In this document: positions 1 to 64,000 of the stretch, one piece after another
Layout of the letters: each line of letters opens with the position of its first letter
Numbering within the stretch: position 1 is the stretch's first letter
Source of the DNA: Haematococcus lacustris
Taxonomy: Eukaryota > Chlorophyta > Chlorophyceae > Chlamydomonadales > Haematococcaceae
Length of the DNA: 64,000 nucleotides
Assembly (NCBI GenBank): GCA_030144725.1
Contig: JASKMD010000009.1
Span: forward strand, 3,301,015 to 3,365,014
Direction of reading: 5' to 3'
Program-made: the position numbers and the translations under genes
The notes under the pieces: model-generated
What the model saw: the letters and a program-made list of their open reading frames with translations, nothing else
Databases searched by the model: none
What the model was told of the DNA's origin: nothing

Positions 1-467
1 GGGGTGAGCCAGCTCCATGGGTTGAGGCCACCACAGCAACCCCCTACGGCAAGCTGCTGCACTATGGACGGCAGCTGCACCATTTGCACTTTTCATTCCT
101 TTGTACCACTTGTAACACCCTTGTACCACATGTAACACCACCAACCGCTTATGTGATCCCTAGCCGATGAGAGCTGACCTAACTAGACTTCATTCCAGAG
201 TCACCCGGTCCCAACCTCTACATACCATGCATGTAACCAGCCGCATGCCTAGCTCCTAATCAAAGTAGTAGCTCTTTATCGACAATAGACATAGGATAGA
301 CAAGGCTACCCAAGCCAAATAAGAATGGCCGCTCTCAAGTGTATAACCAGTAGCCTAAACAATATTAGCACCGCCTTGCCTCCTAGCTAGCCCAGCCCAT
401 CCTACCTCACTGCCAGGCCAGCCCATCCCTAGCCAGCCCAGCCCATCCTAACCTATCACTGGCAGGC

Positions 468-583
468 CTGCACTTGCTAAGCATGACCGTGATGCATACA
501 TGCATAGGGGGTGTGTAGTAGGTGGCTACCACGTTTGCAGCATTAGCGCATCACCGCGTGGTGGTGTTGTCCATACAAGGGGC
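468..583 (+). repeat. Direct repeat copy 1 (about 116 bp)
   Basis: This block recurs at 693-808. The most conserved part runs from the 'gcatgaccgtgatgcatac' motif to the 'tccatacaagg' motif. It is either a local duplication or a dispersed repeat whose ends are not visible here. Confidence 0.7.
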
Positions 584-692
584 ATGTGGTGCACCACACC
601 CTAGCATGTGGCTGGATCTGGTGAGCCTCCACTATAGGTACCATCCGTAGTTACGCTAGCTGTGACACATTGGGTGTGGATTACTGCCAGGG

Positions 693-808
693 CTGCACTT
701 GTTAAGCATGACCGTGATGCATACATGCAAAGGGGGTATGTATCAGGTGGCTACCACCTTGGCGGCCTTAGCGCATCACCGCGTGGTGGTGTTGTCCATA
801 CAAGGGGC
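693..808 (+). repeat. Direct repeat copy 2 (about 116 bp)
   Basis: Second copy of the block at 468-583, 225 bp downstream, with scattered substitutions. No coding potential is apparent. Confidence 0.7.
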
Positions 809-1186
809 GTAGGTGTCATGAGAAGAGGATACACGGCTAATGACCACCAACGTTTTCTTCATTACATCTTGACCATTCACTGCTTACAAATCACGTTGTG
901 TGGGATGGAACTGAACGGAAGCTCAGGACAGCTTTTCTAAAGCGCTTGTACCATGCAACCTTCTTTTCAGTAAAAAGGCTCAAAGCTGCTGCTCATTGCT
1001 AATACATGACTGCACTGCCAAACACCTCAGCCTGCTGATGTTGTCCATGCACCGCAACACACGTACAACCTGCTGCTACTACTGCTCATGCATTGCAGGA
1101 CATGCACCGCAGCCTGCTGCTGCTGCTGCTCATGCACTAAAGCACACCTGCAGCCTGCTGCTACCTGCAGCATGCACTGCCACACA

Positions 1187-1745
1187 CCTGCAGGCAGGGC
1201 AGGGCAGGGCAGGGCAGGGCAGGGCAGGGCAGGGCAGGGCAGGGCAGGGCTGGGCTGGGCAAGGCAAGTCAGGTCAGGTCAGGGAGGGGGTGGGGCAGGG
1301 CTGGGCTGGGCTGGGCCGGGAGGGGGTGGGGCAGGGCTGGGAGGGGGTGGGGCGGGGCTGGGAGGGGGTGGGGCGGGGCTGGGAGGGGGTGGGGCGGGGC
1401 TGGGAGGGGGTGGGGCAGGGCTGGGCAGGGAGGGGAGGGGCAACGCAAGGCTGGAAGGGGGTGGGGCAGGTCTGGGCAGGGCTGGGAGGAGGGGGTGGGG
1501 CAGGGCTGGGAGGGGGTGGGGCGGGGCTGGGAGGGGGTGGGGCAGGGCTGGGCTGGGCAGGGAGGGGCAACGCAAGGCTGGAAGGGGGTGGGGCAGGTCT
1601 GGGCAGGGCTGGGAGGGGGTGGGGCAGGGCCGGGAGGGGGTGGGGCAGGGCTGGGAGGGGGGGTGGGTGGGTAGGGCTGGGAGGGGGTGGGGTGGGGCTG
1701 GGAGGGGTTGGGGCAGGGCTGGGCTGCGGCTGCGAGGGGTGGGGT
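1187..1745 (+). repeat. G-rich minisatellite, potential G-quadruplex DNA
   Basis: The block starts with about ten 'gggca' pentamers and continues with an irregular unit of about 20 bp, 'gggagggggtggggc(a/g)gggct'. The plus strand has dozens of runs of three or more G, so G-quadruplex formation is plausible. Long ORFs in both directions (996-2006 plus, 1274-2065 minus) exist only because this repeat lacks stops. Confidence 0.9.
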
Positions 1746-3370
1746 GGCATGACAACAACACCAAAATGCAAATGGGTGGGTGGGCGGGTGACTGGGTGCA
1801 CCTTGCTGTGTAGCGGCACTAGTTGCACTAGGGGTGGCCCTCTCGCCAGCAGCAAGCCTGCGGCTGCCCTCCCCACCAGCTGCAGCACAGAGGTTAAAAT
1901 TGTGTCCAACAGTTGCATTGGGGTGGGCCCCCCCGTCAGCGGCAGGTCTGTAGCTGCCTCGCCTGCCAGCTGTGGCTCACCAATCCTTTTGGCAGATGGT
2001 TGCTGAGCTGGGCTGGGGCGTGGGCTGCAGAGAGAGGTGCACAGGGGGGGAACAATTGTAGGCACACAAGCATCAAATCACACAACAGTCATGCAGCCAG
2101 CAGTCATGCACAAATCAGATTCGAGATCATGCAAGCCAGCAGTCATGCAAGCCATGATCATGCAAGATAGCTGGTTGCTTCCAAGGATTAGACACAGCGG
2201 TTGTGACAAGTAACCATGTGTCATCAACAACAACAGCATCAATGCAACAACACTAGCACTATTGCATAGCACACCTTGGCAAGGGGATGGGATGCCACCC
2301 AATTGCCATATGTTGCCCTCCAGCGGAGACATTATCCCATCTGTGAATAGGCAAGCAAGCAAACAAGCAAGTAATGACTATGCTTTTGCACAAGGGGAGA
2401 AAGCCTGGCTGCCAAGATGATGCAGATTGGTACAGATGCGAGTGTTGGATAGTTGCTGTCTTAGCGCCTTATATCAGCCCAGTCATAGGCATAGGCATAT
2501 AGGCATGAACACTGTCAGCTGGCGGCAGACAGCATGCGCACACTGACCTACATGAAGGGTCTTCGTTGACGTCAAACGTCAAACGTCTCAGGGCTGATGG
2601 CTGACATCTGCGGACCGCCCAACACATCGTGGGTGGTTGGCCCGGTGCCCACACGCGCCTGCCGCTGTGGTGGTACATGCTACTCCACACCCTCTTCCGC
2701 AGGCTTGCGTCTTGGTGCCCTGCCTTTGCCTGCTGCCATTGCATGTTGTACCGTCACTGCCACTTATCGCTTCTTGATGTTGTGCTCGATTATGAAGGCT
2801 ATAAAGCAATCAATAATGGCCTGACCGGCAGCTACTCTAAGGTCTAAGGTCTGGCCGTTGGGAGTCTGTCAGGCAGCGCAACATGCCCAACAAAGCTCCT
2901 CACTAACCTGTTGTCCTCCTCCGTATCCTCCGCACTCCCCGCATTCTCCACGAGAGCAGCAAGCAAACCACCACGCAGGTCCACTGCCTAAGACCACTGC
3001 CTCCACTTCAACAAGCTGACGATGGGCGCACGAATGTCGAGTATGGTATCGGTCAGTGTGGCTCTGGCTTTGCTGTGGGTCGGCTGGTGTTAAGGGACAG
3101 ATTGGGGTCGGCATCGCTGCGGCCGTTCATCAACGATTGCAATAACCGCCTCCTGGCAAGTCCCTTTTGGGCTGCGCGCTTGAGCTTATCAAAATAAGAA
3201 CGGTCCATCAGGCGGGTGTTGGGCTGCGTTTGCTGGGCAGTAACCGCCCGCCCGGAACCGCCCCTGGGCAGTCAAGGTTGCGCGTCAAAGCATGCGGAGG
3301 AGTTCAGCAAGCTGTAGTGTGGGTTGCTAGTCGCTAGTGCTTGTCGAGTAGCGCGGTTGGGCAATTCAAA
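1746..3370. other. Intergenic region, no gene recognised
   Basis: Only short, low-quality ORFs are present. Imperfect 'cagtcatgcaagc' repeats occur at about 2085-2170. No RNA gene was recognised. The stretch ends near the 3' end of the retrotransposon on the minus strand. Confidence 0.5.
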
Positions 3371-3401
3371 ACTTCCCCCATCTACAGCCAACAAATTTCC
3401 C

Positions 3402-5408
3402 CTATATAGGGGGAACTTTTACCGGGAGACCTGATTGGCAGGTGATGCTGGCACTAACGACATCGTGTGCTTGAGAGCTGCTGGCTTGTGTGATGAGGCG
3501 GCCGAGTGTTTGGCATTCCTCATGATAGAGAGGTAGCCCCTCTTCCGTGGCCGACAGCCCGGATATAGAGGCATAGACTAGCTGCCGTGCCCTGAGGGTA
3601 TGGTGAAGGAGGGTGAGCATGCGGTGTCCTTGTGTGCTAGCCTGGGTACTGAGCCAAGTGATTTGTTTGTGCAGCATGCTCCTTGAGATGTGGGCGTGCG
3701 TCACATCTGTGGACTGGAGGCTGTGTGTGAGGGCTGTCGTATTGCGAGCATGGTATTCCTGGGCTGTGGAGCTGATGCCCATGCCTAGTTTCCCGGCGTC
3801 TTCTCTGATGATGGCATTGGGCGTTCCCAGGGGGAGTCTGAGCTTAAGCTTCACGCATTGATTGATGGACCTGTCGTATAGCTCAAGGTCCCCAGGGGTG
3901 CAGGGCACGGCACAGAAGCTATAGGCTAGGCTGGGTATGATGGCCGTGCGGATGATGTGAATGGCCTGTCTAGCGCTAGCAAAGGAGCGTCTGAGTCTCT
4001 CGAGTTTTTGGCGGAGCTGGGTGATCATGGCGGTGTGTTGTGGTTTCCAGTCCAGCGTCATGGTGATGAGCACCCCCAGGTAGGTGAAGGGTGAGGTCGG
4101 GCGGTGGTAGGTGACGGGTTTCCCTTGTAGGCTGATGGTTTGGAGTTGTTGACGGGCCCGCTTGTCAGCTTCGGCCGCGTTGCTGCACATGCCGGTTTCG
4201 ACTGAGTGGTGGAGCGCCGCTGTTGCGAGGGTTTTACTGTGTGAGATGATGAGGTGACCCCAGTCCGAGAAGGCTGAGAGTTTGTCCGCTTGGCATCCGA
4301 GGTTGCGAAGGGTGTTGCAAAGAATAGCGATGTCATCTGCATAGTCAATGCTGCTGACGGTGGCGCGTTCCCCGCTGTCGGCTGTTGCTGATTTGAATTT
4401 ATAGCCCCTCGCGCCCACTTGCAGCCATCGCAGGAGGGGTTCAATGTAGATGAGAAATAGGAAGGGCGAGAGAGAGTCGCCTTGTATGGTGCCCCGGTTG
4501 ACTGGAACCGGGTCAGTATGGCCGTACGGGGTTTTAAATCGCGTTGTGGCGCCGGTGTATAGGTCCTTCACTGCGTCAGTAGCGTCCGTGGGGAAGCCTA
4601 GGTCGTGCATGATCCATAGCAGTTTATCCTGGCAGGTGGTGTTGAACGCACTGGTGAAGTCGACCAGGAGTGCATAGATATCTGCCTTGGCCAGTTTAGC
4701 ATCCTCAAGGGCCATGACGAGCATCTGCAGCTGTTGTGTGGTGTTCCTGTGGGAGCGGAACCCAGCCTGGTTCTTGCTGAGCATCCCATTAGCTTCAGCG
4801 TACTCAGACAATGTCTTGGTAATGAGGCTGGTCCACAGCTTATAAACGGTGTTGGCTAGGCCCACTGGCCTGTAGGAGTTTAGGTCTGTTTCTTCCCCCT
4901 TGTCCTTGTAGAGCAGGCATGTGTCACTGGTTTTCCACGTGGTGGGTGTGCAGCCTGTTGCCCACATGATGATGAAGAGCTTGTGGATGGTTTCCCGCAT
5001 CTCCCATGGCAGCATCTTGATGATTTCGTTTTCCACGCCGTCTGGTCCCGGGGCCTTGCCTCCTGCCAGCCTGCTGAGGCATTCCTGGAAGCCTGCCTTG
5101 TCCATGATGGCTGTGTGCAGCCAGTGTATTCTTTGGCATGCGTGCATTGCGAAGGCGTCGTCTGCTTTGGCGCGAGCCCACGGGTAGTTTCGTGTCTGTG
5201 TGTTAGTGTAGTGGCCGGTCTTGGTGGTCGGGGCCGACAGCTTCTGCCCATATGCGGCGGTGATTATCCGGTTTAGGTCGGCGGGGGCTGTGCATATGGT
5301 TTTGGTGTCAGGATCAGCTAGCGCCTGCAGGCCTTTGTGGTCGGTGCGGGACGGGCGTAGGATACGTTTGTTAGCCTTCTTGGGCTGGGTGCTGATCAGT
5401 TGTTGCAT
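3402..5408 (-). CDS. Retrotransposon ORF2: reverse transcriptase
   Basis: The 668-codon ORF is counted from its first Met, but the frame is open upstream to about 5530 and overlaps the end of ORF1 in another frame. RT blocks are clear: GKAPGPDGVENEIIKML (about 117-133), NSYRPVGLANTVYK (177-190), NQAGFR (213-218), LLVDFTSAF with catalytic D250, RGTIQGDSLSPFLF (305-318), the YADD box at 356-359, then HSKT and YLGVLI. It would copy the element RNA at the nicked target (TPRT). In most LINEs APE and RT share one ORF, so the frame change near 5480-5530 is either a one-base indel or a translational frameshift. The catalytic residues are intact. No RNase H or zinc knuckle follows. Confidence 0.9.
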   Translation of the reverse strand: MQQLISTQPKKANKRILRPSRTDHKGLQALADPDTKTICTAPADLNRIITAAYGQKLSAPTTKTGHYTNTQTRNYPWARAKADDAFAMHACQRIHWLHTAIMDKAGFQECLSRLAGGKAPGPDGVENEIIKMLPWEMRETIHKLFIIMWATGCTPTTWKTSDTCLLYKDKGEETDLNSYRPVGLANTVYKLWTSLITKTLSEYAEANGMLSKNQAGFRSHRNTTQQLQMLVMALEDAKLAKADIYALLVDFTSAFNTTCQDKLLWIMHDLGFPTDATDAVKDLYTGATTRFKTPYGHTDPVPVNRGTIQGDSLSPFLFLIYIEPLLRWLQVGARGYKFKSATADSGERATVSSIDYADDIAILCNTLRNLGCQADKLSAFSDWGHLIISHSKTLATAALHHSVETGMCSNAAEADKRARQQLQTISLQGKPVTYHRPTSPFTYLGVLITMTLDWKPQHTAMITQLRQKLERLRRSFASARQAIHIIRTAIIPSLAYSFCAVPCTPGDLELYDRSINQCVKLKLRLPLGTPNAIIREDAGKLGMGISSTAQEYHARNTTALTHSLQSTDVTHAHISRSMLHKQITWLSTQASTQGHRMLTLLHHTLRARQLVYASISGLSATEEGLPLYHEECQTLGRLITQASSSQAHDVVSASITCQSGLPVKVPPI

Positions 5409-5452
5409 TCTGACGCGGGCTTGCGCGATGGCGAGTGCGGAGTCGTCGTCGT

Positions 5453-8400
5453 CTAGCTTGGTGGATTTGGTCGCGGTACGTAGTTGGTCAGTCGGGCGAG
5501 CGCGGCTTGCACGTGATTGTCGGTTGTATCGTCGCCCTGGCGCGCTTGCACCGCGTCCCTTATCTCTCCGTTTGTCGCATCTGTCTCTGGAATGAGATCG
5601 TCGATTGTCGGGTGCACGTTAGTTTCCTTAAAGAGGGAGTTAGCCTTCCGGCTGAGGTCTCTAGTGGTCTTAAGCTTTCTGCCCAGTGCCAGTCTAATCC
5701 TACACATGGTCCTGCGTTGGTAGTGTTGGCCTCCCCTTGTAAGGGTCTTAGTGTTGCATGTCTTTATAGCTGCCGTCCTGCAGGTTTGTAGGAGATGTGT
5801 AAGCATGGTGGCTGCGGTGTCTACAGCTTCCCTGGCCGAGAGTCCTGCCACTGTTGTCAGGCGATGTGGTTGTTGGGGGTTGGTCTTGCCAAGTGTAGCC
5901 AGGTGGTGGGTAGCCTCTGTGTATATGGGGGCTAAGAAGGCTGTCAGTTCAGCATGCAATTGTGGGACGCCTGAGCTGGGTTGTTGCACTGCCTGGCGGT
6001 AGGCTTCCCTGTCCTTATTGGTAATGGGGGTGGTGAGGATGGTGTGGATGTGCTTTGGAGGTTTGTGTGGGGCTGCCAGGGCTATGCCCAGGCGGGCTGT
6101 ATGCAGTGTGGCGGTGAGTGGCCTGTGGTCGCTCAAATAGGCGTTGGTATCGATGTGCGTGCGGTGCTCAGGGCCGTGCCTTGCGTCGCGTGTTAGGATG
6201 GCGTCGATGCGGCTTTTGCAGTGCGGTTGTTGGTAGGTCCAGGCCCGGTCGTCGGGATCAGCTTCCTTCAGGTGCATTTCTGTGGCGAACCCCCTCATCA
6301 TGTTATCTTGTGTGTACTCGGTGTGCTCGGAGCGATCCTCTGTTTTCATCGTGGCGTTGATATCTCCCGCAAGGATGAGTGAGCCGGGCAGGTGGCCCGT
6401 GGCTGTTCGTATGTGTTCTTGCATTTTCCCTCGCAGTGAGAGCGCGTCGCCGTTGTTTCCCGACGGCCAGTACGTGGCGATGATCGTGAGTTGTTCGCAC
6501 TGGTGTTGGTTGAGGGTCAGGATGACGCATCGTGCGTTTACCTCTGCATCCGTGCACGGCGGGAGCATCTTGGTTTGCATTTGGATGGCTAGGTTGTGTT
6601 TGATGCCTATCAGCACTTCACTGTGGCCTCTGTGTCGATGTGTCGTATAGTCTGGCATGACTCTCTTCAGCCAGCCAGAGCCTGGATTGTTGCTCTTGGG
6701 CTGGGTCATGGTTTCAGTTAGGACCAGGATGTCCGGGCTGTGTTGATGCACAAGGTTTAGGACGTCTTTCCTGGACCTATGGAGGCTTCTGACGTTCAGG
6801 GTCGTAAGTGTGATATGCTGTCGATTGTGTGTTGGTTGTGGCTGCCGGGTTGGCAGGGTGCTGTGTTGTGCTTCTGTACTCACTGATGGGTTATCTGTGG
6901 GGTGAGCGGCTGGAGGCGGGGTGGGGGCTGTGTATTGGTAGATTAGGGTCTGCTTGTGCGAGTCTCTAGGTTGTGCCTTTGGTTTGGTCCGTCTTCTGAA
7001 TGTCCCATTAGGGTGGCCTGTTGATGTGGGCCGTTTGTCGCTGCGTGTCCTGCTTTGTGGAGCTGATAGTGTGACGGTGGGGGCGGCTTGGCGCTGTCGC
7101 GACTGAGCGTGTTTGTTTGCCGGGTATGTGTCTTCTGTAGCCGTGGCGTCGCGCTTGTTACTCGCTGGTTGTGCGGTTCCTACTTTGGGTGGCGGCCGGT
7201 CGCTTCGGGGGCTATGCGCGGGTTGTGTGCGCAGGTCATTAGTGAGGTCCACGTGCGCGGCGCGTAGGTGTTGTTCCAGCTGCTCCGTTGTGGCGCGCCT
7301 TGTAGGGTCTGCTAGCCAGCATAACGGTTGGATAAGGTTGGTATTAGCCGCGTCGCCCTTTTTAATTAGAACGAGCATGCCATGCAGCTGAAGCCAGTCT
7401 TCCGGAGTGTCCAGCCGCCAGGGGCGGCCCCGTTCCGAGTCCAGCCATTGCCATGCGTTGTCGATGTGGCGGATGGTTGTGGCATGATTGTGGGTGATGA
7501 GAATGGCAGCTGTGTTGGTGTAACTGTCTATCCTATCAGTGAGCGTGGTGAGGAGCTCGGGTGTGATGTTTCCAGGTGTAAGCTCGGTGGCGGCAGGGCA
7601 TAGGTGGAGGTCCTTGTGGTAATGGTATAAGTAGTGGTTCATGGTGGAGATGGTAAAGTTGCCGGATTCGTCGTAAATGTGTGGGAGGCTGCCTGGGAGT
7701 GGTATATGCCTATTTTCTTGCCTTGCCTGGATGGCCAGATCCTGGATATGTGTGCCTAGTGTTTTGCAGTGGGTGATCACATCATCAGGTATAATCATAG
7801 GTTGCCCCATGGCCATATTTATGGCGTGTGCAAGGCAGCACTTCTTGTATTGCTTTTCCCAGTAAGGCCTATGTGTTTCCTGGGGGTTGCTTATGATGGG
7901 CCCAAGCCTTGCCCTCTGCCTTGCCGCCTCCATCTCCGCCGTGTAATTTGCGGTGCTAATGATTGCTTGTATCTCGCATGTAACGGGGTACGCGAAGTGT
8001 CCAGTGGTCCGTAGTTGAGTAGGGGCATTCGCTTGGGAGTCAAGGAGGTACCAGGCTCCATCGTGTTTCCGTATTGCCATACTGTGTGCCGGGGCTTTGC
8101 ATAAGAAGGCATTTGTACCGTGGGTAGCGGAGAGCGCGTCTAGGTTGTGGGTTGACCAGTCTCTCTTTGCTCGCAGGTGCGCCACTGTGTGTGTACTGAG
8201 GCCGTAGTGTGACGTCAGGTAGAGGTTTATGACTGTGTCATTGCACGCACCTTGGTTATCCCTAGCTAGTGCCCACATGGTGCGTTGTTCCCCTTGCCGC
8301 GCGTGTAGCTCGGACGTGTGGAAGTTGGCCAGTTCCTGGTTAGTGAGCCAGGAGTGTCCTGCCGCCATGTTGAGGGCATGTATTTGGCAGTGTGAGGCTA

Positions 8401-10519
8401 CCTGTTGTTCGAAGTACAGACCGTCTGGGCCTGGGTTCGGCTCAATGTCTCCCGCTGCCAGCAGAAGCCAGCTGATGTGAATGCATCGTGCCATGTATGT
8501 ACTTATAGCCATGAGCCATGTGGGGCTGCTACTAGTGTTTGGGTTGAGGTAGTATGTCATGTAAGCTTGTAGTGTGGTGTTGTACTGTATGGCTCTGATA
8601 GTCCTTCCGCTATTGTGTCCCTTAAGGTATGTGTAGGCAATGTGGTTCAGGCGGGTGATGGCCGTTGCACTAGGAAGGGTCCCATCTATGCCGAGTAGCC
8701 AGTTGTACGTGGTGTTGTGTAGGGAGGCGTTGAGCTTTGCAAGGGTCTTATGCTGTTTCTTGAGGCATTTCCTAGATTTGGTGTGTGAGTATGTAGGTTG
8801 ATGTCGCTTCATACACATGCTGATCCATAAGCACACGCAAGCCAGGTAGGCTACGATCTGCCGGTTCATGTCCAGTTGTTGGATGGGTGTCCAGTTGGGG
8901 TGTCCAAAGGGGGGGTTGGGCATAGGGGTTATGATGGTATACCTTCGGTCCATGTTGTCTATGGCTGTGTTTTTAAACGAGGCGACACTGCATGTCCATG
9001 TCTCTGTGACAGCTGGCTGGTCATGCCAACCTGCAGCGGTCAGGGCTGGCAGGTGGTGGTGGGGCTGAGCGCCATGTTGCATGTCAGCCTGCGTGGCAGC
9101 ATAAGTAGCTTGCGTCTCTGTGGCAGCTGGCTGGTCATGCCAACCTGCAGCGGTCAGGGCTGGCAGGTGGTGGTGGGGCTGAGCGGCATGTTGCATGTCA
9201 GCCTGCGTGGCAGTATGAGTAGCTTGCGTCTCTGTGGCAGCTGGCTGGTCATGCCAACCTGCAGCGGTCAGGGCTGGCAGGTGGTGGTGGGGCTGAGCGG
9301 CATGTTGCATGTCAGCCTGCGTGGCAGCATGAGTAGCTTGCGTCTCTGTGGCAGCTGGCTGGTCATGCCAACCTGCAGCGGTCAGGGCTGGCAGGTGGTG
9401 GTGGGGCTGAGCGGCATGTTGCATGTCAGCCTGCGTGACAGCATGAGTAGCTTGCGTCTCTGTGGCAGCTGGCTGGTCATGCCAACCTGCAGCGGTCAGG
9501 GCTGGCAGGTGGTGGTGGGGCTGAGCGGCATGTTGCATGTCAGCCTGCGTGGCAGTATGAGTAGCTTGCGTCTCTTTGACAGCTGGCTGGTCATTCCAAC
9601 CTGCAGCGGTCAGGGCTGGCAGGTGGTGGTGGGGCTGAGCGGCATGTTGCATGTCAGCCTGCGTGGCGGCATGAGTAGCTTGCGTCTCTGTGACAGCTGG
9701 CTGGTCATGCCAACCTGCAGCGGTCAGGGCTGGCAGGTGGTGGTGGGGCTGAGCGGCATGTTGCATGTCAGCCTGCGTGGCAGCATGAGTAGCTTGCGTC
9801 TCTGTGACAGCTGGCTGGTCATGCCAACCTGCAGCGGTCAGGGCTGGCAGGTGGTGGTGGGGCTGAGGGGCATGTTGCTTGTTAGCCTGCATGGCAGCAT
9901 GTGAATCTTGCATCTCTGTGTCAGGCGGCTGGTCATGCCAACCTGCAGCGGTCAGGGCTGGCAGGTGGTGGTGGGGCTGAGCGGCATGTTGCATGTCAGC
10001 CTGCATGGCAGCTTGTGAATCTTGCGTCTCTGTGTCAGCTGGCTGGTCATGCCAACCTGTGGCGGTCAGGGCTGGCAGGTGGTAGTAAGGCAGGTCGGCT
10101 TGTCTCTTGTCAGCCTCTGTTTGGCTGGCACTGTAGAAGGTGCACTGTGTGGTTTGTTCCATCCTTGAGGTATCACAGCTGGTGGGCTGTGAGATATTAC
10201 CGCAGCAAGGTTGCTGGGTATGCTTGTCTGTGCCGAAGGCTTTTCTGGAGCAGCAGTATCGCTGTGTACTGTCGGACCAGCACAGGAGCTGGGTTTGGAG
10301 GCGCAGAGGCCAGTTTTTTACGCAGCCCTTGGGCTGGATTTCGGAACTTCTGACTGCGCGGTCACCTCTAGGGGTGCCATCCGGGTGGGTTGGCAGACGT
10401 ATCGGAGGGCACCCACTGGCTTCCTCTCCGAACACGTCCCCAACCCACCCGATGCAGGCCAGGGTCAGCACAAGCAACAGAGCAGAGCGCCTACCAAGGC
10501 GTTCGACCTCCATCGCCAT
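5453..10519 (-). CDS. Retrotransposon ORF1: signal peptide, tandem repeats, 2A-like motif, two Josephin-like proteases, APE endonuclease
   Basis: This ORF has 1688 codons. Residues 8-32 look like a secretory signal peptide (LLLVLTLACIGWVG core), followed by a Cys-rich stretch. About ten 38-residue repeats (core HHLPALTAAGWHDQP) lie at roughly 140-500, then two hydrophobic segments. Residues 690-698 read GDIEPNPGP, matching the 2A consensus DxExNPGP; skipping between G697 and P698 would release a 697-residue secretable product and a 991-residue enzyme part. Residues 702-830 (Q706, C711, H812, D827) and 886-1030 (Q890, C895, H1012, D1027) fit the Josephin pattern of Gln five before Cys and Asp/Asn 15 after His. 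Residues 1234-1475 form an APE endonuclease (N1242, E1269, D1386, D1439, S1463-D-H1465). The frame closes shortly before the RT. The protease assignment is by motif only. Confidence 0.85.
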   Translation of the reverse strand: MAMEVERLGRRSALLLVLTLACIGWVGDVFGEEASGCPPIRLPTHPDGTPRGDRAVRSSEIQPKGCVKNWPLRLQTQLLCWSDSTQRYCCSRKAFGTDKHTQQPCCGNISQPTSCDTSRMEQTTQCTFYSASQTEADKRQADLPYYHLPALTATGWHDQPADTETQDSQAAMQADMQHAAQPHHHLPALTAAGWHDQPPDTEMQDSHAAMQANKQHAPQPHHHLPALTAAGWHDQPAVTETQATHAATQADMQHAAQPHHHLPALTAAGWHDQPAVTETQATHAATQADMQHAAQPHHHLPALTAAGWNDQPAVKETQATHTATQADMQHAAQPHHHLPALTAAGWHDQPAATETQATHAVTQADMQHAAQPHHHLPALTAAGWHDQPAATETQATHAATQADMQHAAQPHHHLPALTAAGWHDQPAATETQATHTATQADMQHAAQPHHHLPALTAAGWHDQPAATETQATYAATQADMQHGAQPHHHLPALTAAGWHDQPAVTETWTCSVASFKNTAIDNMDRRYTIITPMPNPPFGHPNWTPIQQLDMNRQIVAYLACVCLWISMCMKRHQPTYSHTKSRKCLKKQHKTLAKLNASLHNTTYNWLLGIDGTLPSATAITRLNHIAYTYLKGHNSGRTIRAIQYNTTLQAYMTYYLNPNTSSSPTWLMAISTYMARCIHISWLLLAAGDIEPNPGPDGLYFEQQVASHCQIHALNMAAGHSWLTNQELANFHTSELHARQGEQRTMWALARDNQGACNDTVINLYLTSHYGLSTHTVAHLRAKRDWSTHNLDALSATHGTNAFLCKAPAHSMAIRKHDGAWYLLDSQANAPTQLRTTGHFAYPVTCEIQAIISTANYTAEMEAARQRARLGPIISNPQETHRPYWEKQYKKCCLAHAINMAMGQPMIIPDDVITHCKTLGTHIQDLAIQARQENRHIPLPGSLPHIYDESGNFTISTMNHYLYHYHKDLHLCPAATELTPGNITPELLTTLTDRIDSYTNTAAILITHNHATTIRHIDNAWQWLDSERGRPWRLDTPEDWLQLHGMLVLIKKGDAANTNLIQPLCWLADPTRRATTEQLEQHLRAAHVDLTNDLRTQPAHSPRSDRPPPKVGTAQPASNKRDATATEDTYPANKHAQSRQRQAAPTVTLSAPQSRTRSDKRPTSTGHPNGTFRRRTKPKAQPRDSHKQTLIYQYTAPTPPPAAHPTDNPSVSTEAQHSTLPTRQPQPTHNRQHITLTTLNVRSLHRSRKDVLNLVHQHSPDILVLTETMTQPKSNNPGSGWLKRVMPDYTTHRHRGHSEVLIGIKHNLAIQMQTKMLPPCTDAEVNARCVILTLNQHQCEQLTIIATYWPSGNNGDALSLRGKMQEHIRTATGHLPGSLILAGDINATMKTEDRSEHTEYTQDNMMRGFATEMHLKEADPDDRAWTYQQPHCKSRIDAILTRDARHGPEHRTHIDTNAYLSDHRPLTATLHTARLGIALAAPHKPPKHIHTILTTPITNKDREAYRQAVQQPSSGVPQLHAELTAFLAPIYTEATHHLATLGKTNPQQPHRLTTVAGLSAREAVDTAATMLTHLLQTCRTAAIKTCNTKTLTRGGQHYQRRTMCRIRLALGRKLKTTRDLSRKANSLFKETNVHPTIDDLIPETDATNGEIRDAVQARQGDDTTDNHVQAALARLTNYVPRPNPPS
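8426..8452 (-). other. 2A-like ribosome-skipping motif (GDIEPNPGP)
   Basis: The codons at 8452 down to 8426 encode GDIEPNPGP, preceded by a hydrophobic and helical stretch (ISWLLLAA), as is usual before active 2A sequences. The core DxExNPGP is complete. 2A-like sequences are known from trypanosome L1Tc/Ingi and from some animal APE-type retrotransposons, where the ribosome releases the upstream chain after Gly and resumes at Pro. Activity here is inferred. Confidence 0.85.
9010..10125 (-). repeat. 114-bp in-frame minisatellite, about 9.7 copies
   Basis: The unit is 114 bp and encodes 38 residues (AQPHHHLPALTAAGWHDQP, then a TETQATHAATQADMQHA-like half). Internal copies are almost identical and the edge copies are diverged, which suggests recent homogenisation. 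It lies inside retrotransposon ORF1 between the signal-peptide region and the 2A-like motif. The plus-strand ORF at 8876-9904 is its antisense shadow. Confidence 0.95.
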
Positions 10520-10620
10520 CGTTGACCTCCGACTCGGTTATGTCTCGGCTTCAAATAAGCAGCTGCTTCCAGCTGTATTGTCAGCGAGGCGTGTCTTAGC
10601 GTGAGCGGTCCAGAAAACTT

Positions 10621-10767
10621 CTTCGATTTTCTCAAACCGAAAAAGTCGAATGGTGATGACATGGCTCCCCCCCCCATGTCTTTGTTTGTTTACACCGCTA
10701 GCCTTTTATGCTTGCTGGGGCTGCTGGGGCTTACACGAAGTACCAGGCCTGCTACTGCTGCTGCTGC

Positions 10768-10799
<32 letters not shown>

Positions 10800-11309
10800 A
10801 GGATTCCTTATCCACCGCAGCCTGGCTCCTGCATGAAGAAAGCATCACACTGGGCTGCCACTAGAGTCTGTCATCAAGTGCTGCAGCTGGTAGCCTGCCA
10901 CCTGATGCTGCCTGCCCCTCCCTGACACACGGCACACACCTGATGCTAGTGGCACCTACCTCCTGCCCAGCGCCTCTCTTTTAAACGCGCCTCCCACCTG
11001 ATGCTGCCTGGGGTGCACTGGCTGCACTGAGAGGTCATCAGAGCAATTGCAAGGCTAAAGAAGGCCTGCAACACGCAATGAACTGGTTCACTTCCAAGTG
11101 GGCCAGCGGCAGCACGACGTACTTGAGATACGTATTTGAGATACGGTATTTCTCTCAACTGCATGCGGCCATGCCAGCTCCGCCATGCAACCATCCGCCA
11201 TGCAAGCACGGGTTACTGTACCTCCTGCTGTAAAGTACCCTCATGATAGAAGCATGTATATGTAGACATAGAACCCTATTCCGCGTGCAGCCTGTGATGT
11301 AAACCGAAG
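10621..11309. other. Intergenic region between retrotransposon and Codanin-like gene
   Basis: It contains an imperfect (GCT)n microsatellite at about 10752-10800 and otherwise unremarkable sequence. The last few hundred bases should hold the promoter and 5' UTR of the plus-strand gene starting at 11310, but I recognise no defined promoter element. Confidence 0.5.
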
Positions 11310-14300
11310 ATGTACCCTGCACCTAGCTCTTACGCAGACAGCCTGCTGGACAACGATGCTAGCGTTTACGAGACGCTGGTCGCGCTGCTGTCTGGGCAGA
11401 TCACGGCGGAGAACTTGAATCTCGAGGTGCAGCAGTGTTGCGCCTGCCGCGCAATCGGAAGCAGTGCTAGCACTGCGCAAGACACTGCACTCCGCGCTAG
11501 TCAATGCGTGCTCGAGCTGTTCCGGGAGCGAACTGACCATTTGCAAGCCGAGTTCCATGACACCGGCTCGGGTGCCTCCAGCCTGCGCGAGACGCCGCGC
11601 ACCAGCCACCGCAACACGGCCGTCACCACCTCCCCAGCTGCTTGCGGCCCGTGCACAGCTGTGGAGGCTAGCCGCTCGCCCACCAGAAAGGTGAGCTAGG
11701 TGGGCTGGAGCGCGTCGCTGTTTGCTGAGCCCGCTCTTGGAGCCAATGCCAGGGAGGGGAGATGCTGCTGATGGCAGTAGCGGGTGTGGTGGAACAGTCA
11801 AGGGGAGGCGGCAGGGCACCTTGCCTCCCCAGCCTAGCTTGGCCCCCTGCACACCCTGACCCAGCACCCTTCATGCGCCCTACCCTTCACCTCCAGACTT
11901 GCTCCTCTATCCTCACTGTGACGGCTGGGCCCTCGGTAAGTTCCAGGGCTTTTTGGACGAGTTTGGATGCACCCCCGCAGCCAGCCAGCCAACCCCTGCC
12001 CTGATGCCCCTCATACCCGCCTGCCCTGCCCTGATGCCCTTCACGACCTGGGTTCATGACCTGGGTAGGGTGCAGACTGGAAGCGTTTAAAGCTGAGGTG
12101 TGAGAAGGCATGTGTGATGCCAGCTGCAGGCCCAACCCAGCAGTGCAAAGGACCCAGCCAGCGGCCCCCAACCCACTGCCAGCCCAGCCGCCCACACCCT
12201 CACCCTAGCCGCCCCCCCGCTGCTAGCAGCACAGTCTCCACTCCTGCAGCTGTCTGACCCCCTGGCCACCCCTGCAGGCACGGGCCCCCCCCCCTTATCC
12301 CCTCCCCAGGGCCCCAGCCAACCCCCAACCACCTCACGCTCCGGGGTAGCTGCGGTGGCGGCCCAGCCCAAGAGTTTGGCTGCAGGAGCCAGGCAAGGGG
12401 TCCGGGGGGGGGGCTCAGAGGGTGGGGGTGAGGGTAGGGGTGAGGGGGGTTCCCTGGGCGCCTGGTCTCAGGGGGGGGGGGCCCCAGCAGCAGGCAGGGG
12501 GGCCGCCTGCTGCTTGGCCCCCCCTCCCCGGTTCGGCCCCCAGCTCAGGGCCATGCAGCCAACCAGCCCCCCCTGGCCCTGCGTGTGGCCCCCCAGCCGC
12601 CAGCCCATGGGGCGTGGCAGGGCCGGTGCAGCCAGGGTCAGTCCAGTGTGACGCTGCCTGCTCCGCCGCCCTCCCTGCCGTGTCCACCGTCAGCAAGCGC
12701 AAACAGGCTGCCGGGGGGCCTGAGGCGACAGGGGGAGTGACAGATTGTGTGACCCCCACCGCCACTAGTGCATGGGGGGGTCAGCTGATAGGCCCCCCCG
12801 GCCTGGGCCCCACCCCCAGCGCCACCCCCCTCAGCTCTGGGCTGCCCACACAGCCTCAGGCTGAGCAGGGGCGGTCAGGGCCTGGGTCAGGTGCATGGTC
12901 AGCAGGCAAGCCTGCCATGGGCCGCAAGAGAGTGACCCCAACGCAGGTCACACTTGGCAGCACGCAGAGCAGCACCCCTGGCCCCCTGGGGGGGCGGCAG
13001 GGGGGAGGCACACCCCAGGCCATGGCATGGGGCGGGGGGGGCATGCCCAAGTCAGCCGGGGTGACCCCCAGCCTGACCCCAGACCAGCTGACTGCCGGTA
13101 GCCCCAGCCCCAGCCCCTCAGCCTGGCAGTCCCCCTTGACAGCTGTGGTGGGGTCAGGGGCGGCAGTGAAGCCGAGGTCTGCTGGGGGGGCCAAGCCAGC
13201 CGCTGCTGCCAATGCCTGGGGCAACCCTCAGGGCAGGCCCCAGGCGTCTGGCCCCAGCCCGGGTCACACTGCAAATCACACCCCTGGTCACACTCCTGGC
13301 CCTGGGCCTGGGGCCTGCCTCAGGGGGGCGGCAGGGCCGGGGGGGGAGTGGGCCAGGGCAGCCAGGCCCATATCAGCAGGGGGGGGGGGCAGCAGCAGGG
13401 CTACCCCAGGACCAGGGGTGGGTGGGCAGGGGCAGGGGCTTAAGCAGGGACAGGTGAGGCAGGAGAGCAGTGTGGGTCACAGTCCTGGGCCAGCATCCTC
13501 GTGGGCCTCAGCTCATTCGAACATCACACTTCCAGATTCCCAACCTCACTTTTCATCCACCACCCTTGTAACACCTGTCAGTCAGGCTTCTGGCATGTCT
13601 GGGAAGCATTCAGGTGTACAGCTGCAGGATCACACCTCATCACCCGCAAGTGTGACTTCCAAATACACGCAATCAATGCAGCCAGAGCCATCCTTGGCAG
13701 AGCAGGAGGAGGAGGGAGGGGGGCGTGGGGGGCAGGCGTGGGTTAAGCATCAGGGCAGGGGAAGCCAGCCCTGCCCTGGGGGTCAGCAGAAGCAGCGGCA
13801 GCAGCGATCACAGCTCAGTAGGCCCCCCACTCCACCTGACGCGCCCTTTCCCCCCTTTCCCCCTCCTCCTCCCCCCTACTCCCCTTCCCCCTTCCCCTTC
13901 CCCTCTCCCTCCCCCCTCCCCCCTCCATCCCCCCCTCCCTCCTCCCCAGCCCCTGGCCCAGGTTCACTGCAGGCCGACGGCAGCAGCACTCGCACCCACC
14001 TACCCCTGGCCTGCTCCCCTTTCACATCCCGCCTTGCCTCCCCTCCCCAACTGCCAGCCACCTCCAACCACCTCCAACTACCCCTCCCCACCAGCCCGAC
14101 CATCCACCCAAGACCTGGGCCCCCCACACCCACCCACAGCTCCGTGCCCACCCCCCTCCGCTCCCCCCCACCCTCTGCCTTCTCCCTCAAGCCCCGACCC
14201 CCCCCCCTGACCCGCACCAACAGCACCCCAGAGCCCCTGCCCCCCCCGCCCCCTCCTGCCGTCCCCCCTGCCGTGTCCCACTGCCTGCTCCACTTAGCTG

Positions 14301-16222
14301 GCTTTCACGGCGGCCTGCTGCTGTCCGGCTGCCTGCCTGGCCGCTCCCTGCATGGCCAGCTGCTGGCAGTGGTCAGGGTGATGGCGCAGGCAGAGGGGTG
14401 TGGGCTGGGGGGGGGGGCGGGGGGCCAGGGGAGTGCACAGCAGCTGGCAGCACAGGCACTGCTGGCACCGCGACGACGTACCGGGGGCAGCCCTGAGGCA
14501 GCAGGAACACAGGCAGGGCAGGGGCAGCAGGGGCAGCAGGGGCAGCAGGGGCAGCAGGGGGGGGCTCAGACTAAACTGCCTTTGCAGCTGGAGCAGCAGC
14601 CTGAGTGTGGGGGGGGCGGGGGGGATGAGGGGGCCTCCCTGCCCCCCCCTGGCCCCCCCCTGCTGGCTGTGCTGCGCGTGCTGCGGCAGCCTTGGGACGC
14701 AGCGATGAGCCGGCAGTACTGCTCCACAGTGTTGGAGCTATGCTGCGGCCTGGTGGGTCACTCACACTCACACTCACACTCGCACTCGCACTCGCACTCG
14801 CACTCGCACTCGCACTCGCACTCGCACTCGCACTCGCACTCGCACTCGCACTCGCACTCGCACTCGCACTGACCTCACCACTAGTCAGAACCCCTCTCTA
14901 ACCTTCAGTAATGTAATTAACCCTACCCTGATCTAGAACCCCGACCCTCACTCTGACCCTAACTCTGACCTGGACCCCAGCTGTCCAGGCTAGGGCTGCA
15001 GAGCTGGAGCTGGGGCTGAGACTGCGGCTCCATCAGCAGCAGTCCCAGAGCACCAGGGGGTGGGGAGGCAGCAGTCAGCAGCAGTCGGCAACATGGAGGG
15101 GATAGGTGGACTGGAGGGTGGGGGCTGACCCAGTGGCACAGCGGGGCAGGCCATACCCTCCGCAGAGTGACCACTGCTGACCAAAGTGTGAGAACATCAG
15201 CTGCTTGCATGACACACCCACTTCCAGCTCACCCCCTCCCTCCTCCCTCCTTCCCCTTGCCTGCTGCTGCCTCAAGGTATGCAGCCTGGGCCGTCGCCTG
15301 GCAGAGCTGCTGCTGGAGCTTCCCACACTCCCAACCAACTGCCCCAACCTAACTGCCAGCCTAACCGCCAGCCTGGCCGCTCACCATGCGTCCGCCTCCA
15401 TGCAGCGGGTCTACGACCAAGCCCATGCGCTGCTGGGGCCGTGGGGGGGTGGGCCAGCTGGGGTGGCTGCTGGAGGAGTTGGGGTGGGGCTGGGGGTGGG
15501 GCTGGGGGCGGGGCTGGGGGGGCGTAGCCAGGAGCAGCAGCGGGTTGTTGCCAACAGGGAGCGGGTGCGTGACGGGTTCCTGGGGCTGATGAGGGAGGCC
15601 AGTGCTTTGGTGAGGGGGCTGCAGGCCCCTGGGGCGCTGGATGCGCTGATGCTGGTGAGGGGGAAGGGAGGGAGGGAGGGAGGAGAGGGAGGAGGGAGGA
15701 GGGAGGAGGGAGGAGGGAGGAGGGAGGAGGGAGGAGGGGTTTACCCCCCCCGCTAAGTGTGACCCACCCCTGCCCTGGGTGTGACCTGTTGCAGGATTTG
15801 AAACGGTTTGGTCTGGGACAGACCCTGGGTGGGCCCCCTGGAGGGGTTGGGTCACGTAGGTCCTTCCCTGACCAGGGGGGTGCCTTTGGCCTGGGGGAGG
15901 GTAACCTGGCCCCAGGGGCCGGGGGTCCGCTGGCAGAGGCGCTGCTCCTGCTGCACAGCCGCTGCAGGCAGCTTCTGGCCAGCTGCCACCCCGACAACAT
16001 GGGCTTCTTGGCCCAGCTGTTCACGCGATGTCTGCTGCAGGCAAGGGGGAGGAAGGGGGGGGAGGCACTGAGGGGTTCCCAGGGGGAGATGGGGCGAGGC
16101 CAGGCAGGCAGGTGGCTGGAGCTGCGCAGCAAAGGCGGCTGGGCTTGAGCTTGGCAGCAGCAGTCACAGGGACTGTCACGTGGCAAGTTATGACGTGCCC
16201 CCCCTCCACCCGCATTGCACCG

Positions 16223-16258
<36 letters not shown>

Positions 16259-19200
16259 CCTCACTGCCCATGCAGGCGGCCAGCACGGGGGAGGCTGTGC
16301 TGGACCAAGCGGTGGCCAGCCTGGCCCAGCAGGACCTGGCCCGCTTCCACCGCCTCAGCCAACGCCTGCAGCCCAGCAGCAGCAGCAGCAGCAGCAGTGG
16401 CCCCTCCTCCTCCTCAGCCGCAGCTGGGGGGTCACAGGGGCAAGCCGGGGGAGAGGAGGGGCGGCGGCCGGGGGGCCCCCTTGGTCGCCCCCCCCGACAG
16501 CAGGCTACCGGCGGGCGGCTGGGGGGGGAGGGTGGGGGCCGAGGAGGAGGGGCTGGCCAAAGTGTGACCACGGGGACTGGCGGGAGTGACCGCCATGCAA
16601 GCGATGGTGGGGCGGGGCGCAGGGGGGGTGAGGGTGGCGGGGGGTGGTCAAAAGACGCAGCCTTTGCCATGGCCACCAGCCTGGCCCACAGCCTGCCGCT
16701 GCTGCTCCACAGCTTCCCCCCCGTGCAGCAGGGGTACCTCCTGTTTGTGATCTGCTGTGACAGCAGCACGCTGAACAGCTGGCTAGGCAGCACCATGGTG
16801 GCTGGGCTGCAGGCGGCTCTGGCCACTGTGTGGTCCTGGGGGCAGGAGCTGGCCCACCCTGGCCCTGGCTCGACTTTCTCCACTGATGTGACGTTTCAGC
16901 AAAAATCAGGTTCCCTGCCGGGGTTCGAACCCTTGACCTGTGGGGAGGCTGGGGCTGGTGATCGGGGGCATTCGCTAGGGGCCTGGGGGAGAGGGGAGGG
17001 GGAGGGTGGGGGGGAAGCAGCAGCAGGGGCGTGGGAGCAGGGGCGAAGCTTGGCAGCGACAGCAGCAGGGGGGAGGGTATCCTCCCGACAGGTGGGGGAC
17101 CAGGTGATGGTCCTGGAGACGCTGAGCCGCTGCCTGAGCTACCTGGGCCACTGGCCACAGGGTGGCAGCAGCAGCAGCAGCAGCAGTGCAGGGACAGCTG
17201 GGGCTGGGGGTGGGGGTGGGGGCCTGGCTGGGGGGCCAGGCATGCCACCCCTCTCTCCCCTGAGCCCTCACCGTCACCACCCCTCACTGCCACCCCTCCC
17301 CTTCCGCCTTCTCCTTTGCACCCTCACCCCCCACGGCCTCGGTAGCAGCAGCCGCCCCGCCCCCTGCCTCTGGCCCTGCCCACCACCCTCCCCTTGCCAA
17401 CCACCTCGCTAACCACCAGCCCAACCGCCCCCTTCCCCCTGGGGCCGAGCAGCAGGACTGCCTGCTGCCAGCCTCTACTGCCTCCCAGCGCGCACTGCCC
17501 TGCTGCTCATGGCCTGGCCAGGTCATCGACCTGCTGCAGCTCCTGACCGCCGCCACCTCCCGCAACCTGCTGCTGCCCCTGCTGCCCTGCATGGCCCAGC
17601 TGCTCTGCTTCACCCCACCCCCTCCAACAGCAGGGGGGGGGCATGCAGCGGTGGGGGGCTCATGGGGTGGGGCTGGGGGGGGGGAGGGGGTGGGGGTGGG
17701 GCCCCCCCACCTTTGGGTGGAGAGGCAGGGTGGCTGCAGCCGTTGCTCCTAAGGCTGCGGCAGCTACAGGCCACCCCCACCCTACAGCCCTGCTGCCCTA
17801 GCTTCGGCCCAGCTGCCCTGTGTGTGAGGTCACTCCTGGATGAGCTGCTGCTCAGGCTAAGTCCTGACGAGGCAGCTTGGGGCGGGGAGGGACCGAGGGG
17901 AAGCTGGCGAGAAGGTGAGGGGTGGGTGATCCAGGAGGGGGTGAGCCGCACTGGGTGGAGCGCTTCAGGGGGGGAGGGGCAGGGGCCGGCAAGCCTGGGG
18001 CTAGCAGGGCATGAGCGCAGCAGCAGGGCCTCAGCAGCCTGGCCGCATCCCCCCCCCGGATCTTGCCCCCTGGGACCCCCTGGTGGGCAGCCGGCTGCTG
18101 GACAGCTGCTGCCCTGACCTGGACCCCGCCTGCCTGCAGCTGCACCAGCTCATCATGCGCCAGCAGCGGGCCCAGCAGCGTCAGCGCACCCGCCGGGCGT
18201 TAGCAGCATCGATCACCACCCCTGGCCTGGGGAGTGGGGAGGCGCCTGACTGGGGGCCTCCCCCACCCACGGCTGCTGCTGCAGCAGCAGGGGAGGGGGT
18301 GGGGAGGGAGCAGGGCAGCAGGGTGGCAGCTGGGGCTGCACAAGGGGGGCAGGGGGTAGCCGCCCCCCCACCTGAGGCACTGCCTGGGCAGCCAGGTGGG
18401 GGGGAGGAGGCGTGTGTCAGGAGGAGGGCCGGAGGGGGGGAGGTGGCGGCAGCACTGCCACCCCAACCTGACCTCATGCCTGCTTTGACGGCTGAGCTGG
18501 CTGCTCTGGCGGCAGCTGATGGGGAGGCTGCCCCTGGCTTGAGGCCCCATGCTGGGTTAGGCATGGCCGCAGCAGGAGGGGGGCCGCTAGGGGTGTGGGG
18601 GGGAGGGGGGGGGGACAGCGCGTGGGGCCCTGACCCCGGCTCCTTCCCCCCTGGCAGCTGCACCTGCTGCCTTCTCCAGCCCAGCCTGCCCAGCCCTAGC
18701 AATGGCCATCAGGGACAAGGGGGAGCAGCTGGAGTCGGGGAGGGAGGGGGCTGCACAGGACAGCTGCAGCAATGGGGGGGGTGGGGTAGGTACAGGGGCG
18801 CGAGCAGGTGGGTGGCCTGCCTCCACTGCTGCTGGTCAGCAGGGCTGGGGGGGAGGGGTAGGCCCTGGGTACCCCCCCTCACTTGCTGTCCAGCACAGCA
18901 GTGGGGCGTCAGGGGGGGCCGGGGGGGGTGGGGGTGGGGGTGTGGAGGGGGGGGGGGCCTGGTGGGGCTCCCCTGCTGCTGCCAGGCTGCAGCACGGGGG
19001 GAGCCATGGGGCCGCAGCTGTCGTCCGGTCTGGTTCCATGCAGCCTGGCCGCCTCGGCTGTTGCGCTGCAACCGGCACTAAGCCTGGCAGCTGCTTCTAC
19101 TGTGCTGGTGGCACCCTCAAGTGAGAGGGTGTGGGGGGCCAGGGTGGGGGGGGTAGGGGATGGGAGGGGTAGGGGGCAGGAGTGGAAGGGGGAGTAGTGT

Positions 19201-19309
19201 GTCTGTGACCCAGTATGTGGATTGTTTGAGACCCTACTGCCTGCTGCTGCTTATAGTGGGCATGGGCCTTAGTCTGGCCAGGTGGGTGGCTGCTGCCGCT
19301 GCAAATGCC

Positions 19310-19385
<76 letters not shown>

Positions 19386-22300
19386 TGGCTGCTGTTGTGG
19401 CTGCTGCTGCCACCATTGCTGTAAAGACTGCTGCCAGATCATCAACTAGAATTGTGTCAGTGCCAAACTAGGCAAATGATACCATCCCTGAGAGACTGGT
19501 GGGGACCCAGCACTGACACCATCCCCTCACCCGCCTTCCCCCCCCCGCTGCAGGTCAAGTCCCCCAACCCCCCCTGGGACCCCCCTCCCTCGTCCTCCCT
19601 GACCCCCACCCCACCTGAACTCCAGCGGCTCTGCCTCAACCCAGCGCCCCTCACGGCCTCCGCCCCACCAGACGCTGCTGGCAGTCGCCTCCCTCCCGCC
19701 CCTCTCCCCTCCACCCCTGCCCCTGCGCCCTCTTCAACCGCCGCAACAATCTCGCCGCCCAGCATCCTCCTCCTACCCACCTCACCAGCCCCACCCACTG
19801 CCACCGGACCACAGCTGCTCTCCTTCACGCCCACCCCCCACCAGACCATGGCCAGCGGTGCAGGTGTGGGGGCAGCAGCCAAGGGGGGCCCTCGGGGCAG
19901 CCACCCAGCCCCTAGCCCCCTGGCCCCGCATGGGTCCATCCTCAGCCCCGCCCCTGCTGCCGCCCACAACCCTGCTCCTTCCCCTGGTCCAGCCCCTGGG
20001 CCAGGTGCTCTGCTTCCACCCGGTCCTAGCCCGGAAGCCGGACCCGGTCACCGTAGTACTCCGTCTCGGCTTGACCAATTGTTGGCCGGCGGCGGCTCGC
20101 TCCGCGTTGCTCAGCGCCAGCCCTCCGGCGACGGAAGCAGCTGGCACACTGCGGCCGAACGCAGCACGTTGATGCCGCGCCGGATTACTGCCTCACCCAT
20201 CGCCCGCGCTCCGCAGCCATTACCGTTGAGCGCGCTACCATCGCGCCTGGTGGAGTTAATGCACCCACACGGCCCGCCGGCCCTACCCGCCGCAAACACC
20301 CGGCACCATGGCACAACGGCTCAACTGCTGTCACCGGCACCTGCCGGCATGGCACGTGCACCTTCTCCGGGGCCTGGCGGCGTGCAGCTGCAGCTTCAGC
20401 AGGCATTCCTGTCACAATACTCGACCGACGACCAACCAGTGCGGCTTCGGGAGGTGGTTAGTGTCGTTGCGGAGCTACTCGCGACCAAGGCGTTCACGTC
20501 CGCAATGACCGCCAGCCTCCCTGCGGCCTTGTCGCACTCGACGCTGCTCTTGAAGCAGGAAGCAGCATCTGCAGCTTATAGCCTAGTCGCGCCAAGAAAG
20601 TGCCATGACACTCATGCGGGGCAGAGGGCGTGCAGCGGGCAGCCTACCCCCTACCCCCTGGTGCCCTCACTGCCTGCCTCACTATCGTCACCCAGCCAGC
20701 ACCCCCGACAACAGCTCATGACAGCAACCATCGCAGTCAAGCAAGAGGCTAGGAGAGCCACGGCAGGGCCAGAGCCAGGGTTAGGGCCAGGGCCTGGGGC
20801 ATCACCTGCCCTTATCTTCTCCCCCTCGGAGCTGGAAGCCTGCCGAGCCTGGCTGCTCTGCTGCCTGGACTCCCTGAGCAGCCGCTGCGCCCTCCACCAG
20901 CTGGCCACCGCCGCCCCTCTGCTGGAGGTGGGCATCAGCGCCGCCGCCACAGCAGCCCTGTGTGCCCTCCTGCCCACCAGCCTGCCTGACGCGGTGGTGA
21001 GGGTGGCAGGGGAGGTGGCAGCACAGCTGGCGCTGGTGGCGGCGGCGCAGCGCCTCGTGCAGCAGGTGAGGAGGGCAGCTGGCTGGGGTCAGGGTAGGGG
21101 CCAGCTGGGGCACGCTCCGTCATGCCTGGCAGCAGCACATCATGGCCAAGTGAGGTAGCCAAGTGAGGTCTTGCCTGGCAACAGCCTGTGAAGGCCTAGT
21201 AGGGGTAGGGGTAGGGTTGTGCTGCCACTGCCACTGCCACTGCCACTGCCGCAAACCCTGCCACGAACCCTTGGCAGCATGGACAAATGAGAGGACACAC
21301 AGGCCTGCCGCCTGTCTTGGCAAGGATTTCCCAGGAAGGCAAGGATTTCCCAGGAAGTTGATGCTCAGGAAGGGTATGGAGGTGATCTGGGAGAGTATGG
21401 CAAAAGAGGGCATGCAGTGATAATGCTTGTCATGCTCTTGCTCCTGCTGATGACATCCCTGGTGCCCTGGCTCTAGGCGCCCTGAGGCCTGCCTGGCTGC
21501 TGACTCCAACTTCTCCGGCCCCAGTGGCCCCTCCCCTCCCTTGCCCCCTAGTGTGACACCTAGGCAAGCAGGAGGAAGCAAATGCAAGTAGCTGGCACGC
21601 CGTGGGTGTGACCACAGGTGCCGGTCACACTCTACTCCCACCTGCTGCAGCAAGTGGACGCTGCAGCAACCACTGCGCTAAAAGACGCAAAGCAGGCTGC
21701 TGCTGCTGCTGCTGCTGCTGCCACTGCTGCCACTGCTGCCACTGCCACTGGCTCTGGCTCAGCTGCTGCTGCTGCTGCTGGAGGTGGTGGTGGAGCTGCC
21801 GCTGCTGCTGCCAACCACACGCCACAAAGTACACATGCCGGCACTGCCAGCACAATGCTGGCCGCCACCCCTCCTACAACCGCTGCAACCTCCTCAAATG
21901 CCCACACTGGGTCACCTACCTGCCCCTCCACTGCCGCCCCTGTCATGGCAGCCCTGGCCAGCGCCACAGCTGAAGGCACTGGCAGCACAGCTGTACAGCC
22001 TGATGCGGCCACAGTGGCTGCACCTAGAGAACACAGCTTGGCAGAGGCTGCAGCCCCCCTCAGCCCAGCCCCAGCCCCAGCCCCAGCCTCAGCCCCATCC
22101 TCAGCCCCAGCCCCAGCCCCAGCCCCAGGCCCCTCTCCCTTGCCATTGTCAGAGAGCAGCCGCAGCCGCACTGCTTCTGTGCCCTCCGCCTTGTATCCTG
22201 CCTCCCCAAGCCCTTCTTCAGCCCCTGAGCAGCCCCTGGAGACACTGAGCCCTGAGTTGGCCTCCGCCATGTTGCAGCTGGTGGACACAGCAATTGCAGC

Positions 22301-23051
22301 AGCGGCTCCACTGTTGGCTCTCCCGGAATGGACCCAAAGCTTGCGGGCTCAGGCAGCGATGATGCGTCCTCACGGGCAGCATCTGCTGCAGCGCTTGCGC
22401 ATGATGCTGCGACGCCTCGCGACCGGCGAGGCTGGATCGTGTGGCGCATGCGGGACGCCTGGCCGCCTTCTGGTCATTGCCGCTGAAGCGGCTGGCAGCC
22501 AACTGGCGCTCGCCCTCAAAACGGCCAGCGACTATGTTTCCGAATTTCCAGCCCCTACCGACAATTGTTCGCGAGCGCCGCACTCCAGTGACCATCAGCG
22601 ATGGGCTTCGCCCGATACCGGTGCTCTTGCGACAGAGGCCGTGCTGTGCGCGGGCCTAGACGCTGCTGCCGCAGAGCGCGGGATGGGAGCGGCGCCTGAA
22701 AGACCGGGAGTACAGGTTGAATTGCCACACGATGCGGCGTCCGAGCGCGCGAATCTGGGCCACGACAACGCTGCAAGGCCCTGTACCTGTGCGGCGCTGG
22801 CGCTTGCATGGCTGAGTTTGGAGATGTTTAGAGTGTACAGCCGGACTGACGACGCCTGGGCGCCGCACGGGCCACCGCCCGGCATATCTGGTATGCATGC
22901 GCTGACAGGCAGCAGGGCGCTACTGAGCCTGCCGTCGCATCTTGCTGCATTGGCACGAGAACTGAATGACTACGACTGCCTGCATGCGCTGCGACGCGCA
23001 CTGCAAAGTACGACACTGGGGTGGCCAACGTCAGTTGTTGAGCTAGACTGA
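11310..23051 (+). CDS. Large multi-exon protein, possibly Codanin-1-like
   Basis: The start at 11310 opens an exon (11310-11690, ending AGAAAG|gtgagc) followed by a 39-nt in-phase exon (11897-11935, |gtaagt). A long Pro/Gly/Ser-rich exon covers about 12422-14750 (ends TGCGGCCTG|gtgggt). Conserved helical exons then appear at about 15277-15655, 15795-16040, 16275-16900, 17090-17170, 17450-17640, 17730-17900, 18060-18200, 19556-21065 and 21618-23051. The last two read like the C-terminal third of Codanin-1: LREVVSVVAELLATKAF, DAVVRVAGEVAAQLALVAAAQRL, then ALAWLSLEMFRVY before the stop at 23049. Animal Codanin-1 binds the histone chaperone Asf1. The match is one of segment order and pattern recalled from memory, so the name is tentative. 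G-tract length errors could shift frames in 12200-14700. Confidence 0.5.
14757..14871 (+). repeat. (CACTCG)n hexanucleotide satellite
   Basis: About 19 tandem hexamers directly follow a likely splice donor (CTG|gtgggt at about 14751), so the array is probably intronic. The HSHSHS tail it would encode is not expected to be translated. Confidence 0.9.
19309..19390 (+). repeat. (CTG)n / (GCT)n trinucleotide repeat
   Basis: About 25 uninterrupted CTG units lie in a probable intron of the Codanin-like gene, between the segment ending near 19100 and the exon starting after a 'ctgcag' acceptor at about 19555. They would encode polyAla or polyLeu if read. Confidence 0.9.
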
Positions 23052-23144
23052 TGGCACGTGATTCATATCCTTGCCTGTGATACCAGCAAGCCAGCCAGCT
23101 AGTGGTATGGCGGCCGTATGCCTTCGCCATTAGCAAAGCGGGCG

Positions 23145-23149
23145 TGTAA
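23145..23149 (+). terminator. Candidate TGTAA poly(A) signal
   Basis: TGTAA lies about 95 nt after the stop codon of the 11310-23051 gene. TGTAA is the usual polyadenylation signal in Chlamydomonas and Volvox. It supports gene end and strand, but the pentamer is short and could be chance. Confidence 0.5.
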
Positions 23150-23371
23150 GCTGACTACCGCCTCCAACGCAACATGCACCCTAGGCATTAGAGGGGTGAG
23201 AGCCACTGCGTGTGTGTGATGGTGAGCGGAGAACGCGTCAAGGGACCAAGCAAAGGTCACGCAATGCAGCCACGGAAACACCAATGTGGCTCTCATACCC
23301 GTAGTTACACAAGATGCCACATGACCACGGCAGCCTTTGCATACTGCAATACTTAGGACGAACGAAAGTCA
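23150..23371. other. Intergenic spacer
   Basis: No gene or repeat was recognised between the candidate poly(A) signal and the MITE. Confidence 0.5.
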
Positions 23372-23379
23372 GTCATCAG

Positions 23380-23513
23380 TAGGGATCGTCCCATCTACGT
23401 AGATCTACGTAGATCTAACGTTACATTAGATGGTTAGACTAGATCTAGCAAGCCAATCTAACGTTAGAATCTTCTAACCTAGTCTAACGTTAGATGGGTC
23501 GGGACGGTCCCTA
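23380..23513. mobile_element. 134-bp hAT-type MITE with 8-bp target duplication
   Basis: The ends are TAGGGATCGTCCC and GGGACGGTCCCTA, forming inverted repeats that continue inward (ATCTA against TAGAT). The flanking 8 bp 'gtcatcag' occurs on both sides, at 23372-23379 and 23514-23521. YAGGG ends plus 8-bp duplications are typical of hAT elements. The interior is a set of small palindromes around 'ctacgtag' and 'taacgtta' with no ORF, so the element is non-autonomous. Confidence 0.85.
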
Positions 23514-23521
23514 GTCATCAG

Positions 23522-24636
23522 CCATAGTTGGCTGGAGCCTCCAGAGGAGGCGGTTGGATGAGCTGACAGTTGTGTTGTCCAGCTTGAACACATACCCTCC
23601 CTCCCACCCTGAAATGACAAAACATGTCCCGCTGTGCCGTTGACATAGCTAAGCACGCTGTGCGCGGCCTTTCAACGCTGGTTTGTGGACATGGCCATGT
23701 ACCTGTCCAAAGTCTAGGGCCTGTTGCACAGTGGGTGTGTCTGATTGCTGTTGTCACGGTGGTGGCCCAACACATGCGCATGCATGCAGCTCTCTGGCTC
23801 TTACACTGGCCCAGACCCTAGCCCACTGCTCACTGTCCTGGCTGTTGCTAAGGTCTTCTTATTCCACAGTTGGTGGTGCCATGGTTGGCAAATGCTACTC
23901 TTACCAGGCTTGGCAAACGTCCAGCACCTGTCAAACACCCTCTTGACCACAACACAGTGAACATGTTAGACAATGACTCAATCCACCCACTACATGATAG
24001 TAAGGCAGAGTGGGCCGATGCTCAACACCTCACTGGAAGCCGAACAAGGTATCCCTGCCCTCCCAGGATACACTGATGTGAGCTGGTGCCATGAGGACAG
24101 GATACACAGATGTGGGTTAGGACAGGATAGGATACACTGGTGTGAGCTGGTGCCACGAGGCTGGTAACACAATGCAGTGTACGTGCTGTGCTGTGGAGGT
24201 AGCAGTGAAGCTTATACTGTTCTCCTATGACAGTGTCCGTCGCTGCACAGGCTGGGCGGCAAATGGTGTAGTGTACGAGTTCATGCGTGGAAGGCTGCTG
24301 TAGGCCCTGATGCTGACCAGCTTGCCGTAGCTACCTGCTATTTGATTAATTTGATTACGCGGCAGAGTGCGAAGGTAACGAGCCAAAAGTTTTGCGATGG
24401 TTGGCCTTTTTCTTCAATGCCGTCAAGACTACCACTGTAGCTTCGTTCCAAAACAGCTTCGCAAGGTTCCCGGCCACTTTCATGCAGTTTGGCGCGTCAC
24501 ACGCCATACTCCGTGACGGTCAGTTCACAATTCACAATTCCAGTCAGGCCGCCTGCAACTTCGTATCGGTTGCTACATACTGCTGCTACCTGGCATCTGC
24601 GCTCATTGCCGCCCAGCATTTGAACCTGTTGACGGG
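23522..24636. other. Intergenic region upstream of SLBP
   Basis: An imperfect minisatellite with unit about 'aggatacac(t/a)gatgtgagctggtgcca' lies at about 24062-24160. The 82-codon ORF at 24392-24640 overlaps the SLBP start and has no recognisable family, so I read it as promoter and 5' UTR sequence. Confidence 0.5.
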
Positions 24637-26201
24637 ATGAAAGACTGCAGCGACCAATTCATTGTGGAGGACGAGGACTCAGTGCGGGCAGGTGCGTATC
24701 CAGGGACCATGTTGATAGTGGGATGGCACCTGTCGGGTTGCGTACGGAGCGTTGACCAGGACGTTATTGCAGAGGACACATGCTCCATTGACTGTACGCC
24801 GTTGACGCAGACGTGCAAGTTACTGTGAAATGCCATAGCAAGGCTGCTCAAACCCCACTCCACACCCCAGCCGCGGGAGACGGTGCCGACGTGGACGCAC
24901 ACAAGCTGGCCCAGCGCCAGAAGCAGGTGGACTTCGGAAAAAACACTCTGGGGTACCAGCGATACCTGGAGCTAGTGCCCAGGTAGGTTTCCCTTAGCAG
25001 CAGGGCCAGCAGCAACACTATGGCCTGACTGCACACCAAGCCTACATTGCCATGGGAACCTTTGTAACAGGGAGCGTCGAGGCAAGCGTGACCCACAGAC
25101 GCCAGACATTGCCCAACGTGTCAGCAAGCGGGCATTCGATGGGCAGGTAATGGATCGGTTACCCTGCGGCGGACTTGTCTGCATTCAGTAGGTTAAAGCA
25201 GGCGTTATGGTGCACCCCTTGTATGATGTAATTGCTCCCAGATCAAGGCGTGGCGGCGTATGCTGCACATGTATGACGAGGGTGATCAGCCAGACCCCAG
25301 CGTGCCCCATAGTGGGCGTTCAAGCGGAGGGCCAGCCTCCAATGGCCGGCCAACGGAAGATGGTGGTGATGCCGGGCTCAGTGCCCCAGCATCGCCAACC
25401 ACCTCCCTTGGCACACTGGACGGGTACCTTCCCCCAGCTTCACGGCCAGCACCAATGGTGGATGACGTGGCTGCCAGCAAGAAACGCACATACTGCAGCA
25501 CACGAGATGCTCAGGCCGGCACCAGCAAGCTGGCACCAGGCATTACGCTGCTGGGGCAGGGGGCCGGTGCTGGAGACCGTCTTGGCCCAGGCATGGAGGG
25601 GGAAGCAGGGGAGGGTGTGCGGTCAGCTGCTGACCCATGTACCCCACTGGAGCCGGAACCAAAGCGTAGCACCAGCTCCAGGTGCCGCGAGCCTAGTGCT
25701 GGCCCCTCCATGTCAGTCAGTTGGGGCGGTCTATTCAAACCCAATAGCTGCCAGGCAGCTGCCTCCAACATCGCTAGCACTTGTTCCCAGCCTGGTGCCC
25801 AGGACCTGGCAAGTGCTGATGTGAGCACCGCTGGTGTGGCCAACAGCAGGGCTGTGTCCCCCCTGGACCCAGCACCCACAGCCTGTGCCACCCCCCCGCT
25901 GCCACAACAGCCAGCAGCGGGCCTGGTGCTCACAGCCGCCACTAACTTTCAAGGCCTGGGGGTGAGGCTGGGTGTGGCGGCAGCGGGTGTCACCGGGGTG
26001 CGCACCGCCTCAGGCTCCCTGGTCTCCCCTGCCAGTGGCTATGAGCCACTCGGGCAGCAGCCCTGCAGCAAGGCTGCCAACGAGACCAAGGCCGAGGAGG
26101 ATGACGTGGTGGCCATGATCCTCAACGGTGGGGCAAACTCCATGTCCTGCATGTCCTGGCAGCCTGGGCCACAGGATGAGCTGGATGACGTTGGCTTGTG
26201 A
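24637..26201 (+). CDS. SLBP: Histone RNA stem-loop-binding protein (SLBP)
   Basis: Four exons keep frame exactly: 24637-24691, 24871-24982, 25071-25146 and 25242-26201, with donors gtgcgt, gtaggt and gtaatg and acceptors ending in cag. The protein is about 400 residues. Residues about 31-95 form the SLBP RNA-binding domain: RQKQVDFGKNTLGYQRYLEL, VPRERR, then TPDI and RAFDGQIKAWRRMLHMYDE. In animals this domain binds the 3' stem-loop of replication-dependent histone mRNAs; volvocine histone mRNAs are known to end in such a stem-loop. The usual TPNK motif reads TPDI here. The remaining roughly 300 residues are low complexity and end in an acidic tail. Exon 1 encodes only 18 residues (MKDCSDQFIVEDEDSVRA), chosen because its splice phase fits exon 2. 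Confidence 0.93.
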
Positions 26202-27780
26202 AACACATGCTGTGCCTTACAGTCAGCTTTTGAAATGCCAGGCAGGCCGAGCTAGCATGACTGCATCAATGCGTCACTGCAACATCAAGTGTGACGTGCA
26301 TACCGACTGCATGTAGCATGTGGAAATAAAGCATCAAGCATGTGTTTATTCGATGCATGACATCAATGTCATGACTGGCACGGTCCTTAGCGTATGCAGT
26401 GAAGCCTCTGGCTGCCTGTCCCTGAGTCCAGCACAGCAAACATGCAGTAGGTCAGCAACAGCACCCAGCCCATTGCATGGCTCAGGCTGTGCTGACTCAG
26501 CCGGGGTTTCCATTACTTCACTGGGGCAATCCTGTGCGAGTGCTGGTCTGATCATGCTGAAATGCTTGTGGGGTAATGCAAGGGATGGGCCATCAAGGTA
26601 GTAATGCGGTGGGGATGTAGAGCCGGGCATGGGGGGCCAGCATGCTGTGCTGAACGTGACGTACCCACGTACGCATCCCTCTTGTACCCATGTAGTGATC
26701 TTGCTGCTGGCATACATGTGTGCTGGGGCAGCCGACCTTGTCGCATGGTGTACCTTCTGGTGTTACATAGCCTGCCGTCGCCACCATTGGCTGAAGTGGC
26801 TCAACGAATGAACACTACTGTCGGAGACATCATCATGGGGCGAGCAGAGATCCCCTGGATGCATGGCATTACGAAAACTGTGAAAACTTCGCTTCAAAAC
26901 GCGCCGGCTCACCCGCCTGCCGTGATGGCGGGCAAGTTGCGCAAGCACTGCCTGGTCTGAACCTGGCGACTCGGCCAGCCATCGCTGATGACACGCGACA
27001 CCCCAACAGCCAGCTCGTTACGCCGACCCGTGTCACCTTGCGTCTGGTGCCTGAAGCATAGGCCGGGGCGCAAGCACGCGTGCCCTTAGCGGCATTGTGA
27101 ACTGTGTGTTGCCTGTAGCAGAGGCTGGGCGCCTGGCAGCTAGCACAAACCCTGATGGGATTGCTGCAGGTCAAGCTGGGGCGGGGTGGGGCTGAGTGCA
27201 GGCGGCATGAGTTCCTGGGACTGCGCTGTGGCTTGCTGTGTTGGGGCAGGTGGGCCTTCAAGGCCCTTCCCCGCCCCTCACCACCAGGGGGTGCGCCAGG
27301 AGGGGTTTGTTGGGAGTTCGCAACACTCCAGCTCCCTGCTCTGCTGTCAAGCTGCAGCAGCCAAGGGAAGGAGCCAGGGCAGGTCTTGGCGAGTGCTATT
27401 GTTACACCACATGCAGCTCTTCGTGCATGGCATCCGCTGCCTACAGCGGTTCCGTGAACAGCCTGCTGCCCGCCCTGCTGGCCCACCACCAGCCCCAGCC
27501 TTTGCACCTCAGCTCTCGTAATGAGTACTAGGGCCGGGTTCCTGGTCATCTTTGGACTGCATGGGCTGCTAACAGCCATAGGGCGCACCACCTGCCCTAG
27601 CGCTAGTGGCCACCTGCTGCCGGGGCCCGGGGGGGGGTTCATTTACTGCCGTTAGCATCAGAACATGGGTCATTAGGGTAGAGACAGACGGCGGCAGTCG
27701 GGCTTATGGAACATGTCCATGTAGCCTCATATGTATGTCCACCAAGACTATGAGCTGGAGGTACAATAGCAGCTGCGGGG
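26202..27780. other. Region without a recognised gene
   Basis: It starts with the SLBP 3' UTR. ORFs at 26604-26960 plus and 26869-27642 minus are long but match nothing I recognise and show no splice or family support. The end borders a decayed Fanzor fragment. Confidence 0.45.
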
Positions 27781-27782
27781 CC

Positions 27783-28170
27783 ACGAGCCAGTGCGGGGCC
27801 TGATGTGGTCCACGTCCACACATCCTGCCACAACTCCCACAGCCAGCCAAACACAACAAATCCCCCAGGCAAGGCCGACAAGGCCAAGGGCACAGCAGCC
27901 AGCCAGCCAGAAGCCTGGACCCAGCACCTGAACACCTGCACTCCACCGCCCTGAGCCTGCCAAGGGCAAGTCCCTCCGAGCCAGCCGCCAGGCAGGTAGG
28001 GTAGGGACACCAGTGGCTAGACAGGGACACGAATGCACCGCTCCACCGGCAAAGGAAATTTGGGAGAGCAGGCAGCGCCTCCTGGAGCTGTGGTGGTGGC
28101 CTGACCTCAAGGTATAGGCCACCAAGGCATACAAGCGGCTCAGCAAGTGGCTGTGCCCATCACGCCAGCG
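27783..28170 (+). pseudogene. Decayed Fanzor (eukaryotic TnpB-like) C-terminus
   Basis: The fragment aligns by eye to the C-terminal exon at 47285-47700. A 22-bp stretch at 27788-27809 encoding PVRGLMW is identical to 47291-47312. The Pro/Gln-rich linker follows, then WLDRDTNA (RuvC-III motif) at about 28014-28040 and an ESRQRLLELWWWPDL segment in another frame. Frames change several times and stop codons interrupt, so it is a dead copy. N-terminal RuvC parts were not found next to it. Confidence 0.8.
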
Positions 28171-28477
28171 CCTGTCATGCCTGGCGTCATCACAGATATA
28201 GTACTGCCCTCCGAAGCAGCCATTGGGTCATCATGTACAGCCTCATCGTTCATTCATCGACATGTTGTGCAATGCACCCATTAAACTACGCAGGGAGCCC
28301 CAGTGGAGTCAGGCGAAACCAGTAGGATTTCCAGGCCTTGCTAGCAAAGGGTCGGGCGCCTGCTCTGGGTCATACAGCCACACCCTTACAAGTGTCTAAG
28401 TCCTCTAGACCTGCTGTAACATGTTCAGCCACTCACGTCGCACGCTGCAGTCCCAGCGCTTCTTACCTCTACTGTAC
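28171..28477. other. Spacer between Fanzor relic and LINE insertion
   Basis: No feature recognised. Confidence 0.4.
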
Positions 28478-28497
28478 CTATCACTGTTGCTTTTACA
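28478..28497 (+). repeat. Target-site duplication, left copy (20 bp)
   Basis: Identical to 29176-29195 over 20 of 20 bases (ctatcactgttgcttttaca). Confidence 0.95.
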
Positions 28498-29175
28498 GTG
28501 ACCTGCTGATGAGGGTCATCAAGGCAGATGTGGAGTTAGGCAGGAGCTGTCAGGCTAGTTGGAGTGCTCAGTTCCAGCTTGCCGCCAGAGAGCTGATGGG
28601 GGGTGAGTTCACCTTGAGCCCGGACATGGTCCTAGGCACCAAGGCTATGGAAGTCAAGTGGCTCGAGAGGTGGGGGAGGCGTTGGGTTGGGTTTGAGGGA
28701 GACCCTAGACTGCCTGAGACGGTGAATCGGGAGAGATGTTCGTATGCTGCATGGTTTAAGCATGGGGACGGCATTGGCATCAATCACATGGCACCACACC
28801 TGCTGAACAGACAGCTCTCTACAGAAGTTCGCACGAGCCTGACTAGGTTCAGGTTAGGCAACAGCGGTCTGGGGGTGGAGAAGGCTCGGTTTGAGGGGGT
28901 AACTTTCATTGATCGCACATGCACCAGATGCACAGAGGGGGTAGTGGATGACGCCATGCATTTCATCTTTGAGTGCACTGCCACGAGTTCCATCAGGGAG
29001 CAGCCGGAGTTTGCCATGACTTTACAGAACAACAATGAGAACTTGCATGACTTCATGCTGAGCCCATGTGCACCTTGCTATGAAGTGCGTTTCAGAAAGT
29101 CCCGAACCCCTTGAGGGGGAGGGCGGCCTAGCAGCCTAACGGCTGACGGCTTAAGCGGTGTAAGCCACATCATCA
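28498..29175 (+). mobile_element. 5'-truncated L1-type LINE insertion (678 bp)
   Basis: The insert lies between perfect 20-bp direct repeats at 28478-28497 and 29176-29195, the hallmark of target-primed reverse transcription. Inside is the 3' end of a LINE ORF2 on the plus strand and a short 3' tail ending in tca repeats. Everything upstream of the ORF2 C-terminus is missing. Confidence 0.93.
28500..29114 (+). pseudogene. LINE ORF2 C-terminal fragment with zinc knuckle
   Basis: The frame enters from target DNA and becomes retrotransposon protein at DLLMRVIKADVELG. It continues to LTRFRLGNSGLGVEK and the Cys/His motif CTRCTEGVVDDAMHFIFEC typical of LINE ORF2 C-termini. No RT or endonuclease residues remain. 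The stop at 29112-29114 is probably the natural ORF2 stop. Confidence 0.85.
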
Positions 29176-29195
29176 CTATCACTGTTGCTTTTACA
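29176..29195 (+). repeat. Target-site duplication, right copy (20 bp)
   Basis: Identical to 28478-28497; marks the 3' border of the LINE insertion. Confidence 0.95.
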
Positions 29196-30444
29196 TATAT
29201 CTCCTCGAGGTCCAGCATAGGCCCCACTCCTGCAGCCACTCATAGCTGGGGACAGGGAAGGGTGTCCGCATCAATTTGGCATGCCACATTGTGACACTCA
29301 ATCTGGGGCACCGGCCAGCTCTCATGCATGGGTAGCATGCAAGTCTCAAACAGAGAAAAAGCTTGTCATGGCCTGCCGGGTCGGGCCAATCCCCAACAAA
29401 GGCCCTGACCCATCGCCTAGCAAGCCCACTTCAAGACACCGCCACTGCGTCTACTACCTGTCACACCGACTGTGATGCCATGCACCATGAATCAAGAACA
29501 GCGTGAACATGCGTAGCAGAGAACGTTTGTACATGATGCATTACGTAAACCTCGTGCGTATTCAACACAACTTCTACACGATGATCTAAGATACCATGTA
29601 CCTAACCATAGCATGACATGGGTTGCGTGCCTACCAACCATTCTTTGACGTCCCACCTGGAAACCGCACATATGCATACTAGCAATCTGCATGCCAGGAC
29701 ACAATGCCCATGTGCATTAATGCTATACGACTACCATCGCATCATAGACATCCCATGCACCTTTACAACCATATGCCTTCCTACATGTTTCATCTCAGCT
29801 TGCATTGCTGGCACTGGAGAGCAACAGCAAGAGCAACAGCTTTGATGCTGTGAGTGGTTGTCAAATCGCATGCATGAGAGCCCTGGCTTGCACAAGACGT
29901 GCAGCACAAGTCATACACGAGTCAGGACCAGTGGAGTGGGACTAGACAAGCGCAAGGCGGTAAGCAGGGAGGGTCCAGGGGGCAAAGAGGAAAAGATGAG
30001 CAAGGATGCAGGTGCAGTGCAACAGTGGCAGGGGAAGGCAAGAGCAGCAGGAGCTAGCTGCTGCCCATAAGATGGCTTATCGCACTTCACAACAACAAGC
30101 AGAAGGTCGCAGAATGTTTCACAATCCTCAATCATGACAGCCTCACATCAGGCAGCATCCTTGGCTGAGGGAGTAGTCCTTGAGCAGTGTGAATACGTTG
30201 CTTTACTTGGCGCTCGTGAGATTCCATCCCATCCCATCCCATCCCATCACATCACATCAATGACTAGCTGCCACTGACAGCATTGGGCATTCAGGTAGCC
30301 CAGGGCAATATGGCATAGAGTAAAGCCCGCTGCCTTCTGCCACTGTGAGAAAGCGTGCTACCAGCCTGCACGTGTGGAGGGTGTGGAGAAGCCACAATAG
30401 CAATGCTCCCAATACAATGCTGACAAGCAAGAGCTTGGGCAAGC
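29196..30444. other. Intergenic region downstream of the receptor cyclase
   Basis: No gene recognised. A short (CATCC)n microsatellite lies at about 30226-30260. Sequence near 30300-30444 is presumably the cyclase 3' UTR, but I see no TGTAA signal in the gene's orientation. Confidence 0.5.
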
Positions 30445-33436
30445 CTAGTGAGTAGGGCTCGGTAACACATGCTGACACTCAGCCATGACTGCCCGCGTCA
30501 CCAACACTTGACCAGGGCCTGCTTGGCGAAGCAACTCGTGCACCTGCCGCAGCGCCCGGCTGTTGTAGACCGGTCGGCCAGTGCTGTTAGTGGCGACCTT
30601 GCATGCTCCACCGGGGACCTCCGCCACAACGGCACGCAACCGTATGCCGCGCAACATTGACGCCGCGAACACGTGGGGACCTCCTGCTCTGCGTGCGGGC
30701 TCACATGCTACGCGAATGTGTTGGAGCAAACGCGGGAAGTGAGACGCCGAGGTGGGTGACAGGGCAACGTCTGCCAAGGGCTTGGGTGCTTGCACGGAGT
30801 CCCTAGGCGCTCGCCAGGCGCTGTGCACCTCTTCGCACAACTCGTGCATCAGCATCTCAAATGGCCAGTCCATGTCAAGCAACCGCTGCCGCAGCGTGAA
30901 GGCCAGGGAAAGCGCAGCGTGGGAGCTTCCGCAAGCCAAGACGACTTGAGTGGGTCGCGATGAGAATGCCAAGGTGACAACACATGGCTCTTGCATGTCC
31001 GCGGGCTGAGAGCGAAGTGCCGACAGTCTCCGTGTTAAACGCTGCCGATCGTGAGTAGCTTGCTGACGTGACGAGGAGGTATTCGCGCTGCTTGCACGGA
31101 TGCCGTCAGGCGTCCTCGTCGCCCTTTCTTCATACCCCGACGGCCTGTTCTCCAACGCCGTGGGTGTCTTGTCAGTTGCTGACATTTTCATGGCAATGGA
31201 GGATACGAAGCTGGTAGCGCTGCGTAGCAACTGCTGCGAGGGTCGCTTGACCGAAGTGAATATGCCGCACAATGCCGATAGCTCATCCTCTACGACGACA
31301 GCCGCGCGGCCATCCGTCATCTGGGTTGAGCACTCATGCATGAGCTGCTGCACAGCCTGCAAGGCAGCCACTGTCAAAGGGAGATCCCAAGCCAACAGCG
31401 CCCCAGCCCCAGCCAGCTGCAACCCCACCAAGTATGCCCCGCAGCCTTGACTGTTGCCCAGCTGGCGCGGTACTGGCGCTGCCCACACACCCGGTAGCAA
31501 ACACTCGCTCTTGCGTAACTGCAGCGGCAGCACTGCCAAACGGGCCGCCAGCGGCTTGGGGAGCATGGCGACGATTTGCGTAGCAGGTGCCGGCCGCTGT
31601 TCTGTCGTCTCCGACAAATGGTGGTAGCCCCAGTGGTAGAGCTTACACTCCGGCGGCAGCTCGCCTGCGGTCATTCCTGCTTTTGACCCGCCGCTGATGA
31701 GAAGAGCGTTGACGCAGTCATGGCTGAGCAGCACCTGCCCTCCCTGTGCGGCATCGGCGACCGCGGCGGACACGCTGCGCAGTGGTCCAGAGTAAACCTG
31801 GCGTGCCATGATGCGGTTGTAGGAGCTGTGCGCCGCGCAGGCCAGGCCGCAGTGCATGCCCATGCGCACGCGCAAACCTCGCCATACCAGCACCGCGCCG
31901 GCAGGCCGTGCAGTCGTGGTCTTGAGGCAGGGCCGCCACTTGCTGCTCCACAAAGTGCCCAGCGTGTGAGCAGCCGGTCCTCCAGCCTTCATGGTAATGG
32001 CTGCAGACAAGCTGACATCTTCGGGTTGCGCCATGGGTAAGGACAAAGCTGCAAAAGCCGACGAAGACAAGCTGGCTTGCTTGGGTAGCGCCATGGGTAA
32101 GGACAAGGCTCCAAATGCCGCTGAAGGCTGCCTCGTCTCATTCGCGGTCTCGTCGATGGTGATGTAAGGGAGTTGTGGCAGATTGAGGGGCCGCAGGGAC
32201 ATGGCGGACTTGCATTTGGACACCCTTGTGCGTGAGGTGTTGGGTGTGAAGCGCTTGGAGGATGAGTCTGAGCTGGTCAGGCCACTATCTCGTACATGCG
32301 TGGCCTTCTTTGCCATGTCTGCGAGGTTGTCATGATCTCCTGAGACCAGGCCCGGGACGGCATACGATGCATGCACCGTGCCACATAATGTCTGCGCCTT
32401 GGCATCAAGTTGCCAGGAAGGGGCTGCAGCAAGAGATGTTTGCGGTGGTTGTTGGGCGGGTGACTTGGCCAGCTGTGCCTGGCCAGGGGCAGGCAGCAGA
32501 GCACTGGCTGCTGTTGTAGACCCGACCCCCACTGTTGCCACTGGCCCCACCGCTCCTCTCCTTTCTGTAAGGGGTGGCGGTGGTGGGCTGTCTAGAGCTG
32601 TTGGGGTGAGTTGGGCAAGTGGCTGCAGGGTGACTCGTATGATGGTGTCAGAAGGGGCTGTGGAGGTGGGAGCATTGTGGCTGGTGGATCTGGATAAGCA
32701 GGAAGTGTAGTCTTGTGGCAGAGAGATAGGCACCAGGTGAGGGTGCGCAGCTGGAGTAGCCATCAAACCCCTTGACGGGGGTCCTGCTGCAGCTGCTTCA
32801 GTCGCCAGCAGTGCAGAATGCACGCATGGCAAGGCTAGCTCTGGCTGTTGCTGAGCAGCAGCAGGGGCTGGAGCGCAGGCAGCGCCAAGGTCACCACAGC
32901 TGCTCCCCACATCAGGCTTCCCCTCGGGCTCAGATTGCAGCGTGCACTTACGTAGCACATGGTGGTGGACCTGTAGGGGGGTTAGCTGCCTACGGTGCAA
33001 AAGGTTCGACAGGGAGCGGCCAATCTGGAGGCTATGTGGTGATCCCAGGCTGAGAACAGGCCGTGACTGATTGCTCAGCATTGAGGCCAAGGTGCCGCTG
33101 AGGAGAGACGGCTGAGAGCTGGATACGGAGGGGAGGCCAGGCGGGGGTTGGCCCTGTTGTGCCCGGGTCTTCCGCTGGGGCGCCATCCACAGCACTGCTG
33201 CGGGCGGTGTTGCCAGCAGTGCAGATGGCCAGTCCAGGAGCAGCAGGGTCTGCTGGACTGCAGCTGCAAAGCGCAGGGCGGGGGCGGGGTGCGGGAAGGC
33301 GATGACGAAGCTGTCGCCCTCCCAGACGGACTCATAGCCCTGGTGGTCGGCAGCCAGTGTGCGCAGGCAGTCGTTGTGGAGCTTGAGGGCCATGTTCATG
33401 ACCTCAGGGGCCAGGCTGTCCCACAGCCAGGTGGAG
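30445..33436 (-). CDS. Cyclase catalytic exon of the receptor cyclase
   Basis: This single exon of about 997 codons completes the first cyclase domain. Metal-binding Asp residues come from TDIQDST (preceding exon plus splice) and WEGDSFVIAF (about 33300-33327). After AVQQTLLLLDWP the domain is interrupted by about 430 residues of low-complexity sequence before resuming at LRVRMGMHCGLA (about 31855-31890) and the YSGPLRSVSAAVADAAQGGQVLLS segment. A second, weaker cyclase-like domain follows (LACGSSHAALSLAFTLRQRLLDMDWP, later GRPVYNSRALRQVHELLRQAGPGQVLVT), suggesting a C1/C2 pair in one chain. The second domain lacks a clear TDI motif and may be regulatory. Substrate (ATP or GTP) cannot be decided by eye. 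Confidence 0.8.
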
Positions 33437-36400
33437 CTGCGCAGGGCGGCCGCAAGGGGAGGAGGGCCAAGGGGTCTTCTGTAGGTTCGTATGGGGCGGG
33501 GCAGCAGGGTGGGTTCAGAACAAAAGCAGTGGTAGGCAACTGTGAAGGAGACTCGGGGTGAAGCCGCAGGCCATGAGGCTAGGTGGAGTGGGACGTTGAT
33601 TATGAACTCCCTGCCTCCCTCCTGCACTTTCTGTCTTGGACTCATCCCCTTGCTCCACCCACAGGTGCAGGACCTGTCTCCACCAACAGGTGCAGGTGCA
33701 GGACCTGTCTTGGACTCATCCCCTGCTCCTGCTACGGCACTAGTTCAGCAGGTGGTGCCTGTAGACTGCTGCCCGCCACTCACTCCTGGATGTCGGTGAC
33801 CAGCAGGCAGGTGTGCGGCCCTACACCCGGGGCCTGGCGCCAGGTCTGCTGCTGGGCCCACAGCCGCTTCAGGTGAGGCCTGCAGCGCCAGGCAGGTAGG
33901 CGGCAGGCGGCAGCAGCTTGGTGAGCAGCGGCAGCACGGCAGGTGATTGTTGCAATTGGAAGCATGGCAGCTGGTCACAGGGTTCATCATTGGCCTGGAA
34001 AGCAGTGTCAGGGTCAGGGTCTGAGTCACCTGACCAGCAGCGCAGCTACAGCGACCATCAGTGTCGCGCCTAGCCCCACCACCAGGGCGATGAGGCCAGC
34101 CATGCCTCCCACAGCCCCCCACTGGCCTGGCTCTTGTGATCTGGCTGCTGGTGGCAGCGGTGGGCTGGTAAAACTGGGTGGGGAGGGTGGCGGCGGCTGG
34201 GACGGCTGTCGGTTCAGGCTGGCCCAGTACCATGTGCGGAACAAGCTGGTGTTGTAGCCAAACAGCCTCGTAAAGCTTGTAGTCAGGGAAGCTGCTGCTT
34301 CTGCCATGACCCGCTCGTGGTCCTGCTGCTGGGTTGTGATCTTGAGCACCATGTTGCCTGCGGTGCTCACAAAGGCACTGGCGCCAGGGATGCGAATCTG
34401 CAGGAGACATGCAGTGCAGTCAAACGGTCCGACCCAGTGTGCATGCGAATGCCAGGGTTCTGGTGCACCTCTGCCATTGCCCTGTGACCATACCAGCAGG
34501 CCTATACATGTCAACAGCAGCATGCCACTGTCCCTACAAACTCCTCTCCTCTGCCCACACTCCAGCAACTCATCTCGACCTCTACCCTCACCAACCACAC
34601 TCCTACACTACCCTGCCTCTCCTTCCCAGGCAGCCCACCTGGACGTGCATGTTGGGGTGCTGCAGGGAGGCCCGGTGGGCAGCCAGGAAGCGCGCTGCGT
34701 CATCAGCCTGGAACCCCGCAGCGACCCAGCGCCTGACATCCAGTTGGGACAGCCGGGTAGGAAGGCTATCTGCAGCAATAGCAGGCAGCTGAGCGCAAGC
34801 TGGCAGCCAGCAGACAACGCAGCTAGTCATGGTAGGCAGCAGCTGGGTGATGGGGCTGGCGTGCCCTGCACCAGGCTTGCCCTGCTGCCTGATCCAGGGT
34901 GTCTAATCCAGCTGCCTGATCCAGGGTGTCCAATCCAGCTGCCTGATCCAGGGTGTCTTCCTGGACAGGCCAAAGTGAGTTGCCTATCCAGGAAGGGGGT
35001 TGCTAGACTAGGCACTACCACCTGCCTGAGTCCGGGTCCAGCACCAGAGCGTCCAGCACTCCAGCAGACGCTAGCTGCAGCACAGACCAGCAGCAACATG
35101 AAACTAGACAGCAGCTGGCACCCGCCCTCACCCTTCAGCCTCACAGCTGTGTACCCAGTCAACTGTGCAGGCCGCACAGGGTAACCTGCCTGTAGAGGGT
35201 GCCTTAACAGCGGTGACAAACTGCTGGCTAGGTCAGGATAGTGTTGGGGCAGGCACTGCACCTACACAGCCTAGCACGGGAGGGTGTGCTGATGCTGGAG
35301 TAAAGCTTCCCCTGCAAACCAGGGGCACAGCCCTCGCAGCGATGCACTGCTGGACGATGATGGCAAGTGCAGTACAGGACCACTCACATAGCTGAGCACG
35401 CTGTAGGAGAAGAAGCGCAGCTCTGGGGTACTCTGGGCGTTGATGGTGGTCAGAATGGCCTCAAATCCCGGGGAGTGGTTCACCAGCAGCCAGCTGCCGT
35501 CTGCCTGCTGGTACCTGCCACAGGGTGAGGTGTCAGGGTGAGGAGCAGGGGGGCAGGCAGCAGACAGAGCCAGTTAGACAGAAGAAGAAGAAGAAGAAGA
35601 AGAAGAAGACTACTCCGGTATTCACCGGCGTGCATTAAGGGAGGAGCTACCGCCTGGGGCGCGGCCTGCTCCCACCAATCAAACCAAGAAAGAGGCGACC
35701 CCGCTACCCTCCGTCCCTCTTAGTAGCCCTGAGTCTGTAGCTTGTCTTTGCAATGGAGTGGGCTGTCTCCACCGCGTGTCTTGTTAGCTTGTGTAATAGT
35801 TTAGTAGTGTTATCTTGTGAGATCCCCAAGGCCAGGAGGTGTTGCCGTGTGTGTGCTTCATACGTTATGCCACCTATGCCCAGGAGGATTGGTCTAATCT
35901 CCACCATGTGGCCTACCTTGCGTATGGTTTGAGCTAGATTGATGTGTTGGTTGAGTGCCTTGTCTAGTTGATCCGTCCACCTTGAGTCCGAGCAGTATTT
36001 GATTTCTATGATGGTGACCCGTTTGATGGCTTTGCCACGTTTGCCCGTCTTCGTTGTAGGCGTCACCATGAGAATGTCTGGCCTGGTGGTACTTTTTATC
36101 GCTGTTGTCTTGAGGCCAAGTGCCCGTAGTGTTGTGTGTAGCGTGTCGTTAGGGAGGTCGAGGTCTTCTTTCGCACCCTTCTCCCAGCTGCCGGTGTCCG
36201 CGAATCGGATGCACCCGCCTAGGGTACCCTTGCTTATGGCTTTAGCGATGAGGCGGCCGGCCCCGTTATGCCTTTCTTGCACCATCGGTAGTGTCTCGCT
36301 GCAGCCCGAAAGGAGGTGAGTGGCACTGTCGGCTTCCCCGCAGAGTGGGCACCGGTCGTCGGTCGCCCGCTTTCAACGCATGGCCAGCTTTTGGTTATAG

Positions 36401-39400
36401 AGTCCGCCGGTACGGTAGAGAAGGACAGTTCGCTGCGCGGGTATGGAGATGTTCGTGTCGGTCATCACCCTTTCGCCTGCCCCTTTGGCCGCGGCTTTGG
36501 TGATCTCCTGAGACATCTGGTAGTAGATACTGTCTTGATTGGCAAGACCGAGGTTGTGCTTGCGGTGCATGTGTGCTCGCACGCTTTGGCGGCAATCCGG
36601 CAGTGGGGCGGGGGTTTCGCCGTCGGCTTCGTTGGTGAGCCAGGTGTTGGTCTCTTTCCGTGTGGTCGGGCGGTAGGCTGGGGTGTTGGCAAGCTCTGGG
36701 TGTAATGCCGCGTGCTTGGCGAGGGCATCGGCGCCTTCGTTGCCGATGATGCCCGAGTGGGCCCTGACTTTGTAGAAGTGGATCGTGACGGGGCTATCGA
36801 TGATGAGGGTGGCGATAGCGGTCAAGATGTCGTTGTGTCTGTGTGTGATGAGGGACATCGGGTTAGCGAGGGCTCGGCGGATCTGGTAGATAGAGCAAAG
36901 GCTGTCGGTGGCGATGCGTTTGACCCCGGCTGTGAGTGCCGCGTGTATCGCCGTGAGTTCCGCCTTGTTGATGGTGTTGTTTTCTGGGTCATCCATGGCG
37001 ACGGTGACGAGGGCGTTGTTATCCGGGATGTAGACCCCCGCGCCGACGCGCGCTGGGTGAGCACCAGAGGCCTTGATGCAGCTGCCGTCCGAATACGCGA
37101 GCGTGGCCCATTCGGTGATGGCCATCCGTGGCTGCGTCGTGGAGTGCTCCGTGAGCTGGTTGTGGCTGCGTTGGTGCCCCGAGGTGGGGAGGTCCCTGTC
37201 CAGCGGCAGGCGCATGTGTTGTTTGTGGCCGCTAGGGGGTGTGGCCGGCTGGCTTTGATTCGTTGGTCTGTTGCGGATGGGGTGTGTGTCTCGTTGGGGG
37301 TGGAGGGCAGTGGCAGTGCTAGCCAGCCATCCTTGGGGGTTGCCTTTGGTGACGAGTTGTTGTCCTGCTGCATTCCAGATGACGTAAACGTGGAGGTTGG
37401 CGTGCTTGCTTGGCTTGGAGCAGCTGGTCTTGGTGGGGGGTATGCTGGCCAGGTGCTGGCAGTATTCAGGGTAGCGCCGAAGGGTGTCAATGTGTTTTGG
37501 GTAGGAGATGCCCTTTTTCCCAGGGATGAGCATGATGGTGGCCATGGCCTCCTCCTGGGTCGCTGAGTGTATAGCATGGTTGACGCATTTGAGTGCCACC
37601 GCATCGTCTGCCGGTACGTTCCATGTGGATAGCCCAGTGTGGCGTACCAGAAGGCAGTTGTGGTGTGCACCAAAGGCCGTGTCGTTGATGTCAGGGCTCC
37701 AGTAGGTAGTGGTTTCCGGTCTAACCGTGAGTGGATCAGCCCACCTTTGGACGGTACTTGGAAAGCTTCGTGTGGTGTGTAGAGTGGCCAAGGCTTTGTC
37801 TTGTGCCGCTCTCATGGGGTGGTGGTCGCTCTGTGTGTCGTGTCTCCTTAGGAGGGCCACCAGTTCTGTGGCCAGGTTGCGTGTGTGTTGTAGCCAAGCG
37901 TGTAGGTGTTGGTGTTGTTGTTTAGTCAGAAGACCTATTGTGCGACCCGACTCATCGTGGGCCGTTACATGTTGCACTAGGTCGTGCTTGGGCATGGTGG
38001 GTTCCCCCTTGTTGGAGCTCATCGCGGGAGTGGTCATGTGGGGGTGTAGTTGGAGGAAGGTTTCGCATTTGCCCGTCCCGACGATGTCCGTCTGCGGGTT
38101 GATGGGGTACGTGTGGAAGGTGGCCTTCGAATGCAGGTTGGTGCACCGGGGTAGCCAGGTGTGCGGGTCCGGCAGTCCTTGCCGGGTGTGGTCCGGCAGG
38201 TTCGCGTCAGGCCTCGCATGTCTGGCTTCTTGTATCAGCCTATTTTCCTCGTCGTAAACGTTGCGCTTTGCCGTGTAGTCCAGATGCGCCGTTATGAGAG
38301 GTGCCGGTTCAAGGGTGGGGCGCCAGTGTACTCGTATGAGGTCCGAGTGCGCTGACTGACGCATGGTAGTCTTGAATTCATTGCTGCCAAACTTGCATAT
38401 AGGGCACAGCCAGTAGCCTGCTTCCTTATGTCCTGACACGAGGGCTTTTTCAAGGCAGGCTGGGTGGTAGGCCCTCTTGCAGTTGTGGCACATTGGGCTG
38501 TCCCCTCGTGGTAGCCAGCATAGCTCACATGTGCATACGTCTTTAGCCTTTTCCCTACTGATGGTCTCTATGTGTGTGGGTGTATAGCCTTCTTTTGCAC
38601 ATAGGTGTAGTGCCCACCGTTCTATGACTGTAGGTTTCCAGTGCACCTTGTAGTAGCTTTCCTTATTGATGCCGTCCCACTGCCAACCGTCTATGTTGGT
38701 GATGGCCTCTTGGTGGTCGAACATGGCCCCAAGTGTGCGCCCTAAGTCCGTGAGTTTGCACCGGCAGGCTTTGTCCAGTTAGACAAGGAAACCACTCTTG
38801 GCAGCCCGCACTATGCCAGCAAGCACTGGGTGCTGGTTGGTGTGAGGAGCAGGAGGCTTGTTGTTCCGTACTCACAACCTTTGAGCGTATATGCATAAGA
38901 CGCTCAAAGGTTGTGAGTCTCAGACTTCTCCACATGTTCAACAGCGTAGGCTGAGACTGTCTGACTGTGCCTGAAATCTGAGAAGACTCCGCTTGCTTGA
39001 TGGCAGCCTATAGCATGGCATCTGATATGATATGGAATTAGGTTCCAAACACACTGTATAGCTTTATTTGTGACTGTTGTGACTTGTCAACAGCAACGCA
39101 ATGCCAGCTCAGCCCTCACAGCCTGTGGGCACCTACTGTGATGCATGTGGGCAGCGCTGGAAGGTGCAGGGCACAAGGCTGTTGCTGGGCCGGTCCAGCA
39201 CGCGGTCAGAGCCTGGCAGCAGTGCAGCTCCCATGTTGCCCCGGACTGAGCCCACCAGGTCGGCTCGGCTGATGTGCGACAAGTACTGCAAGCAGCACCA
39301 GGGTGCAGGCGGCGCTTAGGACAGCAGCAGGATGAAGGTGGAGGGATGGTTAGGCACACTGCATGGTGCAGGCAGGTTTCATATTGTCAGGGAACAAAGG

Positions 39401-42400
39401 TGGCAACAGGCAGACATTGCACTACTTGGATAAGAAAGGGGAGGCAATGGGCAGCAGGCAGGTGTTGTAAGCCTGAGGTGGCTGTGTAGCAGGAGAGCCC
39501 CTGCTTCTCCCTCTTAGGAGGCTGCACACAGCAGCCAGCATCCATCAGCATAACTTCAATTTACCCGGATCTAAACGTTTTTGGCCCATGTTTTAGAAGG
39601 CTGTAACAAAGGCAACCGACATCCAATTATGTTCCAACCGTCAATTACAGCAAAAAGTGCGGCTGCGCCGCAAAAACTGCAAGGAACAGCGAAGCTTTCG
39701 CGCGGAGGGGGTGCGGTGGCGCTTGAAGAGGCCATCCTCGCTCTTATAATTGAAAACCCGGTCGGCCCCTGAGATCGCCCAGTCACACCGGTCACAGCGA
39801 CCACTGCGGCTTCGCCGTGTGCATCGCCGCTGTGCTGCACTGCTATGCTAGCCTTGTAAATTGAAGTTATACAAATTAACTGCAACGCCTCAGCTTTTCC
39901 GGGTTTGTAAACGACCTCGGCCTCGCAGTTCCTCGTGAACGCTCTCGACCTCCGCCAGGGGCCTCCGGCCCCTGGCGTCGGTCTCGAGCGTTCACTCGGA
40001 ACTGCTTCGGCCTCGGTCGTTTACAAACCCGGAAAAGCTTCGTCGTTGCAGTTATCCTCATCATAAGCGAGATCCTACGTGAAGACAATTCTAACCTCTT
40101 GAAGCAGCAGCCTTTCGCTTCGTCGGAGATGATACTTGGGCTGGCCCGCGCACTATACCAGGAGTAGTCCGCGATATGTAAATGGCGCAGTAGCGTGCCC
40201 CGCGGCCTGACGTTGATGCAAAGGCGCAGCTAGAGAATCCATATGCGGCTGGTCTGCAGCGTTGGCCCTGTCCGTTGCAAACATATGTGCCAACCAGCGC
40301 TTGACTAGTAATGGCACGCAACACCGCATGGCACGCAACACTGGTATGTAGTACATAGTTGAAGAGCTAGTACATTTAGGATGGTGGGAAAGCAAGCATT
40401 CGTTGTCATCATCAATTATCGTGATTTGGAAGTGTGCAACCCAGGCGTCAGCACCGGCTGTGCTTACATCCGTGACGGCGTGCCAGCATCAAGCAAGCGT
40501 GAACCGTGACATATACAAGTCTATGAAAATGGATGTTGCCATAACGTCAATGGGCATATGGAATGATGCCAACATGCGTTTGTGGTGTAATGATAGTGAT
40601 GGTTCCTGTATAAGTGAGGGCTTTGCTGCAACATGTTTATCATAGCATATTTGAGGGTGGTCAATGTTATGGCATCTGGTTAGCCTTGGCAGCCATAGCT
40701 CAAGAGCCTAGTCTAACATGGTGGGGTGGAGGGGTGAGGTGTCCTTGATGGTGGGCAGCTATCCCCTTGCAGCTTACCTGAATGACTGGTTTAGCAGTCA
40801 TACCCACACAAGCAGCTGGCGGCCCCTACCTTAAAAGTTGATCCGTGGCTTATGGTCATGAAGCATTCGCCCGTCACGAACAGCGGGACAGGCAGGCTGC
40901 AGTCCTGCGCACTGCTGACAAAGGGCGAGCTCAGCCGGTGCAGCGCCTGCCAACCAGGCAGGCAGGGCAGGGTAGGTCAGGGTGACATTGAGGGCGCTTT
41001 TAGAGGAGGGCGTGTGAGAACTCATGAGGCTGTGTCATGGCTTGCTGCCACAGCCTCATCCGGGCAGGAGGTGGGTGTCAGGTGAGGTGCCTGGCTGGCT
41101 GCCTACTTTGATGATGTCCAGCGTCTCCATCATGGCCGGGCTGTCCACCAGGTTCTGCAAGCTGGCCGGGTCAATGAGCCAGCCATGACTGCCGCCCAGC
41201 GTCTGCGTCATGGATGCCATCACCAACCTGCAGGCACAGCACCGGCAGGCCGTGACAACAGCAGGCGACGAGGTGTAGACATGGCTGTGACACGACCCTG
41301 GTTGCTGTAGTGAGTGGGCTTGGTGGCTCAGGCCCGGTTGTTGTAGAGGGTGGGTGGCTGGCTCAGCTAAGCTCAGCTAAGCACAAACAGCAGGGGTATG
41401 GTGAGATCGGCTGCTAGCCTGCCCAATACACAGGGTGGCTATCTGCGTTTGGGTGTGAATCTTGTGTGGTGAATTAAGGAGAAACTGCCTAGTCCAGTCC
41501 TCTTGCATTCAATGATGCCCAGCCTGCCCACGCGGCAGCAAGCGCTTGAAGCCCTTGACGCAGCTGTACCAACAGCCAGCTGGTGTCACTCCCAACATGA
41601 GTGAGGCACACTGCTGCACACCAGGCAAACTGCCCTGCAGGCGCTGGCACCCTGGAAGCACTGGCTGCCACGCCGTGAGCCACACAGACTCAGGGGAGTG
41701 CCCAAGGTGTGCTGAAGCTGCTCAGCCTGCCATCCTGCCTGCCAAAGGTGAAATGGCAGCAAGCGCTTGAAGCCCTTGGCGCAGCTGCATCCGTACCCCA
41801 GCCAGCGCAGGGCACAGACAGCATGCGTGGCCAGGCCTGTGTCTCACTTGACGAGGTTGGTGCCCAGCAGCGCACATGGACCCCAGTTGCCGCAGAAGCC
41901 CCACTTGCCCTCCGTCCCGTTCAGCTGGCTGGCGGTCTGGATCAGCTGGCGCCAGGTGGTTGGCACTGTTCTGTTGTACTTGGCCAACAGGTCCACGCGG
42001 TAGTGCAGCTGGTACGAGTAGGTGGACAGCGGCAGGGCAATGACCTGCGGGGGTAGTGTTGGGTTTGGTGCCTGAAACCTGCGGGGGTGGGAAGGGGGGT
42101 GCTGGGCTGGGCTTGCTGAAGGAGAACCAGCTGGTGAGGCCTGGACCATGCTGAATCAGGTTGTTAGAATGGCGACGGGGCGTAGAAGGCTATGGAATGA
42201 AGAGCAGAGCGTGTGGCTGACCAAGCGGCGCAGGCGGTCGTGGGAGGTCATGGGTTCAAATTGTGGCAGGGGCTGCCCAGGGCTTGGTCGATGAGGCCAG
42301 TGACTTGCAAGGCATGAAGTAACCGGACATGCTGACTGGTGGTGGTACCACCTCTGCTACTACTGCTGCTACTCGGTGACCATCGCAGGTGCTGGTGCTA

Positions 42401-45331
42401 TGATGCAGGTCCCACACACACTGCTGACCTGGCGACCATAGATGAGTCCTGCTTCCCGCGTCTGTGTGAACATGTCAGTCCACTGCAGCCGGCTGTCCAG
42501 GCTGACCAGGTGGCTGAGGTCAGCGAATGCTCCCGCGGCAAGGCCGTCCCCCATGGCTGATGCGGTGACCAGCCAAGCCTCATGGGTCAGGTTCAACACG
42601 CTGGGGTTGCTGATGCTCCTGAGGCGCACCTGTGGCCACGAATGCCAGGGAGTGCATGCATGTATGTAGCTTTCATGCAAGCCGCAGCATAGTTGTGCTG
42701 GTAGCTCATGACTAAGCTGTGATATTCATGTGTAGGGTTGGCCAGAACCGTAGCGGTGTATATACGTAGGTACGTATATACAGTATATACGTAGCGTACC
42801 CCGACCACCGTGTATCCGTAGGCAGCCGTAGGTACGTCGGTTGACCGTAGAATTCCGTAGATTTGACCGTAGTTTTCGCGCTTGAACCGTACACGCGACG
42901 GCCAAATCGCGAGATTGCAAAGGACGCAGTACGCACAAGTCACCGTAACCGCGGGTGTGACCGTAACGCGGGTCAAATATAAGTCGCTGCGATACCCGAT
43001 GGCATTCATTGCGATGGATGGTGCATACGAGAGATGTGGCGACCGGATACTGCAGCCAGGCCCCTCCGGGAAGAAGACGCCCGTAGAGCTGCTAGCCGAG
43101 CTCATAGCCTTGAAGGCGAATGGCACCGCCAGCTACTGGGATAAGCTTCAGCCTGTGCTGCGCAAGTCGAAGGATGGCACAGAGCTGTGTTACCTGGAGT
43201 GCAAGCTGCCAGGTTGTGGCAAGTTGCTCAAGCCCAGCAACCCCTCCCGTACCGGCAACACTCACTTTAAGAACACACCTCCCCATCCTTGTGCTGGCAT
43301 CAAGCTGCAGCAGGCACAGGATCGTATGTCAACGCACTCTCCATCACTCCCCAACTCCGCCACAGCCAGCGGCAGCCCAGGTGGCAGTAGCAACAGTGCA
43401 GCAGCTGGGGCCAAGCGTGCCTCGTTGACCCGTCTCGCAGCATTCTCTGTGCCAGCAGCAAGTCTGGCCCAGTTTAATGAAATGAAGGGGGTGGATGAAT
43501 TGAAGTTTAATGAAATGAAGGGGGTGGATGAGGAGGTGGTGCTGTCACAAGCATGCCTGGAGGTGGAGGAGGAGGAGGAGGAGGTGGTGATGTTGTAAAG
43601 GAGGCTGGCACGAGGGGGATTAACCATGCACACATGGTTGGCAGAGTAGGAGCACATGGCCACACATGCGTGGCACACATGATTGGTTGAGTAGGAGCCC
43701 ATGGCTGACTACATAGCTGCATCCACGGCTGCCACACGAGGGGTTTGGACACATGCTTGGCGCACAGAGTAGGAGCACATTGCTAACAGCATGCATGGCT
43801 GGCTGGCATATAGATGTGTCACGACACTGCTATTGGTTGAGATTCTGAACATGCTTACCCCTAGCGGGCGTTTTTCTAGTTGTTGTGCACCAAACTGCAT
43901 ACTCACTTTCGCAAAATGACGACCCTGCCCCTACGGAAGACACTACGGAACTACGAATACAGTAAATACGTATGTATATACCGTCTTTCTAGCCGCCACC
44001 TACGGATCTGGCCAACCCTAGCCATAGTGCACAGCCAACACAGCTGAGCAGGTGTGAATGGTTGACTGAGCTGCATGAGCACCAGTCACAATGAGGCCAC
44101 ATGGAGGGTGGGTTGTTGCATGGATCCAAGGAATAGTGGTGTCCCTGCCATGTTGAGACCACCTCACCGTTGCATACTGTGTCAAGGTGGCGATGCTGTC
44201 AAACTGAATGGGGATGCCGGTTGTCAACTGGTACATGGCCGTCAGGGGTGCCAGGCGTGCAGCCGCTGCAGAAGTAGCCAAAACGCGCATCACCTGTAAA
44301 GAAGGATGCTTATACTTGTTCGGAGTAGCTGAGTGAAATAACCCACAGCCAACCATGTTATTCCGTGTTGAATGAGTTTTGTTTGCCTGTAAAGACATTG
44401 TGAGCAAGTCATTGGTGGCCCCAGGGGCGCACCCATGCAACCGTTTGAGTTCAGGGCTGACCCACTATCTGCACCCAGCTGCCCTCAAGTGCCCTCAAGC
44501 TGGCCAAACATCACTTGTGTGTCTGAGGCTGCCCCACCTTTGTCAGAGCAGCCCAGCAGGGTGCAGGTGAAATAAACGGCAAAATAAACGGTAAGATGAC
44601 ACCTTGGACCATGGTGGGATGATGATCACTCCATGAGTCTCTCGGGAAACCCAGGTGGCTTACAAAGGCCCCCCCCCGGCTCAATGCACATCGCGTGATG
44701 GCTAAGAAGAAACGGTAGGGCAGCGGCAAAGAGAGTGCCCCCCCATTTGAGCTGTCATCAGCTTACATTAGCGCATGTTTTGTCATGCCAACTCTACACA
44801 ACAGCCCTGTCACAGGGGTGAGGCAATAATGTAGGTGGTAGGCACTCATGCGCCATATCCATGTGCACTGGGTATACTTCACACAGCCCGATAACACCGT
44901 TTGAGTCGGGCCACTATTGCCCACTATTCGCCACTACTGGCCCGGCTCAAATGGAGGCCTTAGTGAGGGACAAGGGGGCTGCCCCACCTTCGTACTTGAC
45001 GCTGGTGTGATGCACTGCTGCAACAAAGCAAGCATGTCATCGCGTGGGCCCGCGCTCAGCGTGCTCCTTATGGGTTGCTGTCCAAGGTTGGAGCAACTAC
45101 GGGAACAGAGGAATGCAATAGTAGGCTCATTTGGGATCGGGACGGTGGCCTACTCGCACCACATTAGCCTGACCTTGCCGCCACTGTGCTGAAGCTGCGG
45201 GCGATACACGCCTCTTGGGTAGACACATTTGCCGGTTGCAAGCCCGGCTCGGTCAAGGCTGCGGGAGCTTGGGCGGCCGCGCAGCTGGCGGCAAATGCCA
45301 GCAGCAGTGCACAGAGCGGTGATGGTCTCAT
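30445..45331 (-). CDS. Receptor-type class III nucleotide cyclase with solute-binding ectodomain
   Basis: Exons on the minus strand, from splice consensus and frame: signal exon from 45331 (MRPSPLCALLLAFAASCAAAQ, a clear signal peptide), 44293-44168, 42629-42429, 42044-41848, 41227-41107, 40946-40830, 39285-39137, 35514-35388, 34769-34639, 34397-34030, 33879-33784 and 33436-30445. A few short exons may be missing. Ectodomain exons (QFDSIATLTQY, YSYQLHYRVDLLAKYN.VPTTW, GAALLPGSDRVLDR) read like bacterial extracellular solute-binding proteins. A single transmembrane segment (GLIALVVGLGATLMVAVAALLV) in 34397-34030 is followed by VTDIQ, continuing as DSTWLWDSL across the next intron. It probably makes cAMP or cGMP in response to an external ligand. 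Introns carry several transposons. Confidence 0.8.
35570..35580 (+). repeat. Target-site duplication, 11 bp
   Basis: 'ccagttagaca', matching 38775-38785; adjoins the (GAA)n tail of the retrotransposon. Confidence 0.85.
35704..36372 (-). CDS. Retrotransposon C-terminus: CCHC zinc knuckle and PD-(D/E)XK nuclease
   Basis: Reading on in the same frame after the TGA at 36373, the sequence gives CPLCGEADSATHLLSGC (36304-36357), a zinc knuckle as found before RLE nucleases, and then a nuclease-like domain with RPDI (about 36067-36082) and IEIKY (about 35991-36005), matching PD...ExK. In RLE-type retrotransposons this domain nicks target DNA. The first Met in this part is at 36285, after the knuckle, so separate initiation would lose the zinc finger. 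Stop at 35704-35706. Confidence 0.8.
   Translation of the reverse strand, partial: KRATDDRCPLCGEADSATHLLSGCSETLPMVQERHNGAGRLIAKAISKGTLGGCIRFADTGSWEKGAKEDLDLPNDTLHTTLRALGLKTTAIKSTTRPDILMVTPTTKTGKRGKAIKRVTIIEIKYCSDSRWTDQLDKALNQHINLAQTIRKVGHMVEIRPILLGIGGITYEAHTRQHLLALGISQDNTTKLLHKLTRHAVETAHSIAKTSYRLRATKRDGG
36373..38724 (-). CDS. Retrotransposon polyprotein fragment: PHD finger and RNase H
   Basis: The frame is open from the element border at 38774 (KACRCKLTDLGRTLGAM...), so the Met at 38724 is probably not a natural start. A PHD-type zinc finger (CELC, CHNC, YHPAC, CPIC spacing) occupies about 38385-38545. After a linker of unknown function comes RNase H: AYSDGS (about 37080-37098), NKAELTAI (about 36950-36975), IATDS (about 36900) and RAHSGIIGNEGADALAK (about 36716-36767), so all four acidic and His motifs are kept. 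The frame ends at an in-frame TGA (36375-36373) immediately before the zinc knuckle and nuclease, which continue in the same frame. Confidence 0.85.
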   Translation of the reverse strand: MFDHQEAITNIDGWQWDGINKESYYKVHWKPTVIERWALHLCAKEGYTPTHIETISREKAKDVCTCELCWLPRGDSPMCHNCKRAYHPACLEKALVSGHKEAGYWLCPICKFGSNEFKTTMRQSAHSDLIRVHWRPTLEPAPLITAHLDYTAKRNVYDEENRLIQEARHARPDANLPDHTRQGLPDPHTWLPRCTNLHSKATFHTYPINPQTDIVGTGKCETFLQLHPHMTTPAMSSNKGEPTMPKHDLVQHVTAHDESGRTIGLLTKQQHQHLHAWLQHTRNLATELVALLRRHDTQSDHHPMRAAQDKALATLHTTRSFPSTVQRWADPLTVRPETTTYWSPDINDTAFGAHHNCLLVRHTGLSTWNVPADDAVALKCVNHAIHSATQEEAMATIMLIPGKKGISYPKHIDTLRRYPEYCQHLASIPPTKTSCSKPSKHANLHVYVIWNAAGQQLVTKGNPQGWLASTATALHPQRDTHPIRNRPTNQSQPATPPSGHKQHMRLPLDRDLPTSGHQRSHNQLTEHSTTQPRMAITEWATLAYSDGSCIKASGAHPARVGAGVYIPDNNALVTVAMDDPENNTINKAELTAIHAALTAGVKRIATDSLCSIYQIRRALANPMSLITHRHNDILTAIATLIIDSPVTIHFYKVRAHSGIIGNEGADALAKHAALHPELANTPAYRPTTRKETNTWLTNEADGETPAPLPDCRQSVRAHMHRKHNLGLANQDSIYYQMSQEITKAAAKGAGERVMTDTNISIPAQRTVLLYRTGGLYNQKLAMR
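38775..38785 (+). repeat. Target-site duplication, 11 bp
   Basis: 'ccagttagaca', matching 35570-35580; marks the 5' truncation point of the insert. Confidence 0.85.
38870..38918. repeat. Perfect 19-bp inverted repeat with 11-nt loop
   Basis: The left arm actcacaacctttgagcgt (38870-38888) and right arm (38900-38918) are exact reverse complements around an AT-rich loop. It lies in a cyclase intron 85 bp from the retrotransposon border. It could be a small foldback element or an RNA hairpin; no target duplication was recognised. Confidence 0.85.
39549..39868. repeat. AT-richer block with 15-bp terminal inverted repeats
   Basis: 'ataacttcaatttac' at 39549-39563 is repeated in inverse at 39854-39868. 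The block between has a different base composition and small palindromes such as gcggctgcgccgc. It abuts the large palindrome at 39878. It may be a small transposon or part of an organelle-like insertion together with the palindrome. Confidence 0.55.
39878..40053. repeat. 176-bp near-perfect palindrome
   Basis: Arms of about 86 bp (39878-39963 and 39967-40053) with a 3-nt centre are reverse complements with a few mismatches and small gaps. Landmarks are 'cttttccgggtttgtaaacg' on the left and its complement on the right, and ggcc/ggcc around the centre. The structure lies in a cyclase intron. Haematococcus organelle genomes are reported to be full of palindromic repeats, so nuclear transfer is possible, but I could not compare sequences. 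Confidence 0.85.
42190..42290 (+). repeat. tRNA-like SINE remnant
   Basis: An A-box-like stretch (gtggctgaccaagcgg, about 42211) and a B-box-like stretch (ggtcatgggttcaaattg, about 42246) are spaced as in a tRNA promoter, followed by a tRNA-like 'ggcaggggc' end. No full cloverleaf is present. It sits in a cyclase intron. Confidence 0.35.
42733..44020 (+). mobile_element. hAT-like element, internally deleted
   Basis: The left end TAGGGTTGGCCAGAACCGTAG and the right end (complement of TAGGGTTGGCCAGATCCGTAG) form inverted repeats of about 20 bp. Subterminal regions hold many 'ccgtag' and 'tatatacgta' motifs. The interior carries one ORF for a BED-like zinc-finger N-terminus but no hAT dimerisation region, so the copy is non-autonomous. 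The flanking octamers differ, so no target duplication is visible. It lies in a cyclase intron. A related copy is at 48053-48908 in inverse orientation. Confidence 0.75.
42882..43598 (+). CDS. hAT-type transposase N-terminal fragment with BED-like zinc finger
   Basis: The 238-codon ORF may start at a later Met (for example MAFIAMDGAYERCGD, 43001). Residues about 90-140 contain LECKLPGCGKLLKPSNPSRT followed by HFKNTPPHPC, a Cys2...His/Cys pattern like the BED zinc fingers that bind hAT termini. An Ala/Ser-rich part, a repeated FNEMKGVDE peptide and an acidic tail EVEEEEEEVV follow. The catalytic RNase H-like core is absent. The element's inverted repeats surround it. Confidence 0.65.
   Translation: MNRTRDGQIARLQRTQYAQVTVTAGVTVTRVKYKSLRYPMAFIAMDGAYERCGDRILQPGPSGKKTPVELLAELIALKANGTASYWDKLQPVLRKSKDGTELCYLECKLPGCGKLLKPSNPSRTGNTHFKNTPPHPCAGIKLQQAQDRMSTHSPSLPNSATASGSPGGSSNSAAAGAKRASLTRLAAFSVPAASLAQFNEMKGVDELKFNEMKGVDEEVVLSQACLEVEEEEEEVVML
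44313..44392 (+). repeat. Dispersed repeat, copy 1 (about 75 bp)
   Basis: The sequence around 'ggagtagctgagtgaaata' recurs diverged at 45885-45960. Function unknown. Confidence 0.65.
44768..44912 (+). repeat. Dispersed repeat, copy 1 (about 140 bp)
   Basis: Shares long blocks (gcatgttttgtcatgccaac, cacacagccc.ataacac.gtttgagtcgg) with 49453-49588. Located in the first intron of the receptor cyclase. Confidence 0.8.
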
Positions 45332-46380
45332 TGTCGTGGTGAGGGCTGTAGGGTTCAAAAGTTGTCGCTGCGGGTTCATTACGCTTGAGTCCCCTAACGG
45401 TCTGATTCTTTCATACTCTTCCGCGACCTGTGACAACAGTGCACGCTGTAACGTAGATTTGGAGCATACAATTGGTACATCTGAGCATGTAAGAAGCATG
45501 TGGGTGGCGCCCGAGTGTGAACACTATCTCAAATGCGCGCAATTGCAAGACCTGATTCCTTCTGGAACTCACAACCATACGCTGTCAATGAACACCAGGT
45601 TGGCAGGTTCTACCAGCATGCCTGGTTCGTGCTCAGCATCTTCGTTGGTCAATGCCTGCCCTCCCGCCCTTGCTCATCATACAGGGTCAGACTCTGCTAG
45701 GTTGCCCGGCAACAGCTACTGAGCGCAAGTTGTGTGTCGCTGTGCAAGCACACCTATCACTGCACATCTGCCGCCAGCGAACGCAGAGTCACCGGGGGCC
45801 TGGTGAGGTGCCTAGTGGTCTAGGGGGGATGTGCCATCGGTGTGGGGTTGGCAGTCATCGAGGGTGCGACCGAAAAATGCTTCAACTTGTTTGGAGTAGC
45901 TTAGTGAGATTACCCACAGTCAAACATGTTGTTCCCTGTTGAATGAGTGTTGTTTATCTTGCATGTGTTGCCTTCTTATATCTTATCTCATATGTCTCGC
46001 CTGCAGAAAGTCCATGTCCTAATAGAAACCCTCAAGTGAAAGCCATTAGAGGTTGCCTCCACCGACCATGAAAAGGCCTTTGCAAAGCGAAGGCCTCAGT
46101 ACCTGTGGAGCAAGGCTGCTCATCATCATCCGCATGACCGTCAGCCTGGTACAGCTGCATGGCCTGATGTGAACACAGGGACATAAAGCAATCTCAGGCT
46201 GAGTTTGGCTGCGTGCACCCATCTATGCGCATGCCACCATGAACCAGGTCGTTCGTCTTGGACCCCAACTGGCCAGTGGGTCAAGGAGGGGCCAAACACA
46301 CACAACATACTGTGGCCAGACCGCAGCAGCACCGTTCGGTGCTGGGTGAGCAGGGGTCCAGGCTGTCTAGGCTGTCTATT
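45332..46380. other. Upstream region of the receptor cyclase
   Basis: It should hold the cyclase promoter (minus strand) and perhaps 5' exons of the Fanzor gene on the plus strand. No clear regulatory motif is seen. The diverged dispersed repeat at 45885-45960 lies here. Confidence 0.4.
45885..45960 (+). repeat. Dispersed repeat, copy 2 (about 75 bp)
   Basis: Diverged second copy of 44313-44392, sharing the gttgaatgag block. Confidence 0.65.
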
Positions 46381-47748
46381 CTCCCCCACATAGGCAGGGG
46401 CATAGCTGAGATGCGTGAGTTTGTGTTTGACCCAGACACACAGATTGGGGTGGGCATCGATCCCAGCGTCACCCAGGCAGTCAGCGCAGCCCGGAGTCAG
46501 GCCAGCTGGTAGCAGACCAGCTCCGCCGTTGGAAGCTGACCAAGGGCCAGGTGAAGCATGACAGCGGCCTGAACAACTCCCGCCGTGACACTGAGCGGTG
46601 GCTAGCACCAATCAAGCCCCACCTCCAGCACCTGGCAGCAGCCAGCCCAGCCGGCACCTCACTGGAGGCCAACCTGAAGCACATCACCGTCACCCTGGCC
46701 ACCTGGGATGCGGTGTGGGAGGTGTACCTGGACCCCAAGTGGGCACGGCAGCGGCTGAGGCTGTACGGAGCTCAGGATCGGGCGCTGGAGCAGTTCTTCA
46801 ACAAGGTAAGGGTGGGTGGCTGGGAGGGAGGGTAAGGGACTGGGAGGTGGTGGGTTAGGCATGACGTTGACTGTGCCATACCTAACCTGGTGCCACCATG
46901 TCAGCCTCCATGTGTGTGCCTTGTGTGCATGGCTGCAGTTGGAGGAGGACATGGCGGAGGTGTCCATGGAGCGCCATGGGCATGCCAAGCAGCTGGTGGT
47001 GTTCTTTGGAGCAGCTAGCATTGGCACTGGGGGTGGGTGGGGTGCTCATGCAGTTCTGCGGGCCTGCTGCAAGGTGGTGTGCAGGCCCAGGGGCGCAGGC
47101 CAGCGGCGGGGCAGGGTGGTGCTTGTGGATGAGCACCGCACTACCCGGGTCAGCTCAGCAGTGAATGGCAAGCAGGCATGTGAGAGGCAGCTGAACAAGC
47201 GGAGGGCCACCAGGCGTGCAGACTGGAAGCCCCCAGCAGGGCAGGTGGAACAACGCCTGCTGCGCCCAGCCTGGAGCCAGCAGCGTGCCCAGCCAGTGCG
47301 GGGCCTGATGTGGTGCCCGGTAGTGGCCCCCCGCCAGCCCCCACAGCCCCCACAGCCCCCATGCAGCAGCCAGCCAGCCACACCGGCAGCAGCCTCAGAG
47401 CCTGGGCCCAGCACTCCCCTGCCAGCCAAGCGCAGCAAGCGCAACAAGGCTGAGCACGCAGCTGAGCCCACCCAGCCCACCAAGGGCAAAGGCAAGGGCA
47501 AGGGCAAGGCTTCCAAACCCAAGCCAACACCACAGCCAGGCAGGTGGCTGGACAGGGACTGCAATGCAGTATTGAACATGCAGCGCACTGGGGAGAGCAG
47601 GTGGCGCCCGCTGGAGCTGTGTTACTGGCCAGAGCAGGGAGCTCTGCCAGCCAAGGGCAAGGAGTACCCTGGCCTGGGCTACAAGCGGCTGCGAGACAAG
47701 CCCCCCAAGGCCCAGGAGCAGCAGCAGCAGCCTGCTGAGGCACAGTAA
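46381..47748 (+). pseudogene. Fanzor (eukaryotic TnpB-like RNA-guided nuclease), damaged
   Basis: Three coding blocks are visible. Block A (about 46381-46487) has the RuvC-I motif FDPDTQIGVGIDPSVTQAV. Block B (about 46489-46805) begins SGQLVADQLRRWKLTKGQ in a different frame and ends FFNK|gtaagg. After a clean 133-bp phase-0 intron (46806-46938), block C (46939-47748) carries FGAASIGTGGGWG, LVDEHRTT (RuvC-II Glu) and WLDRDCNAVLNM (RuvC-III Asp), then a conserved LELCYWPEQG tail. TnpB/Fanzor proteins are RNA-guided DNA nucleases. All three catalytic acids persist, but blocks A and B are out of frame, and the Cys pairs of the zinc finger are mostly lost (RVSSAVNG). It is probably a recently inactivated copy unless an unseen intron fixes the frame. 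Confidence 0.8.
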
Positions 47749-47751
47749 TGT

Positions 47752-47788
47752 GTGCCCCCTCTGTTGAGCTGTCATCAGCTTACAACTA
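47752..47788 (+). repeat. Possible Helitron-like 3' terminus after the Fanzor ORF
   Basis: Four bases after the Fanzor stop, 'gtgccccctctgttgagctg' begins a block ending in a small hairpin (agctg-tcat-cagct) and then 'tacaaCTAGt'. A 33-bp version of the block occurs at 44732-44766. A hairpin shortly before CTRR is the usual Helitron 3' end. Only two copies are visible and no 5' end was found. Confidence 0.35.
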
Positions 47789-48052
47789 GTACAGCGGGCC
47801 CGTCCGACAGCGGACGGGGCACACGGACCAAGCTGCCTCCGGCCTCCGGCCACAGCGCTCTTGCACCAGTGCTTGCACCAGCTCTTGCACCAGGCCACAG
47901 TGCTGAGTCTAACTGCTGGATGTGTGAGTTTGAGTGCTGAGTCTGAGTAAGTGAGTTTGACAGCAATGGCTGTGTCTGCCCTACCAACCCCTCATCGGTG
48001 TCAGGGCCAATAGGCTATGCAGCAAACACCTCACTGTACACAACATTATTTG
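47789..48052. other. Spacer between Fanzor and hAT derivative
   Basis: A few 'cttgcaccag' and 'ctgagtctgagt' short repeats, no gene. Confidence 0.4.
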
Positions 48053-48908
48053 TAGGGTTGGTCTGAAGCGTATGCGGCGACTAAAATGATGGTATATACG
48101 TATGTATATACTGTATGCGTAGGTCCGTTGGGCGAACCGTAGGTGCAAGGTCACCATTTTGCGAGTATGCAGTTTGCTGCACAACAACCATAAAAACTCC
48201 CGCCATGCTGCTGCCCTACCCTGCCCGGCTGCCCTGCTGCTACCCTACCCTGCCCGGCTGCCCTGCTGCTGCCCTACCCTGCCCGGCTGCCCTGCTGCTG
48301 CCCTACCCTGACCGGCTGCCCTGCTGCTGCCCTACCCTGCCCGGCTGCCCTGCTGCTGCCCTACCCTGACCGCCTGCCCTGCTGCTGCTCTACCCTGACC
48401 CGCTGCCCGGCTGCCCTGCTGCTGCCCTACCCTGCCCGGCTGCCCTGCTGCTGCCCTACCCTGCCCGGCTGCCCTGCTGCTGCCTACCCTGCCCGGCTGC
48501 CCTGCTGCTGCCCTACCCTGACGGCTGCCCTGCTGCTGCCCTACCCTGACCGGCTGCCCTGCTGTTGCCCTACCCTGCCCTGCTGCCCTGCTGCTGCCCT
48601 ATCCTGACCGGCTGCCCGGCTGCCATGTCCGGGTCTCGTCGCCACATCCCTCGTATGCATCATCAGGTGGTTCCCGCGCAATGAATGTCATCAGCTGGCT
48701 CGCAGCGACTTGCATTTGACCCGCGATGACGGACACACCCGTAGTTACGGTGAATTGTGCGTCCTGCATCCTTTGCAATCTCATGGTCAAATCTTAGGTA
48801 CGGTCAACCTACTTACCTACGGCTGCCTACGGATACACGTTGCTCGGGGTACGCTACGTATATACATGTACATACGTACCTACGTGTATACGCCGCTATT
48901 GTTCTGGC
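48053..48908 (-). mobile_element. Second hAT-like derivative carrying a minisatellite
   Basis: Its low-coordinate end TAGGGTTGGTC and subterminal 'atttt(g)cg...actgcatactc' region match the 3' part of the element at 42733-44020 in reverse. The high-coordinate part (48640-48908) matches that element's 5' part, including a 63-residue ORF (48790-48599 minus; MRLQRMQDAQFTVTTGVSV) related to the N-terminus of the first copy. The terminal CCAACCCTA at the high end is lost. Most of the middle is a 29-bp tandem repeat. Confidence 0.7.
48204..48617 (+). repeat. 29-bp minisatellite, about 14 copies
   Basis: Unit cccggctgccctgctgctg followed by ccctaccctg, with minor indels. It lies inside the hAT derivative, where a transposase core would be expected. 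Confidence 0.9.
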
Positions 48909-49388
48909 TGTGTACAAAGCCCCATTGTTACAGCGTGTGCGAGGCCTGGCACGGCTTGAAGGCCAACTGCAAGCATCCAGCCTACTTGCCGCCTCATCGC
49001 AATGCCCTGTTAGAGGGGCACGGAGGAGGGTCGCATGAGGAGGGTATTGGAGCTGGCTACGCTGTAACTCGTCAGCAGCCGCAGCCAAATGTGGCCGCAG
49101 CCATCGTTGGACTTGACTCGTTTGACTTTTTGGCTGTGGACCGTTTGACTTTTTGACCGTCCGCGGAGTCAGAACTATCTCTTCGCTGGCTGCATCGCCA
49201 TCGCTTGCTGAGCCAGGTTCGCTGGTAGCTACTATTTATGGGGCGTTACATCCGCTGATCGGAAGTCGATCTCACGGCACAGTGCTTCTTTCAAGATTCT
49301 GTGCGGGGGAAGTCCTTACGTAATTAGTGCGAGGCTGTGCGCGCAATCGCAGGCCATTCCGCCGACCCCCCCCCCTAGCGATTTTGAA
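48909..49388. other. Spacer, no gene recognised
   Basis: No ORF with family support. Repeated 'tttgactttttg' motifs near 49115-49155. Confidence 0.4.
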
Positions 49389-49391
49389 GAT

Positions 49392-49453
<62 letters not shown>

Positions 49454-49454
49454 T
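49389..49454 (+). repeat. (GATA)n microsatellite
   Basis: About 16 tandem GATA units. Confidence 0.95.
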
Positions 49455-49588
49455 AGTGCATGTTTTGTCATGCCAACTCTACATCATAGCCCTCGGGTCA
49501 GGCAGTAGTGTAGGTGGTAGGCGGGCTCATGTGCCATGTGCACTGGGTTTACTCCACACAGCCCAATAACACTGTTTGAGTCGGATCT
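49453..49588 (+). repeat. Dispersed repeat, copy 2 (about 136 bp)
   Basis: Second copy of 44768-44912, beginning directly after the GATA microsatellite. Confidence 0.8.
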
Positions 49589-49639
49589 AGTTAGTGGCTG
49601 CTAGTGGCTGCTAGTGGCTGCTAGTGGCTGCTGCTCTAC

Positions 49640-49800
49640 ATCCTACCCTTCACTGGCCCCTCCATGCTCTTACTCCAGTATGGGTGCATGAGGTAGTCAT
49701 GTGTTGCCATGCGATTGAGGCTGGGGTGACCCAGCCTGCCGGCCTGGTGGACTCTGTGACTGTCCGCCTTGACACAATCAGGCTCATCGACCTGATCTGA
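49640..49800 (-). pseudogene. Possible Ty1/copia gag-pre-integrase relic
   Basis: On the minus strand the reading ADSHRVHQAGRLGHPSLNRM resembles the gag-pre-integrase segment of copia elements (H..RLGHPS). The ORF (49950-49636) is short and no integrase or RT is nearby. A 10-bp tandem 'gtggctgcta' lies next to it at 49598-49635. Confidence 0.4.
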
Positions 49801-50375
49801 GGGCTTCGTGAGCGTCAGTCTCATGTTGCAGTCAAATGCACCCAGCTGTGGAGTGCGGTGGGAGGACCCAAGCTCTGGGTGGCAGGGTGGCGGGTCCACC
49901 CGGCACATCCAGTGCACTGCAGACTGCTTGTGCTGCAGTCCATTACCCACAGCTTGACAAAGAAAGTAAGGGTCAACCCTGCGTCATTCTGCTGCATCAT
50001 TATGATACCCTCAAGTCATCTCAGGGCACTTCCTCAACCTTGGCACTACTGTAAGGGATTGGCAGCCATGTCTCACAGGAGCTCCTTGGCCTAAGAGCCA
50101 TTGACTAGCTTTCCACTGCTCACCGTCAGCTCTGCCCAGCATGACCTGCTCTCTGAGAGAAGCTTGTCATGACCCAGTGCGATGAGCAGCAGGGGTTGCA
50201 TTGAGGCTACGGATTGCTGATGGAACAGAGGAAAGTAATGCCAGGCTTATTTTGGATCGGGAGGATGGCATACTCGCCAGTGTAAGTGTGTGTAAATTTG
50301 TAAAGAAAGCGCTTCCACTGCTTACTGCCAGCAATCACGACGGCCAGCTCTGTATGCTGTAGTGCCGAGAAACCA
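49801..50375. other. Upstream region of the SAC3/GANP-like gene
   Basis: Presumed promoter and 5' UTR of the plus-strand gene at 50376. No distinct motif recognised. Confidence 0.4.
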
Positions 50376-53300
50376 ATGTTGTTCGGGGTGCCCGCAGCGA
50401 CCCCAGCTGCCAACGGCAATGCACAGTTCGGTGGGCAAGCTTTCCAGTTTGCTCCAGCGGTGCAGAGCAATGCAGGGAGCGCTCAGGTGTCAAACGCCGG
50501 AGTTGGGTTCGGTGGATCGCACCAGGTAAGCACTCCCGCTTGGTGTTTGGAAGGATCGCTGTCTGGGCTTTTGTGTTGCGGACATGACGCTCGAAGTTGT
50601 GCCTGTAGCACGACGGGACTGGAGCTGCCCCAGGTACGCATGGTGATGCTACCTTCATGCTCGTGCTGTCCCGCTTTACCGTGAGCTGCGTACTGCATCC
50701 CTGCAGGCCCGCGGAGCACTGTATTTGGTGCAGGCGCAGGCAAGCAGGCTCTGCCAGCCCCAGGCACTGCAGCCCAGCCCAGCTTTGGTGCAGCTGTTGC
50801 CCCCATGCTCTTCGGAGTAGCTCTGCAGCCAGCCTCAGCCGCAGCACCCAACCAAGCCCCAGCCTTCCCAACCCAACCTGCTCCTGCATCCCCCAGCATC
50901 AGGAGCAGACTGGGACTAGGCCCACGCACAGCCAAGCCCGCACCCGCCACTGCCAGCACCACCCAGGCCATGTCCCCAGGCTTGCCTTCCCCAGCCATCA
51001 CCTTCCAGCCATCAGCCTCCTCTGCAGCACACGCCAACACCAAGTCGACAGTCGCCCGGCCTGGTGCCCGAGGCGCACCCAGAGCTGGCACCCAGCTGGC
51101 AGGCAGTGCAACCGCAGTTCAACACTCCTCTGCACAAAGTCAGCCGCCGCAGCAGGTGGGTAGCGGGGCTGCTGATCCGGCTGGGGAGGGGGAAGAGCGG
51201 GAACATGAGATGCGACAGCGGCGAGCCGCCCGTTTTGGCAACGCTGCCCCTGCCACCCAGCCCAGCCCACCCCCTGGCAGCAAGAGGGGCACGGGAACCA
51301 CAAGCGCTGGCAACAGGAGGGCTGATGGCCCTGGCAGCTGGCGGCAGGTGATGGCCAGCGCGGCAGCCGCGGCAGGTGTTAGCGACGAGGATGCAGATGT
51401 ACAGGACAGTGACACGGCAGCAGGGGTCAGTGGGGGGGAGGAGATGGATGGGCTGGAGGCTGCCAAGCTGGCCGCACTGCAGCCGCGCCCGTTCTTAGGC
51501 ACCAGGGGCACTCCTATACAGCCCCCCGCCTCCAGCACTCTGACCGCCACCCCCAAGCTTACCCCCAGCCCCATCTCCAATCCCTCCACACCCGCAGCAC
51601 CGGCAGCGTCAACAGCAGCGGCAGTGGCAGCAGCGGCAGCAGCGGCTATGGGTGCTGGGGTGCAGCAGCGGGGAGGGCTGGGGGGGGACGCGTGGATGGG
51701 CGGGGAGGGTGAGGGCGGGGGCGGGGGCGGTGGGGAAGACGGCGCAGGGCTGGGCGCTGATTTCTTCATCCGGGGCACCTGTGAGGATATGTGCCCGGAG
51801 GCTGAGCGGCTGCGCCGAGTCAATGCCGGTGAGCTGCACATCCTGGAGAGGGTGGACCCAGCCAACAGCAAGGTGGGCAGCTGGGGCGTTGAGGGGAGCT
51901 GAGGCACTGAAGGGAGCTGGGGCTTTGAGGGGGCAGCTGGGGGCAGCTGGGGGCATGGGTGGCTGGCTGGCTGCCTTGCATGGTTTGTTAGGTGCGGAGG
52001 CAGACATTGTCGGCGGTATGGGTGAGTAGGCAGCAGCTGAGCCTTAGCCTGAGCAGGCCTGCAGCAGGCAGGGGGTACTGGGCGCTAGAGAAGCACAGCC
52101 GCTGATGAGGTGCACATCCACTCCCTGTCGGTCTCATTGTGCCAGGCCAGGCTGGCGTGCCCCTCACCTGGTCCCTTGCTCCCAGTCTGGATTGTCCTGA
52201 CCCCTTGGTCCTGCCTGACACACAGCACCTCTTCACACCTCATCACTCCTCGTCACTCCTCTTCACACCTCATCACTCCTCATCACACCTGTGGACCTTG
52301 GTGGTGGCAGCCAACCCTGTGACCATTGAGGTGCCTCCGTTGAGATAGAGCACCTCCCCCGCCCTTTCTCCCTTGCAGCCACACCTGATTCTCCCTGCTG
52401 CCCCCCCCCTGCTGCCCCCCCCAGTATGCCTGCCCCTTCCGATGTCGTGTCAGCTCCCCTCAAACAAAAATAGCTCCCCTTATACATAATGCAGTAGCTC
52501 CTGGCCATCTTACCCGCCTGACCATTGCCATGACCACTGCCCTGGCCGCTGCCCTGGCCGCTGCCCTGACCGCTGCCCTGACCGTTGTCCGTCCTGGCAG
52601 TTGACCAGCCCGGAGCTGATTGTGAAGAAGTCTGTGCGCAACTACGATGACGAGGACAAGAAGCCCAGCAGCTTCCGCACCCTGCCAGCCCTGAACAAGA
52701 CAATGGAGCACCTCAGACACATCATGGACCGACAGGTGCGGCGGCTGGGGGGGAGGGGCTGGCCTGGGGCAGCAAGGGGGTGAGCGGCTGGCTTGGGGCA
52801 GCAAGGGGGTGGAGGGGCTGGCTTGGGGCAGCAAGGGGGGCAGTTGCAGCAGTTTGCAAGTGTAGGCCTTGGGCGCCAGGAGCAGTGAGGTGAAGCATAA
52901 CAAGGATGGTGGGCATGGCTACCTGGGGGGAGGTGGAGCGGAGGATGCGGCAGACACCTCCTTTCTTCAGGTCTGCACCTCAGTGCACCCTCAGACTGCC
53001 TCCCTCAGACTGCACCTTGCCTTCCTCACCACCTGCCTGTTGTTGGCTAAGTGCCCCTGCTGCCCCCACACCTGCTGCTGCCACACATGCTGCTGCTGCT
53101 GCTGCCGGCATGTTGCAGGTGTCAGAGGAGCTCAGCCTCCTCATGGTGCAGGGCTTCCTGTGGGACCGTTACCGGGAGGTGGGCCAGCACTTGGCTCCTC
53201 ACTCACACCCATGCATCTCACCCTTTTTGCATGCGTGTGAGTGAGAGTAGATGGGTGTGTGGCTCGCCACTCAGCGCCCCCGCTGTCTCTTCACTAGGTC

Positions 53301-56300
53301 CGGCATGAGATGGGTATGAGATGGGTGGGTTTGACTGTGATCTCGTGCTTGTGTGACCCTGGTGTGTGACGTGGCATGCAGATCCGGCGTGAGGTGAACG
53401 CGCAGCGCTTTAACCTCGAGCCTGCTGCCCTGCCTCTGGTGATTGCCTGGAATGAGGAGGTCTGCCGCTTCCTGCTGGCCTGCAGCCATGAGCTGATTGA
53501 CGACCCGGACTTCCTGGTGCAGCTGAACCAAGAACAGATGAACAAGGTGTGAGCAGAGCTTGCGAGGGGACAGCATGCAGCCATGCGCATGGGCTGCTGA
53601 CACATGGGGAGGGATGGGGCTGGGGAGGGGCTGAGGAGGGGGAGAACCCAGCATGCAGTCATGCACCATTCATCCATGCATTCTCAGGAGAGAGAACAAG
53701 AGATGGAGTGAGAGGGAGAGGGTGTGACACTGCCGTGCATAATGTCAGGGATGGGTGGCCACACACCATCCGTATCACACTCACACGTCACCCTAGTTTG
53801 AACTTCACTCTGACACCCTCGTGCTCGCGGTGTCGCCCCTGGCCCTGCCGCTGGCAGGTGCTGATGGACCTGCTAGGGTACTACAGCCTGGCACACCAGC
53901 TGGGCATCCCCACCCCCTGCTCGGCTGAGTTCAAGTACGCCTGACTCTCCTTAACCCCTTCACCCCTTCACCCAGGCCCACCTCCTGGCCCACCTCACCC
54001 TGCCACCCCAGCCCCTTTGCTTTTCCCCCCTCCCCCTCCCCCTGCCCTGCCACCCCTGTCGCCCCTCCCCCTGCCCTGCCACCCCTGCCACCCCTCCCCC
54101 TGCCCTGCCGTCCTTGCTGCCCCTGCTGCCCCTGCCTCAGCCCTTGCCCACCCCCTGTTCAGGTGCTACCATGCGCTGATGCTGTACGCCGGCCTGGTGA
54201 ACAAGCACAACCGCAAGACCCCCAACAAGCTTGGTGCGCTGGAGGTGTTGCGCACCGCCACGCCCTCAGAGCAGGCCAGCCCCTGGACCCAGGTCACGCT
54301 GGCTGCCCTGGGCTGCCTCAGCTCCCTGGACGTGCGCGGCTTCATGCGCCTCCTGCTGGCAGCCCCCTACACCCTGGGCTGCGTGCTGTACACCCAGTAC
54401 CCCTTCCTGCAGGTCTATGGACTGGCCTTTGCAGCCAAGGCCTATGGTGGGTGAGGGGGAGGGGGAGGAGGAGGGGGCGAGGGGGCTAGGTGACTGCCCG
54501 GACACACACCTGCCAGCCCTCATAACCTCCCGCCTAATAGCCTGACTTGCTTTCCCTCCCTCCCCCACCTCCACCTGCACCCCCTTCCTGCCCCTCACCC
54601 GCCCCTCACCTGCCGCCCCCTACCTGCCCCTCACCTGCCCCTCACCTGCCCCTCATGCCTCACAGACGCCAGCCAGGAGGCAGGCAACCTGGTGCCCGTG
54701 TCCCTGATCAGCACCTTGGGGGCGGTGGGCAAGAATGTGGCGCAGTCCCGCGCACGCAACTTTGGTGCTGAGGTGGTGGAGAGCGGTGATGGGGACAACC
54801 TGCTGAGGTGGGGGGCGGGAGGGCAGCTGGGCAGCTGGGCTAAGGCTAGGGGTGGGAGGGCAGCTGGGCTAAGGCTGGGGGTGGGAGGGCAGCTGGGCTA
54901 AGGCTGGGGGTGGGAGGGCAGCTGGCACGAGGTGGGGCATGAATGTCTCCCAAGGGGCTGGGGCCAAACACTCAGTCCTACTTCATGGCTCCTCTCCCCC
55001 CTCCTCCCCCTCAGCTTTTAAGGCACACTGCACAGCCATCACCGCCCTCAACCCCATCACTTCCCCCCTCCCTCCCTCCTGTTGGCCCACTAGGTTCCCC
55101 CATCTCAACACCGACCGCTTCCGCCCCACCACCAGCGGCTACAAGAAGAAGCCGCACCCAGCCATCACCAAGAAGAGCTGCCCAGGGGGCTGCCGCTCAG
55201 CCTCTGTGGCCGACCCCCCTGACCTCACCCCCGCCTTCCTGGACATCGTAGCCAGCCTGAAGGGCCTCCCCCCTGGCAGCGTGCAGCCCGCACCCGCCAT
55301 TGCCTCCCACCCCACCCCCCTGCCCCTGCAGCCCTCCCCCCTGACTGCAGGCTGGTGCAGCCCTGTCAGGCAAAAAGCTGATGGGCCCCGTGAGGATCAG
55401 AGGTCACAGGCTCAAACCCTGTGGCCGGCACTGGGGGCGCAGGGGCAGGGCACGCCTGCGACTGCCGCCGGTACCAGCTTTGGCGCTTGGGCGGAGGCTG
55501 CGGGGGGGACCAGCCCCACCCAGTCTAGACAGAGGAATGGTGGGCAGGGCGGGGGGGCTGTGTTTGGCAGCAATGTCCAGCAGCAGCAGCAGCAGGGGGG
55601 TGGGGGTGGAGGCGCCTGGGGCCAGCAGCAGCAGGGGGTGGGGGGTGGCTGGGGCAAGCAGCAGCAGCAGCAGGGGGGTTTACTAGGGACCGCTGCACAT
55701 GGCCCTGCAGCTGCCCACACCCCGCAGGCTTGGGGGGGCCCCCTCACCCCCTTAGTGCCACAGCAGCAGCAGCATCAGGAGGAGGCTAGGCCAGCTGGGC
55801 TCAGCAGCGGCAATGGGTTTGCAGCCCCTCCGCCCTCCTCACCTCTTAGTCAGGGAAATGCTGGAGGGGGGGGGGCAGCAAGCTGGGGAGCAATCTCTAC
55901 CCTGGGCGCTGGCCCCACACCCCATTCAGCAAACCATTCGGCTAATGGTGACAATCGACCGATGGTGGGTTCAGGTATTTCATACAACCAGGCAGTAAGT
56001 CCTTTTGGGGCGTCCCATGCTGTGGCTGCAGCAGCGGCTGGTGGGGGGCTAGTGAGCGGGTGGGGTACAGCAGCAGGGGGCGGGGGGAGGGGTGCGACGT
56101 CAGTCAGTGGGGGGGCCCAAGCAGCCACCCAGGCTGCCCAGGCCGCTGCAGCAGCAGCAGTGGCTGAGGCTGAGCGCGCTAAGGCACGAGCCCTGGAGCT
56201 GCAGCAGCAGGCAGAAGCCGCGCAGCAGGGGGTGCTCCATGCGCAGCAGGTGGCCCTGCAGTCACACTTGGGGTATCAGATGTGAGTGAGATGAGGAGTG

Positions 56301-59300
56301 GGGAGGAGGGGTGGCAAGAGGGGCTGTCAGTGGATCAGTGGCTGGGCAAAGTGATCAGGGTGGCGAGGTAGCAAGCCCAGTGAGGCAGCTAAGCTGGCTG
56401 CTACCTATGTGGCTAAAAGGGGGGGCGGCAGGGTGGGGGTGGTGAAGGGGGGGTGGGGGGTGGGGGTGGGAAGAGGGGGGGTGAGCAGGAAAGCAGGCAG
56501 TGGCAGGCAGTGGCAGCCAATGGGAGGTCAGCAGGAAAGCAGGGGAAAGGCAGTAGGAGTCAGAGTGGAGAGGGGTAAGGGGTAAGGGGGCGATGGCAGG
56601 GGCAGTAGAGATGGGTAGGTGGCAGAGCGGAGGGATGATGGAATAGATGGGTTCGTCTACACACAGCATGGTGAGGAAAGGCCGCACGCCCAGCAGGGAC
56701 CTGCAGCTGCCAGCCAGCCAGCTCTTGACTCAGGCTTAGGGGATGAGGCTGAAGGTTAGGGTTTGACAAGTGGTGGCTGAGCTGACCTGACCTGACCTGA
56801 CCTGACCTGACCTGACCTGACCTGACCTGACCTGACCTGACCTGACCTGACCTGACCTGACCTGACCTGACCTGACCTGACCTGACCTGACCTGACCTGA
56901 CCTGACCTGACCTGACCTGACCTGACCTGACCTGACCTGACCTGACCTGAGCGGGGGATGCAGCGCTGTCTAGGCTAAAACCCGCTGCCCTGCACTCAGC
57001 CCTGCTGGTGGCCTCTGCCCCTCCTCCTGCCCCTGCACCTGCTACCCTGCATGTCAACAACCGCAGCTCCTACTCCCACTCTCCCAGCCCCCTCCCCACC
57101 ACATGCCCCATGCAACCGCTGCCACCAGTCTGCCCAGGCCCCACCTGCCCCCACCTGCCCCCACCAGCTGACTCCCCCTGCCAGCCAGCCTACACGTAGC
57201 TACGTCTGCGCCTGCCTGCCAAGCAAGCCCCCCATCTGAGCCTGCCCTGCCCTGCCCTGCCTGCCTGGCTGCAGGCACGTCCAGCAGGTGCAGCGCCAGG
57301 CCGACGTCCTAACCAGCCAGTTACAGCAGCAGCTAGCTGCCCAGGCGCAACAGATTGCAGCGCTGGAGGCCGGCAAGGCAGCCGCAGACAAGGAGGTAGC
57401 CAAGGCCCGGCTGCAGCAGCAGGTCAGACACTCCTCACGCCCCGACCCCTCCTGCCCACGCCTGGGCTGCACCTCACTAGCTCCGACCCTGGTACACCTG
57501 CCTGCATCGATAGCCCTGACCCGAGCAGACTCGCCCTGGTTGCCTGAATAAGACGCTGTGACCTGAGCTGACAGCTGGACCAAACCTGGCCTGGCTGCCA
57601 TTGCCTTGCCCTGGCCTGCTCCATTCACCTCCCTTACACCTCAACTTCGAACCCTTGCCGCGCTCCCAGTCCCCAACAAGGCAGTGGCCTGTGTGCCCAC
57701 CTGTGCTGAACCCTGATGCCCCATGAACTCACACCCCCAGGCTGGACACCCCGACCAACATCAACACTAGTCAGCTGACTGGGTCCCCCCTGTGACCTCC
57801 CCCCCCCCCCTTGTGCCCCTCCCCCCCCCCCCCTGTGACCTCCCCCCTCCCCCCCCCCTTGTGGCCTTCCCCCACCCCCCTGTGCCCCCCCCCACCCCCC
57901 CTGTGCCACAGGCAGCCGCCCTGCAGGCGGCCCTCAGTGCGCGGCTGACCCAGCGTGCGCTGGCGGCCTGGCACTCTGCAGCCGTGTCCCACAGGGCGCA
58001 GGCAGCCAGGGTGCGCCAGCAGCTCAGCCGCTGCAGCGTCAGCAGCCTGGTGCGGGGCAAACCTGCAGCGGGCCTCCTGGGGCAGCTCCTGGGCCAGCAG
58101 CTGCAGGGGGGCCAGCAGGGGGGCCAGCAGCAGCAGGGCAAGCAGGGGGGTGCCGCAGAGGAGTGGCCTGGCCTGCACCCCCCCTCACTGCCCACACCTC
58201 CCGCCCCCCCCCCAGCTGTGGCTGGCCCCCGCCTGCTGACGTACAGTGCGGCAGCGCGGGCTCGCCTCAACCGCCCAGCCTCTGCTGCTCCTGGCGTGGG
58301 AGGGGTGTGGGCCCAGGCGGCGGCTGCCTCCCCACTGGGTGCCCAGGTGCTGGACTGGCTGCAGCTGCCCCGCACTGCTGCCTGCAACCGAGACCCCACC
58401 CCCAGCTCTGCTGGCCCCCCTGCCGCCCAGCTGACCCGGCAGCGCACTGACCTGGCTGTCACTGCCCCCCTCCAGGGAGCTGCTCAGAAGCTGGCAGTGG
58501 GTGGCAAGGTTAGCTCACATGGGACAGGCCATGCAGGCGGGGGGGGTGAGGGCGATCTGAGCACTAGAAGTGTAGCAGGAGGGGGGGAAGGGAGGGGAGA
58601 TGGGGGGGTGGGAGGTGGGGGGGTGGGGGGCGGGGGGAAGCGGCGGCGTACGCGGGAGGAGGTGAGGGAGGTGGTCGTGGCCTGCGACTCCCCCTCCCCC
58701 CTCCCTGGCCACCCAGGCGTGCAGGGGTGGGTGAGGGCAGCTGGGCCCAATGGGCTTGAGGTAGCAAGAGGAGGGCTAGGGGGGCCCCTGGGGGTCAGGG
58801 GGTCAGGGGAGGAGGACCAGGGTCGGCAGGCAGCTGCCCCCTCTGAGCCCCTCCCTTCCAGTCTCCGCCGGCGTTCTGTTGAGTTGGTTGGCGGTCAAGC
58901 CACACACAGGAAGGCAGGGGGAAAGGAGGGGGTGGGGGTAGGGGTGGGGGGGCACCTGCCTCTGGCTGCCGTGGTGCTGCCGGCCTTGGCAGCGGGTCTG
59001 CAGGCAGCAGCTCAGCAGGCAGCAGCCAGCGGGGGAGGGGGTGCTGGGTGGGGTGGGGGCGTAAGTCGGGCCGCCTGGGGGAGGCATGGGGGGGCTGCAG
59101 CCATGCTGGGGGGTGGTGAGGCAGGGGGGGGTCAGCTGGTGTGGAAGGTGGTGGTCTGCACTGGTACGGACGAGCCACCCCCTGCCCTTTCCCCCCCTGC
59201 TGCTGCTGCTGCTAGAGATGTTGGCAGCCAAGGTGGGAGAGGGGGCACAGCGGGCAGTGGGCAGCTGCCGGGGGCTGGGGGCGCGGGGGGGGCTGACCCT

Positions 59301-62300
59301 GCTGTGCAGTCCTTAGTCAGAGCGGGCGGAGGGGGTTGCCCCGGTGGTGTTGTCGGGGAGGGGGAGGGTGGGAAGGGAGGTGGTGGGGGGGAGGGGGGAG
59401 AGGGGCTGGAGGTGGTCTCTGCACTGCATGTGGCGGCAGCGGCTTGGCTGAGGGGCAAGCTGTCATGTGGACGTGGTCAAGGAGGCAGGCCTCCCCCTTC
59501 AGGTGAGCAGTAGGGAGGGGAGGGGAGGGGAGGGGAGGGGAGGGGAGGGGAGGGGAGGGGAGGGGAGGGGAGGGGAGGGGAGGGGAGGGGAGGGGAGGGG
59601 AGGGGAGGGGAGGGGAGGGGAGGGGAGGGGAGGGGAGGGGAGGGGAGGGGAGGGGAGGGGAGGGGAGGGGAGGGGAGGGGAGGGGAGGGGAGGGGAGGGG
59701 AGGGGAGGGGAGGGGAGGGGAGGGGAGGGGAGGGGAGGGGAGGGGAGGGGAGGGGAGGGGCCTTGGCCTCGGCCTCGGCTGGCTGGGTCCCTGTTGCTTG
59801 TCATAACACCAGTGTTTCACCCTTCCCTCCTCCCCCCCTCCCTGCCTTCCCCTCTCCCGCAGGCCAGCTCCTGGCCTTGGTACCAGCTCTGCTGCCCTTA
59901 CCTGTCCCCCCACCCTCCCACCGCCCCCTGCACTCCCCCTCCCACAGCCAGCCCATCACTCTGTGCCTCACAGCGGTCAGTGCAGGGCGGGTGGCAGCTG
60001 AGCAGCAGCTTCCCGCCACCTTCCCCAGCACCAGCATGGCGGCAGCAGCAGGCATCCTGATGCTGGTGGGGGGGCCAGACCCAGGAGCTGGGCAGCAGGG
60101 GGGGGGCCCAGGACCCCCACCTTCACCACCACAGCAAGAACACCTCCAGGGACAAGCGGATGACCGCATGCAGCAGCAGGGGCAGCAGGGGCAGGGGCAG
60201 GGGCAGCAGCAGGGGCGGCAGCAGCAGCAGCAGCAGGGGCAGCAGGGGCAGGGTCTGCCCTCAGGGCTGTCAGCTGAGCTGCACAGATCTTGGAGTCAGT
60301 TGCGGTGTCTGTTGGAGCGGTTGGGTTCCGGGGCTAGAGTGCCCGTGGTGCTGCTGGCCCTCACCAGCTCCTCAGGGGTGCAGGCTGTGGCCAAGCACCT
60401 GGAGCACACTGCCGCCACCTGGCCACCCGCATCCGCTGCCCGCGTGGCCTGCTTCCGCGTGCTCCCCCTCCTCCCACAGCCAGCAGCTGACGTGGCCCTG
60501 GCGGCGGCGCTGGCGGAGCTGGCCTCCCACCCCCCCGCCCCCCTGTTGGCTAGCTGCGGCATCGCATCACCCAGCCTGGGGGGGGAGGGGGGGCATGGGG
60601 GAGGGGGCGGCAGGGGCAGTGGGGGCGGGGCAGGGGCTCAGGGGGGGCCACCCCTGCAGCTGGCAGGGCAGCGAGCAGCAGCCTGCCCACCGTACGGCCC
60701 TATGGCAATGCAGGGTGGTGGGGGGGTGGGGCAGGGCGAGGAGCAGGGGGAGACGCAGGGGCAGGGGCAGGGGCAGGGGTGGGGCAGCAGCAGCCCGGGC
60801 CTGCGCAGGGCCCATAGCCTGGAGGCCAGTGCTAGTGGAGACTGCGGGAATGGCTGGTCGGGGGCAGCAGGTGGATGGGGGGGCGGGGGCAGCAGGGGGG
60901 TGACTGGCCGCGCTGGGCTGCTCGGCTGCCCTGTGCGTGTGAGCCTGGAGGTGTTGGTGCAGCAGCTGGTGAACTGGGCGCTGGCCAGCCAGCAGGGGGG
61001 GCCCGGCAGCCAGGTGAGGCCACCCACTGGGTTCCACCACCTAGTGCAGACCACCTGGTGCCTGGGGGGAAGCCTGGGGCAATGGGGGCCCTGGGCCGCG
61101 CAGGTTGAGGCTGGGGGGGACCTTGCTGCTGCCCTGGCCCTGGCCCTGCCGGTGACCCCCGTGATCCACTGCGCCCTACCCCTCCCTGCTGCTCCTCGCT
61201 GCACCTGTCGCCCCCTCCCACGCATGGAAAGGGTCAACACTTACCCTAACCTTAACCCTCCCTGCTCCTCCCGCAGGGTGTGGGTTAGGGTTAGGTGAGG
61301 GTCATCCTTACCCCCAACCCTAACCCTTACCCTAACCCTAACCCTCCGGGCTGCACCTGTCTCCCCCCCTCTCACAAGGATAAGGGACAGGGCCCAGGCC
61401 CCACTGCTCTGGTACAAGCCCATCTTGCCCACCCCTCTGGGCCCCCCCTGTCAACCCTCACCCTAGCCCTAACCCTCCCTGCTGAACTTGCTTCCCCCCT
61501 TGCTCCCCACCCCTTGCTCCCCACCCCTTGCTCCCACCCGTCATGCCCCACCCTGCCCTGCTCTGCCCCTCCCCAGGCGCCTCAAGCTGTGCTGCGTGCC
61601 TTCAACAAGGGCCTGGAGGACCTGGCCCAGGCAGTGCGCGCCACAGCCTCCTGCCCAGCTGCCTCCTGGGGCCTGCCCTGCCCCGAGCTGGCCTCCACCC
61701 CGGACCAAGCCGCCCCCGCTGTGTGGCTCCCATCACGGCTCAAGGCCGCAGCCGCAGCCATCCGCGCTGCACGGGTGGAATTCTCCGCAGTGGCTGACCT
61801 GCCAGCAGGGCAGGCTGGCCTGGCTGCTGTGTCACACCTCCTCCATGCAAGATTTTCAAACTGGGTGGCGGTGTATGGGGGAACGGGGGCGGGGGGGTCT
61901 AGCAGCAGCAGCAGCAGCAGCAGCCTGTGTTGCTGGCTGCTGCCAGGTATGCTGCCAGGCCCCGGGGGCGGTAAGCAGTTGCCAGAGATGGCGTCAGGCG
62001 CAGGGGCAGCTGACGTGAGCTGGGAGGGGGAGCAGGGCGGCAGCCGGCCGCTGCTGCTGCTGGGCAGCCTGGGGGGGTTTGCCACCCCTGCACAGCATAA
62101 GGCGCCTGCAGGACAGCAGCAGCAAGCATGGCCAGGCCAACTTCCCCACCACTACGCACAAGATCAGCAACAGCAGCAGCAGGGGCAGCAAGACTGGCAG
62201 GGGCAGCAGCAGCAGAAACAGCAGCAGGGCGGTCAGCAATTTGCGTTGTGTGATAAGGGTGGGGTCACTGACTCACTGACACCAGCAGGCATCAGCCCCC

Positions 62301-62845
62301 AGGCCCACTCTCACAGGGGGGATTACCCTCCCTCAAACTCCTGGTTTGGCAGCCCTCTGGCTCAGGAGGTCCAGCAACAGCAGCAGCAGCAGGGGCAGCA
62401 GCAGCGGCAAGGCTGGCAGGAGCAGGCTCAGCCACAACAGCAGGAGCGGCAGCGGCAGCAGGGGTGGGGGCAGCAGCAGGAACAGCAGCAGCAGCCTGAG
62501 AAGTCTGCTGCCCCCTCACAGACGCGGCTGCAGCAGCCACTGGGGCAACTGAGCCAGCGAGGTGGCAGCGACTCGGTCACCCCTCCTAAAGCCTGGGCCG
62601 CGGCAGCAGTGCAGCCAGCGCCACTCACGCCATGCACCGCGCAGCCCGCGCTGGCCGGGTCGCAGCCGGGCACCTCGCCAGCCCACTCGACGCCGCTGCC
62701 CTGCTCTTCGCCACTGCTGGACAGGCTGTTTGGCGTGCAGCACCAGGCCAGCCCGCCTAGCATGATTGGCAGCGCGCCTGGCGTCAGCGGCTCCACAGCG
62801 AAAGCGCAGCAGGTGCTGGCGGAGCTGCGGGCGCTCATGGCATGA
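50376..62845 (+). CDS. SAC3/GANP family mRNA-export scaffold (TREX-2)
   Basis: In-frame exons: 50376-50525, 50609-50633 (25-nt microexon), 50707-51872, 52601-52735, 53119-53178, 53382-53546, 53858-53934, 54163-54446, 54666-54807, 55094-56281 and 57275-57422, then one from 57912. Later exons at about 59870-61015 and 61577-62845 are less certain. The N-terminus has FG-type repeats (MLFGV, TVFGAGAG), as in nucleoporin-like GANP proteins. FIRGTCEDMCPEAERLRR is the Sac3 signature, followed by helical SAC3 segments (LNKTMEHLRHIM, VSEELSLLMVQGFLWDRYRE, MDLLGYYSLAHQLGIP, NKHNRKTPNKLGALEVLR, LISTLGAVGKNVAQSRARNFG). A coiled coil (QADVLTSQLQQQLAAQAQQ) follows. The 60.3-61.8 kb part may correspond to the MCM3AP region of GANP. 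SAC3 organises TREX-2 at the nuclear pore. Identity is firm for the SAC3 core and weak for the tail. Confidence 0.85.
50609..50633 (+). other. 25-nt microexon of the SAC3/GANP-like gene
   Basis: Bounded by cctgtag| and |gtacgc. It supplies eight codons plus one base and is the only reading I found that carries the frame from exon 1 (phase 0) into the FG-repeat frame of exon 3 (STVFGAGAG). Confidence 0.65.
56785..56950 (+). repeat. (CCTGA)n pentamer satellite
   Basis: About 33 near-perfect copies in an intron of the SAC3/GANP-like gene (between exons ending 56281 and starting 57275). Confidence 0.95.
59515..59760 (+). repeat. (AGGGG)n polypurine satellite, about 49 copies
   Basis: An uninterrupted purine strand of about 246 bases starts a few bases after a likely donor CTTCAG|gtgagc (59502). 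The intron ends at a polypyrimidine tract and cgcag at about 59862. Triplex, G-quadruplex or R-loop formation is plausible. Pro/Leu-rich ORFs on the other strand (59317-59913) are repeat artefacts. Confidence 0.95.
61234..61470 (+). repeat. Interstitial telomere-like repeats (CCCTAA type)
   Basis: Short clusters of CCCTAA in the forward sense (taccctaaccttaaccct, accctaacccttaccctaac, and near 61460) and gggttagggttagg in the opposite sense at about 61283 lie within a probable intron of the SAC3/GANP-like gene. TTAGGG-type telomeres are reported for part of the Chlamydomonadales, while C. reinhardtii uses TTTTAGGG. Confidence 0.75.
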
Positions 62846-63600
62846 CTGCGATTGGTCCATACTAATGGAAAGCGCGGACCCAAGGCACACTCGTCTCACT
62901 CCTCGTCTCACTCCTCGTCTCACTCCGCAGCGCGATTACAGCTGCGCCTGCGACATGAGCCTTGGGATGCAGCAAGGTTGCGCTGGCGATGAGTCCTTAA
63001 CTGCCTTCAGCCATCGTGGCCTGCCGTGCTGCTGGATATAGCCGGGCGTGTCGACCATCCTGCATTCTGTAGGGGCGCTCGTGGGCAGCAGCCACCTTCG
63101 TCCTCACACGGACGTGGCAGCAGCGGCAGCAGCAACAGGACAGTGGCATAGGCACCATACCGGGTAGAGCTTGCCCCAATGAGGTAGCACCGACCTGGAC
63201 AAATCAACCATCTTAGTTTGATGACAGATTGAAAATCATCAGCCCCATGTGTGGTCATGCAAAGGCTGCATGCTGGCCAATAGGATAGAGTCACTGCTGA
63301 TAGTGGAGCTCAGCCATGGCGATGGACCCCTGGGTTGGGAGTATGTGAGGGCTGGCTGGCTGCAGCTGCTGTGGCTGTGGTCGTGGCTGCTGGCAGCAGG
63401 AAGGTGTAGGGCAATGAGTTGTGTGATGATAGATGTTAACGGCTCAATGGGGAGGTCTAGGGTTGCAGTGGGAAGCAGAGGGAAGTACTTCCATTGTGCC
63501 GTGGGTTGGGTACAGCTCAAAGGGGTGGGGAGGGGCGGGTTGTTGCAGCACGATAGCGGGCTGTGCTGGCGGGCAGGTGGGCTGCCTGGGCTGTGACTGG
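62846..63600. other. Region downstream of the SAC3/GANP-like gene
   Basis: No gene recognised. A triple 'ctcgtctcactc' repeat lies at 62889-62927. Confidence 0.45.
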
Positions 63601-63661
63601 CACCCAGCCTCCCCCTGCCCTAACCACCCTGCCTAAGCCGGCCTGCCCACCCCCTCCCCCA

Positions 63662-63739
63662 GCCAGGCTGGCCCAGCCCACCAAGGCTGCCATGCCTACC
63701 CTGACCCTGGAAGAGGACAGGGCAAGGCAGCTCGCAGCG
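63662..63739 (+). CDS. Possible internal exon of an unidentified gene
   Basis: A stretch after a 'ctcccccag' acceptor reads RLAQPTKAAMPTLTLEEDRARQLAA and meets a gtgagc donor at 63740. It looks more protein-like than its surroundings and could belong to a gene running off the window. I could not join it in frame to a next exon (a candidate lies at about 63830-63880, followed by gtgagg), so the call is weak. Confidence 0.25.
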
Positions 63740-64000
63740 TGAGCAGGGCTCCAAGGGGCAGGGCAGCCTACAGGGGCTGAGCTAGGTCGAGGCAGCTTGC
63801 AGGGCCTTTCACAGCGTGACCCCCTAGGGAGCACAGCTGGCTATGCGGGACATGACCCCGCACACCCCACAGCTTGAAGGTGAGGCATGGGGAGGTGGGC
63901 AGCTGGCATCAGAGCCGTGGCACTGGCTTCAACGCAAGCCACAAACCCCTGGGCTTTACAAGCCCCGGGCCAGCACTCACGCCAGCACCTGCCCTAGTCA

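Follow-up and report, generated by a model that had tools for sequence, protein, structure and literature searches.

Introduction

Does a green-algal retrotransposon separate its N-terminal protein from its enzymes by ribosome skipping at a StopGo (2A) site? This question is raised by a window of 64,000 nt from Haematococcus lacustris (Chlorophyta; assembly GCA_030144725.1, contig JASKMD010000009.1, positions 3,301,015-3,365,014), in which a first-pass annotation had proposed a 2A-like motif within a LINE. Most natural StopGo sequences are described as viral, cellular genes carrying them rarely, and a 2026 PNAS study found no evidence that plant viruses use them naturally (PMC12846837).

We propose that the NPGP motif of this locus is most likely a working StopGo site, belonging to a large family of Dualen/RandI-type LINEs, at which an N-terminal protein would be freed from an enzyme polyprotein. 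This proposal is supported by the sequence and position of the motif, its conservation, its selection pattern and the order of the surrounding domains.

The signal and its position in the window

The peptide GDIEPNPGP is encoded on the minus strand at 8426-8452, in frame with a 1694-aa open reading frame (5453-10537, minus strand; first Met codon at 10517-10519), and NPGP occurs only once in the six-frame translation of the window. The core was thus correctly located by the first-pass annotation, but its nine residues are not the entire signal, which is the 15-mer WLLLAAGDIEPNPGP (8426-8470, minus strand). The predicted missing bond lies between Gly703 and Pro704, the Pro codon being 8426-8428.

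According to Li et al. 2026 (PMC12846837), the StopGo core is (D/G/C/N)(V/I)ExNPGP, and in the L-rich motifs 2 and 6 the D follows (A/S/C)G; motif 6 was active when assayed. The window contains DIEPNPGP preceded by the hexamer LLLAAG, which, compared by eye, falls in the L-rich class ending in (A/S/C)G. The family consensus, WLL(L/M)A(A/C/G/S)GD(V/I)ExNPGP, shares with motifs 2 and 6 the L-rich run to AG followed by D(V/I)ExNPGP; it differs from them at p15, occupied by P, E, A, K, V or M among the Haematococcus sequences examined, whereas the viral motifs described there are associated with S.

The reading frame belongs to a copy of a Dualen-type element (3437-10645, minus strand) that was delimited by blastn against copy A, an uninterrupted copy on contig C49, to which it is 98.98% identical over 3437-10002. 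Similarity starts at 10645 on the 5' side and stops at 3437, the 3' part (PHD, RNase H and restriction-like endonuclease, RLE) being missing. Since, in addition, the window frame follows the family frame up to residue 1686 (about 5482) and then departs from it, this copy is broken. A 3' fragment of a separate family member, about 90% identical, lies at 35589-38777 (minus strand) and contains a weak PHD match and an RNase H.

All parts of the window copy are encoded on the minus strand. The frame begins with a signal-peptide-like N-terminus (10424-10519; residues 7-38, end approximate), whose best 19-residue hydropathy is 2.04, followed by an in-frame 114-bp tandem repeat with a 38-aa unit (9000-10083). 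The pre-2A domain (8471-8863) consists of a hydrophobic segment at residues 559-576, borderline as a transmembrane helix (hydropathy 1.34), a basic stretch and, last, a domain that can be aligned in the 10 Haematococcus models compared. Downstream of the signal there are two PF02099 stretches (threshold E 1; whole-protein E 5.8e-14), Josephin domain 1 (7988-8416, end approximate), which also weakly matches Josephin proteins of the PDB (E 0.02 and 0.057), and Josephin domain 2 (7412-7852; residues 896-1042), the better of the two. They are followed by an APE endonuclease (6125-6802; PF03372, residues 1246-1471, E 4.2e-11) and by a reverse transcriptase (RT; 4071-4883; PF00078, E 7.5e-26) that, in this copy, is encoded in another frame (3402-5618) than the 1694-aa ORF. 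The expected border between an N-terminal module and enzymes is therefore present, with the leader and 9.5 repeats on one side of the 2A and two Josephin domains and the APE on the other.

The element and its class

In sister copies a single frame of about 3,500 aa is found. Six of the long-frame copies were picked and fully read; they measure 3476-3580 aa and contain one NPGP each. At least 3,400 aa are open in 13 of the 28 best-scoring genomic copies. The layout comprises a leader-like start, 38-aa repeats, pre-2A domain, 2A, two Josephin domains, APE, RT, PHD, RNase H and RLE. The leader is closely similar to that of the window in five of the six fully read copies, the sixth having unread letters there.

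The RLE was recognised at the C-terminus of copy A, with CCHC and PD...E(I/V)K motifs common to its relatives. A sequence search of the PDB with this part of copy A found no match. The AF2 model of the RLE part (pLDDT 78.7) was compared with the PDB by Foldseek, and each of the seven best matches (E 1.6e-6 to 3.8e-3, query TM 0.50-0.56) is a protein of R2 retrotransposons. The RNase H was identified in the related fragment of the window (PF00075, E 3.4e-15) and is also present in many homologues. With respect to the RT, R2 was the best PDB match (5.7e-26), ahead of LINE-1 ORF2 (2.8e-12). Judged by its domains, an APE together with an R2-like RLE, the element is a LINE of the Dualen/RandI layout and not a plain APE type.

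Kojima and Fujiwara are said to have described Dualen in 2005 with a cysteine protease. Here, the cysteine protease is the pair of Josephin stretches; a literature search joining Dualen, cysteine protease and Chlamydomonas gave no match. Dualen/RandI non-LTR retrotransposons are reported in Chlamydomonas and its relatives (PMC8226300). The Haematococcus element shares with this group the APE plus RLE, the RT, the RNase H and a host of the order Chlamydomonadales. No 2A site in any Dualen element was found in the literature searched.

Conservation of the signal

The core is kept in all 28 best-scoring copies of the genome, the window's own included. It is also found in 41 of 73 Haematococcus gene models. 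The other 32 models lack it, but a true loss was rejected, because none of them aligns across the junction from the upstream side: 18 match the window ORF only from residue 700 or beyond, and 14 have no match to its residues 521-1000. Family members lacking the core, which the first-pass annotation had named as evidence against skipping, were thus not found among the Haematococcus copies and models that align across the junction. In P0022 the match starts inside the site (residue 700), and the residues before it look like a gene-model splice.

Across 13 Haematococcus flank groups, the residues G, D, E, N, P, G and P are conserved in 13/13 and W/L/L/L/A/A in 10-12/13, while no flanking column within 40 residues on either side exceeds 9/13. 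P0025 and P0050 keep the core and have unlike upstream residues, probably splice artefacts; they were left in these groups and depress the W/L/L/L counts. In a 175-residue alignment of the pre-2A region (13 rows), 11 of the 15 invariant columns fall in the final 15. Between two subfamilies (five comparisons), 7-8 synonymous changes were counted in the 15 codons of the signal, the only nonsynonymous one being P to E at the free position, whereas the 40 codons upstream show 6-8 of each kind. The first 60 codons downstream, where the Josephin region starts, are constrained too (13-17 synonymous, 4-5 nonsynonymous). The signal has stayed nearly unchanged while its surroundings diverged, so that it very probably works.

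The motif might instead be a structural or leftover peptide kept by descent and devoid of recoding activity, as could be suggested by the 48 of 52 more distant relatives, many of them N-terminally incomplete, that lack the core. This explanation is very improbable, since the codon changes are mostly synonymous and preserve the amino acids, and the signal persists where the flanks are only 23-47% identical.

A chance match was also rejected. The degenerate pattern D(V/I/M)ExNPGP has 590 matches (268 + 322) in the 308-Mb genome and a reversed control pattern only 3 (2 + 1), a result that adds to the conservation tests. Ten of the 590 matches, all differently coded, were inspected, and every one falls on this same junction, with WLL(L/M)A(A/G/S)G as its context.

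The junction and the Josephin domains

In the nine rows compared, a Josephin-type Cys is found 11-36 residues after the Pro. In the window it is Cys717, residue 14 of the predicted second product when numbered from Pro704; the Josephin alignment to 1yzb begins at chain residue 4, and the Cys of ataxin-3 is Cys14. As in ataxin-3 and Josephin-2, the protease domain would begin almost at the start of the product.

The location of two Josephin domains directly downstream, both with Cys and His/Asp-type motifs, raises the alternative that the element's own cysteine protease cleaves the junction, NPGP being its recognition sequence and no skipping taking place. This is very unlikely. The conserved residues are those of StopGo, including the LLLxAG stretch, and P0104 carries two 2A cores and an Ulp1-type protease with no Josephin match. 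Moreover, Josephin proteins are known as deubiquitinases and are not known to cut NPG/P. The Josephin domains could also process the polyprotein.

Proposed mechanism and fate of the products

In the StopGo reading, a single mRNA would carry some 3,500 codons in one frame, as in the sister copies. Translation would open with a signal-peptide-led, repeat-bearing and probably membrane-associated N-terminal protein. With WLL(L/M)A(A/C/G/S)GD(V/I)ExNPG in the exit tunnel, the ribosome would release the chain at the final Gly and resume at the Pro, yielding a separate Josephin-Josephin-APE-RT-PHD-RNaseH-RLE polyprotein, and skipping would uncouple an ER-directed protein from cytosolic or nuclear replication enzymes. 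That skipping occurs, how efficient it is, where the products go and which role the N-terminal protein has are what we infer from the data described above. In Chlamydomonas, of the same order as Haematococcus, FMDV 2A separates most of the product (PMC3427385), and residual unskipped fusion is always detected (PMC6952782). The passages on 2A in three papers (PMC6952782, PMC12371167, PMC12857756) treat FMDV 2A as a tool and do not deal with natural algal 2A.

The N-terminal product is probably secretory or membrane-associated, and a split between secretory and cytosolic products is plausible from hydropathy. Among 11 Haematococcus models scanned, a hydrophobic leader starts only two, the window ORF and P0008, whose leaders are unrelated; this weakens the secretory part, although the starts of gene models are unreliable. 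A hydrophobic stretch runs into the 2A in P0020, P0038, P0043, P0044 and P0052. Three of the four non-Haematococcus 2A bearers scanned have no hydrophobic segment before the 2A. The AlphaFold model of the pre-2A domain is of low confidence (pLDDT 54).

These features bear on a different use of the site, in which skipping would be incomplete by design: success would give cytosolic or nuclear enzymes and failure a polyprotein tethered to the ER by the signal peptide and the hydrophobic segments. The two leaders and the five hydrophobic stretches would fit such dual targeting, which has been described for StopGo sites of sea urchins (PMC12846837), as would the residual fusion left by FMDV 2A in Chlamydomonas. 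We regard it as rather unlikely, since the 2A lies about 700 residues past the signal peptide, which is not so in sea urchins, and most models scanned have no N-terminal leader. A composite version is proposed tentatively and is itself doubtful: StopGo would be a partial two-compartment switch, with free cytosolic or nuclear replication enzymes after skipping and a membrane-tethered replicase polyprotein after failure, and the 2A would also let exchangeable N-terminal modules precede the same enzyme half unfused.

Comparison with known 2A systems

Heras and coworkers reportedly found a 2A in trypanosome L1Tc (2006), and Odon and coworkers are said to have reported 2As in animal APE-type LINEs (2013); PMC11512398 and PMC12846837 cite this work. 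The Haematococcus element resembles these LINEs in having a StopGo/2A upstream of the APE in the coding frame. It differs from them in its green-algal host, in the addition of RLE, tandem Josephin, PHD and RNase H, the APE not being the sole endonuclease, and in that its 2A lies inside one giant frame, as a junction preceded by a module of about 600-700 residues. In sea urchin proteins, StopGo follows an N-terminal signal sequence (PMC12846837). A coupling to a secretory signal would be shared if the Haematococcus leader is one, but here the 2A does not directly follow it (the core ends at residue 704, the leader spans about 7-38) and lies in a retrotransposon polyprotein.

ORF position, domain matches and family alignment agree with the initial view of a 2A-like motif at a domain border of a green-algal LINE. 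No description of a natural algal 2A was found in the literature searched, which did not extend to Odon et al. (2013) or to Rao et al. (2025), the latter reportedly surveying 2As from eukaryotes and viruses. Within these limits a 2A in green algae and in a Dualen-type LINE looks new. With candidate sites numbering in the hundreds in the genome of a chlorophyte, natural StopGo would be placed in the green lineage and extended to a LINE type having both endonucleases; they would also suggest a way for an ORF1-like protein and an ORF2-like enzyme to be made separately by a LINE with a single frame. Algal 2A peptides would also be on offer for microalgal biotechnology, in which FMDV 2A leaves residual fusion (PMC6952782).

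Beyond Haematococcus, the 2A is carried by five relatives. All five show PD...E(I/V)K on the alignment, with differing residues before PD, and one has the form RPD...ExK. An additional profile search (A3) returned four proteins, three of them new.

The 2A motif and its conservation

In the window, GDIEPNPGP, the motif picked out at 8426-8452 by the first-pass annotation, is encoded on the minus strand, inside a 1694-aa frame (5453-10537), and none of the six frames holds a further NPGP. The arrangement proposed there, a signal peptide and repeats before the motif and enzymes after it, is largely recovered: upstream, the ORF has a signal-peptide-like N-terminus, a 114-bp repeat (9000-10083), a segment of borderline hydrophobicity and a basic stretch, and downstream Pfam detects an APE endonuclease preceded by two Josephin matches. 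The StopGo core is given as (D/G/C/N)(V/I)ExNPGP in PMC12846837, which also describes L-rich upstream motifs whose last residues ahead of the D are (A/S/C)G. WLLLAAG-DIEPNPGP of the window agrees with this core and with the L-rich class.

The 308-Mb genome yielded 6,680 first-look candidates, 28 of which were scored. The core is retained in all 28 of these copies, the window's own counted; members without NPGP, which the same annotation had held to speak against a 2A, were not found among them. Thirteen of the 28 lie in frames that stay open for 3,400 aa or more. In six sister copies picked among the long ones, the frame runs to 3476-3580 aa and contains one NPGP (one of the six, copy B, includes unread letters close to the N-terminus). 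A degenerate 2A-core pattern matched the genome 590 times (268 + 322) versus 3 for the reversed pattern. Ten places taken from 100 listed among these matches, with ten different codings, all sit at the same element junction, in the context WLL(L/M)A(A/G/S)G.

At the protein level, a search with the 2A-to-APE region matched 73 proteins, all from H. lacustris; 41 carry the core, and for the remaining 32 no alignment spans the junction from its upstream side. When flanks were clustered at 70% identity, G, D, E, N, P, G and P were found in all 13 Haematococcus groups and W/L/L/L/A/A in 10-12, the maximum for flank columns within 40 residues either side being 9. The pre-2A alignment (13 rows, 175 columns) has 15 invariant columns, 11 of them in the last 15. 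Three 100-residue blocks around the 2A are 23-47% identical to copy A, an uninterrupted sister on another contig, in six of eight models compared (P0020, P0024, P0034, P0038, P0045 and P0052), P0008 (70-91%) and P0029 (38-81%) being nearer.

Five comparisons between two subfamilies gave 7-8 synonymous changes and one nonsynonymous change, at the free x position, over the 15 codons of the 2A. Upstream, 40 codons gave 6-8 changes of each kind; downstream, 60 codons gave 13-17 synonymous and 4-5 nonsynonymous ones. By these counts, constraint acts on the 2A and on the start of the Josephin region but not on the upstream flank.

Proposed products

We consider it likely that this is a working StopGo site, freeing a probably secretory or membrane N-terminal protein from an enzyme polyprotein. 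In the simplest reading, the ribosome would complete the N-terminal protein, let go at NPG and restart at Pro. The enzyme product would begin P-DGLYFEQQVASHC and carry its Josephin-type Cys as residue 14 (in ataxin-3, Cys14). Across nine rows, the distance from the Pro to this Cys is 11-36 residues. The product of P0134, a non-Haematococcus relative, aligns from its first residues with solved Josephin proteins, namely Josephin-2 (E 5.3e-6), where the match starts at chain residue 14, and ataxin-3 (E 2.4e-4), where it starts at chain residue 4. Matches of the window's Josephin domain 1 are weak (E 0.02 and 0.057), and PaJOS aligns to it only from PaJOS residue 54; therefore, an early Josephin start is not universal.

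H. lacustris shares the order Chlamydomonadales with Chlamydomonas. In the latter the FMDV 2A works, with the separated product as the major one (PMC3427385), although residual fusion was always detected (PMC6952782). StopGo might also act as a partial switch, success giving cytosolic or nuclear enzymes and failure a membrane-tethered polyprotein, with exchangeable N-terminal modules; we regard this as rather unlikely.

As for the released N-terminal protein, we infer its secretory fate from hydropathy. A hydrophobic leader starts two of 11 Haematococcus models scanned, and a hydrophobic segment before the 2A is absent in three of the four non-Haematococcus 2A bearers scanned. Membrane association may predate the 2A, since the core-lacking relatives P0084, P0086 and P0121 have hydrophobic segments within their first 1000 residues.

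Element type and apparent mosaic structure

2A sequences are known in LINEs of trypanosomes and animals. The literature searched, which did not include the two most relevant papers, reported no natural 2A from algae or from Dualen elements, in line with the earlier remark that no description in algae was known.

Copy A shows the order Josephin (twice), APE, RT and a weak PHD, and RNase H was found in a related window fragment and in homologues. The RT is nearer to R2 (E 5.7e-26) than to LINE-1 ORF2 (2.8e-12) among PDB entries. The last 333 residues of copy A contain CCHC and PD...ExK motifs common to relatives. The seven best PDB matches of their AlphaFold model (pLDDT 78.7) are all R2 retrotransposon proteins (E 1.6e-6 to 3.8e-3), followed mostly by viral cap-snatching endonucleases (E 0.018 and above), presumably of PD-(D/E)xK fold. 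Dualen elements are set apart by having both APE and a restriction-like endonuclease (PMC4640811, PMC3636483) and are reported from Chlamydomonas and its relatives (PMC8226300). The Haematococcus element is putatively assigned to Dualen on the basis of its domain layout.

The window carries a broken copy, whose frame leaves that of the family near residue 1686 and whose similarity to copy A stops at 3437; its RT is in a different frame from the 2A ORF (Pfam). Another copy (C542:3289280-3293725), about 7 kb beyond the left window edge, is 100% identical over residues 205-1686, suggesting a recent or local duplication. A second family member, oriented the same way and about 90% identical to copy A, is represented by a 3' piece at 35589-38777. 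The window also contains a 1099-aa frame (30445-33744, minus strand) that matches guanylate cyclase below threshold (E 0.0036) and, by eye, a long G-rich run of short tandem repeats (1190-1760).

Over residues 501-1200, which take in the pre-2A domain, the 2A and the Josephins, copy A shares 24-43% identity with P0034, against 78-98% in later blocks; with P0008 it shares 60-98% up to residue 2000 and 42-83% beyond. This block-wise identity suggests that lineages have swapped modules without losing the 2A. Identity to copy A shifts sharply close to where the APE begins and again past the beginning of the RT (P0034, P0052 and P0008), which gives the elements the appearance of mosaics whose 5' and 3' blocks can be exchanged. 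The P0008 N-terminus has repeats and a signal-like leader, both unlike those of the window; thus, the first module differs between subfamilies.

Relatives outside Haematococcus

An RT search gave 241 proteins at E <= 1e-10, and 52 of the best 120, which were examined, do not carry the H. lacustris name. Although universal among the scored Haematococcus copies, the core is borne by only four of these 52 (P0092, P0104, P0123 and P0134). Two cores stand in tandem in P0092 (residues about 620-710) and in P0104 (about 165-270), the second of P0104 being a rare variant, DVHPNPGP; H at p14 is reported as active in PMC12846837. GIEPNPGP directly precedes the Josephin domain in P0134. A further search brought in P0137, again with GIEPNPGP ahead of Josephin domains, and the more distantly related P0139, whose core reads DVEPNPGP. 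CCHC and PD...E(I/V)K are present in all five near non-Haematococcus 2A-bearing relatives.

A quick RT tree (63 rows; deepest split weak, 40, and several rows on long branches) places the four core-bearers outside Haematococcus, in three small groups surrounded by many relatives that lack the core. Repeated gain of the 2A and an old 2A with many losses would both fit this tree, N-terminal truncation blurring the picture.

PF12237 (PCIF1) is listed for 26 of the 52 non-Haematococcus relatives, among P0084-P0135, which suggests a captured RNA cap methyltransferase-like domain; it was not detected in the first 3022 residues of copy A at E <= 1, and in P0092 (E 9.4e-14) it follows the PHD and precedes RNase H. 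P0104 has a Ulp1-type protease at residues about 660-780 (PF02902, E 1.3e-22), where others have Josephin domains; therefore, the protease module downstream of the 2A seems replaceable.
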